Assembly (NCBI GenBank): GCA_003134555.1
Contig: PLBO01000122.1
Span: 1 to 37,406, forward strand
Direction: 5' to 3'
Length of the DNA stretch: 37,406 nucleotides
Source: Actinomycetota bacterium
GTDB lineage: Bacteria; Actinomycetota; Acidimicrobiia; IMCC26256; PALSA-610
The position numbers and the translations under genes are program-made. How positions within the stretch are numbered: position 1 is the stretch's first letter; every line of letters starts with the position of its first letter. Below, one piece after another: positions 1 through 37,406 of this stretch. Under the pieces are notes generated by a model, which was given only the letters and a program-made list of their open reading frames with translations, searched no databases and was not told the DNA's origin.

Positions 1-39
1 GGCGTCCGCTTCTGACCGCCGGTACGAGGAGAGGCGTTC

Positions 40-825
40 GTGGCCACAACCAACGGAAACGGTGATCGACCCAAGCTGGCGGAGCGACTCGCCGCGGTCG
101 GCGACAAGACGCGAAACTCACAGGCCTGGACGTCGATCTTCCGGCCCGGCTCGATCTACCGCAAGGGCTACACCGACAGCCCCCGCAACCGTTCATACGT
201 GATCATGAACAACGTGCTGTACCACCTTCACCCGGTGAAGGTGAAGCGGCACGCGGTGAAGGTGTCGTACACGCTGTGCCTCGGCGGCCTGTCGTTCTTC
301 TTGTTCATCCTGCTGACGGTCACCGGCATCTTCTTGATGTTCTTCTACCGGCCGACGGTCACCGAGGCCTACGCGAACGTGCAGGCGTTGGAGACGGCGG
401 TGACGTTCGGCTCTCTCGTTCGCAACATGCACCGATGGGCCGCGCACCTCATGGTCCTGTCGGTGTTCCTGCACATGGCGCGCGTCTTCTACCACGGCGC
501 CTACAAGTCGCCGCGAGAGTTCAACTGGGTGATCGGCATCATCTTGTTGACGCTCACGCTGCTGCTGTCGTTCACCGGCTACCTGTTGCCCTGGGACCAG
601 CTCTCGCTCTGGGCGGTCACGGTCGGCACGAACATGATGGGTTACACACCGGTGTTCGGCCCGCAGGTGAAGTACGTGCTGCTCGGAAGCAAGGAGATCG
701 GCAGCGAGACGCTGTTGCGGTGGTACGTGTTGCACGTCTTGATGTTGCCGTTCGTCATCGTCATCTTCATGGCTGTCCACTTCTGGCGCGTCCGCAAGGA
801 CGGCGGCCTATCCGGACCCCTCTAG
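40..825 (+). CDS. qcrB: Cytochrome b6-like N-terminal half of split cytochrome b
   Basis: Membrane haem protein of the quinol:cytochrome c reductase; it carries haems bL and bH and part of both quinone sites. The 261-residue protein covers only the four-helix N-terminal half of cytochrome b, as in b6f and Firmicutes b6c complexes. Haem ligands are His131/His145 in HRWAAHLMVLSVFLH (13 residues between) and His232/His247 (14 between); the unequal spacing is the b6 pattern. PWDQ lies at 184-187 and the C-terminus GGLSGPL resembles the b6 end. Cys80 in the sequence CLGG aligns with the cysteine that binds haem c_n in cytochrome b6. The GTG start follows a GAGGAGAGG ribosome site. The other half is encoded next (847-1704), then the Rieske and cytochrome c genes. 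An unrelated split is unlikely because both halves are complete and separately initiated. Confidence 0.95.
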   Translation: MATTNGNGDRPKLAERLAAVGDKTRNSQAWTSIFRPGSIYRKGYTDSPRNRSYVIMNNVLYHLHPVKVKRHAVKVSYTLCLGGLSFFLFILLTVTGIFLMFFYRPTVTEAYANVQALETAVTFGSLVRNMHRWAAHLMVLSVFLHMARVFYHGAYKSPREFNWVIGIILLTLTLLLSFTGYLLPWDQLSLWAVTVGTNMMGYTPVFGPQVKYVLLGSKEIGSETLLRWYVLHVLMLPFVIVIFMAVHFWRVRKDGGLSGPL

Positions 826-846
826 GTCGAGGGGAGGAACACTCAC

Positions 847-1704
847 ATGGCCGACGTACCCGAACACCTTCTCCGCCGGAGCCAGGAACGCCGCAAGGCG
901 CTCGGCCTTCCGGTCGAGGGCGACGAGGGCGAAGCCGCGCCCACTGACGCGCCCGAAGCACCGGTCGCCGAAGATGTCGCGGCCGACTCCGGAGCCGGCG
1001 ATGCCGGGAGCGGAGACGGTGGTGGCGGCGAGGAGATCACCGAGAGCGTCGGTGGCATTCCCGCGCACCTGCTCGAACGTTCCCGCAAGCGCAAGGCCGC
1101 GCTCGCGGGAGGTGGCGCCGAACCCGCGTCGCCTTCGGGCGCAGGTGGCGCTCGCACCGCGGCGGCGACCGCGGTCGCCGCTCCCGCGCCGACGAGCAGC
1201 GGCCCGGGCGGTCACACGCAACGACTGCTCACGGTCGTCAAGTCGGGCTCGATCCAGCAGGCCCGCGCGGAGGCGCAGGACAAGGTCCACGTGTGGCCGC
1301 ACCTGCTCGCAATCGAGCTCGCGTCGATCCTGTCGCTCACGGCCTTCGTCACGGTCTTCTCCGCGTTGGTAAAGGCACCGCTGCTCGGTCTCGCCGACGT
1401 CAACCAAACACCGAACCCGTCGAAGGCGCCGTGGTACTTCCTCGGTCTGCAAGAACTGCTGAAGATGTTCCACCCGATGGTCGCGGGTGTGACCATCCCC
1501 GGCGTCGCCCTCGGTGTGCTCGCGATCACGCCGTACATCGACAAGAACCCGTCGAACAAGCCGACCGATCGCAAGTTCGCGATCATCATGTTGACGATGT
1601 TCCTGATGATGTGGGCCGTGCTCGTGATCATCGGTTCGTTCTTCCGCGGTGAAGGCTTCAACTTCGTCTTCCCGTGGAACAAGGGCGTCTTCTTCGAGTT
1701 GTAG
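847..1704 (+). CDS. Subunit IV-like C-terminal half of cytochrome b with long N-terminal extension
   Basis: Second half of the split cytochrome b, forming the Qo site with the preceding protein. Three hydrophobic segments fall at about 148-176, 210-230 and 244-266. The Qo-loop motif is APWY at 194-197 in place of PEWY, followed by FLGLQELL and FHPMVAG, which resembles Firmicutes and actinobacterial QcrC-type subunits. The first 120 residues are extra and mostly Ala/Gly/Glu-rich. They hold two copies of a short helical motif: VPEHLLRRSQERRKAL at 4-19 and IPAHLLERSRKRKAAL at 71-86. The ATG follows GGGGAGGAAC, a strong ribosome site, 21 nt after the previous stop. Identity of the core is firm; the role of the extension is unknown. 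Confidence 0.92.
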   Translation: MADVPEHLLRRSQERRKALGLPVEGDEGEAAPTDAPEAPVAEDVAADSGAGDAGSGDGGGGEEITESVGGIPAHLLERSRKRKAALAGGGAEPASPSGAGGARTAAATAVAAPAPTSSGPGGHTQRLLTVVKSGSIQQARAEAQDKVHVWPHLLAIELASILSLTAFVTVFSALVKAPLLGLADVNQTPNPSKAPWYFLGLQELLKMFHPMVAGVTIPGVALGVLAITPYIDKNPSNKPTDRKFAIIMLTMFLMMWAVLVIIGSFFRGEGFNFVFPWNKGVFFEL

Positions 1705-1715
1705 GAGCTCATTCG

Positions 1716-2585
1716 GTGCTCGTCCCCATCGTCATCATCGTCATCTTGTTGGTCGCCGCCGTCTCGGTGGTGATGCTCGCGGGCCGCGCCCGCGCCGCGA
1801 CCGGTGCGTTGTCGCGCGAGACGCGCAAGCGCGACGACGACGCGACCAGCTCGACGTCGACGTCGACCGAACTGGCGACCTCCTCGTCGACCGACCTCGA
1901 GGCGACCGGCCGCGAGCGTTCCGACGAGACGCGCGCCTCGTCGTTCGGTGGCATGCTGTCTCGCCGGCGCGGTGGCGAGGTCGTCGAGTACGAACCGGTC
2001 GACGAGGAAGAGCTCGGCGTCAGCCGCCGGCAGTTCCTCAACCGGGGCCTGCTCACCGCGGTCGGGTTCGGGCTCGCCGGGTTCGCGCCCGCGATGCTCG
2101 CGTTCCTCTGGCCGCTACAGGGCCTCGGAGGCTTCGGCGGCACGGTCAACATCGGCAAGCTCGCCGACATCCTTGCTGCGATCGACGCGCAGCAGAAGCC
2201 GTTCTACGCGGCGCAGGCGCGCGCGTACGTGGTGCGTTACCCGAAGGACCCGGCGATCCTCACGGCGGCGAAGAAGGTCTACAAGCCCGCCATCTACAAG
2301 GACATGTCCGAGCTCGGGATCGTGGCCTTGTACCAGCGGTGCGTGCACCTGGGTTGTCGCGTGCCGTTCTGCCAGACCTCGCAGTGGTTCGAATGCCCGT
2401 GCCACGGTTCGAAGTACAACCGGGTCGGAGAGAAGAAGGCCGGCCCCGCGCCGCGCGGTCTCGACCGTTTCTACGCGACGCAGGCCGGCGACAGCATCAT
2501 CATCGACACCGGCAACATCTTCCTCGGGCCTCCGATCGGTACCAACACGACCGGCCAGAACGCCGAGGGTCCGCTGTGCGTGTAG
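1716..2585 (+). CDS. qcrA: Rieske iron-sulfur protein
   Basis: Rieske [2Fe-2S] subunit that takes the first electron from quinol and passes it to cytochrome c. Cluster ligands are visible: Cys209 and His211 in CVHLGC, Cys227 and His230 in CPCHG; Cys214 and Cys229 would form the usual disulfide. A twin-arginine signal-anchor, SRRQFL (103-108), precedes a hydrophobic segment (about 112-133). Unusually there is also an N-terminal hydrophobic helix (2-23) and then a Ser/Thr/Asp-rich linker, so the protein may cross the membrane more than once. I chose the GTG at 1716 because TAGGAGCTC lies just upstream and an earlier in-frame ATG (1674) is inside the previous gene. At 289 residues it is longer than mitochondrial Rieske proteins and closer to actinobacterial QcrA. 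Confidence 0.93.
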   Translation: MLVPIVIIVILLVAAVSVVMLAGRARAATGALSRETRKRDDDATSSTSTSTELATSSSTDLEATGRERSDETRASSFGGMLSRRRGGEVVEYEPVDEEELGVSRRQFLNRGLLTAVGFGLAGFAPAMLAFLWPLQGLGGFGGTVNIGKLADILAAIDAQQKPFYAAQARAYVVRYPKDPAILTAAKKVYKPAIYKDMSELGIVALYQRCVHLGCRVPFCQTSQWFECPCHGSKYNRVGEKKAGPAPRGLDRFYATQAGDSIIIDTGNIFLGPPIGTNTTGQNAEGPLCV

Positions 2586-2646
2586 CACTCCCGAGCGAGT
2601 CGACCGAACCGACCGACCACGCCGAACCACATCGAGGCAACCGTTC

Positions 2647-4200
2647 GTGATCGCCGCCATCTGGAAGAACGACCTTCGGCACTGGTTGATCTGGATCAAC
2701 TTCGTCGCGTTCGGCGGGTTGATCGTCTACGTGTTGCGCTCGGTGCTCTCGCCGAGGCGGACGAGCCACGAGGAGAAGACGCCGGCGAACCTGACGCCGT
2801 TCCTCGACGACGCGGTCCTCGAAAGCCGCCGGCTCGAGCGGGTGCAGGGTTGGGCCCTGATCTTCGCCGCCATCTTTGCGATCGCGCTGCCGATCTACTG
2901 GCTGCGGGAGCCGACCCGCCAGCACCAATCAGTGCACTACTTCGACAAGAACGCGGTCGGCCGCGGCGCCGTCCTGTTCGCGAACTCCGCGAGTCCGGAG
3001 TACAACGCGGCCGTGTCGCTGCAATGCGCGAACTGTCACGGGCAGAAGGGGGTCGGCGGCCTCGCGCCCACCACGATCAACGGCGTGAAGGTCAGCTGGA
3101 AGGTTCCGCCGCTCAACACGGAGGCGCTGAGATTCCAAGAGGACACCGACTGCCTCAACCAGTCGCGTCGACAACCGAACACGATCTGCGACCTCACCGA
3201 CATCATCACGTACGGCCGACCGGGTACGCCGATGCAGCCATGGGGCGTCGTCGGCGGTGGACCCAAGAACGACCAGTCGATCGCCGACCTCGTCACGTAC
3301 ATCGAGTCGATCCAGATCACCAAGGAGGACTCGCAGGCAGCAGTGACGAAGGCGCTCACGCTCGCGCGCTCCAACAACGGCTCCGACAGCTGCCCGGAGT
3401 TCATGACCTGCCCGGGGATCGAGGTCGCGAGCGCGAAGAAGACCCTCGCCGCGGCGAAGTCCGATCTCGACACGAAACGCAAGGCCATCCAGAAAGCGTT
3501 GAACGCGCCCACCGCGACCGACGCCGAGCTCACGACGCAGTGCACCTCCATCCAGAAAAAGGCCGACGCCGCGGTGACACCGCTCACGGGCCGCGCGCTC
3601 ACCGACGCCGTCGCGTGCGGCGACTACCTCTCCGCGACGACCACCGTGAAAACCGACCAGAAGGCCGTCGATTGGTCGACCGAGTGGCAGCGACGCCGCG
3701 CGAACGTGAGTGACGGTCAGTTGCTGTTCGAGATGAACTGTGCGCGATGCCATACCGAGGGATGGTCGGTGTTCGACCCGGCCGTTCCGCCGGGCGCACT
3801 GAACAGCGTCGACATCCTCGGCCTCTCGGGCGGCGGCGGCGGCAACGGCGGCGGCATCGGGTTCAACCTGCGCGACGGCGACGTGATGCGACGTTTCGGA
3901 ACCGACGCGGCCGGAGGCTTCCAGGCCCAGGTCGACTTCGTCAGCAACGGCTCCGCTCCGTTCAAGCCCTACGGCAACTTGGGCCTCGGCTCCGGAAAGA
4001 TGCCCGGGTTCGGTCAGGTCGCCACGATCCCCGCGCCCAACCTCGGCGCGATGCTCACGAAGAATCAGATTGCCGAGATCGTCTATTACGAGCGCTACTG
4101 CATGGACTCGACCACGTACACGGCCGTGACACCGGTCTGCGCGACCAAGACGACATCGAAATCTCTGCCCACGACCACGACCACTGTGAAGAAGGGGTGA
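2647..4200 (+). CDS. Membrane-anchored dihaem cytochrome c of the bc complex
   Basis: Probable electron acceptor of the Rieske centre, replacing cytochrome c1 or the dihaem QcrC of other actinobacteria. Two CXXCH sites are present: CANCH (127-131) and CARCH (365-369). Candidate sixth ligands are Met196 (GTPMQPWG) and Met452 (GKMPGFG). Two hydrophobic segments, about 14-34 and 66-85, anchor the N-terminus. Between the two cytochrome domains lies an insert of about 120 residues (225-345) with a helical, charged composition and four cysteines (249, 255, 299, 324), which I do not recognise. The C-terminus is a Thr/Lys-rich tail. The GTG start at 2647 begins the first well-formed membrane segment; its ribosome site is weak (GAGGC, 10 nt away). 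The frame is open far upstream only because it crosses the Rieske gene in another frame. Confidence 0.9.
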   Translation: MIAAIWKNDLRHWLIWINFVAFGGLIVYVLRSVLSPRRTSHEEKTPANLTPFLDDAVLESRRLERVQGWALIFAAIFAIALPIYWLREPTRQHQSVHYFDKNAVGRGAVLFANSASPEYNAAVSLQCANCHGQKGVGGLAPTTINGVKVSWKVPPLNTEALRFQEDTDCLNQSRRQPNTICDLTDIITYGRPGTPMQPWGVVGGGPKNDQSIADLVTYIESIQITKEDSQAAVTKALTLARSNNGSDSCPEFMTCPGIEVASAKKTLAAAKSDLDTKRKAIQKALNAPTATDAELTTQCTSIQKKADAAVTPLTGRALTDAVACGDYLSATTTVKTDQKAVDWSTEWQRRRANVSDGQLLFEMNCARCHTEGWSVFDPAVPPGALNSVDILGLSGGGGGNGGGIGFNLRDGDVMRRFGTDAAGGFQAQVDFVSNGSAPFKPYGNLGLGSGKMPGFGQVATIPAPNLGAMLTKNQIAEIVYYERYCMDSTTYTAVTPVCATKTTSKSLPTTTTTVKKG

Positions 4201-4202
4201 CG

Positions 4203-5036
4203 ATGGCTGCGCTGCACCTGCTTCTGGGCGAAGGCGGCCCGGGCAACCTCTGGAACCCGACGATCATCGGCGTTCTCACCGTGCTCTGCGCGGTCGGGCT
4301 GTTCTGCGGATCCACGTACCTGCTGCTCGGCACGAACCTGGGCGGCCGCCTCGGCTTCCTGGTCGCCGCCGCCGGTCTCTCCGGCTTCCTCGTGTTGCTC
4401 ACATCGCTGTGGCTCACGACCCCGGGCAGCGCGACCGGTAACAGCGACCTCGACCCGCCGCACGGCAACTCGGCGAGCTGGAAGGTGGTCGAGATCGCGT
4501 CGACTCCCGCGCAGTCGAAGATCCCGGCGGTGCGCGAGCTGCCCACGAAGGGTCGCCCCGGCGCGCTCGTACTGCTCACGCAGGTGAAGCCGGCGATCGA
4601 CGCGGCGGTCGTCGCCACGACACCGGTTGCCGGTACCGCGGCGGCGCCGCAACCGTTCGCCACGCTCGGGATCAGCTCGTCGACCGACTACATCCTCACG
4701 TTCCCCGGATCGAAGTCGTACCAGTACATCGACAAGACGGAGAACTTCTTCTGGCACCGGCCCCGCTACGCGGCCGTGGAGTTCTGCTTCGCGCGGAAAG
4801 ACGCGACGGGCGCTCTCGTCAACGGTCCGAACGGTCCCGTGTGCGACGCGCTCAAGCCCACGCACTGGGCGATCCTGAAGTACGACTACGGCTCGGTCCG
4901 CAAACCGGTCGTCTTCTACTGGCTGTTCTCGTTGTTGTTCTTCGGGCTCTCGCTCCTCGGTCTGCACTGGTGGGAGCAAGACGAACGGGCCCGCAAACGT
5001 GCCGCGCTCGCACCCGTCCCGGCCCCGAGCGCGTAG
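4203..5036 (+). CDS. Three-helix membrane protein in the cytochrome bc operon, unknown function
   Basis: 277 residues that I do not recognise as a named family. Two hydrophobic helices lie at about 20-42 and 49-71, followed by an extracytoplasmic-looking domain (72-235) and a third helix (236-257). The tail after it is basic (ERARKRAA), suggesting it sits in the cytoplasm. Cys195 and Cys214 in the soluble domain could pair. The gene starts 2 nt after the cytochrome c stop and is followed 13 nt later by another small membrane protein, so it is almost certainly co-transcribed with the complex. A role as an accessory subunit or assembly factor of the bc complex is inferred from position only; no haem or metal motif is evident. 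Confidence 0.8.
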   Translation: MAALHLLLGEGGPGNLWNPTIIGVLTVLCAVGLFCGSTYLLLGTNLGGRLGFLVAAAGLSGFLVLLTSLWLTTPGSATGNSDLDPPHGNSASWKVVEIASTPAQSKIPAVRELPTKGRPGALVLLTQVKPAIDAAVVATTPVAGTAAAPQPFATLGISSSTDYILTFPGSKSYQYIDKTENFFWHRPRYAAVEFCFARKDATGALVNGPNGPVCDALKPTHWAILKYDYGSVRKPVVFYWLFSLLFFGLSLLGLHWWEQDERARKRAALAPVPAPSA

Positions 5037-5049
5037 GAAGGCGGCCACG

Positions 5050-5193
5050 ATGGTCATCGCCCAGCAGCTGATCGACGCGAGCAAGGACGGCGGCGCGGCC
5101 TTCATCTCGTTCTCGATCATGGTGTTCTTGTTCGCGGGCTCGCTGTTCTACATGGATCGCGTGCGGCGCCGGCGCGAAGACCGCGACAAATAG
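5050..5193 (+). CDS. Small single-helix membrane protein, last gene of the bc operon
   Basis: 47-residue protein with one hydrophobic helix (about 18-35, FISFSIMVFLFAGSLFY) and a strongly basic tail RVRRRRED, so the C-terminus should face the cytoplasm. The ATG follows AGGAAGG at a good distance and the previous stop by 13 nt. Size, topology and place at the end of the operon are like those of the small single-helix subunits of b6f and bc complexes, but no sequence family was recognised. An upstream in-frame ATG (4999) lies inside the previous gene and is rejected. Confidence 0.7.
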   Translation: MVIAQQLIDASKDGGAAFISFSIMVFLFAGSLFYMDRVRRRREDRDK

Positions 5194-5200
5194 CGCAGCG

Positions 5201-6466
5201 TCACTCGACCGCCGTGCGGATTGCGGCGTCGATCGTGGTGTCGATGTCGGCGTCGGTGTGCGCGAGGCTCGGAAACAGCGCTTCGTAGCCGCTCGGCGGG
5301 AAGTACACACCCTGGTCGAGCAGCGCGTGGAACACCCGGGCGTAGCGCGTGTGGTCGGCGCCGCGAGCGGCCTCATAGTTCGTGACCGGGGAGTCGGCGA
5401 AGAAGATCCCGAGCAACGTGAACGCTCGGGTCACTTGAGCCGCGACGCCGGCATCGGCGAAGGCCTTGCGCAACCCGTCCTCGAGCCGCTCGGCGCTGCG
5501 TTCGAGCGCCGTGTACGACGCGTCGTCGAGCTCGGCGAGGACCGCGAGGCCGGCCGCCGTCGCGAGCGGGTTCCCGGAGAGGGTTCCGGCTTGATACACG
5601 GGGCCGAGCGGCGCGAGCTCGTCCATCACCGCGGCGCGACCGCCCACGGCGGCGAGTGGGAGCCCCCCGCCGATCACCTTGCCGAAGATCGACAGATCGG
5701 GCGTGATGCCGTAGCGCGCCTGCGCGCCGCCGAGCCCGACGCGAAAGCCCGTGATCACCTCGTCGAAGACGAGGAGTGCGCCGTGACGCGTCGCGCGGTC
5801 GCGCAACGCCGCGAGGAACCCTTCGCTCGGTAGGACGAGTCCCATGTTGGCGGCGATCGGCTCGACGAGGATCGCCGCGGTCTGCGCTCCGTGCTCCGAC
5901 AACGCCGAATCGAGGGCGGCGACGTCGTTGTACGGGACCACGATCGTGTCGGCGACGGTACCCGGGGTGACGCCTGCCGATCCCGGCAGCCCGAGCGTCG
6001 CGACGCCACTACCGGCCTGGGCGAGCAACGCGTCGAGATGACCGTGATAGCAGCCCGCGAACTTCACGATCTTGTCGCGCCCGGTCGCGCCGCGCGCCAG
6101 GCGCACCGCGGTCATGGCCGCTTCGGTACCCGACGAAACGAGTCGCGCCTTCTCGACCGAGGGCACCCGCGCGCAGATCGCCTCGACGAGCTCGACCTCG
6201 CCCGGAGTCGGCGCCCCGAACGACGTTCCGTCGGCCGCGGCGCGTTGCACGGCCTCGACGACCTTCGGATGCGCATGGCCGAGAATCGAGGCCCCCCACG
6301 ACTGCACGTAATCGAGGTACTCCCGGCCCTCGGTGTCGACGATCCGGCTACCCCGCGCCCGGGCGACGAAGAACGGCTCGCCGCCCACCGACCCGAAGGC
6401 GCGCACCGGCGAGTTGACCCCACCCGGGATGCGCGCCTGGGCCCGCGCGAACCAGTTGGAGGTCAC
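5201..6466 (-). CDS. hemL: Glutamate-1-semialdehyde 2,1-aminomutase
   Basis: PLP enzyme that turns glutamate-1-semialdehyde into 5-aminolevulinate, the second step of the C5 pathway. The 421-residue length is typical. The PLP lysine is Lys263 in FGKVIGGGLP, with the PLP-nitrogen aspartate in FDEVITGF (Asp235); the N-terminus IPGGVNSPVRAF is the family signature. It is the last gene of the rex-haem operon, yet acts before hemB in the pathway. The GTG start overlaps the hemB stop by 4 nt (GTGA), indicating translational coupling. It converges on the cytochrome operon with only 7 nt between stops. Confidence 0.97.
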   Translation of the reverse strand: MTSNWFARAQARIPGGVNSPVRAFGSVGGEPFFVARARGSRIVDTEGREYLDYVQSWGASILGHAHPKVVEAVQRAAADGTSFGAPTPGEVELVEAICARVPSVEKARLVSSGTEAAMTAVRLARGATGRDKIVKFAGCYHGHLDALLAQAGSGVATLGLPGSAGVTPGTVADTIVVPYNDVAALDSALSEHGAQTAAILVEPIAANMGLVLPSEGFLAALRDRATRHGALLVFDEVITGFRVGLGGAQARYGITPDLSIFGKVIGGGLPLAAVGGRAAVMDELAPLGPVYQAGTLSGNPLATAAGLAVLAELDDASYTALERSAERLEDGLRKAFADAGVAAQVTRAFTLLGIFFADSPVTNYEAARGADHTRYARVFHALLDQGVYFPPSGYEALFPSLAHTDADIDTTIDAAIRTAVE

Positions 6467-7437
6467 AACGCTTCGGCGAACTCGCGCGCGAAGTAGGTGA
6501 GGATCATCTCCGCACCCGCGCGCTTGATCGCCAACAGATGCTCGAGGGCGACGGCCTCGCCGTCGATCCAGCCGAGCTGGGCCGCGGCCTTGACCATCGC
6601 GTACTCGCCGCTCACGTGGTAGGCCGCGACGGGAACGTCGAACGCCGCCCGAACTTCGGCGATGACATCGAGGTAGGCGAGCGCGGGCTTGATCATCACC
6701 ATGTCGGCGCCCTCGGCGACGTCGAGCGCGACCTCGACCAGCGCTTCACGCGCGTTCGCGGGATCCATCTGGTAACCCCGGCGATCGCCGAACTGCGGCG
6801 CGCACTCGGCCGCGTCGCGGAACGGCCCGTAGAGCGCCGATGCGTACTTCGCCGCGTACGCGAGGATCGGCGTCGTCGTGTGCCCCGTCTCGTCGAGCGC
6901 AGCACGGATCGCGCTCACCTGGCCGTCCATCATGCCGCTCGGCGCGATCACGTCGGCTCCCGCGTCGGCCTGCGCGACAGCGATGCTCGCGTAACGCTCG
7001 AGCGTGGCGTCGTTGTCGACCTCGCCCTCGGCACTCACGATGCCGCAGTGACCGTGGTCGGTGTACTCGTCGAGACAGTCGTCGACCATCAGCACGAGCG
7101 CGTCACCGACCTCGTCGCGCAGGTTGCGCAACGCGATCTGCACGACGCCGTCGGCCGCGTCGGCCTGGGTCCCGCGCGCGTCCTTGTGCGCGGGCACGCC
7201 GAAGATCATCACCCCGGGGACGCCGAGATCGCACAGCGCGCGGACTTCCTTGCGCAGGCTCTCCTGGGTGTGTTGCACCACCCCAGGCATCGACGCCACC
7301 GGCTCGGGCGTGTCGATGCCCTCCTTCACGAAGAGCGGCGCGATGAGATCGTCGACGGTGACTCGGTACTCGGCGACCAGGCGGCGCAGGGCCGGAGTAC
7401 GCCGCAGCCGGCGCAGCCGGCGCTCGGGAAACGTCAC
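6463..7437 (-). CDS. hemB: Porphobilinogen synthase (5-aminolevulinate dehydratase)
   Basis: Condenses two 5-aminolevulinate molecules to porphobilinogen. Schiff-base lysines are Lys197 (AYAAKYAS) and Lys250 (VMIKPAL). The metal loop reads DDCLDEYTDHGHCG: Cys121 and Cys131 are kept but the middle zinc cysteine is Asp123, so metal binding should be intermediate between the classic three-cysteine zinc type and the aspartate type. Length (324) is normal. It begins with GTG 9 nt after the hemD stop, without a clear ribosome site, so it probably relies on translational coupling. Confidence 0.96.
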   Translation of the reverse strand: MTFPERRLRRLRRTPALRRLVAEYRVTVDDLIAPLFVKEGIDTPEPVASMPGVVQHTQESLRKEVRALCDLGVPGVMIFGVPAHKDARGTQADAADGVVQIALRNLRDEVGDALVLMVDDCLDEYTDHGHCGIVSAEGEVDNDATLERYASIAVAQADAGADVIAPSGMMDGQVSAIRAALDETGHTTTPILAYAAKYASALYGPFRDAAECAPQFGDRRGYQMDPANAREALVEVALDVAEGADMVMIKPALAYLDVIAEVRAAFDVPVAAYHVSGEYAMVKAAAQLGWIDGEAVALEHLLAIKRAGAEMILTYFAREFAEAL

Positions 7438-7446
7438 GGAGAAAGG

Positions 7447-8904
7447 CTACTGGCCCAGCTTCCGAACGAGGGCCTCGACGAGACCGTCGATGGTGTGCGG
7501 ATCGGCCTCGACGTCGACACACAGGCCTCGGGCCCGCGCGGTCTCGCTTGTCACCGGGCCGATGGATACCACGCTCGGTTGCGGATCGGGGAGCGGCGCG
7601 CCAACCGCGTCGCAGAAGTTGTCGACCGTCGACGACGACGTGAACGTGATCGCGTCGACCCCGCGGGCGCGGAGTCGGGCGAGCGCGTCGGGATCGGCGG
7701 GGGCGGGCTCCGTGCGGTACACCGCGAGCAGCTCGACCTCGTAGCCCTTGCGGCCCAGCCCCGCGGGCAGGACGTCGCGCGCCGCCGCGGCTCGCGCGAG
7801 CAGCACGCGTCCCGTACCGGCGGGAAAGGCGTCGAGCAGCGACTCCGCGACGAATCGCTCGGGCACGAGGTCGGCGCGCAGCCCGCGCCGCGCCAGCGCG
7901 GCCGCAGTTCCGGGCCCGATGACCGCGATTCGAACCGGCGCGAGTGCCCGCGCGTCGAGATTGGCAGACATGAGACCTCGATCGAAGAACGCGTCGACAC
8001 CGTTCGCGGACGTGAACACGACCCACTCGAACCCCGCGAGGTCGGGCACCGTGAAGTCGATCGGAACGATGCGGATCGCGGGCAACTCGAGCACCGTCGC
8101 ACCGAGCGCGACGAGCCGGGCGCGCAGCTCGCTCGTCTGCTCGCGCGCGCGCGTCACCACCACGGTCCGACCGAACAATGGGCGGCGCTCGAACCACGAG
8201 AAGTCGAGCGCGGCGACGTCGCCGACGACGATCGCGCTCGGCGACTCGACGCCCGCGTCGGCAATGGTGCCGAGCGTCGCGCGGACCGTGTGCTGATCGG
8301 GACGGGTGCCGAACCGCACCGCGGCGACCGGAGTGCTCTCGTCGCGGCCGCCGGCGATCAGCGCCTTCGCGATCTCGGCGACGCGGCCCGCGCCCATGAG
8401 GACGACGAGCGTGCCGCCGACGTTCGCGAGCACGTCCCATCGGGTGTCGCTGCCACCCTTGGTCGGGTCCTCGTGGCCGGTGACGACAGTGAAGCTCGTC
8501 GAGACGCGGCGGTGGGTGACCGGGATACCGGCGTAGGCCGCGGCGGCGATCGCGCTGGTCACACCGGGCACGATCTCGAACGGGACGCCGGCCGTGATGC
8601 ACGCTTCGGCTTCCTCTCCTCCGCGACCGAACACGAACGGGTCGCCGCCCTTCAGCCGGACGACCTCACGGCCCGCCGCGCCGCGGGCGACGAGCAGGGC
8701 GTTGATCGCCTCCTGCGTCATCGGCGCGTCACCGGGAGCCTTCCCGACATCGACGAGCTCGGCATCCGGGCGCGCCAACTCCAGCAGCGCACGGGGCGCC
8801 AGCCGGTCGTACACGACGACGTCGGCCGCGCGCAGCAACTCCTCGCCCCGCCGCGTCAGCAACCCCGGGTCGCCGGGCCCGGCGCCGACGAGGTACACGG
8901 TCAC
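7447..8904 (-). CDS. hemD: Fused uroporphyrinogen-III methyltransferase / uroporphyrinogen-III synthase
   Basis: Two enzymes in one 485-residue chain. Residues 1 to about 245 are the SAM-dependent uroporphyrinogen-III C-methyltransferase (CobA/SUMT): GAGPGDPGLLT at 7-17, then VRLKGGDPFVFGRGGEE and a VPGVTSAIAAAAYAGIPVTH stretch. Residues from about 246 to the end are uroporphyrinogen-III synthase (HemD), low in conservation but with the TFTSSSTV segment typical of the family. The fusion makes uroporphyrinogen III and diverts part of it to precorrin-2, and the dehydrogenase gene for siroheme lies in the same operon. This cobA-hemD fusion is common in actinobacteria. The GTG start overlaps the hemC stop by 4 nt. 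Confidence 0.95.
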   Translation of the reverse strand: MTVYLVGAGPGDPGLLTRRGEELLRAADVVVYDRLAPRALLELARPDAELVDVGKAPGDAPMTQEAINALLVARGAAGREVVRLKGGDPFVFGRGGEEAEACITAGVPFEIVPGVTSAIAAAAYAGIPVTHRRVSTSFTVVTGHEDPTKGGSDTRWDVLANVGGTLVVLMGAGRVAEIAKALIAGGRDESTPVAAVRFGTRPDQHTVRATLGTIADAGVESPSAIVVGDVAALDFSWFERRPLFGRTVVVTRAREQTSELRARLVALGATVLELPAIRIVPIDFTVPDLAGFEWVVFTSANGVDAFFDRGLMSANLDARALAPVRIAVIGPGTAAALARRGLRADLVPERFVAESLLDAFPAGTGRVLLARAAAARDVLPAGLGRKGYEVELLAVYRTEPAPADPDALARLRARGVDAITFTSSSTVDNFCDAVGAPLPDPQPSVVSIGPVTSETARARGLCVDVEADPHTIDGLVEALVRKLGQ

Positions 8905-9791
8905 GCGACGTCCTCGAAGAGGGCGCGACCACCCTTACCGTCGAGCAGATCGTTTGCCGCGGTGACGCCGACGTCGCGCGGGTCGTCTCCGGCTACCCGG
9001 GTCCGCAGCACGACGTGCCCGTCGAGGGACGCGAGCAGTGCCTCGAGAACGATCGGGCCGTCACGTCCGTCGGCGCGCGCGAGCGCGCCGACGGGCAGGT
9101 CGCAGCCGCCGCCGAGCTCGGCGAGAAACGCCCGCTCGGCATCGACGGCCCGGTGGGCGACCTGATCGTCGAACGCACGAAGGCGTGCGTGGGTCCGCTC
9201 GTCGTCGACGCGACACTCGGCCGCGAGCGCGCCTTGCGCGACCTGCGGCAACATCACGTCGGGGTCGAGCACGGTGTCGGCGCGCGCGGCGAGTCCGAGC
9301 CGTTCGAGCGCGGCGAAGGCCACGACCACCGCGTCGTAGCCGAGGTCCTCCCGCTTGCGCAGGCGCGTCTCGATGTTGCCGCGCAAGGGCCCGAACAAGA
9401 GGTCGGGCCGCGCGGCGGCGAGTTGGGCCCGACGCCGAACGGAGCCGGTACCGATGCGCGCGCCCGGCACCAGCTGCTCGAACGCGCAACCGACGAGCGC
9501 GTCGCGCGGGTCGGCGCGCTCGGGAATCGTCGCGAGCACGAGCCCCGGCGGCGTCGCGGTCGGGAGGTCCTTCGCGGAGTGCACGGCCACATCGGCGCGG
9601 CCGTCGACGACCGCCTGCTGCACTTCCTTCGTGAACACTCCCAGGCCGCCGATCGCGTGCAGCTCGGAGGTCTGGTCGCGGTCACCCGTCGTCGACACCA
9701 ACACGAACTCGACGTCGCGGCCGAGGAGATCGCCGACGCGCTCGGCTTGCCACCGTGCGAGCGCGCTCGCGCGCGTCGCGATCCGAATCAC
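8901..9791 (-). CDS. hemC: Hydroxymethylbilane synthase (porphobilinogen deaminase)
   Basis: Polymerises four porphobilinogens to hydroxymethylbilane. Family motifs: RIATRASALARWQ at the N-terminus, catalytic Asp75 in SAKDLPT, LRGNIETRLRK, and the dipyrromethane-cofactor cysteine Cys230 in GGGCDLPVG. I set the start at GTG 9791 (296 residues), which gives the usual N-terminus and lies 13 nt after the hemA stop. The reading frame stays open upstream into hemA, but those 35 residues do not resemble the family. Confidence 0.95.
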   Translation of the reverse strand: MIRIATRASALARWQAERVGDLLGRDVEFVLVSTTGDRDQTSELHAIGGLGVFTKEVQQAVVDGRADVAVHSAKDLPTATPPGLVLATIPERADPRDALVGCAFEQLVPGARIGTGSVRRRAQLAAARPDLLFGPLRGNIETRLRKREDLGYDAVVVAFAALERLGLAARADTVLDPDVMLPQVAQGALAAECRVDDERTHARLRAFDDQVAHRAVDAERAFLAELGGGCDLPVGALARADGRDGPIVLEALLASLDGHVVLRTRVAGDDPRDVGVTAANDLLDGKGGRALFEDVA

Positions 9792-9804
9792 ACGACATTC
9801 CGGA

Positions 9805-11091
9805 TCATTCGGATTCGACCGTCGGCTCGGTCGGGAGGTCGAAGAGCGAAGCCAAGGCGTCGGCGTAGTAGTCGCCCCGCGGTGTTCCGGCCGCATCTTT
9901 CACGCGAACGGTGGGCTCGTGCAGCAGCTTGTTGATCACACCTTGCGTGATCGCGTCGATCAACTCGCGCGCATCGGGATCGAGCTTGGCCAGCTTGGCG
10001 CGGAACCGCTCGAGCTCGCCGCGCCGAACGTCTTCGGCGAGATCGCGCAGTGACGTGACCAGTGGACCGACCTCGCGCGCGGCGCGTTCCGCGCGGTAGC
10101 GCTCGATCTCGGCGGCGAGGATCGCGCGTACCTTGCCGATCTCGCCCCGGCGCCTCTCGGCCGAGCGCTGGGCGTATTCCTTCAGGTCGTCGAGGTCGAG
10201 CAGGGTGACGTCGGGGATGTCGCCGACGCCGGGATCGACGTCACGCGGCAACGCGACGTCGACGACGAGCAGCGGCCTGCCGTCCCGGCACGCCATGACC
10301 ATCTCGACCATCGCGCGCTCGACGAGCACCTCGGACGACGCCGTCGACGTCAACAGCACGTCGGTGTCGACGAGGGTGTCGGCAATCTCGGTCAGCGGGA
10401 TCGCGCGCGCGCCGATCTGCGTCGCCAGTCGCTCTGCGCGCTCCACCGTTCGATTCGCGACGACCACCTCCGCGACGCCACGCGACCGCAGCGTCGACGC
10501 GAGACCCGACCCCATGTGGCCGGCGCCGATCACGAGCACCCGCGCGCCGTCGAGGTCGCCGAGATGCTCGGCCGCGACCGCGACTGCGGCCGACGGTATG
10601 GAGACGGGATGGCGCGAGATCCCGGTTTCCGTCCGCACCCGCTTGCCGGATTCGACCGCGTGCTTGAACATCCGCGAGAGCAGCTGCGGTGCGGTCTGCT
10701 CTCGCACCCCCGTCTGCCACGCTTCCCGAACCTGACCGAGGATCTCGCTCTCGCCGACGATCATCGAGTCGAGGCCGGCCGCGACCGAGAACAGATGCGC
10801 CACCGCGGCTTCGTCGTAATAGGTGTAGAGGTGGTCGGCGAACTCGTCGGGATCGGCACCCGAGTGCGCGGCCAGGAAGTCGCGCACGTCGCCGACCGCC
10901 GCGTGGAATTGCGTGCAACGGGCGTAGATCTCGGTGCGGTTGCACGTCGACAACAGCACGACTTCGAGCAGGTGCTCGCGCGCGGCCAGATCGTGCAACG
11001 CCTTCGCGAGCCGATCCTCGGGCACAGTCATGCGCTCGAGCAGCTCGACCGGGACCGTCCGGTGGTTCAGACCGACGACGAGGAGAGACAC
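9805..11091 (-). CDS. hemA: Glutamyl-tRNA reductase
   Basis: NADPH-dependent reduction of glutamyl-tRNA to glutamate-1-semialdehyde, the committed step of the C5 haem pathway. GLNHRTVPVELLER opens the protein, the catalytic cysteine is Cys50 in LSTCNRTEIYA, and GLDSMIVGESEILGQ and the nucleotide loop VIGAGHMG follow. Length (428) is typical. The GTG start lies 25 nt inside the upstream precorrin-2 dehydrogenase gene, so the two are translationally linked. The rex-hemA-hemC-hemD order matches the Rex-controlled operon of Streptomyces. Confidence 0.96.
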   Translation of the reverse strand: MSLLVVGLNHRTVPVELLERMTVPEDRLAKALHDLAAREHLLEVVLLSTCNRTEIYARCTQFHAAVGDVRDFLAAHSGADPDEFADHLYTYYDEAAVAHLFSVAAGLDSMIVGESEILGQVREAWQTGVREQTAPQLLSRMFKHAVESGKRVRTETGISRHPVSIPSAAVAVAAEHLGDLDGARVLVIGAGHMGSGLASTLRSRGVAEVVVANRTVERAERLATQIGARAIPLTEIADTLVDTDVLLTSTASSEVLVERAMVEMVMACRDGRPLLVVDVALPRDVDPGVGDIPDVTLLDLDDLKEYAQRSAERRRGEIGKVRAILAAEIERYRAERAAREVGPLVTSLRDLAEDVRRGELERFRAKLAKLDPDARELIDAITQGVINKLLHEPTVRVKDAAGTPRGDYYADALASLFDLPTEPTVESE

Positions 11092-11729
11092 GTCCTCAAC
11101 AACTCCCTTGCCTCGTCGACACGACCCGCACGCACGAGTTCCACGATGCCGCCGTCGAACACCGATTGCCAGTCGGCTTCTTCGCTGGAACGCCCCGCGC
11201 CCCGCAACTCTTCCCGAGCATCGGAGAGCAGGTCGAGCAGGGTCTCGTACTCAGGTCCGATCTCCTGTTCCAACTGGCGGCGCAGCTGCGCGGCCAGCGC
11301 CGGGCTGCGACCTCCCGTCCCGACGCTCACGACGAGGTCGCCGCGACGGATGACGGACATCAGCGTAAAGGAGCAGTTGGCGGGGTCGTCGGCACTGTTG
11401 ACCCAGATTCTCCCCGCCTCGCCCGCCGCGTGGACGGCCGCGTTCACTGCGGGATCGTCGGTCGCCGTGAGCGCGAGCCAGGCTCCCTCGAGATCAGCGG
11501 GACGGAACGCGCGCTCGTGCAGCACGAGCCGCCCCGTATCGGCCCAGGCGCGCACCTCGGCGGCGGACTCGGGCGACACCACCACGACCTCCGCGCCCGT
11601 GTCGAGCAGCGGCTGGATCTTGCGCACCGCGATACGGCCGCCGCCGACGACCACCACGCGTCGCCCGCGCACCAGCAGGTTCACCGGATAACCGATGAGA
11701 CCCGGGCGGCCGGCTCGACGTCCCATCAC
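11067..11729 (-). CDS. Precorrin-2 dehydrogenase (siroheme synthase N-terminal type)
   Basis: NAD-dependent oxidation of precorrin-2 to sirohydrochlorin, possibly also iron insertion, as in Met8p and the CysG N-terminal domain. The Rossmann loop is VVVVGGGRIAVRKIQPLL near residues 25-42; a later NSADDPANCSF segment matches the conserved region holding the catalytic aspartate. 220 residues is a normal size. Together with the CobA half of the fusion downstream it completes a siroheme branch. The start is either GTG 11729, overlapping the rex stop (GTGA), or the adjacent ATG 11726; the two differ by one residue. Confidence 0.9.
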   Translation of the reverse strand: MMGRRAGRPGLIGYPVNLLVRGRRVVVVGGGRIAVRKIQPLLDTGAEVVVVSPESAAEVRAWADTGRLVLHERAFRPADLEGAWLALTATDDPAVNAAVHAAGEAGRIWVNSADDPANCSFTLMSVIRRGDLVVSVGTGGRSPALAAQLRRQLEQEIGPEYETLLDLLSDAREELRGAGRSSEEADWQSVFDGGIVELVRAGRVDEARELLRTCLSSSSV

Positions 11730-12400
11730 CCAGCCCGTTCGCGGGGCGGCGTGGCGCCGCTCGTGGCGCGCCGGAGTTGGTAGAAGGAAAGGATCTGCAG
11801 CTCGATGGCGAGGTCGACCTTGCGCATCGACACGCCTTCGGGCACCGAGCAGACGGCCGGCGCGAAGTTCAGGATCGACGTGACGCCGGCGGCCACGAGG
11901 CGGTCGGCGACGTCCTGCGCGGCGGAGGCGGGCGTGGCGAGGATGCCGATCGCGATGCTGTGCTCGCGGACCACCTCGTCGAGGTCGTCGATCGATACGA
12001 CAGCGAGCTCGCCGATCCGGTGGCCGACGAGCGCCGGGTCGGCGTCGATCAGCACTTCCACGCGAAACCCTCGCGCACCGAAGCCACGGTAGTTGGCGAG
12101 CGCGCGCCCGAGGTTGCCGATACCGACGATCGCGACCGGCCAGTCGCGGGTCAGCCCGAGCTCGCGCGAGATCTCGTGCAGCAGGTACTCGACGTCGTAG
12201 CCGACACCGCGGGTGCCGTAGGAGCCGAGGTACGACAGGTCCTTACGGACCTTCGCGGCGTTGACTCCGGCCAGTTCCGCGAGGCGTTCGGACGAGATGG
12301 TCGCGACCTGGCGCTCGCCGGTCTCCATGAGCGCCCGGTAATAGAGCGGCAGGCGGGCGACGGTCGCCTCCGGGATCCGGCGTCGCGACGCAGCTGTCAC
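11726..12400 (-). CDS. rex: Redox-sensing transcriptional repressor Rex
   Basis: NADH/NAD+ sensing repressor. The N-terminal winged helix contains SERLAELAGVNAAKVRKDL and YLGSYGTRGVGYDV, both hallmark Rex segments; the Rossmann domain begins VAIVGIGNLGRALANY. Length 224 fits. Rex falls off DNA when NADH is high. It is the first gene of the haem operon, and an excellent Rex operator lies in its own promoter (12458-12475), so autoregulation and redox control of haem synthesis are expected. The GTG start has AAAGGA seven nt upstream. Confidence 0.95.
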   Translation of the reverse strand: MTAASRRRIPEATVARLPLYYRALMETGERQVATISSERLAELAGVNAAKVRKDLSYLGSYGTRGVGYDVEYLLHEISRELGLTRDWPVAIVGIGNLGRALANYRGFGARGFRVEVLIDADPALVGHRIGELAVVSIDDLDEVVREHSIAIGILATPASAAQDVADRLVAAGVTSILNFAPAVCSVPEGVSMRKVDLAIELQILSFYQLRRATSGATPPRERAG

Positions 12401-12445
12401 CCGAGTGTCCTTTCAGCGCTCCGCAGTGGAGGCGCCCCTGCCAGC

Positions 12446-12475
12446 AGGGTACCGAGCTTGTGCACGCGTTCTCAA
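12446..12475 (-). promoter_or_regulatory. rex-haem operon promoter with Rex operator
   Basis: The 18-bp palindrome TTGTGCACGCGTTCTCAA (12458-12475) matches the Streptomyces-type Rex operator TTGTGAACGCGTTCACAA at 16 of 18 bases. On the minus strand TTGAGA (12470-12475) is a good -35 and TACCCT (12446-12451) a -10, 18 nt apart. The operator therefore covers the -35 box and spacer, the position expected for repression. Confidence 0.8.
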
Positions 12476-12544
12476 AGTGTGGCGGCATGTTCTACCGGGC
12501 CGGAGCGAGGAATCTTGCGGGCCGGGTCGCAGGATCGGCGGAGG

Positions 12545-12550
12545 TACCCT
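12545..12550 (+). promoter_or_regulatory. TAnnnT hexamer, likely leaderless promoter
   Basis: TACCCT nine nt before the ATG of the seven-helix protein at 12560, which has no close ribosome site. Confidence 0.45.
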
Positions 12551-12559
12551 CGCAGCCGC

Positions 12560-13339
12560 ATGGTCGCCGGCCTCGCCTTCCTCGCCACCGCCGTCGCGAC
12601 CGTCTTCGCGCAGGCCACCGGGGTCCGCTACTCGCGTTCGAAGGCGCCGCACCAGGGCGCCTGGACCTTCGCGCTGGCCCTGTTCGCCCTGGCGTCGGCC
12701 GCGCTCGCGACCGCGGCCTCGACCGGCTGGGATCGCGGGACGTTCCGCGCGTTCTACCTACTCGGTGCGGTGTTGAACGTGCCGTGGCTCGCCCTCGGCA
12801 CCGTCTACCTGCTGGGCGGCCGCCGGATCGGCAACCGCGTCCGCACCGGTCTCGTGCTGTTCACCGGCTTCGCGACCGGCGTGATCCTTGCCGCACCGAT
12901 CCACGGTGTAATCGTGCGCGACGGTGGCATCCCCGTCGGTAAGGACCACTTCGGCGTCCTGCCGCGCGTCCTCGCCGCGGCAGGCAGCGGCGTCGGCGCG
13001 GTCGTGGTGTTCGGAGGAGCCCTCTACTCGGCCATCCGCTTCGCGCGCCGGCGCACGCCGGGCGCCGGCTCACTCGCGGGTGGCAACGCGCTCATCGCGC
13101 TCGGGACGCTCGTGCTGTCGAGCGGCGGATTGCTCCAGGGCGTCGTCGGCCAGGACGAAGCGTTCACGATCTCGCTCGCCGCGGGAATCGTCGTGGTCTA
13201 CGCCGGCTTCGTCGTCGCGTCGTCCGCGGCGCGTCCGGCCGCCGCCGTCGACGATGCCGACAAGGCGCGCCGGACGAGCTTGCCCGCGAGCGTGCGCGGC
13301 AGCGCGTCGACCACTTCCACGCGCGTCGGCAACTTGTAG
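12560..13339 (+). CDS. Seven-helix membrane protein, unknown function
   Basis: 259 residues, not recognised. Seven hydrophobic helices can be drawn, the first at residues 1-21 and the last ending near 228, with short loops and basic positions (RYSRSK, RRIGNR, RFARRRTPG) on the inner side. After the last helix come about 30 residues rich in Ala/Ser/Arg that overlap the 3' end of the convergent acyl-CoA ligase gene by 142 nt. No motif for transport or catalysis is evident. Transcribed away from rex; the 159-nt spacer to rex holds promoters for both. The ATG at 12560 is chosen because it begins the first helix and has a -10-like hexamer in front. Confidence 0.75.
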   Translation: MVAGLAFLATAVATVFAQATGVRYSRSKAPHQGAWTFALALFALASAALATAASTGWDRGTFRAFYLLGAVLNVPWLALGTVYLLGGRRIGNRVRTGLVLFTGFATGVILAAPIHGVIVRDGGIPVGKDHFGVLPRVLAAAGSGVGAVVVFGGALYSAIRFARRRTPGAGSLAGGNALIALGTLVLSSGGLLQGVVGQDEAFTISLAAGIVVVYAGFVVASSAARPAAAVDDADKARRTSLPASVRGSASTTSTRVGNL

Positions 13340-14724
13340 CGCGCGAGCTGTCGACCCGCGTGGCGCAGCAGCTCGACCGGGTCGGGAGTCTGCCCGGCGC
13401 GCGGCACGACGTAGGCGACGACCGTCTCGCCCGTCCGGGGATGCGGTTCGCCAATCACCGCGACGTCGTCGACGTCACGGTGGCTGCGCAACGCCTCCTC
13501 CACCTCGCCGGGGAACACGTTGAAGCCCGACACGATCACGACGTCCTTGGCGCGATCGACCAGCGTCAACCATCCGTCGGGGGCGGCGACCGCGATGTCG
13601 CCGGTGTGCAGCCAACCGTCGACGAGCACCGCGTTCGTCGTCGCGGCATCGTTCCAATAGCCGGCGAACACGTTCGCACCGCGCACTACCAGCTCGCCCG
13701 GATCGCCTTCGAGCACCGCATTGCCGTCGCGGTCGAGCAATCGGACCTCGACGCCCGGGAGCGGCGGTCCGATCGATCCCGGCCGCGCCTCGGCCGCCAA
13801 GGCGGTGGTCGTGACGACCGGCGACGCCTCCGTGAGGCCGTATCCGTCGTGCACAATCACGCCGAAACGCTCGTGCATGCCGGCCGCGGTTTGCGGAGTG
13901 AGCGTCGTCGCGCCCGAGACGCACAGCCGGACGGCTCGGAACGACTCCCGTGGCGCCGCGGCGTCGTCGAGACCGAGCCAGGCGTCGTAGATCGCGGGAA
14001 CTCCCGCGACCACAGTGACACCGTCGTCGCGTACGCGCGCGAGCGTCTCGACCGGGTGGAAGTGATCGACGAGAGACACTGACGCGCCCGCGTGCAGCGC
14101 GAGCCCGAGCGCGACGTTCAACCCGTACACGTGAAAGAGCGGGAGCACACCGAGCGCGACGTCGTCGGCCGTCACCCGGAGCCCCGGATGCGATTGCATC
14201 TGCTCGATGTTCGCGAGCAGCGACCCGTGCGTGAGCATCGCGGGCTTGGGCGCGCCCGCGGTGCCTGCGGTGAAGAGCAGAACGGCGAGGTCGGTCGCGT
14301 CCTTCGGCACTGGTTCGAGCGACGCGACGGCCGTCGTGATGTCGTCTACGACGACGACGGGTATCGCTTTCGCACATTGGGCAACGGCCCGGCGCGCGAG
14401 GTCGGCGTTCGCGCTCGACGCGAGTGCGAGCACTGGTTCGACTGCGTCGAGCTCGCGCGCGAGCTCGTGCGAAGGGGAACCGACATTGAGCGGCACGGCG
14501 ACCGCGCCGGCGGCGAGTGTCCCGAGATACGCGGCCACGAAGGCGGCCTCGTTGCCCGCGACGATCACGACCCGGTCGCCCGGGCGCGCGTGCCCGGACA
14601 CTTCGGTCGCTACGGACGCGCCCCGGGCCGCGAGTTGCGCGTACGTGGTCGGCTCCGGCCCGGCGAGAGCGAGATGATCGGGCAACGTCTCGGCGGTCGC
14701 GAGCAACATCGCGGCGAGGTTCAC
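13198..14724 (-). CDS. AMP-forming acyl-CoA synthetase/ligase
   Basis: ANL-superfamily enzyme that adenylates a carboxylic acid and transfers it to CoA. Core motifs: the phosphate loop FTAGTAGAPKPAMLTH (151-166), GYGLTEASPVV, DGWLHTGDIA, the hinge VDRAKDVVIVSGFNVFPGEVE, and the C-terminal lysine Lys482 in RTLAGKLVRRAL. The phosphate loop deviates: the usual PKG is PKP and TSGTTG is TAGTAG. The substrate cannot be read from sequence; 508 residues fits medium- or long-chain acyl-CoA synthetases. The GTG start is preceded by a GAGGG stretch. The 3' end overlaps the convergent membrane-protein gene, and the last 25 residues after the catalytic lysine look unconserved. Confidence 0.88.
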   Translation of the reverse strand: MNLAAMLLATAETLPDHLALAGPEPTTYAQLAARGASVATEVSGHARPGDRVVIVAGNEAAFVAAYLGTLAAGAVAVPLNVGSPSHELARELDAVEPVLALASSANADLARRAVAQCAKAIPVVVVDDITTAVASLEPVPKDATDLAVLLFTAGTAGAPKPAMLTHGSLLANIEQMQSHPGLRVTADDVALGVLPLFHVYGLNVALGLALHAGASVSLVDHFHPVETLARVRDDGVTVVAGVPAIYDAWLGLDDAAAPRESFRAVRLCVSGATTLTPQTAAGMHERFGVIVHDGYGLTEASPVVTTTALAAEARPGSIGPPLPGVEVRLLDRDGNAVLEGDPGELVVRGANVFAGYWNDAATTNAVLVDGWLHTGDIAVAAPDGWLTLVDRAKDVVIVSGFNVFPGEVEEALRSHRDVDDVAVIGEPHPRTGETVVAYVVPRAGQTPDPVELLRHAGRQLARYKLPTRVEVVDALPRTLAGKLVRRALSASSTAAAGRAADDATTKPA

Positions 14725-15086
14725 GCCCCGGCCCTCGTTGGAGACCGCCGTCGCCCGCTCTGTGACACGGCCCGGAGGCTACGTGAGGGCGGAACGTAAA
14801 GGCCCGAAGAGAAGGAGGGATTCCGGCCGCAGTTGCGGACGTTTCTGGGGCGGGCTGGGAGGCTACGTTGCGTGGACACCCTGGGTTTCCCCGTGGTGGC
14901 CACACGCCCACACCCGCGACCGGAACCCCGATCTCATTGCGAGGCGGTCCGGAGAGCCGTTGGGTCGCCGGTTGGGCCAGCCTCCCGCCGGTGTCCCGGT
15001 CCGCCATCGCTGTACGCCAAATAACGACACGCTCCGCGCGGATCTTGAGAAGATCTGCCACTCTTCGTGGCGTCGAGGCGGGCCCG
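14725..15086. other. 362-nt intergenic region
   Basis: No convincing gene. It should hold the promoter of the leftward acyl-CoA ligase gene; TACGTT on the minus strand (14793-14798) is one candidate -10. An 11-bp direct repeat GGAGGCTACGT occurs at 14774-14784 and 14858-14868. Two adjacent hairpins lie at 15038-15071. Open frames here have codon use and composition unlike the neighbours. Confidence 0.5.
15038..15071 (-). terminator. Tandem hairpins downstream of the SAM-enzyme operon
   Basis: 15038-15058 forms a nine-pair stem (one G-U) with a GAG loop around GATCTT/AAGATC; 15057-15071 forms a five-pair GCCAC/GTGGC stem. They begin about 15 nt after the stop of the 29-residue peptide. There is no T tract, so a terminator role is only plausible. 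Confidence 0.35.
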
Positions 15087-15176
15087 TCAGCCGATGTGGA
15101 AGACGAATTGGGTCAACGCGGCAACGAGAATGAGCACCAGCAACACAACGAGTACGAGGCTGGTTCCCCACCGCAT
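15087..15176 (-). CDS. 29-residue single-helix membrane peptide
   Basis: Begins MRWGTSLVLVV and is almost wholly hydrophobic, ending QFVFHIG. The ATG overlaps the stop of the SAM hydroxide adenosyltransferase gene (ATGA), so it is probably translated by coupling. A single arginine after Met1 suggests an N-in orientation. No family recognised. It could be chance, but the overlap and the complete membrane helix argue for a real small protein. Confidence 0.45.
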   Translation of the reverse strand: MRWGTSLVLVVLLVLILVAALTQFVFHIG

Positions 15177-16006
15177 CAGTGCCCACCCTCGGAGAGGGGG
15201 ACGAGCGTGACGGTCTTGCCCGCGCGCAACTTCAGCTCGGCCGCCGCCGACCGCTGGTCGAACGCCAGCGCGCACATGCCGTAGGAATCGACGACCAGCG
15301 CGAGCTCGGACGGCTTGGCCTCGGCGAACGCCGTGACCCAGTGGGCCCGCCGATCTTCACCGCCGATCGTCACGCCTACGAATCCGCCCGGCGCGACCCC
15401 GCGAACGACCAGCTGCTCGGGCGCGACGTTGAGCTGACAATTGCCGTAGTGGTCGACCCACAACACCTCACCCGCGATCGTCCCGTCGTCGTCCTCTCGC
15501 GGCAGCGGCACCAGGCCGGGCGCCAGACCCGCGGGATCGACCGGCGAGCCCAACGCCTCGATCGGCACACCGGCGGCGAGGTACGCGGCGGCCGGGGCCA
15601 TCACGTCGCGTCCCGCGAAGGTCGGTCCGGGCGCGACGAGCTGACGGTCGGGATTGTCGAGGGACACGATCCGCTGCGGCCCGCCGAGCATCGCGACGGC
15701 CGGAGCAAGCAGGCCGTTGTCGGGCCCGACCAGGAAACCGTCCTCGACCTCGACTGCGATGCACCGCCGTTCGGTTGCGACGCCCGGGTCGACGACCGCC
15801 AGGACGACACCATCGGGCAGGTACTGAACGGCCCGAACGAGTGCAAGCGCCCCCGCGCGTACGTCGAAGGGGGCGATGTCGTGCGTGATGTCGACGATCC
15901 GGAGGTCCGGCGTGACGTCGAGCATCACCGCGTGGCATACGCCGACGAACTCGTCGACGAGGCCGTAATCGGACAGGAACGAGACGAACGGCGGACGATC
16001 GGACAC
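15176..16006 (-). CDS. SAM hydroxide adenosyltransferase (DUF62 family)
   Basis: Family related to SAM chlorinase/fluorinase; the common members hydrolyse S-adenosylmethionine to adenosine and methionine. Motifs: FLSDYGLVDEFVG near residue 10, IVDITHDIAPFDVRAGA, VVDPGVATERRCIAVE, GPDNGLL, FAGRDVMAPAAAYLA, and DHYGNCQLN in the C-terminal domain. 276 residues is the normal size. The halogen-specific insert of the true fluorinases is not seen. The GTG start has no ribosome site but TAACTT lies 6 nt upstream. A tiny membrane peptide is coupled at its 3' end. Confidence 0.9.
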   Translation of the reverse strand: MSDRPPFVSFLSDYGLVDEFVGVCHAVMLDVTPDLRIVDITHDIAPFDVRAGALALVRAVQYLPDGVVLAVVDPGVATERRCIAVEVEDGFLVGPDNGLLAPAVAMLGGPQRIVSLDNPDRQLVAPGPTFAGRDVMAPAAAYLAAGVPIEALGSPVDPAGLAPGLVPLPREDDDGTIAGEVLWVDHYGNCQLNVAPEQLVVRGVAPGGFVGVTIGGEDRRAHWVTAFAEAKPSELALVVDSYGMCALAFDQRSAAAELKLRAGKTVTLVPLSEGGH

Positions 16007-16012
16007 CGGGCG

Positions 16013-16018
16013 AAGTTA
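16013..16018 (-). promoter_or_regulatory. TAnnnT hexamer, likely leaderless promoter
   Basis: TAACTT on the minus strand, six nt before the GTG of the SAM hydroxide adenosyltransferase gene. Confidence 0.5.
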
Positions 16019-16083
16019 CCGCCCAGCTTCTCGAGCGCCCCGGTCGACAACGCCCGGCGCATGCTTACATGTTCGACCGAGGG

Positions 16084-16278
16084 TCAGCCGGCCTGGGTGT
16101 AGCGCGAAGACAGATACGCATCGACGTCGGGTTCCGATACCCGGAACGATCGACCGACCCGCACCGCGGGTAGCTCACCGGCCTTGATCAGCCGGTAGAC
16201 GGTCATCGACGACACCCGCATCAGATCCGCGACTTCCTGCACCGTGAGAAAGCGCGACTTGCTGAGTCCATTGCCCAC
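16084..16278 (-). CDS. Excisionase/BldC-like helix-turn-helix DNA-binding protein
   Basis: 64 residues that are nearly all one MerR-like winged HTH domain: RFLTVQEVADLMRVSSMTVY, then RLIKAGELPAVRVGRSFRV and a C-terminal DVDAYLSSRY. Such small proteins occur beside proC in many actinobacteria (Rv0500A in M. tuberculosis), and proC lies two genes upstream here. The GTG at 16278 is preferred because GGGAG lies at good distance and a promoter can be drawn just upstream. An alternative ATG at 16386 overlaps the upstream gene stop but has no ribosome site and would add 36 unconserved residues. Confidence 0.85.
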   Translation of the reverse strand: MGNGLSKSRFLTVQEVADLMRVSSMTVYRLIKAGELPAVRVGRSFRVSEPDVDAYLSSRYTQAG

Positions 16279-16313
16279 GCGGAGACTCCCTACTCCCTGA
16301 CCGCTGGAAAATG

Positions 16314-16356
16314 AGCGTACGCCCGTGGGCCGGGAGTTGTCGAGCGTCAACTCCCG
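16314..16356 (-). promoter_or_regulatory. Promoter with inverted-repeat operator for the HTH gene
   Basis: Perfect inverted repeat CGGGAGTTG-N8-CAACTCCCG at 16331-16356. On the minus strand TCGACA (16338-16343) and TACGCT (16314-16319) form a -35/-10 pair 18 nt apart, so the repeat overlies the -35. It is a good candidate operator, perhaps for the HTH protein itself. Confidence 0.5.
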
Positions 16357-16382
16357 TTGTGCGTGAGAGGTCACATTTTCGA

Positions 16383-17237
16383 TCATTGGTCGATCACGGA
16401 CGCCGCCGCGGGCGGCTCTGGACCTGCCTCGGAACCGGCGATGAGGTCCTCGAGCGCGCAGTAGCCCCGCGCCGGGCGATCGGTGCGCATGGGCACGAGC
16501 GTGCAGCGCCCGCCGATGGCCGCCGCGAGCGCCAGACCGGGCCGGTCGAGCCCGGCGAACGCGACGACCTCGATGCCGCTCTCCCACGCGACCTCCGCGA
16601 ACGGGCCGTCGGCGATCACGAGCGCCGGCCTCGGGATCGCGAACATCCACTCGCGGGCAGCCTCACCGTCACGCGTGTCGCACAGCGCGCCGCCGTCGCT
16701 GACCACCGCGACGCCGCCGACCCACCGCAACCAGCGGGGGGTCCGGCCGTCGGCACGGATCGGACCGAAATCGGCGAGATCGACGACGTCGGCACCGTTG
16801 TCGCGCGCGAGTCGCGCGAACGAGAGGTGCAAGGTCACGAGCGACGCCGGGTAGGCCGTCGCTATCGCCACGCGTGCGCCGCTCGTCGCGACTTCGAGCA
16901 CCCGCGCCACGGCGGTACGAGTCGCGGCGATCGTGCGCGAGGCGTCGATGACCGCCACGTCGGCCGTCGCACCGAACGCGCCGGTGACAGCTGTCCAGGC
17001 GTCGACCGAAGTGAGCCCCGCCATCGGCGCGAGCTCGCCGAGCGCGCGGCGGTCGCCGTTCGCCAGGCGCTCGACGATCCGGCGCAACTCGTTCGACCCT
17101 GGTCCGGATCCTCCGGTGCCCGCGACCTTCGACCGTTCGATCAACACCTCGAGCGTCGGTGGCGGCGCGGGTCGCGAGACTTCGACTCGAGGCTCGAGCT
17201 TCGGGGGACGGTTGCGGGCGGGCCTCACGTCATGCAC
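16383..17237 (-). CDS. Conserved-looking cytoplasmic protein of unknown function
   Basis: 284 residues without a membrane segment. The N-terminal 50 residues are Pro/Arg-rich; the rest alternates hydrophobic strands and helices (VAVIDASRTIAATRTAVARV, ARVAIATAYPASLVTL, GIEVVAFAGLDRPGLALAAA), suggesting a Rossmann-like alpha/beta fold. A vague likeness to an actinobacterial family annotated as phosphatases was considered but no catalytic motif is clear. It lies between proC and the HTH gene in one direction, 12 nt after the proC stop, so it is probably co-transcribed with proC. The GTG start at 17237 has no good ribosome site; GTG 17228 is possible. Confidence 0.7.
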   Translation of the reverse strand: MHDVRPARNRPPKLEPRVEVSRPAPPPTLEVLIERSKVAGTGGSGPGSNELRRIVERLANGDRRALGELAPMAGLTSVDAWTAVTGAFGATADVAVIDASRTIAATRTAVARVLEVATSGARVAIATAYPASLVTLHLSFARLARDNGADVVDLADFGPIRADGRTPRWLRWVGGVAVVSDGGALCDTRDGEAAREWMFAIPRPALVIADGPFAEVAWESGIEVVAFAGLDRPGLALAAAIGGRCTLVPMRTDRPARGYCALEDLIAGSEAGPEPPAAASVIDQ

Positions 17238-17249
17238 TCGGAGGGCATG

Positions 17250-18053
17250 TCATTGCGCGCCGAGCTCGCGCGACCGGAGTGTCGCCGCGCTCACTGCGTC
17301 GAGGAGCGCCGCGCGCAGACCGTGCTCCTCGAGCGCGCGCAGTCCGGCCGCGGTCGTGCCGCCCGGCGACGTCACGGCGGCACGCAGCGTTTCGGGTCCG
17401 GACGGATCCCGGGCGAGCAGCGTGGCGGAGCCCAGCAAGGTCTGGACGACGAGCTTGGTCGCGACGTCTCGCGCGAGCCCGACGAGCACGCCCGCTTCGA
17501 TCATCGCCTCGGCGACGAGGAACACGTACGCCGGCCCCGATCCCGACAAGCCGGTGACGGCATCGAGCATCGGTTCGGCCACGCGCACGACGATCCCGAC
17601 GGTTCCGAGCAGACGCTCCGCGAGATCGAGGTGTTCGGCGTTTGCCCGACTGCCACCGGCGATCGCAGACGCGCCGAGCCCCACCAATGCGGGCGTGTTG
17701 GGCATCGCCCGCACCACCGGGCGCGAGGGCGCGAACGACTCGAGCTGCGCGATCGTCACGCCCGCCGCGATCGACAGCACGAGAGTGCCCGGACCGAGCG
17801 CAGGTGACGCCGTCTCGAGCGTCGCTTCGACGTCTCCCGGCTTCACCGCGACGACGACGACGTCGGCGTCGGCCACGGCCCACGCCGCGCTCGGCACCAC
17901 GCGCACCTTCGGAAATTGCTGCTCGAGGGCGACGCGCCGCTCACCGTCGATCTCCGCGATCGACAGCGCGTCGGCTTCCCAGCGGCCGTCGAGCAGGCCG
18001 CCGAGGAGGGCCGCGCCCATCTTTCCGCCACCGAGCAGCGCGACGCGTGACAT
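17250..18053 (-). CDS. proC: Pyrroline-5-carboxylate reductase
   Basis: NAD(P)H-dependent last step of proline synthesis. Starts MSRVALLGGGKMGAALLGGL (dinucleotide loop), with VVVAVKPGDVE, VRAMPNTPALVG, LSGSGPAYVFLVAEAM and the C-terminal VTSPGGTTAAGL signature. 267 residues is standard. I chose the ATG at 18053 because it gives the normal N-terminus and has TACCCT seven nt upstream; the open frame continues 69 codons further without family similarity. Confidence 0.95.
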   Translation of the reverse strand: MSRVALLGGGKMGAALLGGLLDGRWEADALSIAEIDGERRVALEQQFPKVRVVPSAAWAVADADVVVVAVKPGDVEATLETASPALGPGTLVLSIAAGVTIAQLESFAPSRPVVRAMPNTPALVGLGASAIAGGSRANAEHLDLAERLLGTVGIVVRVAEPMLDAVTGLSGSGPAYVFLVAEAMIEAGVLVGLARDVATKLVVQTLLGSATLLARDPSGPETLRAAVTSPGGTTAAGLRALEEHGLRAALLDAVSAATLRSRELGAQ

Positions 18054-18292
18054 CTTCGCGAGGGTACCGCCGCAACGGTCACCGACGGCTGTTGCGGGCG
18101 CGACTCGCGCACCGGGCCGGCGACCGGTTCCGAACCGATCGCAGACGAGCCCGGGCCCGAGGAACCTTCGGATCCGACCCCGCACTTCCCCGAACGGAGC
18201 CGACCCTCCCGCACCTCGGGCCCGTCGACAAAATGAAAGTAGCACGCGGTCCATACGCACTACAAGACTACTTCAGACATTTTTACAGGATC
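18054..18292. other. Intergenic region with proC promoter and an AT-rich patch
   Basis: Holds TACCCT on the minus strand (18061-18066), seven nt before proC, a likely leaderless promoter. From about 18228 to 18300 the sequence is clearly poorer in G+C than its surroundings (runs such as ACAAAATGAAAG and CATTTTTACAG). No gene or strong hairpin is seen in it; it lies just downstream of the YbjN gene stop. Confidence 0.45.
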
Positions 18293-18745
18293 TCAGCTCT
18301 TGGCGAAGCCGATCCGGATCGCGGGCTGAAACCACCGTTCCACGAGCTCGTAGAGCACCCCGATGATGCGGTCGAGCTGCGCGACATCGAGATGCTCGAG
18401 CAGCACGCGACCGAGGAGATAGACGTCGCCATCGGGCCCGATCGAGAAGTGCGCGCCGTACGTCTGATGGTTGCGCGCCAACAGGAACCGGTACAGCTCG
18501 AGCTGATTCGTCGGCGGATCCGGCATGAAGTACACCTCGTACCGCAGCGTGCGCTGGTGCAGATCGAAGTAGATCGTCGCCGCGTCGCGACCGTCGCACC
18601 CGAAGCGGACGTACCACCGCGGGATCTCCGGGTCGTACTCGACGGTCTGGACCCACGGCTCGTTCGCGACCTGGCCTTCGAGGTGCGCCGCGATCAGATC
18701 GTGCCGCGCCTGGCGCGCCTGTGGATCGAGTGGCTCGTCGGTCAC
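18293..18745 (-). CDS. YbjN domain protein
   Basis: 150-residue cytoplasmic protein of the YbjN / type III secretion chaperone-like fold: alternating strands such as PRWYVRFGCDGRDAATIYFD and TLRYEVYFMPDPP, then FLLARNHQTYGAHFSIGPDG. The exact function of this family is unknown. It follows mshA by 16 nt with AGAGG in front of its GTG, and in mycobacteria a YbjN protein (Rv0487) also follows mshA (Rv0486), which supports both calls. Confidence 0.85.
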   Translation of the reverse strand: MTDEPLDPQARQARHDLIAAHLEGQVANEPWVQTVEYDPEIPRWYVRFGCDGRDAATIYFDLHQRTLRYEVYFMPDPPTNQLELYRFLLARNHQTYGAHFSIGPDGDVYLLGRVLLEHLDVAQLDRIIGVLYELVERWFQPAIRIGFAKS

Positions 18746-18761
18746 CCGCGGCGCCTCTGAC

Positions 18762-19985
18762 TCAGTCGCAGCGCACGAGTCCGCGCGATACGAGATCGCC
18801 GTAGAGCCGGCGAAGTCGCCCTGCGGTCATGCTCCACGAATACCGCTTGGATCGCGCGGCCGCGCTCACACCCATCTCGCTCGCCCCTATCTCGTCGGCG
18901 AACAACCGTGCGACGGGCGCGGCGAAGTCGTCGGGATCGCGGCCCTCGACGAGGAACCCGGTGTTCTCGTGATCGACCAGAGAGCGCAGGCCGCCGACCG
19001 CGGCGGCGACCACCGGCGTACCGCACGCAGCGGCTTCCAGCGCGACCAACCCGAACGACTCCGAGCGAGACGGCACGATGCACACGTCGGCCGCCCGGTA
19101 GTAGTCGGCGAGACGATCGTGGCGCCGGGGGCTCACCCAGTGGATCTGGGCGGAGACGCCCAGCTCCTCGGCGAGCGCGTGCACCCGGGCTTGTTCGGTA
19201 CTGCCGTCGCGGCCGCTCGGCCCGCCGACGATGACGAGGGCGAGCTTCGGGTCGTCGAGCGCGGCGAGGGCGCGGATCGCGAGGTCGGCGCCCTTCAGCC
19301 GTTGGATCCGGCCGACGAACAGCAAAACGCGCGGCGCGACGATCCCGAGGCGTTGACGCGCGGCGCCGCGGTCACCGGGAACGAAGACGGTGTGGTCGAC
19401 TCCGGGCGGCACGACCTCGATCCGGTCGGGCGCGGCGTCGTACAGGGAGGCGAGCTGCGCCTGCTCGTCGTTCGTGGAAGCGAGCATCAAGTCGGCGCAC
19501 GCGACCACCTCGTGCTCGACGCGCGTCCGGTGCTCGGCGTCGTCGTCGACACCGGCTTCGGCCTTCACGCGCGCGAGCGTGTGGAACGTGGCGACCATCG
19601 GGACGTCGAGCTCGTGCTTCAGGCGGTGCGCGACCGCACCCGAGAGCCAGTAGTTCGCGTGGAGCACGTCGACGGGCTCGCGCTCGAGCATCCGTCGCAT
19701 CGACGCGTCGACGAACGGATCGACGAGCTCCGAGAGCGCGTGCTTCGGCACGGGGGTGCGCGGCCCCGCGTCGACGTGCAGGACCCGGAATCCCGGCTCG
19801 ACCTGCACGAGTACCGGTTGGCCGGCGTGATCGCGACGCGTGTACACGTCACATTCCACGCCGGCCCGGGCGAGGGCGGTCGCGAGCGCCCGGACGTACA
19901 CGTTCATGCCGCCGCCGTCGCCGGTGCCCGGCTGCGCGAGCGGCGACGTGTGCATCGAGAACATTGCGATCCGGCGGACGGACAT
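18762..19985 (-). CDS. mshA: D-inositol-3-phosphate glycosyltransferase (mycothiol synthesis)
   Basis: GT4-family enzyme that joins GlcNAc to inositol-3-phosphate, the first step of mycothiol. The N-terminus MHTSPLAQPGTGDGGGMNVY is diagnostic for MshA; ATFHTLARVKA, the phosphate-binding LFVGRIQRLKGADLAI, and the ESFGLVALEAAACGTPVVA segment with the nucleotide-sugar glutamates follow. Length 407 is slightly short of mycobacterial MshA. TACGAT lies seven nt before the ATG and no ribosome site is seen. Presence of mycothiol synthesis places the organism in Actinomycetota. Confidence 0.95.
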   Translation of the reverse strand: MSVRRIAMFSMHTSPLAQPGTGDGGGMNVYVRALATALARAGVECDVYTRRDHAGQPVLVQVEPGFRVLHVDAGPRTPVPKHALSELVDPFVDASMRRMLEREPVDVLHANYWLSGAVAHRLKHELDVPMVATFHTLARVKAEAGVDDDAEHRTRVEHEVVACADLMLASTNDEQAQLASLYDAAPDRIEVVPPGVDHTVFVPGDRGAARQRLGIVAPRVLLFVGRIQRLKGADLAIRALAALDDPKLALVIVGGPSGRDGSTEQARVHALAEELGVSAQIHWVSPRRHDRLADYYRAADVCIVPSRSESFGLVALEAAACGTPVVAAAVGGLRSLVDHENTGFLVEGRDPDDFAAPVARLFADEIGASEMGVSAAARSKRYSWSMTAGRLRRLYGDLVSRGLVRCD

Positions 19986-19992
19986 CGGCCGG

Positions 19993-19998
19993 ATCGTA
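19993..19998 (-). promoter_or_regulatory. TAnnnT hexamer, likely leaderless mshA promoter
   Basis: TACGAT on the minus strand, seven nt before the mshA ATG. Confidence 0.5.
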
Positions 19999-20051
19999 CC
20001 TAACCCCAGCCGAGGCTCAGGTTCAGATGTGGTGTTCTCGGGCCGGGCGGG

Positions 20052-20444
20052 TCATCCGGCTTCGGCGTCGCGCGAGAGGTTCTCGGCCTGGAACGACCGG
20101 TAGATCTCGACCAGAGCCTGCTTCTGGCGGTCGTTGATCGTGGGATCGGCGACGATCGCCCCTACGGGATCCGTGCCCGCGCGGTTGCCGTCGGGCGAAG
20201 CGTCGAGGATGCCGGCCCGGACGTAGAGCGTCTCGGCGGAGATGCGCAAACCCCGGGCGATCGATTGCAGGATCTCGGCGGAAGGCTTGCGGAGCCCGCG
20301 CTCGATCTGGCTGAGATAGGGATTCGAGATGCCGGCGAGCTCGCTCAGCTTGCGCAGCGAGAGCCGGGCATTGCGGCGCTGATCCCGGATGAACCCGCCG
20401 AGGTCGTGCAGTCGCGCTTCGAGCGACTCGAACGACTCGGACAT
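20052..20444 (-). CDS. XRE-family helix-turn-helix regulator
   Basis: 130 residues with one XRE domain (about 17-72): LGGFIRDQRRNARLSLRKLS, then ELAGISNPYLSQIERGLRKP and LRISAETLYVRAGIL. This sequence type resembles Rv0474 of M. tuberculosis. The C-terminal part (NDRQKQALVEIYRSF) looks like a short helical tail. Its ATG overlaps the stop of the rsiG-like gene (ATGA), so the two are made together and may act in one circuit. Its targets are unknown. Confidence 0.88.
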   Translation of the reverse strand: MSESFESLEARLHDLGGFIRDQRRNARLSLRKLSELAGISNPYLSQIERGLRKPSAEILQSIARGLRISAETLYVRAGILDASPDGNRAGTDPVGAIVADPTINDRQKQALVEIYRSFQAENLSRDAEAG

Positions 20445-20959
20445 CAGCCTGCCGTCCCGGCAACCTGCCGCTCCGCGATCTCGCCTTCGACCGCGTCGAT
20501 CACTTCGTGCATCCGGTGCCGGAGCTCGGAGAGCTCACGTTCGAACGCGTGCAAGCGCTCGATCGTCGACTCCAGCTCGTCGTCGGGGAGCAGCGGGAGA
20601 TGCGCGAGCGTGGTGTCGGCAACCAGCTGCTCACGACCGTCGGGCCAGTGCAGCTCGACGCCCGGGGAGTCGGGCGGCGGCACGCGGGTGTCGGTGATCG
20701 ATGACCGGCCGGACTCCGCGCTCAGGATGCGCGGCAGGTCCTTGACCAGATCCTCGACGGTGCCCCCGAGGGCCCGGCGCTCGTGCTCGGCCTCCAGGAT
20801 CTCGATCCGAGCCTGCGCGAGCCGGCGCCGGTACGACAGTGCGTTCTCGACGTCGTTGCATTCCGCCTTCATGGCCCGCAACTCGTCGACCGGCCGCGCG
20901 TCGAGTGCGGCAACGAACGCGGGATCGATCAGTCGCTGGATCCGTTCCGTCGGAATCAC
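20444..20959 (-). CDS. rsiG: RsiG/AmfC-like protein, putative c-di-GMP-responsive anti-sigma factor
   Basis: 171 residues, two long helices joined by a linker. Each helix carries a match to the c-di-GMP-binding motif of Streptomyces RsiG, E-x3-S-x2-R-x3-Q-x3-D. Helix 1: Glu38, Ser42, Arg45, Gln49, Glu53 (last position Glu for Asp). Helix 2: Glu140, Ser144, Arg147, His151, Asp155 (His for Gln). In Streptomyces RsiG with bound c-di-GMP sequesters the sporulation factor sigma WhiG; older databases call it aerial mycelium formation protein AmfC. No sigma gene is visible in the window. The GTG start has AGAGG upstream and a TAGAGT hexamer at 20989-20994. Function by homology is inferred, but the doubled motif makes the family call fairly strong. 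Confidence 0.8.
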   Translation of the reverse strand: MIPTERIQRLIDPAFVAALDARPVDELRAMKAECNDVENALSYRRRLAQARIEILEAEHERRALGGTVEDLVKDLPRILSAESGRSSITDTRVPPPDSPGVELHWPDGREQLVADTTLAHLPLLPDDELESTIERLHAFERELSELRHRMHEVIDAVEGEIAERQVAGTAG

Positions 20960-20988
20960 CTCTCGAACCTCTGACGACCGGAGCGCTC

Positions 20989-20994
20989 ACTCTA
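20989..20994 (-). promoter_or_regulatory. Possible -10 element of the rsiG-XRE operon
   Basis: TAGAGT on the minus strand, 29 nt before the GTG; leaves room for a short leader with an AGAGG ribosome site. Confidence 0.35.
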
Positions 20995-21003
20995 CCCGTG
21001 GTC

Positions 21004-22104
21004 TCAGCAGTGAGCAGCCAGCGTGGCGTAGGGATCGATCGCGCGGCCGTTCGGACCACCGGGCCGGATCTCGAAGTGCAGATGGGTCGGGCCGCCGGAC
21101 GCGTCGCCCGTGTTGCCGACATGACCGATCAGCTCGCCGGCGTTGACGCCCCGCGCCCCGCCGACGTAGTCGCTGAGGTGCGCGTAGTAATAGGTGTTCC
21201 CGTCGTGCCCTTGCACGTACGCGGCCAGGCCGCCGAGTCGATCGCTCTGGAAGAACACCGAACCGTTGGTGACCGCGACCAGGGGAGTACCACCGGGGGA
21301 GAACATGTCGTTGCCCTGGTGTCGCCGACCGCCGCCGCGCGGCGCGCCGAAGGTGTCGGTGAACGAGACCGGACCCTGGACCGGGCACACCCAATTGCCG
21401 CGCACGATGATCTGACCCGCGGTCCCACCGCCGCTCGAGGCGTTGTTCGCCGAGCGGCTGACGGCCTGAGCGCGCGCGGCCGCAAGGATCGCCGAGGCCT
21501 CCCGAACGCGTCGCTGCGCCACGAGCTGCGCGCGCACGTCGCGCTCGGCCTGCCCCGCCCCCGCGAGCGCGCGCTCTGCGTCGCGCTCTTGGGTTTTCAT
21601 CGTTGCGAGCGCCGATTTCGCGTGCGCCATCTCGTCGTGCAGCGCGGTCTGGTGGTCGTGCAGCTCGCCCGTCACCGCGGCAAGTTGCGCGAGCACCTCT
21701 TCGCCCTGCGCGTTGACGCCGTTCAGCATCGTCGCCCGCCGCGCCGCGTCCAAGACGTCGGAACCATTGCCGAAGACGTCGTCGAGCATGAGCGAACCGC
21801 GCTTGTACGCGACGACGGCGCGTGCGCGGCCGAGCGCCGCCAGGTGTTGCTGTTGGCCGGTGAGCGTCAGGATCGTGCGCTGGGTCGACGCCTGCTCGTC
21901 CTGCAGGTCGTAGTAGCGCGTCTGCGCGGCCTCGAAGGCGGCGGTCGCCCGGTTGTCGGCCTTCTGGGCTGCGGTGACGCGCGCAACGGCGATTGCGAGC
22001 GGATCGGACGCGGCGCCGGCTGCCGTCGGCGGCGTCAGCAGCGCGACTGCGACGGCCGCGAGGAGCACGCGCCGCACGAGCGAAGACGGGACGTGGATGC
22101 GCAC
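21004..22104 (-). CDS. Secreted coiled-coil M23 (LytM) peptidase
   Basis: Cell-wall endopeptidase, 366 residues. Signal peptide at about 1-32 (RRVLLAAVAVALLTPPTAAG), a long coiled coil (about 35-215), then the M23 domain with zinc ligands His262 and Asp266 (HQGND), His309 (YYAHL) and His341/His343 (THLHFE); the zinc and catalytic histidines are all present. The architecture is that of EnvC/PcsB-like hydrolases or activators, but here the active site looks intact. The coiled coil is clearly related to that of the Rpf-like protein at 32774-33823. The GTG start lies inside the 3' part of the MoaD-like reading frame, with TAGCGT ten nt upstream. Confidence 0.9.
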   Translation of the reverse strand: MRIHVPSSLVRRVLLAAVAVALLTPPTAAGAASDPLAIAVARVTAAQKADNRATAAFEAAQTRYYDLQDEQASTQRTILTLTGQQQHLAALGRARAVVAYKRGSLMLDDVFGNGSDVLDAARRATMLNGVNAQGEEVLAQLAAVTGELHDHQTALHDEMAHAKSALATMKTQERDAERALAGAGQAERDVRAQLVAQRRVREASAILAAARAQAVSRSANNASSGGGTAGQIIVRGNWVCPVQGPVSFTDTFGAPRGGGRRHQGNDMFSPGGTPLVAVTNGSVFFQSDRLGGLAAYVQGHDGNTYYYAHLSDYVGGARGVNAGELIGHVGNTGDASGGPTHLHFEIRPGGPNGRAIDPYATLAAHC

Positions 22105-22433
22105 GAGCGGTCGAACGCTAACAGAGCGAGGTCCGACGGGCGCGCGAGAACGGCCGCGATCGCCCGAGATCCGCCCCCGGCGCCGCCACTGACCGGCGGC
22201 AGCACTGCGATCTCGTCGTCGTCGCCCAGTGCGGTCGCCCGATCGGCCTTCGGCTCGTCGCCGTTGATCCAGACCCGAGCGGTGGTCAGCACTTGCGCGA
22301 AGGGCTCGCCGTAGCGGTCGACCGCGTCGGCGAGAAGGCGTTCGAGCGGTGCGCCGGACGCGAGCTCGAACTCGTCGCGGCTGCGGCCCGCGGCTTCCCG
22401 AGCCGAGGCAAACAGCAGCAGCCGGACGATCAC
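22035..22433 (-). CDS. MoaD/ThiS-like sulfur carrier with a C-terminal extension
   Basis: Beta-grasp sulfur carrier, probably MoaD-type (molybdopterin synthase small subunit). Residues 1-84 are a complete domain: IVRLLLFASAREAAG at the start, VWINGDE, and DDDEIAVLPPVSGG ending in the diglycine (83-84) that should be the C-terminus. Here the frame goes on for 48 residues, through a Gly-rich stretch, a rare TTA codon and four cysteines, and overlaps the M23 signal peptide by 70 nt. Either the tail is removed by a protease, as known for some carriers, or a stop codon has been lost. The GTG overlaps the preceding DksA-like stop by 4 nt. Confidence 0.75.
   Translation of the reverse strand: MIVRLLLFASAREAAGRSRDEFELASGAPLERLLADAVDRYGEPFAQVLTTARVWINGDEPKADRATALGDDDEIAVLPPVSGGAGGGSRAIAAVLARPSDLALLAFDRSCASTSRLRSCGACSSRPSQSRC
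22115..22120 (-). promoter_or_regulatory. TAnnnT hexamer, likely promoter of the M23 gene
   Basis: TAGCGT on the minus strand, ten nt before the GTG, located within the C-terminal extension of the MoaD-like frame. Confidence 0.4.
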
Positions 22434-22792
22434 GACCTGGCGGGCGGAACGTTCGTGCGTGCGGTCGGGAGTGCTTCGAGTCGTTCCGGGTCGATGGGAT
22501 CACCCGTGACCTCGTCGACGCCGAACGTTCCGTCGTCGAGCCGCTGCAACGCGGCCTCGATCTCCGCGAGATCCGTCTCGAGCCCTTCGAGGATAGCGAG
22601 GTCCTTCTCGCGCTCGAACATCTCCGAAGCTTGATCGGCCGGATGCTGGTCGTAGTGCGTCAGGTCGCCGGAGTGCGCGGCCTGCTCTTCGTCGAGACCT
22701 TCGCTTCGCAACTCCGAGATGAGCCCTCCGACGCGAGCGCGCTCGCGCTCGAGCCGCTCGCGAACCGCGGTCTCGTCCACGTCATTCTCCAT
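22430..22792 (-). CDS. DksA/TraR-like protein lacking the zinc-finger cysteines
   Basis: 120 residues with a coiled-coil start (ERLERERARVGGLISELRS), the DQHPADQASEMFEREKDLAI segment typical of actinobacterial DksA/TraR proteins, and the finger region FGVDEVTGDPIDPERLEALP. All four zinc cysteines are replaced: Asp93, Thr96, Asn114 and Pro117. Zinc-free DksA paralogues are known in Pseudomonas. A role in modulating RNA polymerase is inferred. TAGCCT lies six nt before the ATG, with no ribosome site. Confidence 0.82.
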   Translation of the reverse strand: MENDVDETAVRERLERERARVGGLISELRSEGLDEEQAAHSGDLTHYDQHPADQASEMFEREKDLAILEGLETDLAEIEAALQRLDDGTFGVDEVTGDPIDPERLEALPTARTNVPPARS

Positions 22793-22798
22793 GTCAGC

Positions 22799-22804
22799 AG
22801 GCTA
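22799..22804 (-). promoter_or_regulatory. TAnnnT hexamer, likely leaderless promoter
   Basis: TAGCCT on the minus strand, six nt before the ATG of the DksA-like gene. Confidence 0.5.
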
Positions 22805-22823
22805 GCCATCGGCGCGGAATCCG

Positions 22824-23456
22824 TCACTCGTCCATATCAAGACGCGCGCGCAGCTCGACCTCTCGTTCCTCGAGCAAGGCCGCGAGCATGGCGAGACGCG
22901 CGCCCGCGTCGTCGGCCGCCAGCAGGCGCTGCGCGTCGAGCGGACCGATGGGCGCAACGGCCGCGGCCTCGTACGAGGCGCGGACGGCATCGGAGTCGAA
23001 AACCGGCAGTTCCGCGATGCGAGGGTCGATGCCGCGTGCGAGCTCGGTCACGCGCGCGAATGCGTCGGCGACGCGCTCGCGCGCGGCGGCGTCGGCCGGC
23101 GAAGCCGGGGGGTCGTCGAGCGCTACGACCTCGGCGCGCGGATACGGGTCGTCGGCGAGCCAGCGTCGAACGCGCACGCGCCGCATGCCGACGGTCGCCA
23201 ACGCGTAGCGCCCGTCGGGGAGCTCGGCCGCCTGCACCACTCGCGCGACGGTGGCGACGTCGAAACGCGTGTCGCCGCCGCCGACCTCGCTCCCCCGCTC
23301 GATGAGCACCACGCCGAACTCGCGGTCGCCGTCGAGGACGCGGCGCATCATCAACCGGTAGCGCGGCTCGAACACGTGCAGTGGCAGCAGCGCGTACGGG
23401 AACAGAACCGTGCCGAGCGGGAACATCGGCATCGTGACGGACGGCGGATGTGTCAC
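22824..23456 (-). CDS. Lon N-terminal (LON substrate-binding) domain protein
   Basis: 210 residues consisting of a LON/PUA-like domain without ATPase or protease parts. Typical features: MFPLGTVLFPYALLPLHVFE, PRYRLMMRRVL and EFGVVLIERGSEVGGGD. Stand-alone proteins of this type are common in actinobacteria; the function is unknown. It is 13 nt downstream of the SirB1-like gene with a GTG start. Confidence 0.9.
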   Translation of the reverse strand: MTHPPSVTMPMFPLGTVLFPYALLPLHVFEPRYRLMMRRVLDGDREFGVVLIERGSEVGGGDTRFDVATVARVVQAAELPDGRYALATVGMRRVRVRRWLADDPYPRAEVVALDDPPASPADAAARERVADAFARVTELARGIDPRIAELPVFDSDAVRASYEAAAVAPIGPLDAQRLLAADDAGARLAMLAALLEEREVELRARLDMDE

Positions 23457-23469
23457 GGGGCGCCCATCA

Positions 23470-24156
23470 CTAGTTCCAACGCGAGCGCACCGCGCGCCGG
23501 GTCGCCGAGATCCGCTCGCGCTGGTCGGCCGGCAGATCGGGCAGGCTCAGGTGGAGCTCGCACATCCAGCCGAGTGCCATCGGGTCGGCAGCCAGGCGAC
23601 CAGTCTCGAGATTGCCCAGCATGCGCGCGACGATCGAATGCGCGTCGGTGGGCGCGAGCAGCGCCCGCGAGAAACCACGAGCGTTGCCGTGCACACGCGA
23701 GAAGAGGCGGCGGCAGTCGTCGAGGTCGTAGAGGGCGCCACCGTGAAACGGGTCGCACCACACGCCTTCACGGGCCGCGTCCATGACGAGGAAATGCCCC
23801 GGCATGCCGACGCCGTGCACCGGCGCACCGATCCGGCGCCCGACCTCCATCATGACGACCGCAAGTGAGATGGGGATGCCGACCCGTCTCGTCAGGACCG
23901 AGTCGAGAAACGAATTCTCGGGATCGCCGTAATCGCGTTCATTGCCCCGAAAGCCGAGCGCCTGGAAGAGGTACGCGCGCATGCCGTCGAACGTCGGTGT
24001 CGGACACCGCCTCGCGAGCTCGTCGAGACGAGCGCATCCACGGTCGACGTCGAGACCCGGGTGCGCGTGCGCGGCCAAACAGAACGCGGCGACGTCGAGG
24101 CGCATCTCCTCGGCCGGTGCGGCGACCGCGGCCGCGAACCGTTCCGTGGGATCCAT
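23470..24156 (-). CDS. SirB1-type transglutaminase-like/TPR protein
   Basis: 228 residues of the SirB1 family: ENSFLDSVLTRRVGIPISLA, then VHGVGMPGHFLVMD and CDPFHGGALYDLDDCRRL, with helical repeats at the C-terminus. Biochemical role unsettled. The ATG at 24156 is chosen because TACCGT lies eight nt upstream; a TTG at 24189 would overlap the divergent fur gene. It heads a likely two-gene unit with the LON-domain gene. Confidence 0.88.
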   Translation of the reverse strand: MDPTERFAAAVAAPAEEMRLDVAAFCLAAHAHPGLDVDRGCARLDELARRCPTPTFDGMRAYLFQALGFRGNERDYGDPENSFLDSVLTRRVGIPISLAVVMMEVGRRIGAPVHGVGMPGHFLVMDAAREGVWCDPFHGGALYDLDDCRRLFSRVHGNARGFSRALLAPTDAHSIVARMLGNLETGRLAADPMALGWMCELHLSLPDLPADQRERISATRRAVRSRWN

Positions 24157-24164
24157 GACCGGGG

Positions 24165-24180
24165 ACGGTACCCGTACACT
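24165..24180. promoter_or_regulatory. Back-to-back leaderless promoters for the SirB1-like and fur genes
   Basis: Within a 32-nt spacer, TACCGT on the minus strand (24165-24170) is eight nt before the SirB1-like ATG and TACACT on the plus strand (24175-24180) is eight nt before the fur ATG. Neither gene has a ribosome site. Confidence 0.5.
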
Positions 24181-24188
24181 CGCACGCA

Positions 24189-24644
24189 ATGGCGGCGAAC
24201 GCTCCGCGCTCCACGCGGCTGCACGAAACCATCTCGGTACTGCTGCACGCGCAGAAGCAGCGGCTCACGCCGACGCGCAAGCTCATCGTCGACGTGCTCG
24301 AGGCGTCCGATCGGCCGCTCACCATTCCCGAGATCCTCGATTCGCAGCCCGCACTCGCCCAGAGCTCCGCCTACCGGAACCTGGTGGTGTTGGAACAGGC
24401 CCGGGTCGTGCACCGGCTCGTGACCCACGCCGATTTCGCGCGCTACGAGCTCGCCGAGGATCTCACCGGCCACCACCACCATCTCGTGTGCTCGAACTGC
24501 GGACGCGTCGACGATCTCCCCGCGACCGCCGCGGTCGAGCGCTCCGTCGCGGTCGCGATCGACGAGGCCGCGCGGCGCGCCGGCTTTCGCACCGAGCACC
24601 ACCGGCTCGACCTCGTCGGGCTGTGCGCCGACTGCACGCCCTGA
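24189..24644 (+). CDS. Fur-family metal-responsive regulator
   Basis: 151 residues: winged-helix DNA-binding part (AQSSAYRNLVVLEQARVVHR) followed by the metal and dimer domain with HHHHLVCSNCG. Structural zinc pairs are Cys101/Cys104 and Cys146/Cys149. The exact type (Fur, Zur or PerR-like) cannot be fixed from sequence; the spacing is closest to Fur/Zur. Divergent from the SirB1-like gene with a 32-nt spacer; no palindromic Fur box is evident there. Confidence 0.9.
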   Translation: MAANAPRSTRLHETISVLLHAQKQRLTPTRKLIVDVLEASDRPLTIPEILDSQPALAQSSAYRNLVVLEQARVVHRLVTHADFARYELAEDLTGHHHHLVCSNCGRVDDLPATAAVERSVAVAIDEAARRAGFRTEHHRLDLVGLCADCTP

Positions 24645-24653
24645 GAACAGCGA

Positions 24654-25142
24654 CTACGAGAGCCGGCGCGCGAGGTACGTGGAGTACCAACCCGCGTAGC
24701 GGTCGCGGAGCTCCGGCCGCTTCCAGTCGTCGCCCGTGACGACCAGGCGGCAGCGATCGGTTCCGCACGAGCATTCGAAGGTGTCGTAGTCGTCGGAGTC
24801 GGTCATCGCGTAGTCGAAGCAGAGCTCCTCGCCGGCGTCGACGTCGCGCGTCGCGACGAGCAGCACTGAGCCGACGATCCCACAATTCGGATCGCAGGAA
24901 TGGTTGACGTAGTCGGCCGAATCGAACGGCGGTGTACTGGCGAGGAACAGGTCGTCGTCGATTTGCAGGGCGTGGATGCGCACCGCTTCGCCGAGATCCT
25001 CGAGCTCCCGACTGTCGACGACGTGACCACCGAAGCCGGCCACGGTCGTGCCCGCCGGGATCGCGTCGTGTGCGAACACGCCGATACCCTTCGTCGCTGT
25101 CGGGCGCGTACCCGCGCTCGGATGAAGCCACGACTGCCGCAC
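24654..25142 (-). CDS. SET-domain protein (putative lysine methyltransferase)
   Basis: 162 residues. SET core motifs in order: KGIGVFA (18-24), YVNHSCDPNCGIV (78-90) and GEELCFDYA (104-112), and then a post-SET cysteine cluster CSCGTDRC (124-131), with one cysteine at 83 or 87 able to complete a zinc site. The substrate of bacterial SET proteins is rarely known. GTG 25142 is preferred because TACATT lies eight nt upstream; a TTG at 25175 would run into the globin gene. Divergent from the globin gene; converges with fur at a 9-nt spacer. Confidence 0.87.
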   Translation of the reverse strand: MRQSWLHPSAGTRPTATKGIGVFAHDAIPAGTTVAGFGGHVVDSRELEDLGEAVRIHALQIDDDLFLASTPPFDSADYVNHSCDPNCGIVGSVLLVATRDVDAGEELCFDYAMTDSDDYDTFECSCGTDRCRLVVTGDDWKRPELRDRYAGWYSTYLARRLS

Positions 25143-25150
25143 GAACGAGG

Positions 25151-25156
25151 AATGTA
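25151..25156 (-). promoter_or_regulatory. TAnnnT hexamer, likely leaderless promoter of the SET gene
   Basis: TACATT on the minus strand, eight nt before the GTG. The same bases lie next to the ribosome site of the divergent globin gene, so the two transcripts compete for this 20-nt spacer. Confidence 0.45.
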
Positions 25157-25162
25157 CCGGTC

Positions 25163-25540
25163 GTGACCCAGACAACCGTGTTCGAGGTCGTCGGCGGCCA
25201 GCCGTTCTTCGACGCGCTCGTCGAGCGGTTCTACGAGCGCGTCGAGGTCGACCCGACGCTCCGACCGATCTACCCGACCGATCTCGCGCCCGGTAAGCGG
25301 GCGCTCGCGCTCTTCCTCGGGCAGTACTGGGGTGGTCCGCCGAGCTATAGCGCGGAGAAGGGGCACCCGAGGCTGCGGATGCGGCACGCCGGGTTCGTCA
25401 TCGCGGAGCGCGAGCGCGACGCCTGGCTGTCGGCGATGCTCGCCGCGCTCGACGACGCGGACGCCCCGCAGGCCGCCGTGAGCATGATGCGCGAGTACTT
25501 CACGACGGCCTCGACCGCGATGATCAACGCCGGGGGCTGA
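25163..25540 (+). CDS. glbO: Group II truncated haemoglobin
   Basis: 125-residue haem protein of the trHbO type. Proximal His75 in HPRLRMRHAGF, Tyr24 (B10) in ERFYERV, Tyr37 (CD1) in LRPIYPTDLAPG, and Trp88 (G8) in RDAWL; the FLGQYWGGPPSYS segment is characteristic. Likely binds O2 or NO and may protect respiration. GTG start with GAGGAA ten nt upstream. Fits with the haem operon in the same window but is not linked to it. Confidence 0.95.
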   Translation: MTQTTVFEVVGGQPFFDALVERFYERVEVDPTLRPIYPTDLAPGKRALALFLGQYWGGPPSYSAEKGHPRLRMRHAGFVIAERERDAWLSAMLAALDDADAPQAAVSMMREYFTTASTAMINAGG

Positions 25541-25571
25541 CCCGGCTCGACGACGGGGCAAACTATCCAGG

Positions 25572-26510
25572 ATGAGCAAACGCCAGGAGAAGGAGAAGCG
25601 GACGCGGCGGCGCGTCGCCGCCGAGCGCCGCGGCCACTCCGTTCGCCGGGCGCCCGTCCGTCCGGGCCGCCTGTCGCCCGATCGCGAGGTCCCGGCGTCG
25701 ATCCCGCGCCCGCCGTATGCGCCGGACGCGCCCGCGCTCCTGCCGGCGGTGCCTCCCGACGAGTTCGCCGATCGCATGCGCGCCGCCGGCCGCGCGGGGC
25801 GGGAGATCCTGCTCGAGCTCGCCGACGCGGTGAAGGTCGGCATGACCACCGACGAGCTCGACCGCATCTGCCACGAGGCGTGTATCGCGCGCGGCGGCTA
25901 CCCGAGCCCGCTGCACTACAAGGGATTCCCGAAGTCGTTGTGCACGTCGGTCAACGAGGTGATCTGTCACGGCATCCCCGACGATCGTGCGCTCGGCGAC
26001 GGCGACATCGTCAACTGCGACGTGACCATCTACCTGCACGGCGTTCACGGCGACTGCAACGCGACCTTCTTCGTCGGTGACGTCGACGACGAAGGACGGC
26101 GTCTCGTGCAGGTGACGAAAGAGGCGCTCTGGAAAGGCATCGACGAGGTTCGGCCCGGCGCCCGCCTCTACGAGGTCGGCCGCGCGATCCAGTCGCACGC
26201 GGAGGCCGCGGGCTTCGGGGTCGTGCGCTCCTTCGTCGGGCACGGCGTCGGCGAGGAGTTCCATACCGCACCGGCCGTGTTGCATTACTACGACCCGTCG
26301 GCCGATCTCGTGCTGACGCCCGGACTCACGTTCACGATCGAGCCGATGATCAACGAAGGATCATGGGAGCTCGGTCGGATCTGGCCCGACGGCTGGACCG
26401 CGCCGACGCGTGACGGCTCCCGGTCGGCGCAGTTCGAGCACAGTCTGATAGTGACCGCGACGGGCGTCGAGGTGCTGACACTCCTTCCCGGCGAGCCGCA
26501 CGGCTCCTGA
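25572..26510 (+). CDS. map: Type I methionine aminopeptidase with N-terminal extension
   Basis: Removes N-terminal methionine from new proteins. Metal ligands: Asp150 (NCDVT), Asp161 (GDCNAT), His224 (VGHGVG), Glu257 (TIEPM) and Glu289 (QFEHS); His133 in ICHGIPD is also conserved. Before the catalytic domain lies about 60 residues: a very basic start (MSKRQEKEKRTRRR) and a Pro-rich stretch IPRPPYAP, like the extended type Ic enzymes of mycobacteria, where the extension is thought to contact the ribosome. Confidence 0.95.
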   Translation: MSKRQEKEKRTRRRVAAERRGHSVRRAPVRPGRLSPDREVPASIPRPPYAPDAPALLPAVPPDEFADRMRAAGRAGREILLELADAVKVGMTTDELDRICHEACIARGGYPSPLHYKGFPKSLCTSVNEVICHGIPDDRALGDGDIVNCDVTIYLHGVHGDCNATFFVGDVDDEGRRLVQVTKEALWKGIDEVRPGARLYEVGRAIQSHAEAAGFGVVRSFVGHGVGEEFHTAPAVLHYYDPSADLVLTPGLTFTIEPMINEGSWELGRIWPDGWTAPTRDGSRSAQFEHSLIVTATGVEVLTLLPGEPHGS

Positions 26511-26597
26511 TCCGAACGCCGGCTCGCCGACGCGACGGGTCGACGGGTCGGTCGGTTCTCCGGACAAATGCCCGGGGGCCCACGAGCGAGCATCCGT

Positions 26598-26603
26598 TAC
26601 GGT
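26598..26603 (+). promoter_or_regulatory. TAnnnT hexamer, likely promoter of the MFS gene
   Basis: TACGGT ten nt before the ATG at 26614. Confidence 0.35.
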
Positions 26604-26613
26604 CGCGGACTCC

Positions 26614-27918
26614 ATGCTCCCGAGCGAGGAACTGCCCCGTCCCGTGTCGACGGTCCGGGTGCACACCGTTCGGGGAGCGGTGCGACGGACGTTCGGATCA
26701 CTCGACACGCGCAACTACCGCCTGTACTTCACGGGCGATCTCGTGTCCAAGGTCGGCTCGTGGATGCAGACCATGGCCGAGGCCTGGCTGGTCTCGACCC
26801 TCACCGGCAGCGGTGTCGCGGTCGGCGCCACCTTCGCGTTCCGGTTCCTGCCCGTGCTGCTGTTCGGGCTGTGGGGCGGCACGATCGCGGATCGATTCGA
26901 CCGCCGGAGAGTGCTGCTCGTGACGCAGACACTCGCCGCGGTGCTCGCGGTCGCGCTGTGGCTCATCGTCCTCACGGGCGTCGTGCAGGTCTGGATGGTG
27001 TTCGGGCTCGCGATCGCGCTCGGGTTCGTCATCGTCGTCGACGAGCCCGCACGGCACGCCTTCGTCGAAGAGATGGTCGGACCCGATCGCCTGCCCAACG
27101 CCGTTGCGCTCACGAGCGCGGTCGGAAACTCGGCTCGCATCACCGGGCCCGCCGCCGCCGGGCTGCTCATCGCCACGGTCGGCACCTCGTGGGTGTTCTT
27201 CGTGAACGCGGTCTCGTTCTTCGCCGTGGTCGGGGCGCTGGCCGCCATGCGTCCGGCCGAGCTGCACCGACCGCACCGGCACACCGATCGTCCGCGCGTG
27301 CGAGAAGGTCTGGCGTACGCGTGGAGCATCACCGAGATCCGGGCGACGATCCTGCTGGTCGCGGTGGTCGGGACTCTCGTCTACAACTTCCCCACGTTCT
27401 TGACGCTGTTGGCGCGCGACACCTTCCACGGTGGGGCGGGGCTCGCCGGGTTCCTCATGGCGTTGCTCGGGGTCGGAACGGTCGTCGGTGCACTCACCGC
27501 CGCGTCTCGGCCTCGGCCGACCTCCCGTACCGTCGTCGCCGCCGCGGCGCTGCTCGGGATCGCGCTCGTGGTCGCCGCGAGCGTGCCGACCGAGATCGAG
27601 ACCGAGATCGCGCTCTTGCCGCTCGGCGCGGTGGCCGTGTTCTTCGGTTCGACCGCGAACGCGCACATGCAGATCTGGTCGGCGCCGCAGTTGCGCGGGC
27701 GCGTGATGGCCATCTACACGCTGCTGACGCTCGGGACCACGGTGGTCGGCGGTCCGTTCGTCGGCTGGGTGTGCCAGAACTGGAGCCCGCGCACCGGCCT
27801 CGCCTTCGCGGGCTGCGCGACCGTCACAGCCGCCGCCCTCGTCGCGGCCCCGCTACATGCCGCGAGAGCTCGCGCGCGCGCGCTCGTCGCGCAATCCACT
27901 CTGCCGACAGCCGAGTAG
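26614..27918 (+). CDS. MFS exporter of the EntS/DHA3 type
   Basis: 434 residues with about twelve membrane helices. The N-terminal RNYRLYFTGDLVSKVGSWMQ, GGTIADRFDRRRVLL (the MFS loop 2-3 motif) and DEPARHAFVEEMV are typical of the MFS_3 group that includes the enterobactin exporter EntS. The substrate is not readable from sequence. Stands alone; its 3' end converges with the WhiB-BldC gene at a 12-nt spacer. Confidence 0.9.
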   Translation: MLPSEELPRPVSTVRVHTVRGAVRRTFGSLDTRNYRLYFTGDLVSKVGSWMQTMAEAWLVSTLTGSGVAVGATFAFRFLPVLLFGLWGGTIADRFDRRRVLLVTQTLAAVLAVALWLIVLTGVVQVWMVFGLAIALGFVIVVDEPARHAFVEEMVGPDRLPNAVALTSAVGNSARITGPAAAGLLIATVGTSWVFFVNAVSFFAVVGALAAMRPAELHRPHRHTDRPRVREGLAYAWSITEIRATILLVAVVGTLVYNFPTFLTLLARDTFHGGAGLAGFLMALLGVGTVVGALTAASRPRPTSRTVVAAAALLGIALVVAASVPTEIETEIALLPLGAVAVFFGSTANAHMQIWSAPQLRGRVMAIYTLLTLGTTVVGGPFVGWVCQNWSPRTGLAFAGCATVTAAALVAAPLHAARARARALVAQSTLPTAE

Positions 27919-27930
27919 GTGCGCGCCTTC

Positions 27931-28638
27931 TCAGATCGCGACGGAAGCGCCGAAGTTCGCCTCGTAGACCACGCGCTCTATCTCCGAGCGGCGGAAGCGC
28001 CGGTGGCCGCCCATCGTCTGGATGGCCGAGATCTTGCCGGCGCGCGACCAGCGCGTCACCGTGTTCGGAGTGACGCCGAGCCGGCGCGCCGCTTCCGCCG
28101 GCGTGAACAACTCGTCACCGTCGGCGGGTGCGCGTAGGCGATCGTGACTGCGCCGCAGAAGGCGCTCGGAGTCGCGCCCGGGTTCGAGGTCACGCTCGGT
28201 CTCGAGCACGAGGTCGAGGTCGATGTCGACGCGAACCTGGGTCTCGCGCGGTTCTTCGACTTGGACATCGACCGCGGCGGGGATTTCGACCTCATGGAGA
28301 GCGACCGACACCTCGTCTACATCGACCGCGACATCGTCGTCGTCGACGATCTCCGCGTCGGTCGCGGGAATGCCGCCGGCCCGGCGCATCTCGGCGCGTT
28401 CGTGGGGCGTCGTCCCGGCCCAGATCCCGAGCAGATCCGCACGGTCGAACGCGAATTCGAGGCATTGCGTCTGCACGACGCAGGCGGCACAGATGGCCTT
28501 GGCCCGCACCGTCTCGCGGTGGTCGCCGCCGAACCACATGCGGGTCGGGTACTTCCGGCAAAACGATTCGGCGCGCCAGCTTCCCGGGTCGCGGCGCGCC
28601 GGGTCGGCAATCTCGAGCGTCACATCGTTGACAGCCAT
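27931..28638 (-). CDS. WhiB-BldC fusion: iron-sulfur domain joined to a MerR-like DNA-binding domain
   Basis: 235 residues with two regulator domains rarely seen together. Residues 20-90 are a WhiB-like domain: cluster cysteines Cys27, Cys50, Cys53 and Cys59 (C-x22-C-x2-C-x5-C) and the GIWAGTTPHERAEMRR turn motif. Residues 91-175 are an acidic, Asp/Glu/Val-rich linker that looks disordered. Residues 177-227 are a BldC-type HTH: LFTPAEAARRLGVTPNTVTR and MGGHRRFRRSEIERVV. WhiB proteins normally bind sigma-factor region 4 and BldC binds repeats in DNA; the fusion should be a redox-sensing transcription factor carrying its own DNA reader. The start is uncertain: ATG 28638 is used; ATG 28704 would add 22 residues including a rare TTA codon. 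Confidence 0.88.
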   Translation of the reverse strand: MAVNDVTLEIADPARRDPGSWRAESFCRKYPTRMWFGGDHRETVRAKAICAACVVQTQCLEFAFDRADLLGIWAGTTPHERAEMRRAGGIPATDAEIVDDDDVAVDVDEVSVALHEVEIPAAVDVQVEEPRETQVRVDIDLDLVLETERDLEPGRDSERLLRRSHDRLRAPADGDELFTPAEAARRLGVTPNTVTRWSRAGKISAIQTMGGHRRFRRSEIERVVYEANFGASVAI

Positions 28639-28950
28639 CGCTAAATAGCTTCTGCCGTCTGCGTCCCAATTGCGCCACTCGATCGGGTGATTCACCCGCT
28701 GCATCCGAGCACGCGCTCCGATCGCCCGCGCCCGAACGCGACGATGCCCCCGGGGCGGGGGCACGGGAGCATCGTCCAGGGGGTTCGACGACGAACGCTG
28801 ACGTCCGACGCCGTCGCCCGCCGGTCAACGTAACGAACGGCCCGATCCGAAACGGATTCGCGCCGCCCGCGTTTACCGAACTCTGACCTTTGGTTTCGTC
28901 TACGAACGGGTCTCGCGAACGACCGAGGGGCGGCGGGTAGCGTCCGCCTC
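28639..28950. other. 312-nt divergent intergenic region with two inverted repeats
   Basis: Between the WhiB-BldC gene and the SDR gene. CGGGTGATTCACCCG (28684-28698) is a 15-bp palindrome 46 nt upstream of the WhiB-BldC ATG. GACGATGC and GCATCGTC at 28740-28776 form eight-pair arms around a GC-rich loop. On the minus strand TTGGGA and TATTTA (about 28642-28670) resemble -35/-10 boxes. No gene is seen. Confidence 0.45.
28938..28943 (+). promoter_or_regulatory. TAnnnT hexamer, likely leaderless promoter
   Basis: TAGCGT seven nt before the GTG of the SDR gene at 28951. Confidence 0.5.
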
Positions 28951-29718
28951 GTGCGTATGCAGGGGGAACGCGCGCTCGTCACCGGCTCGACCGCGGGCAT
29001 CGGACGCGTGATCGCGGTTGCGTTCGCAGCGGAAGGTGCCGCGGTCGTCGTCACCGGGCGCAACACCGAACGCGGGACCGCGATCGCGCTGGAGATCACG
29101 GCCGCAGGCGGTATCGCACACTTCGTCGCGGCCGATCTGCACGACGAGCGCGCCTGCACCGGGCTCGTCGACGACGCGGCCGAGCGCCTCGGCGGTCTGA
29201 CGGTGCTCGTCAACAACGCGGCAGGCGGCGATGCGCGCGACGCCCCCGTCGCGGACATCACGACCGAGGCGTGGGAGGCGATTCTCCGCGTCGATCTCAC
29301 CGCGCCCATGTGGTGCGCGCGCGCTTCGATCCCTCACATGCGCGCGGCCGGGCACGGCGCGATCGTCAACATCTCCACCCGCCAGGCGGAGCGCGCGAGC
29401 CCGGGCTTCGCGGCGTACGTCGCCGCCAAAGCCGGTCTGAACGGGCTCACGCGCGCGATCGCCGTGGAGGAGGCGAAGCACGGAATCCGGTGCAACACGA
29501 TCAGCCCGGGCTACGTGCTGAACGACCGGCGCGACGCCGACCTCGCCCCCGACCGCCGCGCTCTCCTCGAAGGCATGCACCTGACCCGCCTCGGTGAGGC
29601 GACCGACGTTGCCAACGCGTGCGTCTATCTCGCGAGCCGCGAATCGGGCTTCGTCACCGGCGTCAACTTGCAGCTCGACGGCGGCAGCGGCATCGCCCGC
29701 GGACGCACCCTCGGCTGA
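28951..29718 (+). CDS. Short-chain dehydrogenase/reductase
   Basis: 255 residues, classical SDR: TGSTAGIGR cofactor loop, LVNNAAGG, and YVAAK for the catalytic Tyr/Lys. The position of the catalytic serine, 13 residues before the Tyr, is a threonine (NIST), which is unusual. The C-terminus GVNLQLDGGSG is normal. Substrate unknown. The GTG at 28951 fits the TAGCGT hexamer seven nt upstream; ATG 28957 is an alternative. The next gene follows after 3 nt, so they form a unit. Confidence 0.88.
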   Translation: MRMQGERALVTGSTAGIGRVIAVAFAAEGAAVVVTGRNTERGTAIALEITAAGGIAHFVAADLHDERACTGLVDDAAERLGGLTVLVNNAAGGDARDAPVADITTEAWEAILRVDLTAPMWCARASIPHMRAAGHGAIVNISTRQAERASPGFAAYVAAKAGLNGLTRAIAVEEAKHGIRCNTISPGYVLNDRRDADLAPDRRALLEGMHLTRLGEATDVANACVYLASRESGFVTGVNLQLDGGSGIARGRTLG

Positions 29719-29721
29719 TCT

Positions 29722-30537
29722 ATGCATCCGCGTGCGTGCGTCAGCGCCATCAGCACCTTCCGGCTCTCGCTCGCCGACGACCTCGCGTTCTGGCAGGCGC
29801 ACGGCCTCACGACCGTCGGCCTATCGGTCGCGAAGCTCGAGGCCTACGGGTGGGAGGCCGGCACGGGTCTCGTCGTCGACGCCGTCGGGCTCGGCCTGCA
29901 GGTCGTCGACCTGATCGGTCTCGGGCCCTTCCATCTCGCGGACCCACGCCGATGGGAGGCGCAACGCGATCGCCTCGTTCGCTCGATCGACACCGCCGTC
30001 GCAGTCGGCGCTCGTTGCATCGTGTTCACGTCGGGCCCGTTCGCGCCCCTCACGTGGGAGGAGGCGGCCGACGCGTTAGAACAGGCGCTCACGCCCGTTT
30101 TGCACGAGGCACGCGCACGAGGCGTCGACTTCGCGATCGAACACACGAACTCGTTGCGCGTCGACGTGGGATTCGTGCACACGCTGCGCGACGCGGTCGA
30201 TCTCGCGCGCCGCCTCGACACGGGTGTGTGCATGGAGCTGAATGCCTGCTGGGCCGAACGCGGACTCGCGACGACGATCCGTGGGAACGTCGACGTCATC
30301 CGGCTCGTGCAGGTAAGCGACTTCAAAGTCGGCACGGTTGCATCTTCACAGCGGCTGGTGCCCGGCGACGGCGACATCCCGACCCTGCGCATCCTGCGCG
30401 AGCTCGTCGACGCGGGCTACGGCGGTTTCTTCGAGCTCGAGCTCATCGGCGACGCGATCGTGAACGAGGGCTACGACGTCGCCGTGCCGCGCGCGGTCGA
30501 CGCGCTGGACGGCATCCTGCGGGCGCTCGGGCTCTGA
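29722..30537 (+). CDS. Sugar-phosphate isomerase/epimerase-like TIM-barrel protein
   Basis: 271 residues of the xylose isomerase-like TIM-barrel superfamily: ISTFRLSLADDLAFW at the N-terminus, FAIEHTNSLRVD (metal-ligand glutamate), CMELNACWAE, LVQVSDFKVGT and FFELELIGDAI (last metal-ligand glutamate). Members isomerise or cleave keto-sugars, inositol derivatives and related compounds. It follows the SDR by 3 nt; a dehydrogenase plus isomerase pair suggests catabolism of a polyol or sugar acid, which is inference. Confidence 0.85.
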   Translation: MHPRACVSAISTFRLSLADDLAFWQAHGLTTVGLSVAKLEAYGWEAGTGLVVDAVGLGLQVVDLIGLGPFHLADPRRWEAQRDRLVRSIDTAVAVGARCIVFTSGPFAPLTWEEAADALEQALTPVLHEARARGVDFAIEHTNSLRVDVGFVHTLRDAVDLARRLDTGVCMELNACWAERGLATTIRGNVDVIRLVQVSDFKVGTVASSQRLVPGDGDIPTLRILRELVDAGYGGFFELELIGDAIVNEGYDVAVPRAVDALDGILRALGL

Positions 30538-30547
30538 ACTTCTCGCG

Positions 30548-31057
30548 CTACCGCGACGGTCCCCACGGGCGGGACACCGAGCGCGCCCGAGCGGGGATCT
30601 CACGACCTTCGATCTCGCGGACCCGGTCGAAGTAGCGCTCCGGCCACTCGACGACCGTTCCCCGCTGCACGAGGAGCTGTACCACCCACGCCCGGGCGAT
30701 CGCGCGACCGCCGGACGACTCGACGATGCGCTGCTCGAGCACCGCCGCCTTTCCCTCACGGCCGACGTACTTCATGCCCCCCACGAATCGCTCGACGGGG
30801 AGGCCCTCACTCTCGTAGAGCACGTGAAGCTCGCGGGCCGCGATGACGAAGTCGTTCGTCCGGATCTCCTCGGGCCACCAGGCGCCGACCCGTCCGTGCA
30901 CGTATGCGATCCTCATGTCGTTGAACAGCCGGACGATGGCCGCGTTGTTGAGATGCCGTTGGGTGTCGAAGTCGTCGGTGGACGTATCGACGGGCTCGAC
31001 GACCCGGTAGCCGTCCGCCTCGAGCACGCCGGTGCCGGCGCCCTCGTCGATGCTCAC
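30548..31057 (-). CDS. Hotdog-fold thioesterase-like protein
   Basis: 169 residues resembling the 4HBT_2 / acyl-CoA thioesterase group: DFDTQRHLNNAAIVRLFNDM is the conserved hotdog helix with the Asp/Asn pair, followed by strand-rich ELHVLYESEGLPVERFVGGM. Catalysis on acyl-CoA is likely but the substrate is unknown. The GTG at 31057 overlaps the upstream SDR stop (GTGA), the same arrangement as at several other junctions here; GTG 31063 is an alternative. Confidence 0.78.
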   Translation of the reverse strand: MSIDEGAGTGVLEADGYRVVEPVDTSTDDFDTQRHLNNAAIVRLFNDMRIAYVHGRVGAWWPEEIRTNDFVIAARELHVLYESEGLPVERFVGGMKYVGREGKAAVLEQRIVESSGGRAIARAWVVQLLVQRGTVVEWPERYFDRVREIEGREIPARARSVSRPWGPSR

Positions 31058-31830
31058 GCCCACATGAACGCGCCGCCGTCAGCCATGAAGGTATGGCCCG
31101 TGAGGTACCGGCATGCGTCGGAGCACAAGAACCACGCGATCGGTCCGATGTCGAGCTCGGGATCGCCCTGGCGCTTCATCGGACAGTTCTCGATGAAGAT
31201 GCGATAGCCCTCGCTCTGCTTACCCGCTTCGCCGTGATGCGTCGCCGCGGCCGGCGCGATCGCGTTCACGACGATTCCGTCCGCGCCCCACTCGCGCGCG
31301 GCCGTGCGCGTGATGGCGCGGATCGCCTCCTTCGACGCGTTGTAAGCGGCGAAGCCGCTCCCCCCGGTGATCCCCATCGACGACGCGAAGTTGACGATGC
31401 GACCCCAGCCTTGCGCCTTCATGTGCGGGTACACCGCTTGCATCGCCCACAGGGTGCCCTTGACCCCGGACCGGTAGAACACGTCGACATCGTCTTCGCT
31501 CACCTCCGCGACCGGAGCGAGCGGCCGAAAGGTCTGCGCGTTGTTGATGAGCCCGTCGACGCGACCGAATCGCTCCACGGTCTGCGCGACCATCGCGTCG
31601 ATCTGATCCTTCTCCTGGACGTCGCACACGACGCCGACGTTCTCGACGCCGAGCTCGGTCAGCTCGGCGCAGGTCTCGGTGAGCAGGTGCGGCTTCCACT
31701 CCGCGACGACGACGCGGGCGCCGCCGCGCCCGAGATGCAACGCCATGCCCCGGCCCACGCCGCGACCCGAGCCGGTCACGATGATCACCTTGCCGGCAAC
31801 CGCGTGCATGTCCCCTGCGTTTCCTGACAT
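31054..31830 (-). CDS. Short-chain dehydrogenase/reductase
   Basis: 258 residues. TGSGRGVGRGMA cofactor loop, LINNAQT, FASSMGITGGSGFAAYNASK with the catalytic Ser, Tyr and Lys, and the C-terminal YLTGHTFMADGGAF. Similar to SDRs of fatty-acid and steroid metabolism, substrate unknown. ATG 31830 is chosen since TACTGT lies seven nt upstream; ATG 31809 is also possible with weak ribosome-site support. Coupled to the hotdog thioesterase, suggesting an acyl substrate. Confidence 0.88.
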   Translation of the reverse strand: MSGNAGDMHAVAGKVIIVTGSGRGVGRGMALHLGRGGARVVVAEWKPHLLTETCAELTELGVENVGVVCDVQEKDQIDAMVAQTVERFGRVDGLINNAQTFRPLAPVAEVSEDDVDVFYRSGVKGTLWAMQAVYPHMKAQGWGRIVNFASSMGITGGSGFAAYNASKEAIRAITRTAAREWGADGIVVNAIAPAAATHHGEAGKQSEGYRIFIENCPMKRQGDPELDIGPIAWFLCSDACRYLTGHTFMADGGAFMWA

Positions 31831-31837
31831 GCGCGTC

Positions 31838-31843
31838 ACAGTA
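31838..31843 (-). promoter_or_regulatory. TAnnnT hexamer, likely leaderless promoter
   Basis: TACTGT on the minus strand, seven nt before ATG 31830. On the plus strand TAGCTT (31853-31858) is the matching candidate for the divergent SDR, which instead has an AGGGGG ribosome site. Confidence 0.45.
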
Positions 31844-31884
31844 CGTGCGGCCTAGCTTCGGCGGCCAAGCCGGTAGGGGGAACG

Positions 31885-32634
31885 ATGCTCAGCGGAACAG
31901 TTCTGGTGACAGGCGGAGGAAGCGGGATCGGGCGCGCGACCGCCGAACGAGCCGGCCGCGAGGGCGCCTCGGTCGCGATCGTCGACCGAGCGGCCGACAA
32001 CGCCGCGGAAACGGCCCGCCTCGTGACCGCCGCGGGCGGCCGGGCGCTCGCGTACCCGTGCGACGTCGGCGACGATGCGGCGGTCGCCGACACCGTGCAA
32101 CGCATCGGTCGCGACCTCGGACGCGTCACTGGTGTCGTGACCGCCGCGGGCATCTTCCATGGTCCCGATCTGCAACCCGCGCACCAGGTGACAGTCGACG
32201 ACTTCGTTCACGTTCTGCGCGTGAACCTCGTCGGCACGTTCGCGGTGATCAAGCACGCGCTCCCGATGCTGATCGACGGTGGCGGCGCGATCGTCACGAT
32301 TGCATCGACGGCGGCCATACGCGGCCACGGCTACGGCGCGGGCTACACCGCGAGCAAAGGTGGAGTCGACGCGCTGACGCGTTTGCTGGCAGTGCAATAC
32401 GGCGCGAGTGACGTGCGCGCGAATTGCATCTGTCCCGGGGGCGTCGACACACCGATGACGGGCGGAACGTTCGCGACGGATGAAGCGATCGCCCGCGCGA
32501 AACAACGGGTGCCGATAGGTCGGTACGCGCAGGCACGCGACATCGGCGACGTCGCAATCTTCCTGTTGAGTGACGACGCGCGCTACCTGACCGGACAGAC
32601 AGTCCCGGTTGAGGGTGGCGCGACCATCGCGTGA
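31885..32634 (+). CDS. Short-chain dehydrogenase/reductase
   Basis: 249 residues, classical SDR: VLVTGGGSGIGRATA, ASTAAIRGHGYGAGYTASKG with the Ser-Tyr-Lys set, NCICPGGVDTPM, and YLTGQTVPVEGGATIA. Substrate unknown. The ATG has a strong AGGGGG ribosome site four nt away, unlike most unit-leading genes nearby. Divergent from the SDR at 31054-31830. Confidence 0.92.
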   Translation: MLSGTVLVTGGGSGIGRATAERAGREGASVAIVDRAADNAAETARLVTAAGGRALAYPCDVGDDAAVADTVQRIGRDLGRVTGVVTAAGIFHGPDLQPAHQVTVDDFVHVLRVNLVGTFAVIKHALPMLIDGGGAIVTIASTAAIRGHGYGAGYTASKGGVDALTRLLAVQYGASDVRANCICPGGVDTPMTGGTFATDEAIARAKQRVPIGRYAQARDIGDVAIFLLSDDARYLTGQTVPVEGGATIA

Positions 32635-32773
32635 ACGTGTGCCCGCTCCAAATTTGGGAAAGATATTTGGGTTGCCGTTGAGCAGGACGTTCCTGCAAGG
32701 GGTACGAGAACCACCACGAAGCGTGATCTGGTATTCGGCGCTCGGAGACAAAGGCTTGTTAGGTTCAACGCTC
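32635..32773. promoter_or_regulatory. Leader region of the Rpf-like gene
   Basis: Relatively AT-rich. Contains the palindrome CCAAATTTGG (32648-32657), a repeated ATTTGGG (32652-32658 and 32665-32671), a six-pair hairpin GCAGGA-CGT-TCCTGC (32682-32696) and, eight nt before the ATG, TAGGTT (32760-32765). A ydaO-type riboswitch, common before such genes, was looked for and not recognised. Confidence 0.4.
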
Positions 32774-33823
32774 ATGCGCCGACCCGGTCGCCTTCGGGCG
32801 AACGTCGGGCGCAGCATCGGTGTGGCGGAGCACCACGCTTGCACCGGGCTGACGCGTCTCAACGTGACCCGGCTCGCCGCGGTCGCGTGCATCAGCGCGC
32901 TCGGCCTGCTGCCGGCCGTTCCGGCTTACGCGTCGACGACGAGTGACCGGGTCGCTTCCACGAGTCAGGCGATCGACACGGCCGCGCAACGCTGGTTCGC
33001 CGCGCAGGCCGACGCGGCGCGCATCGACGCGACGATCGCCGACGTCGTACGCCAAATCGCCGTCGTACAGGCGAGCCTCGACAACACGCGCAAGGTCGCG
33101 ACCGCGCGCGCCGTCGTCCTGTACAAGAGCGTGCAAAGAGGCCTGTCCTCGATCTTCGGCGCCACCGCGATCGACTCCGCCCGACGCGCCCACCTCGTCG
33201 AGGACGCGAACGCGGGCGGCGACGCCGCGATCGCTCGGCTCACCGCGACGGTCGGCGATCTCAACACGCAGCGCCGCAACCTCGAAGCCGCGCGTTCGCA
33301 ACAGCAGAACATCCTGCGCGAGGTCGCGACCGAGCGCCGCGTGCTCGACGCTGCACTCGCGAGCGTCCGGACGCAGGTCCGAAACGACGCGACCATCGCA
33401 CTCGCCGCGGCCCGCGACCGGCTGACCCGGGCTCAGGCCGGCGCGCACGTGCGTACGTTCGCCGCCGTGCGGTCCGCGAGCGCGCTCGCGGCGCCCACCG
33501 GCCCGCCCGCGATCGCGGCGTCCATTCCGGTGGTCGTCACCGCCGCGCCGAACGACGGTCGGGTGAGCAGCCATCACAGCGACCCGTTCCTCGTGTGCAC
33601 GCGCGTGCGCGAGAGCGCCGGGCATTACGACGCCGCGAGCCCGTCCGGTTACTACGGGGCCTATCAGTTCCTGCCGTCGACATGGGACTCCGCCGCCATG
33701 CACGCCGGACGTCGCGATCTCGTGGGCGCGCTCCCGTCGCGAGCGTCGCCGTTCGATCAGGACGAGACCGCGTGGGCCTTGTACCAGTGGCAGGGCAAGA
33801 GCCCGTGGGGCGGACGTTGTTGA
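32774..33823 (+). CDS. Secreted coiled-coil protein with Rpf/transglycosylase-like domain
   Basis: 349 residues. A signal peptide at about 28-53 (RLAAVACISALGLLPAVPAY) follows a basic N-terminus; a long coiled coil spans about 55-235; an Ala/Pro linker leads to a C-terminal domain (269-349) of the resuscitation-promoting-factor / lysozyme-like type: CTRVRESAGHYDAASPSG with putative catalytic Glu280, GAYQFLPSTWD, and QWQGKSPWGGRC. Likely cleaves peptidoglycan glycan strands. The coiled coil shares ARAVV-x-YK and following ARRA and NA-x-G positions with the M23 peptidase at 21004-22104. ATG 32774 is supported by TAGGTT upstream. Confidence 0.88.
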   Translation: MRRPGRLRANVGRSIGVAEHHACTGLTRLNVTRLAAVACISALGLLPAVPAYASTTSDRVASTSQAIDTAAQRWFAAQADAARIDATIADVVRQIAVVQASLDNTRKVATARAVVLYKSVQRGLSSIFGATAIDSARRAHLVEDANAGGDAAIARLTATVGDLNTQRRNLEAARSQQQNILREVATERRVLDAALASVRTQVRNDATIALAAARDRLTRAQAGAHVRTFAAVRSASALAAPTGPPAIAASIPVVVTAAPNDGRVSSHHSDPFLVCTRVRESAGHYDAASPSGYYGAYQFLPSTWDSAAMHAGRRDLVGALPSRASPFDQDETAWALYQWQGKSPWGGRC

Positions 33824-33852
33824 CGCGCTGACGCGCGGTCGAGGCGAAGCGG

Positions 33853-34512
33853 TCAGTCGAAACGGTCGAGCACTTCGCGAAGCGTCGTATCGGCGAGTGA
33901 GCGCAACCGAACATCGGCGCGCGACAGATCGAGACGTTCGGTGATCTCGTGCGGGACGGCAACGCACCACAGCCCCGCGGCCTTCGCGGCGGCGACACCG
34001 TGCGGCGAATCTTCGATCGCGAGCGCCGCGCCGGGATCGACACCGATCGCGGCGCACGCGGCGAGATAGGTGTCGGGCTCGGGCTTCCCCGCGATTCCAT
34101 CGCCGTAGCACGCGAGGAACGCGAACCGGTGGCGGAGGCGGAGGCGTTCGAGATGCGACTCCACCCACTCGAGCGGAGAGCTCGACGCGACCGCGAGCGC
34201 CAAACCCAGCGCGTCCGCGTCATCGAGCCATTGGTGCACGCCCGGCCGGGTCGTCTCGAGCGTGAGCAGCTCGTCGCGCCGCACGCGGCGGCGGGCGTGC
34301 ATCGCGTCCTCGTCGAACGGTCGGGTCGCCCGCGCCCGGATGAGCTCGACCAGGTCGAGGCCGCCCGTCGTCCCGATCTCGGCGGCCCACTCCTCGATCG
34401 TCAGCGGCGGGCAGCCGTGCGCCTCGAATTCCTCCCGCCAGGCGGTGAAGACCGGACCCTCGGTGTCGAGGATCAGGCCGTCGAAGTCGAACACGAGTGC
34501 TTCGATGGTCAC
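33853..34512 (-). CDS. HAD-family hydrolase (beta-phosphoglucomutase/phosphatase-like)
   Basis: 219 residues with all HAD motifs: DFDGLILDTEG (nucleophile Asp9, acid Asp11), VASSSPLEW (Ser motif II), GKPEPDTYL (Lys motif III) and IEDSPHGVAAAKAAG (acidic motif IV). The helical cap at 20-90 is that of phosphoglucomutase/phosphoglycolate-type members. Substrate unknown. The GTG at 34512 gives the usual N-terminus and lies 13 nt after the VOC gene stop. Confidence 0.92.
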   Translation of the reverse strand: MTIEALVFDFDGLILDTEGPVFTAWREEFEAHGCPPLTIEEWAAEIGTTGGLDLVELIRARATRPFDEDAMHARRRVRRDELLTLETTRPGVHQWLDDADALGLALAVASSSPLEWVESHLERLRLRHRFAFLACYGDGIAGKPEPDTYLAACAAIGVDPGAALAIEDSPHGVAAAKAAGLWCVAVPHEITERLDLSRADVRLRSLADTTLREVLDRFD

Positions 34513-34525
34513 GGGGCTTCGGTCT

Positions 34526-35029
34526 TCACGGCGTCGGTACTCCGATGAGCTCCACGAGCACACCATCGGGGTCGACCACCGTCGCCATCTGTACGTCTCC
34601 CTTTACGGGTCGACTCCACGCTCCGCTCCCCTCCGGTCGCTGCGCTGTCGTCTCGCCCCCCGGGCCCGGTACGACGATCCGGCGCGGCTGTCCGCCGAGA
34701 TCGAGGACCCGGAGGCGATCGAGGACTGTGTCGACGTCGACGTAGCACGACAGCAGGAAGAAGCCCGGGCGAGCCGCCGGCGACACGGCCGCCGCCTCGC
34801 GGGATTGCTCGTCGAATTGCACCAGCTCGACGGTCCCGGCATCGGGACGCGCGGGATCGCCGAGGAAGATCGACCGCAAGCGGTTCGCCGGCGCACCGAA
34901 CAGCGCGCTCCAGTCGCCGTCGAAGTGCATGTCCATCGTCACCTCGAACCCGACGCCGTCACGCCAGAAGCGCAACGACGCTTCGACGTCGCGCACGACG
35001 ATCGCGCTGTGGTGCACGCGCGCCGTCAC
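34526..35029 (-). CDS. VOC-superfamily (glyoxalase-like) protein
   Basis: 167 residues with one vicinal-oxygen-chelate domain: VHHSAIVVRDVEASLRFWRD with the first metal histidine, SIFLGDPARPDAGTVELVQF, and the C-terminal VVDPDGVLVELIG with the last metal glutamate. Could be an epimerase, dioxygenase or glyoxalase. The GTG start overlaps the SDR stop by 4 nt; the three genes SDR-VOC-HAD form one unit. Confidence 0.88.
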   Translation of the reverse strand: MTARVHHSAIVVRDVEASLRFWRDGVGFEVTMDMHFDGDWSALFGAPANRLRSIFLGDPARPDAGTVELVQFDEQSREAAAVSPAARPGFFLLSCYVDVDTVLDRLRVLDLGGQPRRIVVPGPGGETTAQRPEGSGAWSRPVKGDVQMATVVDPDGVLVELIGVPTP

Positions 35030-35769
35030 CGCTCGTTTCCTTCGATCGACTCCTGCGGATCGATGGGACTGTGCAGCGAGACGCCACCGTCGGCCGCGAC
35101 GATTTGGCCTGTCACCCAGTCGAGCCGCGAGAGCGCGACGACTGCCTGCGCGACCTCGGCCGCGGTGCCCAACCGACCGAGGGCGGCGCGCCCCGCGACC
35201 TGCTCCCGATATCCGGGGAGGCGCTCGGTCGCGGCGAACATGGGCGTGTCGGTCGTTCCCGGCGCGACCGCGTTCACCCGGATGCCGCGCGCTCCCAGCT
35301 CGCGCGCGGCCGAGCGCACGAGCTGCGCGAGACCGGCCTTCGAGACCGCGTAGTGCGCCATGAGTCGCTCGCTCAGGAACCCCGAGATGCTCGTCACCGC
35401 CACGATCGCGCCACCTCCGGTCATCGCCCGCGCGCATTCGCGCAGGCTGACGAAGGCGCCGCGCAGATTCACGTTCAGCACGCGATCCCACTCTTGGGTC
35501 GTCATGTCGAGCAACGCCGCGCTGCCGCCGACTCCCGCGCTCAGAACCGCGACGTCGAGACCACCGAGTTGCGTGACGGCTTCACTCACGCCGGCAACCA
35601 CGGCGTCCTCGTCGGCGATGTCGGCGCGTACCGACCAGTCGGCATCGGGCGCGTCGTCCAGGTCGAGCGAGACGACGCGCGCACCCGCGCCGCGCAGTTG
35701 CGCGACGCACGCCGCACCGATGCCGCTCGCGCCGCCGGTGACGATCGCGCGCGCGCCTTGGAGTTCCAT
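35026..35769 (-). CDS. Short-chain dehydrogenase/reductase
   Basis: 247 residues: IVTGGASGIGAACVA cofactor loop, VLSAGVGG, VTSISGFLSERLMAHYAVSK with catalytic Ser-Tyr-Lys, and NAVAPGTTDTPM. Substrate unknown. First gene of the SDR-VOC-HAD unit; its leaderless-type promoter is shared with the divergent LLM oxidoreductase. Confidence 0.92.
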   Translation of the reverse strand: MELQGARAIVTGGASGIGAACVAQLRGAGARVVSLDLDDAPDADWSVRADIADEDAVVAGVSEAVTQLGGLDVAVLSAGVGGSAALLDMTTQEWDRVLNVNLRGAFVSLRECARAMTGGGAIVAVTSISGFLSERLMAHYAVSKAGLAQLVRSAARELGARGIRVNAVAPGTTDTPMFAATERLPGYREQVAGRAALGRLGTAAEVAQAVVALSRLDWVTGQIVAADGGVSLHSPIDPQESIEGNER

Positions 35770-35777
35770 CGGACGCC

Positions 35778-35789
35778 GACGCTAGCGTC
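35778..35789. promoter_or_regulatory. Palindromic shared -10 of a divergent leaderless promoter
   Basis: GACGCTAGCGTC is a perfect 12-bp palindrome in a 28-nt spacer. It gives TAGCGT on both strands, and each TAGCGT ends exactly nine nt before the ATG of the SDR (minus) or the LLM gene (plus). Confidence 0.5.
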
Positions 35790-35797
35790 CGACGCGC

Positions 35798-36703
35798 ATG
35801 GCGCTCCCGTGGTTCGGTCTCTATCTCCCCCAGATCCGGATGAGCTTCGACCGGATCCTCGAACGCACGCTCGCGGCGGAAGCCGCGGGCTTCGACTCGG
35901 TGTGGTTGATGGACCACTTCGCCGCGCCGACGGCTCCCGAGATCGACACGTTCGAGGCCTGGACCGTCGCAACCGCGCTCGCGGCGCGGACGTCGACGAT
36001 CCGGATCGGCCATCTCGTGTTGTGCGACCCGTTCCGCCATCCGGTGTTGCTGGCCAAGACGGCCGCGTCCTTCGACGTCATCTCGAACGGGCGGCTCGAG
36101 CTCGGCATCGGTTGGGGATCGGTGCCCGAAGAGCTGCGCACGTTCGGCTTCGGGCCGGAGCCGGCCGCGACGCGGGCATCCAAGTTGCGCGAGACGCTCG
36201 AGATCGTCGAGCTCATGTTCTCGGGCGAGACCTTCGACTTCGCGGGCGACCACTTCACGTTGCAGGGCGCGACCGGACGGCCGGTGCCCGTGCAATCCCG
36301 GGTGCCGGTGCACATCGGCGGCGGCGGACCGAAGCTCACGATGCCGCTCGTGGAACGATTCGCCGACTGGTGGAACTGCCCGGGCTACGCGCTCGACCGG
36401 ATCGACGAGCTCCGCCCGCTCGCGGGACGCGCGCGCGTGTCGGTGCAGCATCCCATCGGCCTCGCGGCGAGCGCCGCCGAACGTGACGAGACGATCGCGA
36501 CCGCGCATCGTCGTTTCGGATCGTGGGGTGGCGTGATCGCCGGCACCGCCGATCAGGTGGCGGCCGCGCTCTCGGGTGAGGTCGAGCGGGGCGTCGACGG
36601 GTTCGTGTGCCAGTTCTCCGACTTCGGAACACCCGACACGATCGAGCGGTTCATGCGCGACGTCGTTCCGACGATGGGAACCGCGGCTACGTTGAAGCCG
36701 TGA
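35798..36703 (+). CDS. LLM-class (probably F420-dependent) oxidoreductase
   Basis: 301 residues of the luciferase-like monooxygenase barrel: FDRILERTLAAEAAGFDSVW, LGIGWGSVPEELRTFG and VPVHIGGGGPKLTMPLV match actinobacterial F420-dependent members (TIGR03-type families). Binding of F420 rather than FMN is inferred from the lineage. The C-terminus overlaps the start of the alanine dehydrogenase gene by 4 nt. Confidence 0.88.
   Translation: MALPWFGLYLPQIRMSFDRILERTLAAEAAGFDSVWLMDHFAAPTAPEIDTFEAWTVATALAARTSTIRIGHLVLCDPFRHPVLLAKTAASFDVISNGRLELGIGWGSVPEELRTFGFGPEPAATRASKLRETLEIVELMFSGETFDFAGDHFTLQGATGRPVPVQSRVPVHIGGGGPKLTMPLVERFADWWNCPGYALDRIDELRPLAGRARVSVQHPIGLAASAAERDETIATAHRRFGSWGGVIAGTADQVAAALSGEVERGVDGFVCQFSDFGTPDTIERFMRDVVPTMGTAATLKP
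36688..36693 (+). promoter_or_regulatory. TAnnnT hexamer, possible internal promoter of ald
   Basis: TACGTT six nt before the GTG of ald, inside the end of the LLM gene. Confidence 0.4.
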
Positions 36704-37406
36704 CGACACCGCTGGTCGTCGGCGTACCGCGCGAGGTGAAGACCGACGAGCATCGCGTCGCGATCACTCCCGACGGCGTGCTCGAGATGCGCCACCACGG
36801 CGTGACCGTGCTCGTGGAGCGTGACGCCGGCACCGGCTCCGGCATCACCGACGACGCCTACCGCAGCGCGGGCGGCGAGATCGTCCCGAGCGCCGCCGAC
36901 GTGTGGGGTCGCGCCGGGCTCGTGATCAAGGTGAAGGAACCGCAAGCCTCCGAGCTGGCTTTCCTCCGCCCGGGCCTCGTGCTGTTCACCTACCTCCACC
37001 TCGCCGCCTACCCGGAGGTCGGGCGCGCGTTGATCGAGTCCCGCACGACCGGCGTGGCGTACGAGACAGTCCAGCTCGCGAACGGGCAGCTCCCGCTGCT
37101 CGCCCCGATGAGTGAGGTGGCCGGCCGCATGGCGCCCCAGATCGGGGCGCACTTGCTCGAACGTCGGCAGGGCGGGCGCGGCGTCCTGCTCGGAGGCGCG
37201 CCCGGTGTGCGGCCGGCGCGAGTCGTCGTGCTCGGCGCGGGCAATGTCGGCTGGAACGCGGCCTGGATCGCTCAGGGCATGGAGGCCGAGGTGCTCCTGC
37301 TCGACAAGAACATCGACCGGCTGCGCTGGGTCGACCAGATCCACAAAGGACGGATCCAAACGCTCGCGAGCAACCGCGCCGCCGTCGCCCGCGCGGTGCG
37401 CGGGGC
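36700..37406 (+). CDS. ald: Alanine dehydrogenase, 3' end beyond the window
   Basis: NAD-dependent interconversion of alanine and pyruvate. The first 235 residues are present of about 370. GVPREVKTDEHRVAITPDGV opens the protein; Lys79 (IKVKEPQ) and His100 (FTYLHLAA) match the catalytic lysine and histidine of the M. tuberculosis enzyme, and the NAD loop is VVVLGAGNVGWNAAW. The GTG overlaps the LLM stop (GTGA) but also has TACGTT six nt upstream, so it may be transcribed both ways. Truncated only by the window edge. Confidence 0.95.
   Translation, partial: MTTPLVVGVPREVKTDEHRVAITPDGVLEMRHHGVTVLVERDAGTGSGITDDAYRSAGGEIVPSAADVWGRAGLVIKVKEPQASELAFLRPGLVLFTYLHLAAYPEVGRALIESRTTGVAYETVQLANGQLPLLAPMSEVAGRMAPQIGAHLLERRQGGRGVLLGGAPGVRPARVVVLGAGNVGWNAAWIAQGMEAEVLLLDKNIDRLRWVDQIHKGRIQTLASNRAAVARAVRG

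Follow-up and report, generated by a model that had tools for sequence, protein, structure and literature searches.

RsiG holds the sigma factor WhiG inactive when c-di-GMP is high, and in Streptomyces this pair of proteins governs spores. The S. venezuelae RsiG (AmfC; structures 6pfj and 6pfv) is a monomer that carries two motifs, whereas that of Rubrobacter radiotolerans, solved as an (RsiG)2-(c-di-GMP)2-WhiG complex (7lq2-7lq4), has one motif and forms a homodimer. In the accessible part of a study of 2021, RsiG-WhiG is called the only known c-di-GMP-gated sigma/anti-sigma pair, three WhiG residues, K-G-R, are given as contacts to c-di-GMP, twin-motif RsiG is listed in three of four Acidimicrobiales species, and Rubrobacter, which does not sporulate, is described as having RsiG-WhiG, with WhiG probably controlling pili (PMC8325347). 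The same part of that study names neither targets nor a gene neighbourhood for the RsiG of Acidimicrobiales.

The window considered here is a stretch of 37,406 nucleotides, contig PLBO01000122.1 of an Actinomycetota bacterium of the class Acidimicrobiia (assembly GCA_003134555.1). The features that matter are the following:

20444..20959, minus strand: rsiG, twin-motif c-di-GMP-type anti-sigma factor of 171 aa (Pfam, phmmer, AlphaFold2 model, Foldseek)
20801..20848, minus strand: motif 1, residues 38-53, ENALSYRRRLAQARIE, in model helix 24-63 (model and alignment)
20495..20542, minus strand: motif 2, residues 140-155, ERELSELRHRMHEVID, in model helix 126-170 (model and alignment)
20052..20444, minus strand: XRE-family regulator of 130 aa, overlapping rsiG by 1 nt (TGATG) (HTH_3, 1.3e-12)
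18762..19985, minus strand: mshA-like glycosyltransferase of the mycothiol pathway, a conserved neighbour (TIGR03449, 2.4e-127; at 425 bits the match lies under the cut-off of 462.5)

We propose, with a probability of roughly 0.7, that in Acidimicrobiia RsiG, c-di-GMP and WhiG form a switch of type IV pili that feeds back on c-di-GMP, and that the flagellar sigma factor FliA is not its target. Homology, predicted fold, conservation of motifs, co-occurrence of the partners, contact residues and conserved promoter sites were computed; ligand binding by RsiG, sequestration of WhiG and promoter use are what we infer.

The gene at 20444..20959, which begins with GTG at 20959, is a genuine RsiG, the Acidimicrobiia orthologue of the family. 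Its product matches the Pfam family RsiG (PF22802) in two stretches at 4e-21, with 74.9 bits against a curated cut-off of 27, and its best relative among solved structures is S. venezuelae RsiG (6pfj, 1e-9 with phmmer), further ones being the single-motif chains 7lq2-7lq4. The preliminary description had seen an RsiG homologue at exactly these coordinates, and it had looked to structure prediction as a check. An AlphaFold2 model built from 46 sequences (mean pLDDT 85.3) consists of two long helices, 24-63 and 126-170, each bearing one motif; the top four Foldseek matches are RsiG chains (probability 1.00, E 9e-5), while VIA aligns the model with the RsiG structures at Z 12.2 and 11.7 (rmsd 3.1 and 2.7 over 141 and 132 residues) against Z 8.8 for the next-best fold. 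Matches below Z 9 (PspA, UvsY, SMC) were set aside as common coiled coils. The predicted fold is thus the antiparallel coiled coil of 6pfv/6pfj, and the earlier assignment is borne out. Where their folds align, the protein is about 31% identical to S. venezuelae RsiG, with which it also shares a pair of motifs borne by an antiparallel coiled coil and a WhiG partner that has K-G-R; it departs from it in how Gln and His, Asp and Glu are distributed over the motifs, in a gene that adjoins XRE and mshA, and in belonging to an organism that keeps flagella and FliA. This RsiG adds one more protein to a known family, whose presence in the class had already been reported: the twin-motif RsiG of Acidimicrobiales in PMC8325347 belong to the same class as the window. 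Of the 41 genomes of the order, 37 (including that of the window) gave a match to RsiG, as did 200 of 296 sampled across the phylum. Five and six RsiG matches in two of the genomes examined (G101 and G150) probably reflect several copies per genome; one genome with two RsiG is reported in the accessible part of the 2021 study (PMC8325347). Elsewhere (L149:1456-2238, G275) a single-motif RsiG helix shares a frame with a zinc ribbon and an apparent FHA domain, possibly an RsiG fusion.

A partner is encoded in the same genome. Two of its sigma factors exceed the FliA_WhiG cut-off, and the one at C113:87539-88324 is a WhiG orthologue (275.9 bits), whose best solved relative is S. venezuelae WhiG at 2e-94, the other being the FliA of a flagellar cluster; the WhiG-type sigma factor that had been named as the thing to seek in the genome was therefore found. 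The gene order there, with names assigned by reading the sequences, is whiG-M23 peptidase-rpsB-tsf-pyrH-frr, an order also known from Streptomyces. Across 296 actinobacterial genomes RsiG and WhiG-level matches occur together in 193 and are both missing from 81, with 22 discordant (7 and 15 having a single one), a co-occurrence whose P-value is inflated by the shared ancestry of the genomes. Two genomes of the same order (G018 and G020) keep the WhiG orthologue with no RsiG match, by loss or because contigs are missing. As to the ligand, the organism very probably makes c-di-GMP, since its genome encodes 33 GGDEF domains.

Because Rubrobacter suggested pili, we examined the pil cluster on contig C16, which comprises pilB, a second pilB-like ATPase gene (pilB2), pilC and a pilin gene. 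Three flagellar-type sites with a spacing of 16 lie on the coding strand, 36-60 nt before pilB, pilB2 and the pilin gene, and all fall in intergenic gaps. When the pil regions of relatives were fetched via pilB2, the own genome being included in the counts, such a site (at most 3 mismatches, spacing 16) was found before 16 of 17 pilB and 18 of 23 pilB2, altogether in 34 of the 40 regions taken from the order, against about 1.5% in dinucleotide-type shuffles and 1 of 22 before pilC, which lies inside the operon; the P-values of these counts are too small, related genomes not being independent. In the same 40 regions a spacing of 15 gave 16, and spacings of 12-14 and 17-20 gave between 1 and 9. 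A flagellar consensus with a spacing of 14-16 and an exact seven-base -10 element had no matches, and a first genome-wide scan at spacing 15 with two mismatches gave 42 against 36 in the control, hence no enrichment: the spacing that fits the lineage is 16, and the refined WhiG-type consensus reads TNNAG-N15-GCCGATA.

Which sigma factor would read these sites is suggested by a closed genome of the order (G028), which has WhiG, no FliA-level match, and sites at both pilB and pilB2; this speaks for WhiG as the sigma factor that uses them. Wherever FliA is present, it could use them as well, and in a fragmented genome (G040) neither RsiG nor WhiG is detectable, yet a site stands at pilB2. The MshEN domain of MshE binds c-di-GMP, and both type IV pilus ATPases (L238:2370-5712, G000:C16) have such a domain, at 81 and 51 bits; c-di-GMP may therefore act on the pili twice, in the ATPase protein and through transcription by WhiG.

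The sites are also found at genes of c-di-GMP metabolism. Within 317 kb of the own genome, made up of stretches chosen for their GGDEF or pil genes, one of them by an earlier pattern match, and thus giving something other than a genome-wide count, there are eight sites, with none for the reversed pattern: three at pil genes, three at GGDEF genes, one before a recombinase gene and one inside a coding sequence. On C52 and C83 they lie 37-40 nt before the GGDEF genes, and the one on C21 lies close to the start, itself uncertain, of a GGDEF-EAL gene. A site 97 nt before whiG was rejected, as it reads in frame as FQELLGHADV, apparently a XerC-like coding motif. The recombinase site, a good one of WhiG type, precedes a tyrosine recombinase gene, apparently beside a tRNA (L319:5811, G000:C61); it was not used.

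Could the switch govern swimming rather than pili, RsiG and c-di-GMP controlling FliA? The fliA gene lies some 22 kb from rsiG on the same contig, with a flagellar cluster (csrA, fliW, flgL, flgK, flgN, flhA, flhF) at 37.7-46.6 kb, and the two genes are 20-35 kb apart in several relatives. However, the own WhiG has K-G-R intact at all three c-di-GMP contacts, as do 26 of 27 WhiG relatives (the remaining one reads K-S-R), whereas the 13 FliA relatives that could be read and the own FliA all lack the triplet, 14 of 14 proteins reading Q/G-S/T/A/N-E, with Glu in place of the phosphate-contacting Arg. Since FliA is without these contact residues, RsiG should, on sequence grounds, target WhiG only. 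Moreover, RsiG is retained in genomes that have no FliA match, such as G028, and we hold control of FliA to be very unlikely. The flagellar cluster itself (L041, G000:C100:37000-56000) shows no flagellar-type site at 2 mismatches or fewer, so promoters of another kind may serve FliA in this lineage. A further possibility is that RsiG still acts on WhiG as an anti-sigma factor but no longer depends on c-di-GMP, its two substitutions impairing binding. The preliminary description had noted two motifs of exact spacing with one substitution each, and this holds: motif 1 is E38-x3-S42-x2-R45-x3-Q49-x3-E53 and motif 2 is E140-x3-S144-x2-R147-x3-H151-x3-D155, a pair of matches obtained in 5e-6 of trials with the shuffled protein. 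Set against E-x3-S-x2-R-x3-[QH]-x3-D, motif 2, with His for Gln, fits, and motif 1 fits save for Glu in place of the final Asp, a change that might weaken the recognition of guanine. When the window's protein is aligned with 29 relatives, all 30 retrieved by HMM, there is nevertheless no variation at E38, S42, R45, R147 and H151, S144 is kept in 29 (with one gap), E140 in 27 (with 2 D) and D155 in 25; position 49 is Q in 28 and H in 2, and position 53 is E in 17 and D in 11, hence acidic in 28 of 30. With H151 fixed and position 53 mostly E or D, both substitutions are, on this alignment, features of the lineage and not decay, and the fixed His of motif 2 argues for a stable variant rather than for a decaying site. 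In the accessible part of the 2021 study His is noted as a suitable substitute for Gln, although the exchange there concerns motif 1 and the invariant His of the present proteins lies in motif 2 (PMC8325347). Since E, S and R show little or no variation in either motif, we regard loss of dependence on c-di-GMP as highly improbable.

There remains the overlapping XRE gene, which the preliminary description had thought might belong to the same switch, RsiG and the XRE protein making one joint regulatory module. The row rsiG-XRE-mshA is indeed conserved in Acidimicrobiia, with XRE as the next gene after rsiG at 46 of 61 loci and further away at 5, but in the 10 loci where rsiG is kept and XRE is not seen, most have rsiG directly before mshA. 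Orthologues of the XRE protein (58-74% identity) persist in genomes devoid of RsiG, twice still adjoining mshA, and Streptomyces-like genomes carry them too, one of which has rsiG, XRE and mshA in this order over 32 kb with XRE about 25 kb from rsiG; of 30 RsiG loci beyond Acidimicrobiia, none showed an XRE signature in the adjoining 1.5 kb. Nor is the protein a BldD, as its 130 aa contain no match to R-x-D-x8-R-x-x-D, the signature of BldD, an XRE protein that binds c-di-GMP. A joint module is thus quite unlikely, and that suggestion is not supported: the row looks like an old neighbourhood later compacted, not a dedicated two-gene switch, and XRE is probably a neighbour outside the switch. 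Acidimicrobiia-like rsiG/mshA rows in three records titled Bifidobacterium breve or Acidobacteria (L101, L115, L117) probably stem from mislabelled metagenome bins.

The switch of RsiG, c-di-GMP and WhiG that we favour would work as follows. At high c-di-GMP the antiparallel coiled coil of RsiG would bind a c-di-GMP dimer through both motifs and would clamp WhiG, helped by the K-G-R of the latter, which is encoded elsewhere in the genome, before rpsB-tsf. A fall in c-di-GMP would free WhiG, which would then transcribe pilB, pilB2 and the pilin gene, together with several diguanylate cyclase/phosphodiesterase genes, from TNNAG-N15-GCCGATA; the products of the latter genes would feed back on c-di-GMP, while FliA would stay outside the switch. 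Where WhiG serves sporulation in S. venezuelae, the predicted output here is pili. There is a likeness to R. radiotolerans, which has the same partner and the same motif and whose predicted targets are likewise type IV pilus and diguanylate cyclase/phosphodiesterase genes, and the predicted sigma28-type promoters before pil and diguanylate cyclase/phosphodiesterase genes are those of a Rubrobacter-type WhiG regulon; the Rubrobacter protein has one motif and dimerizes, whereas the window's has two motifs in one chain. In Actinoplanes zoospores, as cited in the accessible part of PMC8325347, a WhiG-like sigma controls pili and flagella, and pilus genes are predicted to be read by WhiG here too, although Actinoplanes is given there as without RsiG and the present organism has one. 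A search of the literature, with most subscription journals missing from it, turned up neither the promoter footprint nor the contrast between FliA and WhiG nor what became of the XRE neighbour.

It appears to us rather probable, if somewhat less so than the switch itself, that in Acidimicrobiia a twin-motif RsiG gates WhiG-driven pil and GGDEF/EAL genes with FliA insulated by its want of K-G-R, and that pili are the older job, shared by the single- and the twin-motif forms, from which sporulation would be derived. The comparison of FliA with WhiG provides a three-residue criterion, K-G-R, for which sigma factor an RsiG can hold. Candidate WhiG-type promoters at the pil genes of an order from a further class, together with twin-motif RsiG, make it possible to test whether the control of pili is older than both the gene duplication and sporulation.
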